DNA of 33,553 bases, taken from contig NZ_AUPM01000037.1 of assembly GCF_003265365.1 (NCBI RefSeq), positions 1 through 33,553 on the forward strand, written 5' to 3'. Below, in pieces: positions 1 to 33,553 of this stretch. Made by a program: the position numbers and the translations under genes. How positions within the stretch are numbered: position 1 is the stretch's first letter; each line of letters opens with the position of its first letter. Below the pieces are notes generated by a model that did no database searches, was not told the DNA's origin, and worked only from the letters and a program-made list of their open reading frames with translations. This DNA comes from Petrotoga sp. 9PW.55.5.1. GTDB taxonomy: Bacteria > Thermotogota > Thermotogae > Petrotogales > Petrotogaceae.

Positions 1-34
1 TTGCTTTTCCTTCCCCTTACCCCCAGCGTTGTAT

Positions 35-64
35 ATATTACCATATCTCTTTCCCTTTTGTCAA
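35..64 (-). promoter_or_regulatory. Sigma-70-type promoter reading left, out of the window
   Basis: On the minus strand a consensus -35 TTGACA (59-64) is followed after 18 bases by TAATAT (35-40). The G-rich minus-strand sequence at 1-30 could hold the ribosome binding site of a gene beginning just beyond the left edge. The -35 box overlaps the stop codon of the amylase remnant, so this promoter took over decayed coding sequence. The hexamers are seen directly; the downstream gene is inferred. Confidence 0.6.
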
Positions 65-213
65 TTTCTTTTTAGTGAAGTTATTTGAAATTTATTGTGA
101 ATTGATTTGTTTTTTTGATTAAACTCACCTAAATCCCATAAATCATAAGTTGCATATCCTACATCTTTCTTCTTATTAAAGGGTGTAAAAATGTGGTGAG
201 AAAGATAAATTTA
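61..213 (-). pseudogene. Alpha-amylase family (GH13) remnant
   Basis: The minus-strand frame ending at TGA (61-63) reads IYLSHHIFTPF, then KKDVGYATYDLWDLGEFNQK. This matches the conserved N-terminal part of bacterial alpha-amylases, where a DVGY-x-x-YDL-x-DLGEF-x-QKGT motif follows a beta strand ending in LPP. An in-frame stop lies just upstream (211-213), there is no start codon or ribosome binding site, and the frame ends about 18 codons after the motif. What is left is an internal fragment of about 45 codons. The motif recognition is from family knowledge; decay is inferred from the missing ends. Confidence 0.55.
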
Positions 214-277
214 GTTGTTAATTGTGGTGCTAATTAATTATATTCGAACGTTTTTTTGTTATAGCTAAATAAACAAA

Positions 278-305
278 AACAAGCCCTCGTTAATGAGGGC
301 TTGTT
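278..305 (-). terminator. Rho-independent terminator of the SAM adenosyltransferase-phosphatase gene
   Basis: AACAAGCCCTC (278-288) pairs perfectly with GAGGGCTTGTT (295-305) across a 6-base loop. Read on the minus strand, the stem is followed by a T-rich stretch, and it begins about 20 bases after the stop codon at 326-328. Confidence 0.85.
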
Positions 306-325
306 GGAAATAAGATAAAGTATTC

Positions 326-2260
326 CTATTTAAGTTTTTCTTGAAGTTGTGCAATTTGTTCTTGAGTTAACCCTACTTTTTCTGTGAGGTATCTTATAGC
401 AACTTGTTTTATATTTGAGTCATCAACTGGTTTGCCGTTGTTTATTTCTTTGAATAGATCTGCTATTATTTTTTCAATTGCATCATAAGATGGGGTACCA
501 GGTTTTACATGGAAGTAGTTTTCATAAGATTTGACATAATCTTTATAAATTTCTTCAACAGACGCATCCATGACTGCCTCGAGTAAAGCAACTGTAATTC
601 CAGCCCTATCTTTTCCTTCGACACAATGTATTAAATAAGGGGGTTCTTTTTCTACCATAAACAACAGCCCTTCTCTTAACTTGTTAGCAAAATCTTCACT
701 CATTGGATCGACTCCCATGTTTAAAGCGATTAAATTACCTTTTTCATATATTGATCTATAGTAATCAGAATATGGTAGATTGTTTAGTAATTCTTCTTGA
801 GAATCTGATAAATTAATAACTGTTTTTATGCCAGCTTTTTCCATTAATTGGCTAGCATAAGGTGAACGTGGATCATCGATAGATGGATGAGAAGATCTGT
901 ACAGTTTTCCTTTTTCTATTTTTCCAACAGTTACCTCACGGAAATTTGCAAATACTTCATCACTTTCATAATCTTGCCTATTATTAGTTTTTACTAGATG
1001 ACGAATTTCTAGTTCCGATTTGTAGGCACCTTTTTTTATTAGTTGAATTGTCACAAGGTCTCCGATTTCTAAACCATAAGTTTGACCAAAATTCCCATAA
1101 TTGATAGCTAATGTTAAATAATTATCCGATATTCTGATTAAAGGTTTCCCTCTATCAACGTCTCCATAAGTGGTGACAAAAGGTGCTTGGATGAGATGGT
1201 TGTTCGCTTTTATTAATACGATGTCTCCAACTTCAAACCCTTCTTTAGTTAAAGCTTCTGCAGGTATATCAGTTCTTACGTTCCCATATTTATCGATTTG
1301 ATTTACAGTTCCTGAAACTTCTGACAGTATTTTTGTTAATTTTATTGTCCATTCTGGACCAGAATAAACACCGTAGATTTCAGAAAAATTATCCATGTTT
1401 ATGGCGACAGATACATTTAGCAGACTATTATAATATATTAAGTTATCTCCTTCAGGAACATCCCCGAAACTACGGACAAATGGCATTTCGCCTTCAAAAA
1501 CTAAATTATTATCTTCAAAGATTTCTACATAAAATAGGTCACCATACTGAGGATTTAACATCTCAAAGAGTTCGTCAGGAATGTTAGACCATACGTTTCC
1601 ATATTGGATGTCTAATACCGGAATATTTCCTATAACCGTATTTTCTTGGATAGTAGGTTTTTGGTAAGGTATCGTGACTATGTCGCCTTCAAGTACAGGT
1701 CCTACATCTTCGAATTTGATTTGTCCAGAAGCTAATCTTGCTCCAACATACGCAAAAATATCTCTTCCATGGAAAGTATATGATTTCTCAGAGCCAGGCA
1801 ATGTATTTTTTTCTACATCAATTATTCTTACCTCTTCAATTCCCATATCTTCAGCTACTAAGCTGAATAATCCATTATCAGGTCCTACTAAGTAGTAACC
1901 CGTCTTTGTTTTTAATACAATAGGATTTCTTTCAGTACCAACTCCAGGGTCTACAACAGAGACAAAGACTGTGTTTGTAGGCCAGTACTCGACTGTTTGT
2001 TTGAGACGATAAGCGCCCTCCCAAACACTAAACGCAGGAATATCATGAGTAACATCAAACATTCTTAAATCGGGATCAACTCCAAATGCTACCCCTTTCA
2101 TTGCAGAAACGGCTCCATCTTTTAAGCCAAAATCAGTTAAAAAAAGTAAAGCATTTGGACGCCCATCCGCAAACAACATGCTTAGTGTTGATAAAATGAC
2201 CAACAAAGCAACAACAACTTTTGTAAAACTTGAGTTTTTAGAACCTTGACATTTTAACAT
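326..2260 (-). CDS. Exported SAM hydroxide adenosyltransferase (DUF62) with duplicated C-terminal domain, fused to a tyrosine-phosphatase-type domain
   Basis: The protein is 644 residues from the ATG at 2260; a GTG three codons upstream sits inside the AAGGGGG ribosome binding site, so I reject it. Residues about 14-31 form a hydrophobic signal segment, implying export. An N-terminal DUF62 domain follows with LTDFGLKDG, DVTHDIP, VVDPGVG, GPDNGLF and FHGRD. Family members hydrolyse S-adenosylmethionine to adenosine and methionine. Two related C-terminal modules come next, each with YGNV, an N/D-IP-x-E stretch, F/Y-GDV and AIN(M/Y)-x-NF-x-x-x-YG. The last 200 residues carry YRSSHPS and the P-loop signature HCVEGKDRAG (catalytic Cys about 546), typical of the Y_phosphatase3/dual-specificity group. 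The usual DUF62 protein is about 260-300 residues with one C-terminal module. The gene stands alone, between decayed fragments of other genes. Domain calls are secure; the physiological substrate of either half is unknown. Confidence 0.9.
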   Translation of the reverse strand: MLKCQGSKNSSFTKVVVALLVILSTLSMLFADGRPNALLFLTDFGLKDGAVSAMKGVAFGVDPDLRMFDVTHDIPAFSVWEGAYRLKQTVEYWPTNTVFVSVVDPGVGTERNPIVLKTKTGYYLVGPDNGLFSLVAEDMGIEEVRIIDVEKNTLPGSEKSYTFHGRDIFAYVGARLASGQIKFEDVGPVLEGDIVTIPYQKPTIQENTVIGNIPVLDIQYGNVWSNIPDELFEMLNPQYGDLFYVEIFEDNNLVFEGEMPFVRSFGDVPEGDNLIYYNSLLNVSVAINMDNFSEIYGVYSGPEWTIKLTKILSEVSGTVNQIDKYGNVRTDIPAEALTKEGFEVGDIVLIKANNHLIQAPFVTTYGDVDRGKPLIRISDNYLTLAINYGNFGQTYGLEIGDLVTIQLIKKGAYKSELEIRHLVKTNNRQDYESDEVFANFREVTVGKIEKGKLYRSSHPSIDDPRSPYASQLMEKAGIKTVINLSDSQEELLNNLPYSDYYRSIYEKGNLIALNMGVDPMSEDFANKLREGLLFMVEKEPPYLIHCVEGKDRAGITVALLEAVMDASVEEIYKDYVKSYENYFHVKPGTPSYDAIEKIIADLFKEINNGKPVDDSNIKQVAIRYLTEKVGLTQEQIAQLQEKLK

Positions 2261-2334
2261 GTAATGCACCCCCTTATATAATAATGATATTTATATTAGA
2301 TATTTGGTAATCAAATCTTTGAAGTTTTTCTCAG

Positions 2335-2490
2335 TTAGTGTTTTTTTGCAAGTTTGTCGGCTAAATTGCTAAAATAATCACCGGAATGTGGTTTAACCCA
2401 TACAAATTCTTTAGTTAACATCTTACTAAATATATTATAACATTTTTTGTAAGTTGTCGTTACTTTTCGCATTAGATCATATTTACTGTG
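2335..2490 (-). pseudogene. Ribonuclease HI C-terminal remnant
   Basis: The minus-strand frame ending at TAA (2335-2337) reads VWVKPHSGDYFSN, then LADKLAKKH, preceded by TYKKCYNIFSKML. This matches the C-terminus of bacterial RNase HI of the viroplasmin-associated type, with the conserved V-K-x-HSGD-x-x-N-x-x-ADKLAK block that includes the active-site His and Asp. The N-terminal two thirds are missing: going upstream the frame runs into low-complexity sequence and the terminator of the decarboxylase gene. An internal ATG exists (2421) but lacks a ribosome binding site. I read it as a leftover 3' end, not a functional gene. Confidence 0.5.
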
Positions 2491-2541
2491 AATTGATTTA
2501 AAAAAATTTAAATGAATTAATATTGATATAATTATATTTAG

Positions 2542-2566
2542 AAAAAAAAGGCGCTTCCGCGCCTTT
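2542..2566 (-). terminator. Rho-independent terminator of the decarboxylase gene
   Basis: AAAGGCGC (2547-2554) and GCGCCTTT (2559-2566) form a GC-rich stem with a TTCC loop. On the minus strand eight T residues end the hairpin. It starts three bases after the stop codon of the decarboxylase. Confidence 0.9.
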
Positions 2567-2568
2567 AT

Positions 2569-3738
2569 TTATATTTTTTCTTCTACCAAGACATATTCAT
2601 CTTGAATTAATTTTTCTAACTCTGTTATTGTATATACTTTTATAGGTTCTATACCATTGAAATTCGTTGCATATTCACTAGTGTAGGCACCTGTATTCAT
2701 AATATACACTATGTCGTTGTACTCTATATTTATAGGCAATTCTACTTCATCGTATATAGTATCAACGCTATCACAGGTAGGTCCTGCTAAAGTCATATTT
2801 ATAGTCTCAGCGTTTTCTTTTCCTTCTACCATTATCTCGTACCTAAAATTCTCAATAGTTTCCATCAAACCATGAAAAACACCTGTATCCAAAAATACCC
2901 AATTTTGTGTTCCTTTCCTACTCCTTAAAAGCACTCTTGAAGCTATTATACCAGCATTTCCAACCATAGATCTTCCAGGTTCCGACAAAACTCTTAACCC
3001 TTTTACCCAACCAAGATATTCATTAATTGATTCATTTATTATTTCTCCTATTTCTTCTACTTCTGGTACAGGTTTTGTGTGTTTCACAGGTATTCCTCCG
3101 CCTAAATTCAACATTTTTAGATCGATTTTTTCTTTATGAAGTTTTTCAAAGACTTCACTAGCATTTAGAATTGCTTCTTTCCATTTGTATTTGTTATAAG
3201 ATTGAGATCCTACATGAAAAGATACTCCATAAGGTTTTAATCCTTTTCTTTTTGCATATTTTAATATTTCTATAAGATGATCTGCATCTGTTCCAAATTT
3301 TCCAGACAATGGCCAGTCTGAATCATTAGAACTCATCGATAGTCTTCCATAAACCTTAGCTCCCGGAGCATTTCTGGCTATTTTTTCAACTTCCATCTCT
3401 GAATCGATTGCAAAATATTCTACACCATTATCCCAAGCAAACTTTATATCCACTTCTTTTTTAATAGTGTTACCAAAGCTTATTTTTTTAGTGGAAATCC
3501 CTAAATCCATTAATTTAATTATTTCACCTTTAGATGCCACATCAAAAGAAGAACCCAAATCTCTTAAAGTTTCTAGTATACTTATATGTGAATTAGCTTT
3601 AACTGCATAAAATATCTCTACGTTTTTTATTGAGTTTCTAAGCTTACTATAATTTTCTTTTACATAATTCGTATCTATTACTAAAAAAGGGGTTTCTAAT
3701 TTCTTTGCTGCACTTCTTATAAGTTCCGTTAATTCCAA
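2569..3738 (-). CDS. PLP-dependent ornithine/diaminopimelate-type (group IV, alanine racemase fold) decarboxylase
   Basis: This protein decarboxylates a basic amino acid, most likely ornithine, using pyridoxal phosphate; that would feed polyamine synthesis in the cytoplasm. It shows FYAVKANS with the PLP lysine (about residue 47), SFDVASKGEI, a VSFHVGSQ block, LNLGGGIP for the PLP phosphate, EPGRSMVG, the GPTCDSVD loop with the cysteine typical of ornithine decarboxylases, and a final NTGAYT. I choose the TTG at 3738 (389 residues) because AGGGAGG (3748-3754) lies nine bases upstream, whereas an ATG 13 codons earlier at 3777 has no ribosome binding site. Diaminopimelate decarboxylase (LysA) is the main alternative, but the TCDS loop and the lack of lysine-pathway neighbours favour ornithine or lysine as substrate. 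It is monocistronic with its own promoter and terminator. Confidence 0.85.
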   Translation of the reverse strand: MELTELIRSAAKKLETPFLVIDTNYVKENYSKLRNSIKNVEIFYAVKANSHISILETLRDLGSSFDVASKGEIIKLMDLGISTKKISFGNTIKKEVDIKFAWDNGVEYFAIDSEMEVEKIARNAPGAKVYGRLSMSSNDSDWPLSGKFGTDADHLIEILKYAKRKGLKPYGVSFHVGSQSYNKYKWKEAILNASEVFEKLHKEKIDLKMLNLGGGIPVKHTKPVPEVEEIGEIINESINEYLGWVKGLRVLSEPGRSMVGNAGIIASRVLLRSRKGTQNWVFLDTGVFHGLMETIENFRYEIMVEGKENAETINMTLAGPTCDSVDTIYDEVELPINIEYNDIVYIMNTGAYTSEYATNFNGIEPIKVYTITELEKLIQDEYVLVEEKI

Positions 3739-3822
3739 TTTATCCAACCTCCCTGGGTTTAATATTTGTTGTTTCATTTACGATCCAATCTATTTTTTAC
3801 TATTTTTCAATGGAATATTTAA

Positions 3823-3835
3823 TACCTATTAGGTA
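3823..3835. promoter_or_regulatory. 13-bp palindrome in the leader of the decarboxylase gene, possible operator
   Basis: TACCTATTAGGTA is a perfect palindrome with a central T. It lies between the proposed -10 of the decarboxylase promoter (about 3860) and its start codon, a normal place for a repressor site. No regulator is identified. Confidence 0.3.
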
Positions 3836-3857
3836 ACACACTAACATTTATTTAGTT

Positions 3858-3889
3858 AATATATAGTTATGAAAAGTTACATTATTCAA
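3858..3889 (-). promoter_or_regulatory. Probable promoter of the decarboxylase gene
   Basis: On the minus strand TTGAAT (3884-3889) is followed after 18 bases by TATATA (3860-3865), overlapped by TATATT. The leader to the TTG start would be about 115 bases. The hexamers are imperfect, so this is tentative. Confidence 0.4.
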
Positions 3890-3903
3890 AGGACTATAAA
3901 CTG

Positions 3904-3932
3904 TTTACAAAAACACATTTTCGTAGTATAAT
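3904..3932 (+). promoter_or_regulatory. Promoter of the tRNA-Leu gene
   Basis: TTTACA (3904-3909), a 17-base spacer and a perfect TATAAT (3927-3932), ending 24 bases before the first base of the mature tRNA. Confidence 0.8.
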
Positions 3933-3956
3933 CATTTTGAATACGAAATATTCAAT

Positions 3957-4044
3957 GCCGAGGTGGCGGAACTGGTAGACGCGTAAGATTCAGGATCTTA
4001 TGGGCTTTTAGTCTGTGCGGGTTCAAGTCCCGCCCTCGGCACCA
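3957..4044 (+). tRNA. tRNA-Leu (anticodon CAG)
   Basis: This is a class II tRNA. The acceptor arm GCCGAGG pairs with CCTCGGC, and the D arm has GGCGGAACTGGTAGAC. The anticodon stem TAAGA/TCTTA encloses the loop TTCAGGA, giving anticodon CAG, which reads CUG. A long variable arm follows, then the T arm GCGGG-TTCAAGT-CCCGC, discriminator A and an encoded CCA (4042-4044). It has its own promoter and terminator and no neighbouring tRNA. Confidence 0.97.
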
Positions 4045-4048
4045 ACTT

Positions 4049-4087
4049 AAACCACCTGATCTTATACAAAATGATGGTGGTTTTTTA
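4049..4087 (+). terminator. Rho-independent terminator of tRNA-Leu
   Basis: AAACCACC (4049-4056) pairs with GGTGGTTT (4076-4083) across a 19-base loop, followed by a T run (4081-4086) and further T-rich sequence. Confidence 0.8.
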
Positions 4088-4107
4088 TATTTTTTGTAAA
4101 GTGATTT

Positions 4108-4116
4108 TGGTATAAT
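4108..4116 (+). promoter_or_regulatory. Extended -10 promoter of the GAF-NUDIX operon
   Basis: TGGTATAAT is a perfect extended -10 element (TGnTATAAT). It starts about 50 bases upstream of the GAF-protein start codon; no good -35 box is visible, as expected for this promoter class. Confidence 0.6.
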
Positions 4117-4158
4117 CTCCATAAAAGTCTCTAACAAAAAAGGGAGGAAGATAATTTA

Positions 4159-5106
4159 ATGAGAAGTGTTTTTAGAGATTTTACTGATAACTTTTTTGAA
4201 ATATTAACTTATCCAAAAGAAAAATGGGAAGATTTTTGGAAATGTTATAAAAAATCACTTGATTTTGTTGAGATATATTCTCAGGTGACAAAATTGAATG
4301 ATGAAGAGATCATAAGAAAATTGAGGGAAACCGGTAGAAGAGAATTGGATAAAGCTTTTTGGTATAAACAAGATATTATAAAAGATTTAAAAGCAGATAT
4401 TATAGACAATTTGATAAAAAATTCCAAAAAGTTTCAATTAAATAGAGGAGATTTCGCTGTTTATTTGACTGCTTTTTTGGGTGATAAACCTTATTTATAC
4501 TTAAACTCCTTTAAAGGAACTATAATTGCTGTGGATATTTTATATTTGTATTTCAACAGAAATAATATAAATCCAAGAGAGGTTATAGAAGAGGCGATAA
4601 TAGAATTTATAACTTCTACAACTCCAAATAAGAAGAGAGCTGATTTTTGGATCTTGTACGATAAAATAAAAACAATTATTACCGATAAAAATTATAAAGA
4701 CAAAAATGAAGTTCTTCAGATAATTTGTGAATTATTAGCTGAAAGAATTCGTTACTATAATTGGGTGGGTTTTTATTTAGTTGACAACACAGAAGTTGAT
4801 TCTCTTATATTAGGACCATTCGTGGGAGAACCAACCGAACATTCCAAGATAAAATTCGGACAGGGTATTTGTGGACAGGCAGCAAGCACGAAGAATACTT
4901 TTGTAGTGGATGATGTTAGTAAAGAAGATAATTACTTGTCCTGCAGTCCAAAAACACAATCTGAAATTGTTGTTCCTATTTTTGATAAAAAAGGAAAGAT
5001 TGTAGGAGAAATAGATATAGACAGTCATGAGAAAGCTCCTTTTGATAACGATGATCGTAATTTTTTAGAAGCTATTGCAAAGTTACTAAGTGAAAGATTT
5101 TGGTAA
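4159..5106 (+). CDS. GAF-domain protein, free methionine-R-sulfoxide reductase-like C-terminus with an uncharacterised N-terminal domain
   Basis: The C-terminal 140 residues match the GAF fold of free methionine-R-sulfoxide reductase (fRMsr): NWVGFYLV, LGPFVGEPT, FGQGICGQAA, SEIVVP and EIDIDS are characteristic. Two of the three fRMsr cysteines are present at the right spacing (Cys238 and Cys262, 24 apart). The third, ten residues before Cys238, is a histidine (His228). Family members reduce free methionine-R-sulfoxide, here perhaps with altered recycling. The first 170 residues are helical and charged with no family I recognise; ordinary fRMsr enzymes are about 150-165 residues and lack them. 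AGGGAGG lies 11 bases before the ATG. The gene is followed 13 bases later by the NUDIX gene, so the two are probably cotranscribed. A small-molecule sensor with a GAF domain is the alternative. Confidence 0.75.
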   Translation: MRSVFRDFTDNFFEILTYPKEKWEDFWKCYKKSLDFVEIYSQVTKLNDEEIIRKLRETGRRELDKAFWYKQDIIKDLKADIIDNLIKNSKKFQLNRGDFAVYLTAFLGDKPYLYLNSFKGTIIAVDILYLYFNRNNINPREVIEEAIIEFITSTTPNKKRADFWILYDKIKTIITDKNYKDKNEVLQIICELLAERIRYYNWVGFYLVDNTEVDSLILGPFVGEPTEHSKIKFGQGICGQAASTKNTFVVDDVSKEDNYLSCSPKTQSEIVVPIFDKKGKIVGEIDIDSHEKAPFDNDDRNFLEAIAKLLSERFW

Positions 5107-5119
5107 ATATGGTGATTAT

Positions 5120-5746
5120 ATGGATATAAAAGAAATTAAAAAAATTTTTAGCACATATACCCCTAAACCTATTGGCGTAGAAAATTGTTTTTCAGTCTTA
5201 ATTTCCATAGTAAAGATTGATAGATCACTGCATCTTTTATACGAGTTAAGATCCAAAAAATTAGAAAGGCAACCTGGAGAGGTCTCTTTCCCAGGAGGAG
5301 AGATAGAAAAAAACGAAACTCCTAAAGAGGCTGCTATAAGAGAATGCTGTGAAGAATTAAATCTAAAACCAGAAAATATTGAATTAATAGGAGCAGCAGA
5401 TTATCTGCTAACTCCTTTCAATTATTTAATATACTCTTATATAGGATTTTTAAATGTAGATGTTGAAAAAATAAAACCTAATGAAGAAGTAGAAAAAATA
5501 TTTACTGTACCAATAGATTATTTCCTAACCCACGAGCCATTAAAGCACAACACTTATCTAACAAATGAAACAGATGAGGGTTTCCCATACGAACTTATTC
5601 CCAACGGGAAAGATTACAATTGGAGGATCGGAAAGTACCCAGTCTATTTTTATGTCTATCAAGACCATATTATATGGGGACTTACGGCTAGATTAACTTA
5701 CGAATTCATCCAAAAACTAAAATTAGCAGCAAAGAATAAAAGTTAA
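5120..5746 (+). CDS. NUDIX hydrolase, probable coenzyme A pyrophosphatase
   Basis: The Nudix box runs from Gly60 to about Leu82 (GGEIEKNE, then REC-CEELNL); it fits GX5EX7REUXEEXGU except that Asn replaces the last Gly. Just before it, LLYELRS and QPGEVSFPGG match the extra signature of CoA pyrophosphatases (the NudL/PCD1 group), which cut CoA or oxidised CoA to 4'-phosphopantetheine and 3',5'-ADP. I use the ATG at 5120 (208 residues) with GGTGA four bases upstream; the in-frame GTG at 5090 has no ribosome binding site and lies inside the GAF gene. With the fRMsr-like neighbour this suggests cleaning up oxidised metabolites, which is inference. Its 3' end overlaps the convergent glycerate kinase gene by 24 bases. 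Confidence 0.85.
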   Translation: MDIKEIKKIFSTYTPKPIGVENCFSVLISIVKIDRSLHLLYELRSKKLERQPGEVSFPGGEIEKNETPKEAAIRECCEELNLKPENIELIGAADYLLTPFNYLIYSYIGFLNVDVEKIKPNEEVEKIFTVPIDYFLTHEPLKHNTYLTNETDEGFPYELIPNGKDYNWRIGKYPVYFYVYQDHIIWGLTARLTYEFIQKLKLAAKNKS

Positions 5747-6970
5747 ATCATTTACATTAGTTCCAGTAGGTCCTGTAATAACCAAACCATCAATACTTTG
5801 TAAAGCATGATAAGAGTCGTTATTATCAATCACATCTTCTATATTTATTCCATTTTCTTCCAATCTTTGAACCGTCATACCATCTACTATTCCACCGGCT
5901 GCATCTGTTGGCCCATCCGTTCCATCAGTACCCACTGAAACGATTACAACATCTTCATAATTTGATATTCCTCTAGCTGCTGATAGGGCTAATTCTTGGT
6001 TTCTTCCACCAATGCCTTTCCCTCTAACATGGACTACGGTTTCTCCACCTAATATTATTGCACATGGTTTTTCTAAAGGTCTATTTTTCTCTTTAACTTC
6101 TTTGGCAATTGAAGCTAAGAATGATCCCGCCTCTTTTGCTTCACAATCTAATGTCGTTGTTAAAATCAAAGTACTGTAACCCAAACTTTTAGCAACTTCT
6201 TGTGCATTTTCACAAACTCTTGAAACACTCCCTACTATTCTTGTTTCAACATTATTCAACTCTTTTGGAGTTTCATTTTTTAAAGCACTAATAACGTGTT
6301 CGGGTAGATTTAATCGATACTTTTCAACAATTCTTTCAACATCCTGAACTGTCGTTGAATCGGGATAGGCAGGTCCAGAAGCTATACTATCCAACCTATC
6401 TCCTAAAACATCCGAAAGAACAAGCGAATAGATTTTTGCTGGTTCTACTAACTTAGCAAATTTTCCACCTTTAACTTGAGAAAGATGCTTTCTTATGGTA
6501 TTTATTTCTACAATATTTGCGCCTGATTTAAGTAGTAAATCTGTGGTTCTTTTTAGATCTTCCAAACTTATTTCTTCTGCAGGAAGTTCAAAAAGAGCGG
6601 AACCTCCTCCTGAAACTAAGAATAAAAGAGTATCCTTTTCATTTAATTTTTTTACTAATTCTACAACTTTTTCAGTTGCTTTTATCGTATTTTCATCTGG
6701 CACAGGATGTCCCGCCTCATAAATCTTTAGACCCTCTATTTGCCCTTGTGAATGTCCGTATTTTGTTATAACTATTCCTTCTTCTATTTTATCTTTAAGA
6801 AAATCTTTTGCCGCTTTTGCCATTCTCCATGCTGCTTTACCAATAGCAACTAAGTATACATTTCCACTTAAATTTAATTTTTCAACTTCTTCTTTGACAG
6901 CCTTATCTGGCAAAACGGATTCAATCGATTTATTTATAATTTTAAAAGCATCTTCTCGTAAATTTCTCAA
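5723..6970 (-). CDS. Glycerate 2-kinase (MOFRL/GckA family)
   Basis: The enzyme phosphorylates D-glycerate to 2-phosphoglycerate with ATP, feeding glycolysis. Family marks are VSGGGSALFELP, a LSDVLGDRLDSIASGP block, GGETVVHVRGKGIGGRNQE, and the C-terminal MOFRL segment VGTDGTDGPTDAAGG. Older annotations call such proteins hydroxypyruvate reductase. AAGGAG at 6980-6985 gives a nine-base spacer to the TTG at 6970 (415 residues); a TTG three codons upstream abuts the ribosome binding site and is unlikely. That ribosome binding site overlaps the stop codon of the upstream GntP permease (6984-6986), so the two genes are translationally coupled. Confidence 0.9.
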   Translation of the reverse strand: MRNLREDAFKIINKSIESVLPDKAVKEEVEKLNLSGNVYLVAIGKAAWRMAKAAKDFLKDKIEEGIVITKYGHSQGQIEGLKIYEAGHPVPDENTIKATEKVVELVKKLNEKDTLLFLVSGGGSALFELPAEEISLEDLKRTTDLLLKSGANIVEINTIRKHLSQVKGGKFAKLVEPAKIYSLVLSDVLGDRLDSIASGPAYPDSTTVQDVERIVEKYRLNLPEHVISALKNETPKELNNVETRIVGSVSRVCENAQEVAKSLGYSTLILTTTLDCEAKEAGSFLASIAKEVKEKNRPLEKPCAIILGGETVVHVRGKGIGGRNQELALSAARGISNYEDVVIVSVGTDGTDGPTDAAGGIVDGMTVQRLEENGINIEDVIDNNDSYHALQSIDGLVITGPTGTNVNDLTFILCC

Positions 6971-6983
6971 GAAAAACAACTCC

Positions 6984-8327
6984 TTATAACAGTATTAAAC
7001 TAATTATCCATATTACAACTGCAGCGGTAAATCCTTCTATTAACGTACCTATCGTTTGAAGTTTGTACGCTTGATTTACACTCATCTTAGAAAATTGGGA
7101 AACAACCCAAAAATAACTATCATTAGCATGTGAAACAACCATTGAACCAGCACCAATAGCTACTACCGACAGAGCAATAGATGCAGGATTTGTTAATCCC
7201 AAAGATCCCATAAGAGGAGCCATCAATGATGCTGTTGTTATAATAGCAACTGTGGAAGAACCTTGAGCAGATTTTAGTACGGCAGCAACAATAAAAGGTA
7301 ACCATATGCCCAAATTCGCAGTAACCAGACTTTCTCCTAAAACGTCTGCAATTCCAGAATTTTGAAGAATTCTCCCAAAAGCTCCTCCAGCACCTGTAAT
7401 TAAAATAATTGAAGCTGCGTTCATTAATCCTTCTCCAACCCATCCGCTAGAAGAAAGCATTTTTTTATCTAGCTTTTTGGGTAGCGTAAAAGCTATCAAT
7501 ATGCCTATTAATAATGCAATTACTGGATTACCAATAAAACCAAAAAAAGCTTTAACAGCTCCATCTCCAAATGGACTTGTTGGAAAATCAGAAATTGATT
7601 TTAAAAGTATTAAAATAATTGGAACTACTATTGGCATAAAAGATTTAAAAGTAGAAGGGGCCTTTTTTGTCCTTTCTTCTATTTCTTTTTCATTCAACTC
7701 GGGTTCTGGTTCAATATAAATTCTTTTTCCCATTCTACTTGCGTATAGAACACCTACAAGCATAGAAGGGATAGAAACTATTAGTCCAATTAAAATAACT
7801 AATCCTAAATCTGCCCCTAAAATACCAGCCGCAGCTATAGGACCAGGTGTAGGGGGAACCATCGTATGAGTTGCATATAATCCCAAACTTAAAGCAAGCC
7901 CTGTTGCTGCTAGGGAAAACTTTGCTTTCTTTGTAATCGCCTTATTCAAAGGGGAGAGAATAACGAATCCTGAATCACAAAAGACAGGAATAGAAACAAT
8001 ATATCCAATAATAGCCATAGCCAAAGGCACTCTTTTTTCTCCTGTTAATTTTAGTGTAGCTTCAGCCATCTTAAACGCCCCGCCAGATTTCTCAAGAAAG
8101 GTTCCTATAATAGTACCCGCAGCTATAACTATCCCTATACTTCCTAAAGTTCCACCAAATCCACCAGTAATAGAACCAACAATATCTGTTAAACTCATAC
8201 CAGAAAATATACCGAATAATACAGCTGTAAAAAGCAAAACCAAAAAAGGATGAAGAGTTAATTTAGCAGTTGAGAAAATAATAAAAACAACAGACAAAAT
8301 TAATAAAACTATTAACCAAATTCCCAT
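6984..8327 (-). CDS. GntP-family permease, probable glycerate or sugar-acid importer
   Basis: The 447-residue integral membrane protein has about 12-14 hydrophobic segments with the conserved IPVFCDSGFVILSPL and THTMVPPTPGP motifs of the gluconate:H+ symporter (GntP) family. It is the first gene of a two-gene operon with glycerate 2-kinase, so I infer that it imports D-glycerate or a related hydroxy acid. The ATG has a GGGGG ribosome binding site eight bases upstream. Gluconate itself is less likely, since no gluconate kinase or dehydratase is nearby. Confidence 0.88.
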   Translation of the reverse strand: MGIWLIVLLILSVVFIIFSTAKLTLHPFLVLLFTAVLFGIFSGMSLTDIVGSITGGFGGTLGSIGIVIAAGTIIGTFLEKSGGAFKMAEATLKLTGEKRVPLAMAIIGYIVSIPVFCDSGFVILSPLNKAITKKAKFSLAATGLALSLGLYATHTMVPPTPGPIAAAGILGADLGLVILIGLIVSIPSMLVGVLYASRMGKRIYIEPEPELNEKEIEERTKKAPSTFKSFMPIVVPIILILLKSISDFPTSPFGDGAVKAFFGFIGNPVIALLIGILIAFTLPKKLDKKMLSSSGWVGEGLMNAASIILITGAGGAFGRILQNSGIADVLGESLVTANLGIWLPFIVAAVLKSAQGSSTVAIITTASLMAPLMGSLGLTNPASIALSVVAIGAGSMVVSHANDSYFWVVSQFSKMSVNQAYKLQTIGTLIEGFTAAVVIWIISLILL

Positions 8328-8388
8328 TCACAAAACCCCCTTCTTATAATAGTAAATTTAGAAATGAATTTTCTCCCTTTGGACTTTT

Positions 8389-8400
8389 TGCTAATTAGCA
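8389..8400. promoter_or_regulatory. 12-bp palindrome upstream of the glycerate operon, possible operator
   Basis: TGCTAATTAGCA is a perfect palindrome between the diguanylate cyclase stop codon (8409) and the GntP start (8327). It may be an operator of the glycerate operon or a very weak transcription end of the cyclase gene. There is no GC-rich stem. Confidence 0.2.
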
Positions 8401-8408
8401 GTATAAAT

Positions 8409-9518
8409 TTAAAGAGATTTTTCTTTATACATCCTTTTATCGGCTAGTTCAATAGCTTTCTTTAAATCTGATGTTTCATCAGGAACTAAACTATAACCTA
8501 GGCTGAGAGATGTAATTATAGATTTATCCTCAATAACAATAGGATTACTTACATTCAATTTAACCCTTTGTTTGATACTTTCCATATTTAAATCTTTTTC
8601 AATCTTCTCAATAATTATAACAAATTCATCTCCACCATACCTGAAAATTAAATCTTCAGAACTTATCACATTCTTAATTCTTTTTACTATAACTTTTAAA
8701 ACTTCATCACCAATTGCATGACCAAAATTGTCATTAACTTGCTTAAAATTATCTATATCAATAAAAAGTACCATTTTTGTCTTATTTGGACTTTCATTTT
8801 TTGATATATACTTCTCAAGAGCCTTTCTATTATACGCGCCAGTTAAGATATCAACGTTTGAATTTAAAAATAATTCGTTCAAAGAAAATACAGTCTTTAA
8901 AATTCTTTCCATATCTTCTATTAAACTTTTCACTAATTCCTTTTCCATTTTTGATAATCTTTTCTTCTTAAACCAGTCTAAATTTAGAATACCTATAATC
9001 TCGTCTTCCATTTTTATTGGAACACCCAGCCAGGTAACAGTAATATAATTTTTATCAGACCATAATCTCGTTTTTTCGACATTTTTAATATATAAAAGCT
9101 CTTTAGAATCAATAACTTGGTATATATTTTTGCCATCTTTTTTTAGAGATTCGGCTATCTCTTCTAAGGGCAAAAAATCTATTTCTTTTGCCCAGAATAA
9201 AAATTTCCATTTTTCATCCTTTGGAGTAAGTAGAAAACTCCAAGAATCAGCCTTTAAAAATTTTGGAATTTCCTCGATAAACATCTTAAGAACTTCATTT
9301 TGATCCATTTCGTTTTCTAAACAAAAAAGTGCTGTTTCAAGTAAAGAGTTTTTTAATCTATTTCTTACTACAAGCTTTGGGTTAGGAGGTCTGAAAGCAG
9401 GTGGTTTATTATCTATGTTTGGAATTCTTCGAACATAAATTGCCTTTTTTATCCCATTATAAAAAACATAAACCAAAACAAATATTAAAAGGATATGGGA
9501 AAGAAGTAATATTGTCAT
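8409..9518 (-). CDS. Membrane-anchored diguanylate cyclase (TM-GAF-GGDEF)
   Basis: The 369-residue protein starts with one transmembrane segment (about residues 3-23). A GAF-like sensor region follows (about 60-200), then a complete GGDEF domain with DIDNFKQVNDNFGH and an intact RYGGDEF active site near residue 294. It should make cyclic di-GMP from two GTP. The product-inhibition I-site RxxD that normally sits five residues before the active site reads SSED here, so the Arg is missing and feedback inhibition is probably lost. AGGTGG lies upstream of the ATG at a normal distance. No partner domain is visible for what the GAF region senses. Confidence 0.9.
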   Translation of the reverse strand: MTILLLSHILLIFVLVYVFYNGIKKAIYVRRIPNIDNKPPAFRPPNPKLVVRNRLKNSLLETALFCLENEMDQNEVLKMFIEEIPKFLKADSWSFLLTPKDEKWKFLFWAKEIDFLPLEEIAESLKKDGKNIYQVIDSKELLYIKNVEKTRLWSDKNYITVTWLGVPIKMEDEIIGILNLDWFKKKRLSKMEKELVKSLIEDMERILKTVFSLNELFLNSNVDILTGAYNRKALEKYISKNESPNKTKMVLFIDIDNFKQVNDNFGHAIGDEVLKVIVKRIKNVISSEDLIFRYGGDEFVIIIEKIEKDLNMESIKQRVKLNVSNPIVIEDKSIITSLSLGYSLVPDETSDLKKAIELADKRMYKEKSL

Positions 9519-9611
9519 AGTTTCACCACCTCAAAATATATTTTATATAATCGATTCAAAATCTAAAAGATTTCATTATACCACATTTCTTTATCATTTT
9601 TTTCAAATTTG

Positions 9612-9620
9612 TGATATAAT
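9612..9620 (+). promoter_or_regulatory. Extended -10 promoter of a small transcription unit
   Basis: TGATATAAT is a TGnTATAAT extended -10. A weak TTATCA (9591-9596) sits 18 bases upstream of the hexamer. It would drive a plus-strand RNA of about 145 bases ending at the hairpin at 9730-9772. Confidence 0.55.
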
Positions 9621-9663
9621 ATAAATGAGATTATTTTTGTCCACCATAAAGGAGACTCAAAAT

Positions 9664-9717
9664 ATGGGAAAAGAAACAACCTCAGATGTTGAAATTCCTG
9701 AAAGGTTAAAAAGATAA
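9664..9717 (+). CDS. Possible 17-residue peptide in a small autonomous transcript
   Basis: ATG to TAA encodes MGKETTSDVEIPERLKR. AAAGGAG (9648-9654) lies nine bases upstream of the ATG, an ideal ribosome binding site, and the frame sits between an extended -10 promoter and a strong hairpin terminator. The peptide is charged, has no signal or membrane segment, and matches nothing I recognise. It could be a real small protein, a leader peptide, or an incidental frame in a small RNA. Support comes from the signal arrangement, not from protein homology. Confidence 0.4.
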   Translation: MGKETTSDVEIPERLKR

Positions 9718-9729
9718 ATATAAAAATGT

Positions 9730-9772
9730 AAAAATCACGGGTCTAATCAATTTTCTAGATCGGTGATTTTTT
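9730..9772. terminator. Bidirectional hairpin terminator overlapping the PP-loop gene stop codon
   Basis: AAAAATCAC (9730-9738) pairs with GTGATTTTT (9763-9771). After a G-G mismatch, GGTCT (9740-9744) pairs with AGATC (9757-9761), leaving a 12-base loop. Both strands end the stem with a T run, so it can stop the small plus-strand transcript and the minus-strand PP-loop gene. The last codons and stop (9755-9757) of that gene lie inside the hairpin. Confidence 0.75.
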
Positions 9773-10729
9773 ATAATCCACCACAGCAAATGTCCATAAT
9801 TTATTGTTAGAACTTTTTAACCATTCAGCGCTAATAGGCGTTGCAAATTCAGGAGCTAGTCTTCCATTCAAAATCCAATACTTTGAATCTTCGTTGTTAT
9901 AAATTCCAGGATTAGCTAGTATCTTAAGTTTTAAAGGCGCATCTACTATATCAACTGAATTTATACTTTCCTCTTTCTCAAGAATTTTTTTTATTTTATT
10001 TAAAATTTCTTTGTCAGGTAAAGGTTTAACGTTTACTAACGCTATATTCTTAGAAAGAGGTCCTATAATTTTCACATTTGCAATTTCTCTTTGAACATTA
10101 TAAAAATCTAAAATATCGTGTATAACTTCGTTAGCAATAACATCTGCACGAGAGTGATAATTTTTATTTACAGACATTTTCAACAGATGTTTATATTTAC
10201 ATCCTTCTCTTACCACATTTTCTCCAATTTTTGGAATAGAGAATCCATAATAATCTAATATCTCTTTTATCTCTTTTTTGTTTAAATTTAATATTGGAGA
10301 ATATATTCCATCTAAGAATTTTACTCCCGTATTCCCCCATGAATCAGATAAATTTGCTCCAGAAGCTATGATCCCTTTATAAGAAAATTCTTTGACTTTT
10401 CCAATTTTTACTATTCTTGTACATTGATTGCAATTTGGACCATGGTACATTATCTTTTCTTGCTCTTCTTCCCCACGAGTAAAAAAAAGTTTAAGTCTTA
10501 ACTTTCTAGAAAGAAGTAAAACAGCTTCTAACCCTTTTGAATAAGAATATCCTCCAAAGCATACGTTCACCAGAGTAATTCTATTTCTTGGTAAGACATC
10601 TTTTGCTAATAAGGCAACTACTGTACTATCCATTCCCCCAGAGAAAGCTATATATAAATGTTTATTTCCTATTATTTCCTTCATTTCTTGTTTTATAACG
10701 TTTATTTTTTCTTCAATTAGTGAACCCAT
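9755..10729 (-). CDS. PP-loop ATP pyrophosphatase, LarE/ExsB-like
   Basis: The 324-residue protein has the PP-loop motif SGGMDST (residues 30-36), which binds ATP and adenylates a substrate. It also carries a CNQC pair (Cys100, Cys103) and GANLSDSWG (about 124-132), as in the LarE/ExsB/NAD-synthase-like branch. Members transfer sulfur or nitrogen to small molecules or tRNA. The C-terminal 120 residues (about 205-324) contain LVNVKPLPDKE and look like an extra domain; I cannot assign it. The ATG has GGGGAG five bases upstream and lies 17 bases inside the upstream EAL gene, so translation is coupled. LarE itself is uncertain because no larB/larC or lactate racemase gene is nearby. Confidence 0.7.
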   Translation of the reverse strand: MGSLIEEKINVIKQEMKEIIGNKHLYIAFSGGMDSTVVALLAKDVLPRNRITLVNVCFGGYSYSKGLEAVLLLSRKLRLKLFFTRGEEEQEKIMYHGPNCNQCTRIVKIGKVKEFSYKGIIASGANLSDSWGNTGVKFLDGIYSPILNLNKKEIKEILDYYGFSIPKIGENVVREGCKYKHLLKMSVNKNYHSRADVIANEVIHDILDFYNVQREIANVKIIGPLSKNIALVNVKPLPDKEILNKIKKILEKEESINSVDIVDAPLKLKILANPGIYNNEDSKYWILNGRLAPEFATPISAEWLKSSNNKLWTFAVVDYKKSPI

Positions 10730-12782
10730 TTTTCTCCCCTATAGCTACTTTTTTCAGTTTCAAATACTCTTTAAATTCTTTAATTGGTAAGGGTTTGCTA
10801 AAATAATACCCTTGAACTTCATGACATCCTTTATCGTTTAAAAACTGAAGTTGACTTTCATTTTCAACCCCTTCTGCGATGACCTCAAGCCCCAAATCAT
10901 TAGACATTGAAATAATACTAGAAACCAGCCTTTTTGAAGCATCGTTTTCTAAAATATCATCTATAAAACTTTTATCAATTTTTATCTTATCTATTTCTAA
11001 CTTGTTAAGATAAGAAAGTGAGGAAAAACCTGTTCCAAAATCATCAAGAGTGATTTTTAAACCCAGTTCTTTTAAAGCATGAATTTTCTTTTTGGCTTCA
11101 TAAAAATCATCTATAAATATATCTTCAGTAAGTTCGATCCCCAAATAAGATGTATCTATATCGTAATATTTTAAAATTTTTTCAATTCTAGAAATTATAT
11201 CTTTTCTCTCAAAAGAGTCCCTTGAAATGTTAAAATAAATTCTAAGCTTTTCATCCAACACATTCTTTTCTTCATTAATAAACTTTGATGTCTTTAGAAG
11301 AATGTGTTTATCGATATTTTCGATAAAACCCTTTTTCTTGGCAATATCTAAAAAAGCTGCTGGAGTTAATATATTACCATCTTTTTTATGCAGTCTAACT
11401 AAAGCTTCAGCTCCAATAATTTTATAATCCCTTGTATCTATTTGAGGCTGCAAATGTATCAATAATCTATCATCTTCTATGGCTTTATAAACCTCTTTTT
11501 CAATATTTTTTTCAATTATAAGAATATTTGATAAATCACGAGAATAAAAGGTAATACTATTGTTTGTAGCTCCTTTTAGAGCCATTCTTGCTAAATTCAA
11601 AAGATCATTTGGTTTTGAAGTATCTTTTGGATAGATACTTATACCAATATTTACTTTTAAATTTATATTCTCTCCTAATATTTTTATGTTCTTTTTAACC
11701 TCATTCTTTAACTTTTCAGCTATTTCTTCTAGATCTTCTGTTGTATCAAAACACCCAAAAACTGCAAATTCATCTTCTGATACTCTAGAAACAAAATATT
11801 CTTTTTCGACAACATCTATGATTCTTTTTGATATCTCTTTCAAAATTATATTAATGATTTTAAATTCATAAAGAATTGATAATTCATTAAACTCTTCTAT
11901 TTTTAAAATCATCAAAACATATTGTTTATCTTCATTATCTTTAGAAAAAACATTTTCTAATTTCTCAAATAAATATTTTGCGTTTGGCAATCCGGTAATT
12001 GAATCATGTCTAATAATTTTTTCTATTTCTTGCTCTTTTTTTATATTATTGGTAATATCTGAATTAATAGCAATATAACCAATTAATTTCCCACCATTAC
12101 CTTTTATTTCAAAGATATTTGAATACAAGAATACGACCTCTCCATTTTTTCTCTTATCTATTATTTTTCCACTCCAAAAACCTTTGGTTTTGAGTTCATA
12201 CCACATTTCCTCATAAAAAGACTTATCATGCATAGAAGAAGCCCAAAAATGAGGTTCTTCCCCAATTATTTCCTCAGCAGAATAACCCAATATATCAGTA
12301 AACGCTTTATTAACCCTCAATACCTTATTATTCTTATCAGTAATAACTATAGCTTGAGGGGAATTATCAAATAAATCCTTCGGGAAAAAAGTTTCGGGGC
12401 TCATAATTCCGTAATGTTGATTTAAGTTGCGAATCAAAAGATAAATAATATCATTATTATCTTTTCTTTTCTTTTTTCCAACTAACTCAAAAGTATTATT
12501 GACTTCTTTTTTTAAATTTATTTTTAAAGTCCAGATTGTTTCATAATCTTCGTTATAAAATTTATCTGATAACTTTTTAAAATCTTTCCCTAATAATCTT
12601 TCCAGTTCTTCCAAATTTTTTGGGAGTTCATCTTTACCTAAACCCGCAATTTGCTTAAAATTTGACGAGTATAAAATTTGATCGTTTGATAAGTCTACTC
12701 GAATAACAGCTCCAGAATACATTTCCGAAGAAGATTCATACATATCCAACATCTCATTCATCAATTTATTATTCAATTCCAC
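10713..12782 (-). CDS. PAS-GGDEF(degenerate)-EAL cyclic di-GMP phosphodiesterase
   Basis: This soluble protein of 689 residues begins with a possible degenerate PAS region (1-115). A clear PAS domain follows (about 138-250, with AIVITDKNNKVLRVNKAF and a GYSAEEIIG stretch), then a GGDEF-like domain whose active site reads SEDEF and should be inactive. The EAL domain is complete: EALVRL, FNIS, ELTE, LDDFGTGFSSL, KIDKSFI, AEGVEN and QGYYFSKP keep the metal- and substrate-binding residues. It should hydrolyse c-di-GMP to pGpG, with the GGDEF part perhaps sensing GTP. The start is GTG with AGGCGGG about ten bases upstream. It overlaps the start of the PP-loop gene by 17 bases and opposes the diguanylate cyclase function encoded nearby. 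Confidence 0.9.
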   Translation of the reverse strand: MELNNKLMNEMLDMYESSSEMYSGAVIRVDLSNDQILYSSNFKQIAGLGKDELPKNLEELERLLGKDFKKLSDKFYNEDYETIWTLKINLKKEVNNTFELVGKKKRKDNNDIIYLLIRNLNQHYGIMSPETFFPKDLFDNSPQAIVITDKNNKVLRVNKAFTDILGYSAEEIIGEEPHFWASSMHDKSFYEEMWYELKTKGFWSGKIIDKRKNGEVVFLYSNIFEIKGNGGKLIGYIAINSDITNNIKKEQEIEKIIRHDSITGLPNAKYLFEKLENVFSKDNEDKQYVLMILKIEEFNELSILYEFKIINIILKEISKRIIDVVEKEYFVSRVSEDEFAVFGCFDTTEDLEEIAEKLKNEVKKNIKILGENINLKVNIGISIYPKDTSKPNDLLNLARMALKGATNNSITFYSRDLSNILIIEKNIEKEVYKAIEDDRLLIHLQPQIDTRDYKIIGAEALVRLHKKDGNILTPAAFLDIAKKKGFIENIDKHILLKTSKFINEEKNVLDEKLRIYFNISRDSFERKDIISRIEKILKYYDIDTSYLGIELTEDIFIDDFYEAKKKIHALKELGLKITLDDFGTGFSSLSYLNKLEIDKIKIDKSFIDDILENDASKRLVSSIISMSNDLGLEVIAEGVENESQLQFLNDKGCHEVQGYYFSKPLPIKEFKEYLKLKKVAIGEKNGFTN

Positions 12783-12843
12783 AAATTATCCCGCCTTTTA
12801 GAAATCTCCCTAATCATACTTTAAAATATTATTTAAATTTTCA

Positions 12844-12852
12844 TGGTAAAAT
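12844..12852 (+). promoter_or_regulatory. Possible extended -10 promoter of the amidase-AEC operon
   Basis: TGGTAAAAT fits TGnTAnAAT. It lies about 105 bases before the TTG start of the amidase in the 174-base AT-rich gap between the divergent EAL and amidase genes. No clear -35 box is visible. Confidence 0.35.
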
Positions 12853-12956
12853 AGAAATATCTTTTTTATTTTAACTAATTAATGTAAAGATAATAATAAT
12901 AAAATAATTTAAAAGTTAACTTAAAACATATTATAACTCATAGGAGGTAATCAAAA

Positions 12957-13847
12957 TTGCTAAAGTTAGAAAAAGAACATTCTATATATTTATTTTCTCC
13001 TAATAATAGTCCTGTAATTAAGGTAAAACCCAAAGAAAAAATAATTATAGAAACCATGGATGCTTTAAGTGACGAAATAACGTTTGAAGATCAACCTTTT
13101 GAAGCTATAAATTGGGATAGAGTGAATCCAGCAACTGGGCCAATCTTTATAGAAGACGGGGAAATAGGAGATATTTTAGAAGTAAAAATTGAAAAAATTA
13201 ATATCACACGAGATTATGGTGTAATGTTAACAGGTAAAGATATGGGAGTATTGGGAAACGAATTTGAAAAAAACTATATAAAAATAGTTCCCATAAAAAA
13301 TAACAAAGCTTATTTATTTGATTATGAAATCCCTATAGAGCCAATGATAGGAGTTATTGGCACTGCCCCTAAAGATAAAGAAATACCTTGCGGGACTCCA
13401 GGTGAACATGGTGGAAACATGGATTGTAAAATTATTAAAGAAGGTTCAACAATTTATTTACCTATAAATGTTAAAGGCGCCTTGTTTGCACTTGGGGATC
13501 TTCATGCAATAATGGGGGATGGAGAAGTTTGTGTCACAGGTGTTGAAATACCCGCAGAAGTGGAGGTAACTTTTAATATTATAAAAAACAAAAATTGGAA
13601 GTTACCCATGGTAAAAACAAACGATAAAATTATTACAATAGCTTCAAAAAAAACTTTAGATGAAGCCGCTTTTTCAGCCACAAAAAACATGGTAGAATAT
13701 CTTGAAGCAGAATATTATTTTACGAAAGAAAAAGCGATGTTCTTACTCAGCGCTACTGGAGATTTAAGAATCTGTCAAGTGGTGGATCCTCTAAAAACTG
13801 TAAGAATGGAACTACCTTTAGAAATCCTATCAAGAAAAGGAGAATAG
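12957..13847 (+). CDS. Acetamidase/formamidase family protein
   Basis: At 296 residues this matches the FmdA/AmdA family, Zn- or metal-dependent amidases that release ammonia from short-chain amides. Diagnostic parts are NPATGPIFIEDGEIGD, a CGTPGEHGGNMDC block with likely metal or catalytic residues, and ALFALGDLHAIMGDGEV. The start is TTG with TAGGAGGT nine bases upstream; no ATG is better placed. The stop is four bases before the AEC permease start, so they form an operon. The substrate is not shown: formamide or acetamide is known for the family, and related amides are possible. Confidence 0.88.
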   Translation: MLKLEKEHSIYLFSPNNSPVIKVKPKEKIIIETMDALSDEITFEDQPFEAINWDRVNPATGPIFIEDGEIGDILEVKIEKINITRDYGVMLTGKDMGVLGNEFEKNYIKIVPIKNNKAYLFDYEIPIEPMIGVIGTAPKDKEIPCGTPGEHGGNMDCKIIKEGSTIYLPINVKGALFALGDLHAIMGDGEVCVTGVEIPAEVEVTFNIIKNKNWKLPMVKTNDKIITIASKKTLDEAAFSATKNMVEYLEAEYYFTKEKAMFLLSATGDLRICQVVDPLKTVRMELPLEILSRKGE

Positions 13848-13851
13848 ATTA

Positions 13852-14730
13852 GTGTCAGCATTAATAAATTTTATAATAATTGCAGTTCTTGGCAATATTT
13901 CAAAAAAGTTTTTACCCGAGAATACCGGTAGTACAATTAGTTTCTTAATTATTAATTTCACACTTCCTATGACAATTTTTATTGGAATTTCATCATCTAA
14001 GATCGATATTTCAAAGCTCTTTTTTATACTAATTGGCTTCTTTGGAGGATTGTTAATATTTTTTGGGGGAAAACTATTAATAAGCTTATTAAAAATAAAA
14101 GATCCAAATATCGAAACAGTAATGCTTTTGTCTTTTACGGGCTTAAATATTGGTTTGTTTATGTATCCCTTGGCAGAGATGTTATGGGGAATAGAGTCAA
14201 TAAAATATTTTGCCTTATATGATTTTGGAAACAGTTTTCTGACTTTTGGCGTAGGAAAATCTGTGGCTGAGGGTAAAGGTGGAAAGTTCAATATAAAGGA
14301 CTTGTTTAAGTTTCCACCTTTTATAGCTTTACTTTTAGCTTTTATACTTAATGGTATAAATTTACCCGAGGTTATTTTGTCACCGATGATGTTAATAAAG
14401 AACGCAAACAACTTTCTAATAATGTTTTTAGTAGGATTCTATTTTAATATATTTTCACTTAAAACTCACAAAAAGATTCTTTCTTTATCAGTTCTTGCAA
14501 AATACTCACTGGGATTTATTATTTCATTATTTACTTTATTGATACCTGTAGATTCAAGTCTTGAGAGAATATCTCTTTTTTTGTCCCCTTTAATGCCAAG
14601 TGCTATGATGGTAATAGTATACTCTGTTAAAAACAAATATGATTCTGAACTTGCTAGTAGTTATGTCAGTTTAACAACTCTTATTTCTTTTATTATTGTT
14701 TTTTCGGTAACAGCGATAATTGGATTTTGA
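13852..14730 (+). CDS. AEC-family (auxin efflux carrier-like) permease
   Basis: The 292-residue protein has about eight to ten hydrophobic segments in two halves. FTLPMTIFIG in the first half and LPSAMMV-like SPLMPSAMMVIVYS in the second are typical of bacterial AEC transporters, which export or exchange organic acids such as malate. It starts at GTG with AAGGAG nine bases upstream, four bases after the amidase stop. Pairing with the amidase suggests movement of the carboxylate produced or of an amide; this is inference. Confidence 0.85.
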   Translation: MSALINFIIIAVLGNISKKFLPENTGSTISFLIINFTLPMTIFIGISSSKIDISKLFFILIGFFGGLLIFFGGKLLISLLKIKDPNIETVMLLSFTGLNIGLFMYPLAEMLWGIESIKYFALYDFGNSFLTFGVGKSVAEGKGGKFNIKDLFKFPPFIALLLAFILNGINLPEVILSPMMLIKNANNFLIMFLVGFYFNIFSLKTHKKILSLSVLAKYSLGFIISLFTLLIPVDSSLERISLFLSPLMPSAMMVIVYSVKNKYDSELASSYVSLTTLISFIIVFSVTAIIGF

Positions 14731-14759
14731 CCAGAAACTTGAAATCAATATATTCTTTC

Positions 14760-14788
14760 TTGATATTATTAACTTTTTAGTGTAAAAT
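14760..14788 (+). promoter_or_regulatory. Promoter of the dnaN operon
   Basis: TTGATA (14760-14765), a 17-base spacer and TAAAAT (14783-14788), about 44 bases before the dnaN start codon. It lies in the only gap of about 100 bases in this part of the plus-strand gene run. Confidence 0.65.
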
Positions 14789-14831
14789 TTAATTAATGGG
14801 CTTTTAGCTCTTCCTAAAGGAGGAATAGATA

Positions 14832-15944
14832 ATGTCTTTTGAAATTGAAACACAAGTTCTAAGGCATGCTGTAGAACTAACAAATAATGCAGTTTCAAGG
14901 AAAACAACAAATCCAATATTAAGAGGTGTCAAATTATCAGTTGAAGAAGATTTTTTGCATATCTATGCAACAGATTTACAAACTGGATTTCATAAGTTTT
15001 TAAAAGTTAAAAATAATGATGGCCCTTTTTCTACAGTTGTTGAACAAAGAATATTTTTTGAAGTATTATCTAACTTAAACTCTGAAACAGTAAAACTGAC
15101 TTTGGATGGAGTATTAAAAATTTCTTCTGGGAATTCGACTTTTCGTTTACCTACCATGGACCCGGATGAATTTCCATCATTAACATTTGATGTTACTGGA
15201 AGTGATACTTCTATCGACAGAGTCACTCTCTCAGAAATGATGGAAAAGGTTATGTTCTGTGCATTGAAAGAAGCAAATAGCTTATCTAAAAATTTAAACG
15301 CTGTTTACTGGGACTTTCGTAAAGGTGGATTTTTGAATTTAGTAGCAACTGATAGTTTTAGATTAGGTCTTTCTGAAAAGAAGTTAGAGGACGATAACAG
15401 ACTATCTTCATTTCTTTTATCCCTTAAAAGTATGGAAGAGTTGAAAACTATTATTTCAACTGCAAAAACAGAAAAGATTAAAATAATTCAAGCCGACTCT
15501 CAAATACTTTTTAACTTTGAAGATGACAATAATGAATTGATTTTCAACATTATAGACTCGGAATTTCCAGACTACTTACAAATAATGCCAAAAAGTTTTT
15601 TAACAAAAATTAAAGCTAAAACCTCTGATTTTTTATTTATCATGAAAAGGATGTCAATAACTGCAGGACGTGATGAATATACTCTGCTAAACATACAAGA
15701 CGGAGTTATCAGATTTTATGCGAGTTCACCGGAAGTTGGAGAGGCAAGAGAAGAAATTGAAATAGATCAAGAAGGCGGAAATATTGAAATTGCCTACTCT
15801 CCAAGATTTTTCAGAGAGGCTTTGGAAAAAATAGAAACTGTTGAGTTTGAATTTAATATATCTGGTGAAGAAACTCCAACGATTTTAAAACCTCTTGAAG
15901 ATAACAGTTATATGTACATAGTGATGCCTAAAAGGAAAGCTTGA
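14832..15944 (+). CDS. dnaN: DNA polymerase III beta subunit (sliding clamp)
   Basis: The 370-residue protein has the usual length and three-domain layout of the beta clamp. The N-terminus (FEIETQVLRHAVELTNNAV, then NPILRGV) and the LNLVATDSFRL and SPRFFREAL motifs are typical, and it ends YMYIVMPKRK like the canonical (M)PMR-type C-terminus. It rings DNA and tethers the replicative polymerase and other client proteins. AAAGGAGG precedes the ATG. dnaA and gyrB are not adjacent, so this is not a classical origin arrangement. The next gene, ispF, begins four bases after the stop. Confidence 0.96.
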   Translation: MSFEIETQVLRHAVELTNNAVSRKTTNPILRGVKLSVEEDFLHIYATDLQTGFHKFLKVKNNDGPFSTVVEQRIFFEVLSNLNSETVKLTLDGVLKISSGNSTFRLPTMDPDEFPSLTFDVTGSDTSIDRVTLSEMMEKVMFCALKEANSLSKNLNAVYWDFRKGGFLNLVATDSFRLGLSEKKLEDDNRLSSFLLSLKSMEELKTIISTAKTEKIKIIQADSQILFNFEDDNNELIFNIIDSEFPDYLQIMPKSFLTKIKAKTSDFLFIMKRMSITAGRDEYTLLNIQDGVIRFYASSPEVGEAREEIEIDQEGGNIEIAYSPRFFREALEKIETVEFEFNISGEETPTILKPLEDNSYMYIVMPKRKA

Positions 15945-15947
15945 ATT

Positions 15948-16448
15948 ATGTTGCGAATAGGTTTGGGATATGATGTTCACCCCTTCGTTGAAAATAGAAA
16001 ATTAATTCTTGGCGGAGTCGAGATATATCACACAGATGGTTGGGGTTTAGCAGGCCATTCAGATGGTGATGTTTTTTTTCATTGTATAATAGATGCTTTG
16101 TTAGGAATGTGTTCTATGGGATCTATTGGTGAATACTTCCCAGAAACCTATGAATTTAAAAATATAAACAGTGGAGTTCTTCTAAAAAGAACATGGGATA
16201 TGATAAATAAAAAGTACAAAATTAATTTAAATAACATCGATTCAGTTGTTATATCTAAAAGTGTAAAGATCATACCAATTGCTGAAAATATAAAAAACAA
16301 TTTATCTAAGATATTAAATTTAAATCCCCAAAAAATAAATTTAAAAGGAAAAAGTGGAAACGGCTTAGGAGTAGGTGGGGAGGATAAAGGTATTGAAGTC
16401 TACTGTACTATTTTAGGTGATGTAGTTGAATTACAAAATGATTCATGA
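15948..16448 (+). CDS. ispF: 2-C-methyl-D-erythritol 2,4-cyclodiphosphate synthase, divergent
   Basis: The overall fold signature and length (166 residues) fit IspF of the non-mevalonate isoprenoid pathway. The metal ligands are in place: Asp9 and His11 in GLGYDVHPF, and the His of GHSDGDV. Several otherwise conserved active-site stretches differ. GDIG reads GSIG, FPDTD reads FPETY with a shortened loop, the PKI block reads VKI, and KATTTEKLGFTGRGEG reads KGKSGNGLGVGGEDKG, which loses the Thr-Thr-Glu group. It is still most likely IspF, but activity may be altered. It overlaps the TTG start of endonuclease V by 23 bases. Confidence 0.85.
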   Translation: MLRIGLGYDVHPFVENRKLILGGVEIYHTDGWGLAGHSDGDVFFHCIIDALLGMCSMGSIGEYFPETYEFKNINSGVLLKRTWDMINKKYKINLNNIDSVVISKSVKIIPIAENIKNNLSKILNLNPQKINLKGKSGNGLGVGGEDKGIEVYCTILGDVVELQNDS

Positions 16449-17091
16449 TTTTGATCTATCCCCAAAAGAGATGGTTAAGTTACAGAATCAATTAGCTCAA
16501 TACATTGAAATAACTCCCTTTAAGGGCAACCCTAAGATAGTAAGTGGTGTGGATTTATCTTTTAAAAAAGATGAAGCCATAGCTGTAATAGTTACGATGG
16601 ATTATGATAAATTATCTTTAATTGATGTTACTTATACTATTGATAAAATAACTTTCCGCTACATTCCAGGTTTACTTGCTTTTCGTGAATTGCCAATATT
16701 TCTAAAAGCGTGGAAAAAACTGCAGATAGATCCAGATATTGTTTTCTTTGATGGCCAAGGATTAGCACATCCAAGAAGAATGGGAATAGCTACCCACGCC
16801 TCATTTTTCATCGAAAAACCTACAATAGGAATAGCAAAATCTAAATTAGTTGGAAATTACACTGAACCCAGTAAAGAAAAAGGAAATTACTCTTACTTAT
16901 ATCATAACAAGGAAAAAATAGGCATAGTCTTAAGAACAAAAGACAATGTAAAACCTGTTTTTGTATCTCCTGGAAATAGAGTTGATTTTAATAATACCCT
17001 AGAATTTAGCCTACACTTCACACTAAAATATAAGGTACCTGAAATAACAAGACAGGCTCACTTATACAGCCAGTACTTAAAACAGAGGTGA
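16426..17091 (+). CDS. nfi: Endonuclease V (deoxyinosine 3' endonuclease)
   Basis: This enzyme nicks DNA one base 3' of deoxyinosine and starts repair of deaminated adenine. The acidic active site is complete: Asp43 in SGVDLSF, Glu88 in IPGLLAFREL, and Asp109 in FFDGQGLAHPRRMG; GIAKSKL is also present. From memory, T. maritima endonuclease V starts MDYRQLHRWDL, and with the TTG at 16426 this protein starts MNYKMIHDFDL, placing the first catalytic Asp at residue 43 in both. AGGTGA lies five bases before that TTG, so I prefer it to the ATG at 16438. One oddity is FRYIPG where the T. maritima enzyme has FPYIPG. Confidence 0.95.
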   Translation: MNYKMIHDFDLSPKEMVKLQNQLAQYIEITPFKGNPKIVSGVDLSFKKDEAIAVIVTMDYDKLSLIDVTYTIDKITFRYIPGLLAFRELPIFLKAWKKLQIDPDIVFFDGQGLAHPRRMGIATHASFFIEKPTIGIAKSKLVGNYTEPSKEKGNYSYLYHNKEKIGIVLRTKDNVKPVFVSPGNRVDFNNTLEFSLHFTLKYKVPEITRQAHLYSQYLKQR

Positions 17092-17096
17092 CACTG

Positions 17097-18233
17097 TTGA
17101 AACAAAAAAATGTTAGAACTTTTATTTACTTAACAATGATCATTTATTCTATGGTTATGAATTCTCTTGCTCCTCTTATGACTTCTATTCAAGAAAGGTT
17201 CTCTGTATCGGTTGCTATCTCTTCAGCTTTGCCGTTTATAAGCACTTTAGGAACTATGATTTCAAATTTTATTGGAAGTTTTTTTATTTCTCAAATTGGT
17301 TATAAGACTTTCTTAATAGGGGCTATGACTCTTCAAATCGTTGGTTTAATTACTTTTGCAACGGCAGCTAATTTTATATTGATAATAACCGCAGTATTTC
17401 TACTTGGGTTAGCAACAGGAGCTACTTTTATGACTTTAACCTCTGCATACTCTCACCTTGATAGAAATTACCAAAACTTCGGTTTTTTAAACGCTAGTTT
17501 TGGTATAGGGGGTATTATTGGTCCTTTGATTGTAAGCTTATTTCTAACGTTTAATTTTGATTTTAGATTCGTATATTTTGTTCATCTTATTTTAGGTTTA
17601 GCACTTTACATCATTACAATAATATTTAAACCCATACAAAATATTAAATATGAAAGTATTAAATTAAAAGAAGCAGTAGGCATAATAAGAAGAAAATTTG
17701 TCTATCTATCCCTGCTTATATTCTTATTATATTCAGGAACAGAGATTGGAATAATAACATGGAGTGCAAACTTATTTCATGATGTATTTAATTACTCTAA
17801 AGAGGTCTCTTCAATTATTATTAGTTTATTTTGGATAGTTTTTACTTTTGGACGAGCTATTACGGAATTTTTAAATCAAAAATTAACAGAGTTAGGAACT
17901 ATACTATATTTTTCAATCTCTTTGATTGTAAGTGTGGCGCTTCTCTTAATTTTCCAAAATTATATCTTTTTTCTATTCATAGGATTCAGTTTATCTCCAA
18001 TCTTTCCAAGCATTCAAAAATATACTAATCAACATTTGCCAAAAAGAATCTTAGGAATGTATAATGGACTTGCCTTTGGTTCTACAGGTATTGGTGCGAT
18101 GATAATTGCAACCTCTATGGGTATAATTGGCGATATAAATTTCAACATAGCCTATGCAATCCCTTTTTTAACTTTTAGTATGATGATTATTATTAACCAT
18201 CGATTGGCACTTGAGCAGGTTCCCGAATCCTAA
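17097..18233 (+). CDS. MFS-family transporter
   Basis: About 378 residues with 11-12 hydrophobic segments in two halves. LLGLATGATFMTL and NASFGIGGIIGPL are typical of the major facilitator superfamily, resembling the FucP/YfmO-like group; the substrate is unknown. The upstream stop of nfi, TGA at 17089-17091, overlaps a GTG (17088) that could start translation, but AGGTGA then forms the ribosome binding site of the TTG at 17097 with a five-base spacer, so I use that. Position between nfi and comM suggests simple cotranscription. Confidence 0.8.
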   Translation: MKQKNVRTFIYLTMIIYSMVMNSLAPLMTSIQERFSVSVAISSALPFISTLGTMISNFIGSFFISQIGYKTFLIGAMTLQIVGLITFATAANFILIITAVFLLGLATGATFMTLTSAYSHLDRNYQNFGFLNASFGIGGIIGPLIVSLFLTFNFDFRFVYFVHLILGLALYIITIIFKPIQNIKYESIKLKEAVGIIRRKFVYLSLLIFLLYSGTEIGIITWSANLFHDVFNYSKEVSSIIISLFWIVFTFGRAITEFLNQKLTELGTILYFSISLIVSVALLLIFQNYIFFLFIGFSLSPIFPSIQKYTNQHLPKRILGMYNGLAFGSTGIGAMIIATSMGIIGDINFNIAYAIPFLTFSMMIIINHRLALEQVPES

Positions 18234-18261
18234 CCACATATTATTTTAAAAGGGGAAAAAT

Positions 18262-19761
18262 ATGAAATATTCCAAGATTAAAACAGGATGTATAAATGGT
18301 TTCAAAGTTGAAGATATTTTGGTAGAAATAGACATAAACTCTCGTTCCACTCAACAAACATTCAAAATAGTCGGAATGCCTTCCACCGCCGTTTTGGAAA
18401 GTGAAAAAAGGGTTATGAGTGCCATAAGGAACGTGGGTTTTTCTCTGCCGAATGGTTCAATAGTTTCCAATCTTTCACCAACTTCTTTAAGAAAAGACGG
18501 ATCACATTTCGACCTTCCAATAGCAGTTTCACTTCTTGAAGCTTCACAACAAATAAAAGAATTAAACAGCAATTATTATATTTTCGGGGAGTTAGGATTA
18601 AACGGTGATGTGAGACCAGTTTCGGGTATAGCTCTTTTTTTGATGTATATAAAAGAAAGAGATAAAAACGCAAAGTTCATTATCCCCCGCGGAAACGAAG
18701 GGGAAAGCGCCTTTGTAAATAAAAAAGATGTCCTAGTTGTCGATAATTTAAAAGACATTGAAAACATATCAATCAATCTTTTTGATAGTTATTCTCCAAA
18801 TTATGAAAAACCTGCATATGATTCATATAATCTTGATTTTAAAGAAATAAGGGGTCAACTTTTTGCAAAAAGAGGAATTGAAATAGCGGCTAGCGGTTTT
18901 CACAATGTATTAATGAGGGGAACCCCGGGCTCTGGAAAAACTATGATAGCCAAAAGGTTACCTACTATATTACCCGATATGACAAAGCAAGAGATAATAG
19001 AGTCAACCATGATTTATTCTGTTGCTGGGTATATGAACATGATAATCGAAAAAAGACCCTTTAGATCTCCACATCACACAGCCTCTTCTGCTTCTATAAT
19101 AGGAGGAGGAGCCGTACCAAAACCCGGTGAGATAAGTCTGGCTCATAATGGTGTTTTATTCATGGATGAATTTCCAGAATACCGAACAGATGTAATAGAA
19201 TCCTTAAGACAACCTCTAGAAGACGGAGAAGTAACCGTAACTAGGGCAAAATCTGTTGCAAATTATCCAGCAAAATTCATGCTCATAGCCTCACAAAATC
19301 CATGTCCTTGTGGATATTATGGCGATAAAGAGATAGAATGTACTTGTAATATGAATCAGATTCTTAATTATAACCGAAAGATATCTGGACCTATCTTAGA
19401 CAGGATAGACCTTAGAATAGATATCCCAAGGGTGAAGATAGACGAACTCATGTCTAAAGAAGAAGGAGAAAGTTCAGAAGAAATAAAAGAAAGGGTTTCA
19501 AAAACTTTTCAAATACAGATAAAAAGGCAAAATAAATTGAATGGAAAACTCACAAATAAAGAGTTAAAAAAACATGCTAACCTTTCAGAAAAAGCGGAGA
19601 ATTTCCTAAGACAGGCTGCGAATAATTTAAAATTAACAGCAAGATCAGTAAATAGAATAATAAGAATCTCACGTACAATAGCAGATAGTTTTGAATCAAA
19701 TTATATCGAGTTATCTCACGTATCTGAAGCTTTAAACTATAGGGGCGGTAAAATAGTATGA
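18262..19761 (+). CDS. comM: ComM/YifB family AAA+ ATPase (Mg-chelatase-like)
   Basis: The 499-residue protein has the N-terminal LonC-like domain with NLSPTSLRKDGSHFDLP and LGLNGDVRPVSG. A Walker A GTPGSGKT follows (residues 220-227), then Walker B with VLFMDEFPEY, and the C-terminal cysteine-bearing NPCPCGYYGD segment typical of YifB. In other bacteria ComM is a hexameric helicase promoting branch migration during natural transformation. A ribosome binding site (AAAGGGG) precedes the ATG. The next gene starts within its stop codon overlap (ATGA), so it is coupled to a secreted nuclease gene. Confidence 0.93.
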   Translation: MKYSKIKTGCINGFKVEDILVEIDINSRSTQQTFKIVGMPSTAVLESEKRVMSAIRNVGFSLPNGSIVSNLSPTSLRKDGSHFDLPIAVSLLEASQQIKELNSNYYIFGELGLNGDVRPVSGIALFLMYIKERDKNAKFIIPRGNEGESAFVNKKDVLVVDNLKDIENISINLFDSYSPNYEKPAYDSYNLDFKEIRGQLFAKRGIEIAASGFHNVLMRGTPGSGKTMIAKRLPTILPDMTKQEIIESTMIYSVAGYMNMIIEKRPFRSPHHTASSASIIGGGAVPKPGEISLAHNGVLFMDEFPEYRTDVIESLRQPLEDGEVTVTRAKSVANYPAKFMLIASQNPCPCGYYGDKEIECTCNMNQILNYNRKISGPILDRIDLRIDIPRVKIDELMSKEEGESSEEIKERVSKTFQIQIKRQNKLNGKLTNKELKKHANLSEKAENFLRQAANNLKLTARSVNRIIRISRTIADSFESNYIELSHVSEALNYRGGKIV

Positions 19762-20567
19762 AAAAGATATTTTCGCTCCTATTAATATTGTTATTACTTA
19801 CCACTATACACTCTAATACAATTGAACCTATTTTATTTCCTGATGTTGAATCGTTAGAACAAGTAAAAATTAGGTCTGTAATTGATGGTGATACTATCTC
19901 TACTTTTAAATACGATAACAATATACGTTTAATAGGAATAGACGCCCCAGAAACAAAATCAGGAAGTAAACCTATGGGAGAATATAGTTATGAATCTTAT
20001 CAGTTTGTTAAAAACAAATTACTAAAAGAAGCAAATAGAAACGCATATCTGGAATTTGATGAAAATATGTACGACAATTATGGTAGGATCCTAGCATATG
20101 TTTATTATGAAGATGAAGAAGGTTATCTACTTCTTTTAAACGAAGAAATATTGAAAGAAGGCCTTGCAAGACCCCTATTTTATGAAGATACTTCAAAATG
20201 GCAGGATGTCTTTGTTGAAGCTTATACCTATGCATATGAAAACAGAAGAGGTATCTTTGAAAAATACGATGATGATAATATTTTAATTGACGAAACTGAA
20301 CTATCAAAAAAAGACGTGGGAAAGATAAGATGGGTAAAAACCAAGGTAAAAGATGTGAAGCTTGAAAAATCGGGTTTTTACAAAATAATTTCAGAGAACG
20401 AAATATTTTACTATGGGGTTAGAAGGCAAGAGTTTGAAGCTTTCTTTGACGAATATAATTTATACGATCTAAAAGGAAAAGAAGCAATGTTTTATGGGGA
20501 AATATGGATAGATCATCAAACAAATCAATATGAAATATTAGGAAGAGCGCCTTTTGAAATAAAATAA
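19758..20567 (+). CDS. Secreted SNase-like (thermonuclease family) nuclease with C-terminal extension
   Basis: A signal peptide (residues about 1-19, KK then a leucine-rich core) points to export. The SNase fold follows: VIDGDT with metal ligands, Arg57 in IRLIGIDAPE, Glu65 in APETK, and Arg110 in YGRILAYV are the staphylococcal nuclease catalytic residues. It should cut DNA or RNA with Ca2+. Residues about 180-269 form a further domain (KIRWVKTKV, then EIWIDHQTN and EILGRAPFEI) that may resemble an OB-like fold; I do not recognise it. Its ATG overlaps the comM stop by four bases, so a role in DNA processing at uptake is possible. Confidence 0.88.
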   Translation: MKKIFSLLLILLLLTTIHSNTIEPILFPDVESLEQVKIRSVIDGDTISTFKYDNNIRLIGIDAPETKSGSKPMGEYSYESYQFVKNKLLKEANRNAYLEFDENMYDNYGRILAYVYYEDEEGYLLLLNEEILKEGLARPLFYEDTSKWQDVFVEAYTYAYENRRGIFEKYDDDNILIDETELSKKDVGKIRWVKTKVKDVKLEKSGFYKIISENEIFYYGVRRQEFEAFFDEYNLYDLKGKEAMFYGEIWIDHQTNQYEILGRAPFEIK

Positions 20568-20587
20568 AAAATCAACTTTCCCGATTA

Positions 20588-20596
20588 TGATATAAT
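20588..20596 (+). promoter_or_regulatory. Extended -10 promoter of the addA-like gene
   Basis: TGATATAAT fits TGnTATAAT and lies about 45 bases before the helicase-nuclease start codon, in the 70-base gap after the SNase gene. The same extended -10 occurs before the small transcript at 9.6 kb. Confidence 0.55.
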
Positions 20597-20640
20597 ATTT
20601 GTAATAATTATTCAAATTTTCGTTTATTTGAAAGGACATG

Positions 20641-23600
20641 ATGAAATTGACCTTAAAAAAAGTTGACGTATATAAAGAAATAGAAAATCCTAACAGGAAT
20701 TTTTTTATTTCTGCATCTGCAGGTACAGGAAAAACTTATATACTAACTCAATATTATATAAAAATCTTAGAAAAAAATTTTCCTAACTCAGATATTATAG
20801 ACAATATATTAACTGTTACCTTCACAAATAAAGCTGCTTCAGAAATGAAAGATAGAATACTTGAAAATATTTCTAAAAAGTTAGATGAAAAACCGCCATA
20901 CGGTATCAATGAATTAGACTGGCATAGATACTGGAATGAGATAAAAATAAACTTCCCTAGATCGTGGATAAGAACAATCGATAGTTTTTGTTCAAGAATT
21001 ATCAGAGAAAATAATATCTCTATTGGAGTTGATCCAAATTTTACTATTATAAACACTTTTCAAAACGATAGAGAAATCGAGAGATCTGTTTATTCTGCAC
21101 TGAGATTAGTATTGGAAATATACGAGAACAAAAAAATAGATTGGTTAAATTTCCTATCCCCAAAAAGAAGAGAAAGTATTGAAAATTATATAAAGGAAAT
21201 AAATAGTGAAAAAATAAGATTTAAAAATGCTTTTAAAGAGTTGCTAAAGAATTTTGGATTGGAGTCTTTAGAAAATGCTTTAAAGGAAATAATGCAAAAA
21301 TGGCGACTTGAAATGACAAAATCCTTAATTATCGATGATTTAGAACTAGATGATAAAAGTCTTTCAAAAATTTATACAGATTTCTTATGGCTTTTTAAGT
21401 ATATATCCCTTATAGCAACCGAATTTTACTTAGGTTTAACCGTAGATTCTTTCTTGTTTGACTTCAAGGCGGTTTTAGAAAAAGTATTATCAGAATTTGA
21501 AAACAAAGATTGGTTACTTAAAAAATATCAAAATAAGTTTAAATATGTAATAGTAGACGAATATCAAGACACTAATTATCTTCAAAAAGAGATATTTGAC
21601 CAAATCCACACAAAAGATAATTTCTTTTTCTACGTCGGTGATAGAAAGCAGTCTATATATCGTTTTAGAGGCGCTGATGTTTCGGTTTTTTCCCGTACTT
21701 TAACAGATGCAGAAAATTCTAAAGAAGAGGTCCTTCTAGGTGAACTTACTATCAACAGGCGCTCTCATAAAGAAATAGTAGATTTTGCAAATTATATAGC
21801 TAAAAAATCTCTTTTCAAAAAAGAAATACTTAATTCTAATGGAATAGATCATGTTCTTTTAGAAAATCTTTCTTTTCATAATGGAGATATTTCATCGTAC
21901 GATCTTGATCCCTTATCCTCAGAAAAGATCCCAATTTTGTCAAATAAAGATAATAAAAGAGTAAAATATCTATTGATAGAACCAACCGAGGAAGAGTCAC
22001 TAACTAACAAGGATCATCGTATAACATATGAAGTTGAAGCAACTGCCAGGGCTATCAAAAAGCTAATCGGCAAAGAGATGGATTTTAAAGAAAGGAAAGA
22101 AAACGAGGTTAATTATGAACGAAGAAAAATAGAACCTAAAGATATAGCCGTATTATTAAGAGAAATGAGCTCAACAGAAAAAGTTATAAGAGAAATTTTC
22201 TCTAAATATAATATCCCCTTTTATATTTTTGGAAGTAAATCTTTTTATACAAGGGCTGAAATACAGGCTATTTTTGCTGCTATAAACACTATTCAAAACC
22301 CTTACAACGATTACCAATTTGTTCGGTACATGATGTCCCTTTTGGTTGGAATGAGTTTCCAAGAACTTGACAAATTAGTAGAAAATAGAGAAGGAAGTTT
22401 GTATGAAACCTTTGAAAAAATAGAAGACCAATTTCCAGAAGATATAAAAAATAGTTACGAGACCTTGAAAAAGTACAAAGATATAAAATATTATTTATCT
22501 CCTTCTTCTATATTAAAGGGTATAATCTACGAAAATGATTATTTCTCTAAACTAGCTTTAACAAACGAACCTGAAGTTTGTATTTCAAACGTAAAAAAAC
22601 TAATAAGTCAATCAGAAGAATACAACTCCATTGCAAATTCTTTTTCTGAATTGATAAGATTTTTGAAAAAAGCTTCTACTATTTCAGAAGAGGAAGCTTC
22701 CTTGGAAGATGAACAATCAAACAGCGTAAAAGTAATGACAATCCATAAAGCTAAAGGTTTAGAATTTCCAATAGTTTTTCTGTTGGGGTTACATAATTCT
22801 ATAAGCCAAAAGAAAAACAGTAATAACAACAAAGATTATATTGAATTTTCAATACCTGATTCTGATGGCAACAGATATTACCTATTAAAAAAAGTATTCG
22901 ATGAAAATTTAGAAAACACAGATCACTGGCTATTAAAATGGTTTAAAAACAACGAATTTTTGAACAATACTGAAGCCAATAGATTAGCATATGTTGGTAT
23001 AACAAGAGCAAAAGATGTGTTAATACCTGTAATAGTAGACAACCAAAAAAACGAATCTCTAAATAACTTTTTTTCAATGGCCAAAAATTCAAATATAAAT
23101 ATTATTAATCACTATGACATTGAAGAAATTGATATTGAAGTTATTGACTCTAAAACTAAAACAAGTGATGATACATTTCAAGATATCCCGCCTGAAAATT
23201 TAAAAGATTTAACAAATCTTTCATACAAAAAATATATTGCTCCAACTTATCTTATTAGAGAAGTAAAACCATCAGAATTAGAATTGATAGAAGATTTAAA
23301 CTACTCACCAAATTATACACAAGCTGATTTTGATCCAAGTAATATTTTTTCTGATGAAGAGTTAATTTTTAGGGGTTCCGACCTTCATGCAAAACTTAAC
23401 AGTGCTCAAAATATAAGTCATATTAAAAATATGATAGAAAATGGAGAACTCCCTCAAGGTTTTGACGAAATTGAAATCATAAAAAAAGCCTTCACTCCTA
23501 ATCAAAAAAAGATAATAAAAAACGAATGGAGATTGATGAAACAGATTAAAGTTAAAAATAGAGAATACATGCTTTTTGGTATACCTGACAAAGTAATTAT

Positions 23601-23847
23601 TGAAAATGGTGAGATAGAAATTCTTGATTATAAATATTCAGAACTAGACAATCCTAATAAAATAAAAGACTATAACTTCCAAATACAATTCTACCTATAC
23701 CTGTTATCTGATTTTGGGACTCCGAAAAAAGGTTACATTGTAAGCATTAAAAGGTTGAAAAAACCTATAATTTTTGATTATGACCCGAATTTTGAAGAAA
23801 CATTATTTGATATGATTTCTAAAATATATAATAGTGGGGATGATTGA
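20641..23847 (+). CDS. AddA-like UvrD-family helicase-nuclease
   Basis: This is a 1068-residue superfamily 1 helicase with a C-terminal RecB-like nuclease. Helicase motifs in order are the Walker A SASAGTGKT (about 25-32), FTNKAASEM (Ia), VDEYQDTNYLQ (II), VGDRKQSIYRFRGAD (III), NRRSHKEI (IV), IHKAKGLEFPIVFL (V) and RLAYVGITRAKD (VI). At the end, LFGIPDKV, ILDYKYSE and FQIQFYLYL match the PD-(D/E)XK nuclease with its QxxxY motif. It probably processes double-strand breaks, as AddA of AddAB. The reading frame allows ATG 20638, but AAAGGA (20631-20636) is too close, so the next ATG (20641) is more likely. Length is shorter than B. subtilis AddA (about 1230). No addB is present in this window. 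It overlaps the corA region. Confidence 0.85.
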   Translation: MKLTLKKVDVYKEIENPNRNFFISASAGTGKTYILTQYYIKILEKNFPNSDIIDNILTVTFTNKAASEMKDRILENISKKLDEKPPYGINELDWHRYWNEIKINFPRSWIRTIDSFCSRIIRENNISIGVDPNFTIINTFQNDREIERSVYSALRLVLEIYENKKIDWLNFLSPKRRESIENYIKEINSEKIRFKNAFKELLKNFGLESLENALKEIMQKWRLEMTKSLIIDDLELDDKSLSKIYTDFLWLFKYISLIATEFYLGLTVDSFLFDFKAVLEKVLSEFENKDWLLKKYQNKFKYVIVDEYQDTNYLQKEIFDQIHTKDNFFFYVGDRKQSIYRFRGADVSVFSRTLTDAENSKEEVLLGELTINRRSHKEIVDFANYIAKKSLFKKEILNSNGIDHVLLENLSFHNGDISSYDLDPLSSEKIPILSNKDNKRVKYLLIEPTEEESLTNKDHRITYEVEATARAIKKLIGKEMDFKERKENEVNYERRKIEPKDIAVLLREMSSTEKVIREIFSKYNIPFYIFGSKSFYTRAEIQAIFAAINTIQNPYNDYQFVRYMMSLLVGMSFQELDKLVENREGSLYETFEKIEDQFPEDIKNSYETLKKYKDIKYYLSPSSILKGIIYENDYFSKLALTNEPEVCISNVKKLISQSEEYNSIANSFSELIRFLKKASTISEEEASLEDEQSNSVKVMTIHKAKGLEFPIVFLLGLHNSISQKKNSNNNKDYIEFSIPDSDGNRYYLLKKVFDENLENTDHWLLKWFKNNEFLNNTEANRLAYVGITRAKDVLIPVIVDNQKNESLNNFFSMAKNSNINIINHYDIEEIDIEVIDSKTKTSDDTFQDIPPENLKDLTNLSYKKYIAPTYLIREVKPSELELIEDLNYSPNYTQADFDPSNIFSDEELIFRGSDLHAKLNSAQNISHIKNMIENGELPQGFDEIEIIKKAFTPNQKKIIKNEWRLMKQIKVKNREYMLFGIPDKVIIENGEIEILDYKYSELDNPNKIKDYNFQIQFYLYLLSDFGTPKKGYIVSIKRLKKPIIFDYDPNFEETLFDMISKIYNSGDD

Positions 23848-23851
23848 AAAA

Positions 23852-24907
23852 ATGTACATAGAAAAGCAAAAGAAGATGACCAAATTTGGAAAACCCCCAG
23901 GTGAATTAATATATACAGGTAAAGTTGAACCATCAAATGCCATCATTAATGTGATTTCATATAGTGAATCGTCGTATGAAGAATATGATAATGTAGAATT
24001 TGAATTTTTAGATAAACTAAACAAAGATAAAATTCACTGGGTTAATTTTATCAATGTATCAGATAAAACAAAGTTAAAAACGTTTGGTGAAAAGTTTAAT
24101 CTTCACAAATTAACCCTAGAAGACATTATCAACGTAAATCAAAGAACAAAAGTTGAGTTCTTTGATACTTATACTTTTGTTGTTATAAAAGTTTTTCGTG
24201 ATCTTTACGAAAAATTAGAGTTTCGACAGCTAAGTATTATTGCAAAAGAAAATATTTTAATAACTTTTTTAGAAGAAAATAATTATACAACAGATCTTTT
24301 AAAAGAACAGCTAAAAAACAATACGGGAAATATCCGAGAAAAAGATTTTGGTTATTTGATTTTTTCACTTATGGATATTGCAACGGATAGTTATTTTAGT
24401 AGATTAAATTCTTACATTTCTTCTGTGGAAGAGATAGATGCAAAGATGACAGAAGAAGTTGAAGAACAACTTTTTATTAATATAAAACAACTAAAACAAG
24501 AAATATTGAGATTCAGGCGGTTTGTCTTCCCTTTAAAAGAAATTATATTTCAACTTCAAAGAAAAAAAGATAGCTTTATTACAGAAAAAAATGAGCTTTA
24601 CTACATGGATCTATACGATCATTCTGTGAGAATAAATGAATCAATAGAAATTTTGAGAGAAAATCTTAACAATATAACAGAAATTTATCTTTCGATTGTA
24701 AGTAATAGGCTTAATGAAATAATGAGAATATTAACCATAATTTCTACTCTTTTTATTCCACTAACTTTCATAGCAGGTATATACGGAATGAATTTTGTGT
24801 ATATGCCCGAATTACAGTGGAAATATGGTTACTTTGTAGTATTAGGAATTATGGTTGTTATAGCGATTATTATGATTATCATTTTTAAAAGGAAAAAGTG
24901 GTTTTAA
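23852..24907 (+). CDS. corA: CorA-type magnesium/cobalt transporter
   Basis: The protein is 351 residues from the ATG at 23852, the same length I recall for T. maritima CorA. GGGG about 11 bases upstream supports this start over the GTG at 23834. A large cytoplasmic N-terminal domain contains LTLEDIINVNQRTKVEFFDTYTF (shortened here to VNQRTKVEFF as the key block). Two C-terminal membrane segments flank the signature YGMNF, followed by the acidic MPEL loop and a basic tail ending KRKKWF. It forms a pentameric Mg2+ channel, with Co2+ also carried. It begins immediately after the helicase stop codon. Confidence 0.95.
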   Translation: MYIEKQKKMTKFGKPPGELIYTGKVEPSNAIINVISYSESSYEEYDNVEFEFLDKLNKDKIHWVNFINVSDKTKLKTFGEKFNLHKLTLEDIINVNQRTKVEFFDTYTFVVIKVFRDLYEKLEFRQLSIIAKENILITFLEENNYTTDLLKEQLKNNTGNIREKDFGYLIFSLMDIATDSYFSRLNSYISSVEEIDAKMTEEVEEQLFINIKQLKQEILRFRRFVFPLKEIIFQLQRKKDSFITEKNELYYMDLYDHSVRINESIEILRENLNNITEIYLSIVSNRLNEIMRILTIISTLFIPLTFIAGIYGMNFVYMPELQWKYGYFVVLGIMVVIAIIMIIIFKRKKWF

Positions 24908-24934
24908 ATAATAAAAGTTGAGGGGGAAGAATGC

Positions 24935-26158
24935 ATGAAAGAAGAAATAATAAAAAAAGTAGACGAATTGAAAAATGATATTGTGGAAAGTTCTAAAAAA
25001 TTTATATCTATTGACTCTGTTAACCCAAGAACTGGAGGTCCTGGTGAAAAAGAAGCCGCGGAATGGTTAGAATCGTTAATTAAAAATTGGAAGTTCGATG
25101 AAATCAAAAAATACAATGCTCCGGATGATGCCGTTGAATATGGTTACAGACCGAATATTGTTGCTATATATAAGGGAACTGATCCTAAAAGAACTGTATG
25201 GTTTGTTACTCATATGGATAAAGTTCCGGCAGGAGCTTTAGACCTTTGGATTTCAGAACCTTTCGATCCAGTTGAAAGAGACGGGAAAATTTATGGCCGT
25301 GGAAGCGAAGATAACGGGGCCTCTTTAATTTCAACCTTATACGCTATAAAAAGTATAATGGATTTAGGAATCAGACCAAAAAACAATATAGCTTTAGCTT
25401 TTGTTTCTGACGAAGAAACAGGTTCAGATTTTGGTATCAAATACTTATTACAAGAAGATGCTTTTGATGAAAATGATTGGTTTTATGTTCCCGATTCTGG
25501 TAGTTCGGATGGCAGTTTCATAGAGGTTGCAGAGAAATCTATAATGTGGCTAAAAATCACCACCTACGGTAAACAAGGTCACGCCTCTATGCCTAATTTG
25601 TCTACAAATGCACATCGAGCCGGTATGGATTTTGCTCTAGCTGCAGATAACTATGTCCGTATAAATTATAATTTGAAAGATGAACTATTTAACTATCCTT
25701 ACTCATCTTTTGAACCTACAAAAAAGGTAAAAAACGTAGATAATATAAACACTATCCCTGGAACAGATATTATTTACTTTGATGGCAGAATACTTCCAAA
25801 TTACGATGTAGACGAAATAATTACCGGCCTTCAAAACCTTTCAAAAGAGTATGAAAAAAAATGGAATGTAAAAATAAAAGTGGAAGGAGAACATCTTGAA
25901 GAAGCCAAAAAACCTACCTCCAAAGATCATCCCTCAGTGAGAATACTCAAAGATTGTTTGGAGGAATTAAGAGATATAAAAGTAAAAGTAGGTGGAATAG
26001 GTGGGGGAACGTGTGCGGCTATCGTAAGAGGAGCGGGATTTCCCGCTGTTGTTTGGGCTACGCTAGATGAAACTGCACATCAACCTAACGAGTACGTAAA
26101 AATAGATAATTTGATAAAAGATACACAAGTCTTTGCTTATCTCATGTCTAAATTGTGA
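24935..26158 (+). CDS. M20-family metallopeptidase (DapE/ArgE/ACY1-like)
   Basis: The 407-residue protein has the M20 zinc-peptidase plan. THMDKVPAG holds the first His/Asp metal ligands, IYGRGSEDNGASL the bridging Asp, and SDEETGSDFG the catalytic Glu pair. A dimerisation domain opens with GKQGHASMP. VGGIGGGTCAAIVRGAGFPAV and ETAHQPNEY near the end hold the C-terminal His ligand. It cleaves an amide or dipeptide in the cytoplasm; the precise substrate is unknown, with M20A dipeptidase or Xaa-His-like enzymes possible. GGGGGA lies about seven bases before the ATG. Its stop overlaps nothing, and the CBS-ACT gene follows at 26200. Confidence 0.88.
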   Translation: MKEEIIKKVDELKNDIVESSKKFISIDSVNPRTGGPGEKEAAEWLESLIKNWKFDEIKKYNAPDDAVEYGYRPNIVAIYKGTDPKRTVWFVTHMDKVPAGALDLWISEPFDPVERDGKIYGRGSEDNGASLISTLYAIKSIMDLGIRPKNNIALAFVSDEETGSDFGIKYLLQEDAFDENDWFYVPDSGSSDGSFIEVAEKSIMWLKITTYGKQGHASMPNLSTNAHRAGMDFALAADNYVRINYNLKDELFNYPYSSFEPTKKVKNVDNINTIPGTDIIYFDGRILPNYDVDEIITGLQNLSKEYEKKWNVKIKVEGEHLEEAKKPTSKDHPSVRILKDCLEELRDIKVKVGGIGGGTCAAIVRGAGFPAVVWATLDETAHQPNEYVKIDNLIKDTQVFAYLMSKL

Positions 26159-26199
26159 TTTCATTCTTTATTCTTTTGAATAATATTGGGGGCAAAGAA

Positions 26200-26805
26200 A
26201 TGTATATAAAAATATGGCAAAACAAAGTCTTTGAAACTATAGATTATACAGAAACAATGGAAAAAGCATTAGAAAAATTACAAAATGACTCAGAATATTT
26301 AGTTGTAATTAGAAGAGATGGAACCCTCTATAATTTAATTTCTAGGGGAGATATAACCTCTCTCTATACTTATGAAATGGACAAAAAACTAATAGAAATC
26401 TTGGATCCTACGGACTCTTTCTTATTTGATACAGATTTAGTAGAAGACGCCTTAGTATTGATGTTAGAAAATAGACTGAGAATTCTACCGATAGTAGACA
26501 ACGAAATGTATCCTGTTGGTGTTTTTGGTTTATTTGAAGTTTTAAAAGCCTTTAAGACTATATCAGCAATGGAAGAAAAAGGAACAAGAACTATTATATT
26601 AATACGGGATATTCCGGGCGAATTGAACAAAACTCTTGGAATATTTGCCAGTAGAAATATAAACGTTCTTTCCTTAATGACCGCAAAGATTTCAAAAGAA
26701 AAAAGAATGGTAAGTTTAAAACTAGGAATTAAAGATATTAATAAAATTTCTGATATTTTAGACGAGGAAAATATTGAATATGAAGGCATTTACGAAGAAG
26801 ATTAG
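26200..26805 (+). CDS. CBS-pair and ACT domain protein (AcuB-like)
   Basis: From ATG 26200 the protein is 201 residues, with GGGGG seven bases upstream; an in-frame GTG at 26155 has none. Two CBS motifs (about 1-125: YLVVIRRDGTLYNLISRGDI and RILPIVDNEMYPVGVFGLF) usually bind adenine nucleotides. An ACT domain (about 130-200: DIPGELNKTLGIFASRNINV) usually binds an amino acid. No enzyme domain is present, so it is probably a sensor acting on a partner. It sits directly before glgA (15-base gap), so a link to carbon and energy storage is possible but unproven. Confidence 0.82.
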   Translation: MYIKIWQNKVFETIDYTETMEKALEKLQNDSEYLVVIRRDGTLYNLISRGDITSLYTYEMDKKLIEILDPTDSFLFDTDLVEDALVLMLENRLRILPIVDNEMYPVGVFGLFEVLKAFKTISAMEEKGTRTIILIRDIPGELNKTLGIFASRNINVLSLMTAKISKEKRMVSLKLGIKDINKISDILDEENIEYEGIYEED

Positions 26806-26820
26806 AGGGGAGGAATAAAT

Positions 26821-28272
26821 ATGAAAATTGCATATATATCCTATGAAGTTTCTCCATATGCTAAAGCTGGTGGGTTGGCTGATGTTGCTGGAGCTTTACC
26901 AAAATATATTAGAGATTTAGGAGAAAATATATACGTAATTATGCCCTTTCATAAGATTATAGAGAATAATACCGATACTTCCAATTTTGAACTAGTCAAA
27001 AGCAATTTAATTCCTGATTCCCATAATTATAAAAGTCCTTTTTCAGTTTATAAAAGCTTTTTACCAAATTCCAAAGTAACGGTTTATTTTATAAAATCAG
27101 AGGAACTTTTTGATTCAAAAAATATATATGAAGAAGAAAATATTTTCTTAAAGACCTCCTACTTTTGTGATGCTGCATTGAAAACAATAAAAGAATTGGA
27201 AAACGATACACTTGTAATTAATTTAAACGATTGGCATACATCTTTAATCTCTGTATATTTAAAAACCAATTACATTGAAGATAACGTATTAGGAAAGATA
27301 TCTACTCTCTTATCAATACACAATATTGGTTATCAAGGATTATTTGACCCGAATGTTTTAAATTATGCGGGTTTACCAAATTATCTTTTTAACATGAACG
27401 CTTTAGAATACTATGGAAAAGTAAATGTCCTAAAAGGTGGAATCCTATTCAGTGATGTAATAAACACAGTCAGCCCTACTTATGCTAAAGAAATTCAGAC
27501 TGAAGAATACGGATATGGAATGGATAAGATTTTAAAAGTTAAGTCTGATGATCTTTTCGGGATTTTAAACGGCATCGATTACTCTGTTTATGATCCCATA
27601 AACGACCCTCATATTTTTGCTCCTATTAAAAGTTATGAAGATAAATTAAAAAACAAAAGAAGTTTACAAAGATATTTGAATTTAAATATAAATGCCAACA
27701 AAACGATCGTTTCTTTCATTGGTAGACTTTTTGACCAAAAAGGCGTAGATTTAATTTCAAAAATAGTAGAATATTTTTTACTAGCTGATGTTCAATTTAT
27801 TCTTTTAGGAACAGGTGAAAAAAATTATGAAGATTATTTCTCTTCTTTGATAAATATCTTCCCAAAAAAAGTTTCTATAAATATAACCTTCGATGTAGAT
27901 CTAGCCCAAAAGATTTATGCAGGTTCTGATATATTTTTAATGCCTTCAAAGTATGAACCTTGTGGTTTAGGTCAAATGTATTCAATGAGATATGGAACTG
28001 TTCCTGTTGTAAGATACACAGGTGGTTTAAAAGACACAGTAACAGAATTCAACCCAAAAGATAAAATAGGAACAGGGTTTGGTTTCCATGAATATAATGA
28101 ATCAGATTTATTATACTCCTTATTAAAAGCTGTTTATACTAATCAAAAAAGGAAAGAAGACTGGATAAACCTATTTGAAAACTGTATGAAAGCTGATTTT
28201 TCCTATGAAAAGACAGCAACAAAATATATAGAATTATACAAGATAGCTCTTTCCAAAAAACGAGGTTTTTAA
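26821..28272 (+). CDS. glgA: Glycogen synthase (GT5)
   Basis: At 483 residues this has the normal bacterial GlgA length. The N-terminal KAGGLADVAGALPK (15-28) binds the ADP-glucose phosphates. NDWHTSLI, SIHNIGYQGLF and GILNGIDYSVYDP are family marks, and the C-terminal EPCGLGQMYSMRYGTVPVVR gives the GT5 EX7E motif. It extends glycogen from ADP-glucose in the cytoplasm. A GGGAGG ribosome binding site precedes the ATG. Neighbours are a GalT-family enzyme (one base after the stop) and an alpha-glucosidase; glgB, glgC and glgP are not in the window. Confidence 0.95.
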   Translation: MKIAYISYEVSPYAKAGGLADVAGALPKYIRDLGENIYVIMPFHKIIENNTDTSNFELVKSNLIPDSHNYKSPFSVYKSFLPNSKVTVYFIKSEELFDSKNIYEEENIFLKTSYFCDAALKTIKELENDTLVINLNDWHTSLISVYLKTNYIEDNVLGKISTLLSIHNIGYQGLFDPNVLNYAGLPNYLFNMNALEYYGKVNVLKGGILFSDVINTVSPTYAKEIQTEEYGYGMDKILKVKSDDLFGILNGIDYSVYDPINDPHIFAPIKSYEDKLKNKRSLQRYLNLNINANKTIVSFIGRLFDQKGVDLISKIVEYFLLADVQFILLGTGEKNYEDYFSSLINIFPKKVSINITFDVDLAQKIYAGSDIFLMPSKYEPCGLGQMYSMRYGTVPVVRYTGGLKDTVTEFNPKDKIGTGFGFHEYNESDLLYSLLKAVYTNQKRKEDWINLFENCMKADFSYEKTATKYIELYKIALSKKRGF

Positions 28273-28273
28273 A

Positions 28274-29284
28274 ATGATGGAATTAAGAAAAGATCCCATA
28301 ATCAAAAGATGGGTTATTATCTCTTCTGAACGTTCTAAAAGACCTATGGATTTTAAAAAAAGTCATGATGAAATAGAAACATCCTTCTGCCCTTTTGATT
28401 ATGGGAACGAGTACAGTACTCCGGAAGAAATACTCGCTTTTAGAGAACCAAACACAACTCCTAATTCTCCTGGGTGGTGGGTTAGAGTTGTTCCAAATAA
28501 ATTCCCAGCCTTGAGTACAAAAAATACCTTAAAAAAGCAAGGGTTAGGAATATATGATGAAATGTCTGGGTATGGTTTCCATGAAGTTATAATAGAAACA
28601 CCAGAGCATAATACAAAATTTTCCCAAATGCCTATAGATCAAATAAAAGAAGTGATTTGGGCATATATAAAAAGATTTAAGGAAATCAGAAAAGACAAAA
28701 ACATAAAATTCATTCAAATATTTAAAAACAAAGGTCAAGAAGCAGGAGCATCTTTATCACACCCTCATTCCCAACTAATAGCCACTCCCATAATTCCCGT
28801 AACTATAAAATCAGAAATAGAAGGTTCAAAATCATATTATGATTTTAGAGAAAGATGTGTTTATTGTGATATTATAAATCAAGAGCTAAAAGATAAACAA
28901 AGAGTCATATTTAAAACAGAAGAATTTGTTGCAATTGCTCCTTATGCTTCTAGATTCCCTTATGAAACATGGATATTACCCATTAAACATTCACACGATT
29001 TTGGAACATTAGAGAACCATGAAAATTTAGTTAAAGATCTTGCTAAAGCCTTATCAATGATAACAAAAAGATTCGACAAAAAATTGGATGATCCTCCATA
29101 TAACCTTTTTATACACACTGCCCCCTTTATAAACGGCTTGGAAGTATTCTACCATTGGCATATAGAAATTTTACCACGTCTAACTCATGCTGCCGGATTC
29201 GAATGGGGTACAGGGTTTCACATAAACCATGTTTCACCAGAACAAGCTTGTGCAGATCTCATGGAAGAGAAGGACATACTTTAA
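28274..29284 (+). CDS. galT: Galactose-1-phosphate uridylyltransferase (HIT superfamily)
   Basis: The 336-residue protein matches GalT or related nucleotidyltransferases. ELRKDPIIKRWVIISSER is the N-terminal family block, SLSHPHSQLIATP includes the nucleophile His of the HPH motif, and a final WHIEILPR is typical. A second CxxC is present (RCVYCDI). The first zinc-site pair, usually CPFC, reads CPFD (Asp replaces Cys), so this metal site may be altered. It converts UDP-glucose plus galactose-1-phosphate to UDP-galactose plus glucose-1-phosphate; an ADP-sugar-using relative is possible given glgA upstream. GAGG lies eight bases before the ATG, one base after the glgA stop. Confidence 0.88.
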   Translation: MMELRKDPIIKRWVIISSERSKRPMDFKKSHDEIETSFCPFDYGNEYSTPEEILAFREPNTTPNSPGWWVRVVPNKFPALSTKNTLKKQGLGIYDEMSGYGFHEVIIETPEHNTKFSQMPIDQIKEVIWAYIKRFKEIRKDKNIKFIQIFKNKGQEAGASLSHPHSQLIATPIIPVTIKSEIEGSKSYYDFRERCVYCDIINQELKDKQRVIFKTEEFVAIAPYASRFPYETWILPIKHSHDFGTLENHENLVKDLAKALSMITKRFDKKLDDPPYNLFIHTAPFINGLEVFYHWHIEILPRLTHAAGFEWGTGFHINHVSPEQACADLMEEKDIL

Positions 29285-29300
29285 GCTAGAGGGGAATAAA

Positions 29301-31034
29301 ATGCTCAATTTAAAAGAAATGATTAATGAGTTTTCAGCAAAAAACGTTATTGAACTAATAAGAAAAATATCCTCTTTTCACAGAGCTAAGGGAAGTTTAG
29401 AATATTCACAAGCAGTAAAAGTAATCCGAAATTTTGTAAATGCATCTAATTTATTGCTTTTCCCAATGGATAAGACATATAACAGCTGGAAAAGTCCTTC
29501 TAGCTGGAATTTAAAAGGTGGCTATTTGAAATATCAAAATGGCAAATATATCGTTTCTGACCTGTCTTTATACCCAATTTCTGCAATGTTCTTATCTGAT
29601 AAAACCAACGGAGTTGAAAAATTAAAAGTTTTTGATGTAGGAAGTGGGGAAAACGAAGAAGATTATAAAGATTTTGAAGAGGGTAACGCTGTTTTAGCTG
29701 AAGGCGATCCACGAATAATATATCATTACGCTGTAGAAAAGTTTGGAGCCCGATGTATATTAAATTATTATATGAGAAGTCAAGAAAAATCTATAGATAG
29801 AACACCAGAATTATTGTCAGACACTGTTAATTACACTTCTTTTCCAGATTTTAAGAAAAAATATGCGTATGGTTATGCCTTATCATACAATGAATTTCTA
29901 GAATTAAAAGAATCAATATCAAAAAAAGAAACATACATAGAAGCATTATTAGATTCTGACGAAGGAACAAACAACCTTGAAGTGATTGAAAAAACATTAG
30001 GTAAAAGTACAGATAAAGCTTCAATATTTCTAACTGCCCACTTATGCCATCCAAAACCAGGCGCCAATGACAATGCAAGTGGAGCCGCTCTTTTGACTGA
30101 AATAATGAGAGTATTAGAAAAATTTGAAGACAGTTTAGACAGGCAAATAACCGGATTATGGGTACCTGAAATGTTTGGAACAGCAGCTTATCTAACAAAA
30201 AAAATCCCATCAAATGCCTATGTTATCAACCTAGATATGGTAGGAGAAGACCAAACTAAAACAGGATCAACTTTAAATTTAACCCCTTCACCTTGGTCAA
30301 TACCTTCATTTCTAGCAGAACTACTTTATATAAACTTAGAAAACCCTTTTTTCAGATTATCTTTTGGAAAATATGGGGGAGGTTCTGATCATTATATATT
30401 TTCAGATCCCAACTTAAATATTCCTGCAATTTCTTTAACCAATTGGCCCGATAGATACTACCATTCAAGTGATGATACAATAGACAAATGTTCAAAAAAA
30501 ACTATAGAATGGATAGGAAAAGCCGTTCTGAAAACAATATACGATCTTTCCAACATGAAAAAAGAAGTTTCAGCCCAAGTAGAAGGTAAGATAATTAACA
30601 ACCATTTTAAACTTATTGCAGGAAAAAATAGCTTAGTTTCAAATTATATAAATTACATAACCTATACAAAACTAAATCAACTATCAGAATATGATGAAGT
30701 AGAAAAAGAATTACTAGACTTTTTTAAAGAAAAAGTAGATTTTACCTTGATTCCCATTGAAAAAAGAAAAATAAGAAAAAACAAAGGTTCTATTTCGAAC
30801 TCATGGCAAACAATCGAGGATGTTTTATGGTTTAGAACTCCTAAATACAAGGTCCCCAATTTAGATGACTTTTTTGATGAATTTTTAAACCTCTTTGAAC
30901 TTGGTTTCTCAAAAGAAGATGCAATCAATATTGCTAAAACAGAGTTAGACATTAAAGAAGATATAAAAAACGAATTAGAATATTACCTAAAAAGATTAAA
31001 AGAAGAAAATTTGATAGAAAGCTCATTATTATAG
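29301..31034 (+). CDS. DUF4910-type aminopeptidase-like protein (M28 zinc peptidase fold)
   Basis: From ATG 29301 (GAGGGG upstream; the frame opens earlier but without a ribosome binding site) the protein is 577 residues. Metal ligands of the M28 type can be read in order: His in LTAHLCHPKPG, Asp in NDNASGAAL, Glu in WVPEMFGTAA, Asp in INLDMVGED, and His in DRYYHSSDDT. A PA-like N-terminal region and a C-terminal helical part surround the peptidase core. It lacks a signal peptide, so I expect a cytoplasmic peptidase; related proteins act in polysaccharide or peptide processing. The specificity is unknown. It lies between galT and the GH31 gene. Confidence 0.82.
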   Translation: MLNLKEMINEFSAKNVIELIRKISSFHRAKGSLEYSQAVKVIRNFVNASNLLLFPMDKTYNSWKSPSSWNLKGGYLKYQNGKYIVSDLSLYPISAMFLSDKTNGVEKLKVFDVGSGENEEDYKDFEEGNAVLAEGDPRIIYHYAVEKFGARCILNYYMRSQEKSIDRTPELLSDTVNYTSFPDFKKKYAYGYALSYNEFLELKESISKKETYIEALLDSDEGTNNLEVIEKTLGKSTDKASIFLTAHLCHPKPGANDNASGAALLTEIMRVLEKFEDSLDRQITGLWVPEMFGTAAYLTKKIPSNAYVINLDMVGEDQTKTGSTLNLTPSPWSIPSFLAELLYINLENPFFRLSFGKYGGGSDHYIFSDPNLNIPAISLTNWPDRYYHSSDDTIDKCSKKTIEWIGKAVLKTIYDLSNMKKEVSAQVEGKIINNHFKLIAGKNSLVSNYINYITYTKLNQLSEYDEVEKELLDFFKEKVDFTLIPIEKRKIRKNKGSISNSWQTIEDVLWFRTPKYKVPNLDDFFDEFLNLFELGFSKEDAINIAKTELDIKEDIKNELEYYLKRLKEENLIESSLL

Positions 31035-31061
31035 AAAATGTGGCTAAAGGAGGAAAAATTT

Positions 31062-33245
31062 ATGCTAAAAAAGAAAAAACTCACAGAAAAAACAACGTTA
31101 TTCAGAAGCGGAACTCCTTTTAAAACAGGTGCTGTTATTAAAGATATCGATAGCAATGATTTTGAACTGGTTTCAAATGTTCTTTTTCTCAGACTAGAAG
31201 AAAAAAGTAACGAAATAAGTTTTATTTATGAGATGGCAAAAGATGATGTCGTATATGGACTTGGTGAAACCTTAGGAGCTCTTAACAAGCGAGGTAAAAT
31301 CTATAGATTCTACAATACCGATGACCCTGAACATACACCTGAAAAGCAATCTTTATACGGCACTCATCCTTTTATGATATTAGATGGAGAAAAAACTTTT
31401 GGATTATTCATCGATTACCCTTCAGAAATAATCTTTGATATAAGTTTTACTCACAAAGACATTTTAAAAATCACGATTCCTTCAAAAGACTTTGATATGT
31501 ACTTTTTTGATAGTGACGAAAAACTATCCATTATAAAAGAATATTTCAATTTGACAGGAAAACCTTACATACCTCCAAAATGGGCATTTGGTTTTCAACA
31601 ATCCAAATGGAGTTACTTTAGCGAAAGAGAAGTAAGAGAAGTAGCCAATAAATACAGAGAATTAGGAATTCCTTTGGATGTAATATATACCGATATTGAT
31701 TATATGGATAGTTATAAAGTTTTTACAATCAACAAAGAAACATTCCCAAACTACGAAGGAATGGTAAAGGATTTAAAAGAAAAGGGAATAAAGGTAATCC
31801 CCATTTTAGATCCTGGAGTAAAAATTGAAGAAGGTTACGAGGTATTCGAAGAAGGTAAGAAAAATGGTTATTTTTGTACTGATGAAGACGCTAACCCTTT
31901 TGTAGCAGCTGTTTGGCCTGGACTAACCCACTTTCCCGACTTTTTAAATTCGAAAGTTAGAAAGTGGTGGGGGCAAAAGTATAAAGTATTTACAGATATG
32001 GGAGTAAAAGGATTCTGGAACGATATGAACGAACCATCTATATTTTATACTCCCAAAAGTTTAGATAAACTTTTTGATTTACTCAAAGATTTAGAAAAAA
32101 ATAAAGATGAGGCAGGGATCGAAGTATTCCTGGCAAAAGAGAATTTTGTTAATATTTCTAATAACAGAGAAGATTATAGAAGTTTTTATCACAAACTAGA
32201 TGATGGAACGTTGATCAACCATGATTTGGTACATAATCTTTATGGTTTTAAAAACACACAGGCAACCGCAGAAGAAATGAAAGAATTATTACCTAACCAA
32301 AGAGTTCTACTCTTATCAAGAAGTAGCTATCCAGGATTGCATAGAATGGCCTCAATATGGATGGGGGACAACAAATCTTGGTGGGAACATATGCTTGTTA
32401 ATATAAGAATGCTTCAATCATTAAATATGGTTGGATTTTTCTACACGGGAGCTGATATAGGTGGCTTTGGTGCTGATGCATCAGCCGAATTAGTTGTAAG
32501 ATGGATGCAACTTGGTGCATTCACACCATTTTTTAGAAATCACACGGCACTAAACACAAGGCCCCAAGAACCATGGCAATTTGATGAGGAATCTTTAAAA
32601 ATAATGAAAGACATAGTTAGGTTGAGATATGCATTTTTACCGTACACCTACTCTGAATATATGAACTCTGTTAAAGAATCTACTCCATTTGTAAAACCAT
32701 TATCCTTTGTATTCGATGATGAAAGAGTAAAAGATATCGAAGATCAGTATATGTATGGCGAGTCTTTAATGGTTGCACCTGTGTATGAACAAAATAAAAA
32801 AGGTAGATTCGTACATTTGCCCGATGTTAAATGGCTAAACTGGAATGCTTCTAAATTTGAAGAGAGAAATATGAATGTTTATGAACCAGGTGATTACTAT
32901 ATAAAAGCAGACCTTGAACAAATTCCTCTATTCATAAAAGAAAACAATCTAATAGTCTTATCTGAACCAATGAACTACGTTGATGAAAAGGAAATCACTG
33001 AATTATGGGTAGTAGGATTAGTAACCGATCAAGCTATCTACAATTATTATGATGACGATGGAGAAACATATAACTTTGCCAAAGGAGAATTTGCTCAAAT
33101 AAAAATAAACGTTGTAAAAGAAAATGGTGATTTCAAGATAGACGTCAAAAAAGAAGATCCTAAAAACTTACTAAAAATTAAAAAAATTAACTTTGAACTG
33201 TACGATAGCGACGGAAGTGCAGTTAGAAAAGATAAGATAATTTAA
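31062..33245 (+). CDS. GH31 alpha-glucosidase
   Basis: From the ATG at 31062 (AAAGGAGG about seven bases upstream; an earlier in-frame ATG at 31038 has none) the protein is 727 residues. The GH31 nucleophile is Asp321 in GFWNDMNEPS, and the acid/base is Asp436 in IWMGDNKSWWEHM. GADIGGFGADASAELVVRWM, then PFFRNHT, are further subsite blocks. It releases glucose from the non-reducing end of malto-oligosaccharides or related alpha-glucosides; no signal peptide is present, so it acts in the cytoplasm. It ends the long plus-strand gene run. Alpha-xylosidase is a less likely alternative on overall motif pattern. Confidence 0.93.
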   Translation: MLKKKKLTEKTTLFRSGTPFKTGAVIKDIDSNDFELVSNVLFLRLEEKSNEISFIYEMAKDDVVYGLGETLGALNKRGKIYRFYNTDDPEHTPEKQSLYGTHPFMILDGEKTFGLFIDYPSEIIFDISFTHKDILKITIPSKDFDMYFFDSDEKLSIIKEYFNLTGKPYIPPKWAFGFQQSKWSYFSEREVREVANKYRELGIPLDVIYTDIDYMDSYKVFTINKETFPNYEGMVKDLKEKGIKVIPILDPGVKIEEGYEVFEEGKKNGYFCTDEDANPFVAAVWPGLTHFPDFLNSKVRKWWGQKYKVFTDMGVKGFWNDMNEPSIFYTPKSLDKLFDLLKDLEKNKDEAGIEVFLAKENFVNISNNREDYRSFYHKLDDGTLINHDLVHNLYGFKNTQATAEEMKELLPNQRVLLLSRSSYPGLHRMASIWMGDNKSWWEHMLVNIRMLQSLNMVGFFYTGADIGGFGADASAELVVRWMQLGAFTPFFRNHTALNTRPQEPWQFDEESLKIMKDIVRLRYAFLPYTYSEYMNSVKESTPFVKPLSFVFDDERVKDIEDQYMYGESLMVAPVYEQNKKGRFVHLPDVKWLNWNASKFEERNMNVYEPGDYYIKADLEQIPLFIKENNLIVLSEPMNYVDEKEITELWVVGLVTDQAIYNYYDDDGETYNFAKGEFAQIKINVVKENGDFKIDVKKEDPKNLLKIKKINFELYDSDGSAVRKDKII

Positions 33246-33272
33246 AAAAGCCGGTATTTTTTTTTTGATATG

Positions 33273-33328
33273 ATACCTCCAAAGTAGACACGTAATTAAT
33301 AAAAATTATAAAACTACTTTGGAGGTAT
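33273..33328. repeat. 15-bp perfect inverted repeat
   Basis: ATACCTCCAAAGTAG (33273-33287) and CTACTTTGGAGGTAT (33314-33328) are perfect reverse complements separated by 26 AT-rich bases. The right arm contains a TTTGGAGG ribosome-binding-like sequence, and an ATG follows at 33336. It resembles the end of an insertion sequence whose inner part was lost, but no transposase frame is present. Confidence 0.8.
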
Positions 33329-33353
33329 AATTATTATGTCGGCCTCACTCTTT

Positions 33354-33372
33354 AATTCCCCTTTTTGAAGAG
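33354..33372. repeat. Partial copy of the modular hairpin repeat (left arm only)
   Basis: AATTCCCCTTTTTGAAGAG resembles the left arm of the two complete copies (AATTCCCCTCTTGAGAG) but is degenerate, and no core or right arm follows before the next copy starts at 33385. Confidence 0.5.
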
Positions 33373-33384
33373 TTAATATAATAG

Positions 33385-33440
33385 AATTCCCCTCTTGAGA
33401 GGGGTGGATGCGATGTTCTTTGTCGCAGCCGGGGTGTGGT
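33385..33440. repeat. Modular hairpin repeat, copy 1
   Basis: The left arm AATTCCCCTCTTGAGAGGGG is itself a hairpin (CCCCTCT/AGAGGGG). A core follows whose TGCGA (33409-33413) and TCGCA (33423-33427) pair, flanked by GG/CC across one mismatch. The right arm ends GGGTGTGGT at 33440. Copy 2 has the same arms but an unrelated core. Confidence 0.8.
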
Positions 33441-33493
33441 CACAGACGGGGTAGTTGCTTTTGATTTACCTTCACAGAAGCAGAATTAGCTTA

Positions 33494-33543
33494 AATTCCC
33501 CTCTTGAGAGGGGTGTCAGACTGAAAGTCTGACAGGGTGTGGT
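33494..33543. repeat. Modular hairpin repeat, copy 2
   Basis: The same 20-base left arm (33494-33513) and right arm GGGTGTGGT (33535-33543) as copy 1 enclose a perfect 9-bp hairpin, TGTCAGACT (33514-33522) with AGTCTGACA (33526-33534) and a GAA loop. The core sequence is unrelated to copy 1 although both are palindromic. Confidence 0.85.
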
Positions 33544-33553
33544 ACATATAATT

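Follow-up and report, generated by a model that had tools for sequence, protein, structure and literature searches.

A single gene of the window, by which we mean the whole stretch of DNA analysed (33,553 nucleotides from the heat-loving bacterium Petrotoga sp. 9PW.55.5.1), encodes a protein in which two families otherwise found apart have been joined, namely a DUF62 hydrolase of the predicted exported type (N and C domain, hereafter N-C1) and a cysteine phosphatase that carries a DUF62 C domain of its own (hereafter C2-phosphatase). On balance, we regard it as probable that this is an exported two-enzyme fusion derived from two signal-bearing proteins, which would salvage or clear adenosyl compounds and phosphorylated ones in the envelope. 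The gene, for which the sequence-only reading had given no strand, is a single uninterrupted frame on the minus strand, and its parts are as follows.

326-2260, minus strand: complete fusion reading frame, 644 aa, with ATG at 2260
326-2269, minus strand: the same frame from an alternative start, GTG at 2269, 647 aa
2168-2260, minus strand: predicted signal peptide, residues about 1-31 (hydropathy and alignment of exported homologues)
1700-2146, minus strand: SAM_HAT_N, the DUF62 N-terminal domain, residues 39-187 (Pfam E 7.6e-54)
1346-1630, minus strand: C1, a SAM_HAT_C domain of the exported-hydrolase clade, residues 211-305 (Pfam and C-domain tree)
1028-1327, minus strand: C2, the SAM_HAT_C module of the C2-phosphatase family, residues about 312-411
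332-928, minus strand: Y_phosphatase3 domain of the atypical lipid phosphatase type, residues 445-643 (Pfam E 2.8e-16)
599-628, minus strand: phosphatase P-loop H545-C-V-E-G-K-D-R-A-G554, fitting HCXXGKDR[TA]G (PMC3091653)
278-305, minus strand: hairpin of 11 pairs followed by a T-run, resembling an intrinsic terminator by its match to the consensus

Pfam and hydropathy bear out the earlier reading that a signal segment, a DUF62 N-terminal domain, two C modules and an HCVEGKDRAG phosphatase share one frame. In the fusion protein SAM_HAT_N scores 181.9 bits against a Pfam cut-off of 26.3, SAM_HAT_C matches two stretches (123.3 bits against 25.5, whole-protein E 5e-36), and Y_phosphatase3 reaches 60.7 bits against 22.2. 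The doubt originally attached to the significance of the phosphatase match and of the second C module is thereby settled, since SAM_HAT_C also exceeds its cut-off in standalone homologues; C2 alone as query, moreover, finds solved structures of the DUF62 fold (best E 8e-11). An AlphaFold model of the full protein, built from 7 sequences, is usable over the DUF62 part, where its best PDB match is 2zbu (E 4e-24), and has a pLDDT below 50 over residues 415-552, so that it gives no statement on the structure of the phosphatase. At the N-terminus, an n-region with Lys precedes a hydrophobic core of 16 residues and an LFA/DG site, the mean Kyte-Doolittle value across a 12-residue hydrophobic stretch being 3.07, and close homologues have the same layout, with a hydrophobic stretch and a cleavage-like site right before the first DUF62 strand. 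Both lines support the earlier claim of export, and the fusion protein is accordingly predicted to leave the cytoplasm. Directly 3' of the stop codon stands the terminator-like hairpin. Further downstream (window 112-273) lie short interspersed repeats, three pieces of which recur in intergenic DNA near the orthologue of a related genome, G020 (L043 5743-7160), and one elsewhere in the window's own genome, G000 (C38:70405-70458).

The four-module architecture is also present in G020, a member of the same family (95% identical; main contig of 2,053,097 bases), and in three Fervidobacterium MAGs (67-73% identity), which gives a continuous fusion frame in five genomes of two Thermotogota families, one of them a single-contig chromosome. 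Between G000 and G020, dN/dS amounts to 0.039 for N, 0.072 for C1, 0.093 for C2 and 0.057 for the phosphatase, and by this measure every module of the fusion is under strong purifying selection. That a sequencing or assembly error joined two genes, which the sequence-only reading had named as a possible refutation and which the position of the gene close to a contig end might suggest, can be dismissed with near certainty, because the same frame recurs in other genomes and each module is constrained (dN/dS 0.04-0.09). In further genomes of the Fervidobacterium family, the large frames reported at DUF62 resembled additional fusions, and turned out to be ordinary genes of 252-254 aa. The DNA homology of G019, which is closely related to G020, ends at residue 311, exactly at the C1/C2 junction, and its C1 contains an in-frame TAA; two species of the window's own genus retain only C2 fragments with stop codons (L046 3303-3434 in G033, C37:9283-9450 in G034). 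The fusion gene is thus patchy and sometimes decaying. The remnant in G033 sits just after a ribonucleotide-reductase-like gene. Across genera, we found no conserved neighbourhood of the fusion. Outside Thermotogota, the distribution was sampled through one contig scan, plasmids, phages and E. coli; on plasmids and phages the search recovered only the N-C1 half, except that Photobacterium and one unclassified phage weakly matched the phosphatase half, and no C2-phosphatase relatives were found in viral contigs.

A tree of 56 C domains (102 columns, with weak detail inside clades) groups the fused C2 with standalone C2 domains (98/89); the fused C1 joins the family of exported N-C1 proteins (100/99). 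The two C modules, first read as a tandem duplication, are hence not each other's closest relatives. That a single ancestral DUF62 protein duplicated its C1 internally and later acquired a phosphatase would explain why C1 and C2 are 36% identical, but is very improbable in view of the grouping of C2 with its standalone counterparts rather than with C1, and of the signal peptides that standalone C2-phosphatases themselves possess. Because C2 is no duplicate of C1 and both halves exist as standalone proteins, the gene originated by fusion of two pre-existing exported proteins.

By domain content and tree placement, the first half (residues 32-310) is a member of the exported DUF62 subfamily (HP0709/E. 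coli type). The N-domain tree unites the fusion at 99/99 with exported proteins of Tissierella, KSB1, E. coli, H. pylori and Aeromonas, a clade that also takes in signal-less proteins of Listeria and Enterococcus. As an exported protein, N-C1 alone occurs in Tissierella praeacuta (321 aa, about 70% identical), a KSB1 MAG (308 aa), Aeromonas and E. coli (58% identity), and an H. pylori contig filed as phage (57%), where the gene adjoins mraW. An exported DUF62 protein had at first been taken as exceptional, a view that does not stand, as exported homologues are found in H. pylori, Aeromonas, Tissierella and 2374 of 5426 complete E. coli genomes. The E. coli gene, annotated as SAM hydrolase/SAM-dependent halogenase family and absent from K-12 MG1655, is located between yigE and uvrD (L064 7998-8900; L141 5049-5951), where it constitutes a presence/absence polymorphism of about 1 kb. 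N-C1 relatives without a signal are found in Listeria, Enterococcus and Staphylococcus. In the latter two, a three-gene ECF transporter follows directly downstream, comprising a riboflavin-type S component, EcfA and EcfT (L066 7989-11990, L139 4495-8521), and genes resembling ECF subunits are likewise found in the vicinity of DUF62 genes in the Fervidobacterium family (L142-L145). Importers beside the cytoplasmic cousins in Enterococcus and Staphylococcus are consistent with an externally derived substrate.

Within this half, D104, R111 and H164 correspond to D68, R75 and H127 of PH0463 in an alignment with 1wu8, from which the PH0463 numbering was recovered exactly, and all three residues are present in every DUF62 protein compared. 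The PH0463 triad has been tied to hydrolysis (PMC4859513, PMC10491745) and is lacking in halogenases (PMC10491745), so that water, not halide, is the predicted nucleophile here. An alternative assignment with Trp80 in place of the triad Arg was ruled out, as PH0463 R75 maps to R111, which is present. The homology to chlorinase and fluorinase could still speak for action on some other 5'-modified adenosine, or for halide as the nucleophile, yet we consider this unlikely: the triad missing from SalL and fluorinase is complete, and the fluorinase model TIGR04507 (NCBIfam) yields 87.5 bits, far under its cut-off of 400, which places the protein outside the halogenases. From these residues the first half is predicted to hydrolyse SAM to adenosine and methionine. 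Hydrolysis of (R,S)-SAM has been doubted as the physiological role even of a cytoplasmic enzyme by the authors who studied StDUF62 (PMC12120602).

The second half likewise exists independently, as a protein of about 350 aa with signal peptide, C2 and phosphatase in 16 other Thermotogota genomes from three families (L005-L017, L052-L054); most of these are 57-65% identical to the fusion over residues 310-644, and two are 50% identical. Five of the 16 genomes (G036, G037, G042, G043, G044; completeness 80-94%) gave no match to SAM_HAT_N, and in most members of genus g12 the only DUF62 protein is a cytoplasmic one. With N-C1 alone in some bacteria and C2-phosphatase alone in others, each half therefore occurs without the other. 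The P-loop, HC[VL]EGKDRAG, is kept in all 20 proteins checked, one of which shows one conservative change. Its general form, HCXXGKDR[TA]G, is the signature of atypical lipid phosphatases active on phosphoinositides, in which Lys and Asp are functional (PMC3091653), and residues 425-644 contain no WPD motif of classical tyrosine phosphatases. As the triad D104-R111-H164 and the loop HCVEGKDRAG are both intact, both halves are predicted to be active. A Photobacterium gene (L068 4701-5807) carries Y_phosphatase3 behind a carbohydrate-binding-like N-terminus and is flanked by alpha-glucosidase-type and glycogen-debranching-type genes; it may encode a laforin-like glycogen phosphatase.

Neighbours and further fusions offer hints on what the second half may act upon. 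In G017, and in no other of the 103 Thermotogota genomes, a C2 module is joined to a 5'-nucleotidase, forming a protein of 632 aa with signal peptide, SAM_HAT_C, Metallophos and 5_nucleotid_C (L039 2396-4294). In G020, the fusion is preceded on its own strand by an RNase H gene and, upstream of that, by the gene of an exported 5'-nucleotidase, the gaps measuring about 20 bp, and in eight genomes of genus g12 a PAP2 membrane phosphatase gene follows the C2-phosphatase. Such arrangements point to extracytoplasmic phosphate and nucleoside chemistry, leaving the choice between nucleotides and lipids undecided. A phosphatase half that works on envelope lipids or inositol phosphates, like MptpB and its Listeria homologues, and that has nothing to do with nucleosides, deserves tentative consideration: its P-loop is the one that defines the phosphoinositide-active family, and the PAP2 gene would suit a lipid substrate. 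However, the PAP2 link is restricted to one genus, and the attached SAM_HAT_C, employed on a 5'-nucleotidase as well, points to nucleosides instead.

What C2 contributes can be approached through the fluorinase, whose C domain contacts the ligand by Asp210 (methionine amine), Asn215 (adenine amine), Ser269/Arg270 (methionine carboxylate) and Arg277/Ala279 (adenine) (PMC1282579). Across 15 C2 sequences, the Asp and Asn of this contact are invariant, Ser or Thr occupies the Ser269 position in 13, Tyr is invariant at the Ala279 position, and neither Arg270 nor Arg277 is retained, which also holds for the DUF62 hydrolases in the comparison. At the positions of Phe213 and Phe254, which we place in the pocket of the fluorinase, these sequences keep an aromatic residue; ligand-type residues in the C2 of the fusion are D323, Y325, N327, Y365 and N387. 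This conservation fits a retained adenosyl-type pocket, and fold constraints could produce the same pattern. Our boldest suggestion, which we put forward as speculative, is that the C2 barrel constitutes a portable, exported adenine-nucleoside recognition module, taken from the C domain of a SAM hydrolase, which would guide several unrelated extracytoplasmic phosphatases, one a cysteine phosphatase and another a 5'-nucleotidase, towards substrates of the adenosyl type; the fusion would then belong to an envelope pathway, so far undescribed, for recovering adenosine and methionine from adenosyl compounds outside the cell. DUF62-type enzymes are oligomers in which both domains touch the ligand. 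It is conceivable to a like degree that the role of C2 is purely structural or one of oligomerisation, serving to array the phosphatase domains, in which case the fusion would simply co-display a pair of unrelated envelope enzymes that have no substrate in common; the existence of C2-phosphatase in genomes without any DUF62 N domain and the unconserved neighbourhood across genera agree with such a role. Against it stand the D, [YF], N and Y contact positions, which are invariant or nearly so and which a scaffold would not need, unless the fold itself requires them.

The explanation that we favour, an exported enzyme pair in the envelope, would then work as follows. Two proteins, each with its own signal peptide, were presumably joined into one, and the periplasm or the toga space would be where both halves work. 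In the first, water activated by Asp104-Arg111-His164 would cleave an adenosyl sulfonium, either SAM itself or the (R,S) epimer, outside the cytoplasm, which would release adenosine and methionine. The second (residues 311-644) would act as a cysteine phosphatase through a phosphocysteine intermediate, with Cys546 and Arg552 and with Asp551 or Asp518 as the probable acid, whereas its C2 barrel, having lost the catalytic partner domain, most likely became a ligand-binding or assembly module; the phosphatase would dephosphorylate a ligand that C2 holds or positions. Against this explanation it weighs, besides the mainly cytoplasmic place of SAM and the doubt raised over (R,S)-SAM hydrolysis, that the P-loop type is known from phosphoinositide phosphatases, not nucleotidases, and that the links to 5'-nucleotidase amount to one fusion and one gene cluster. 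The sequence-only reading had also proposed a substrate shared by the two halves. None is needed, since N-C1 and the phosphatase half are each found singly, the latter also in genomes that lack SAM_HAT_N altogether, so that the phosphatase step need not be tied to SAM; the fusion in two families nevertheless keeps a shared substrate in play and, the halves being separate in other bacteria, hints at related molecules handled outside the cell.

SAM is mainly cytoplasmic, and the exported DUF62 proteins are located where their presumed substrate should be scarce. Exported members occur in H. pylori and in nearly half of the complete E. coli genomes. The natural fusion to a phosphatase, and a C domain used again on a 5'-nucleotidase, provide a concrete and testable hint that this subfamily may belong to extracytoplasmic nucleoside metabolism.

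Both halves belong to known families, while the fusion, the C2-phosphatase and the C2-5'-nucleotidase appear new, as descriptions of them were not found in the open-access papers searched. The closest known counterparts of the first half are the exported DUF62 proteins of the H. pylori HP0709 and E. coli type, which share the signal peptide, SAM_HAT_N with the D-R-H triad and one SAM_HAT_C (the E. coli protein at 58% identity across residues 14-311), but stop after C1 and thus lack both C2 and the phosphatase. PH0463, MJ1651 and the Thermotoga maritima protein 2zbu possess the same domain pair and catalytic triad, but are cytoplasmic, of about 255-273 aa, with a single C domain and no phosphatase. 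Conversely, the standalone Thermotogota C2-phosphatases lack SAM_HAT_N and C1. Finally, MptpB and its Listeria homologues (PF13350) share the P-loop HCXXGKDR[TA]G and a Pfam match over the cut-off, but carry no SAM_HAT_C module, whereas here a phosphatase domain of ~220 residues is fused to DUF62 parts.
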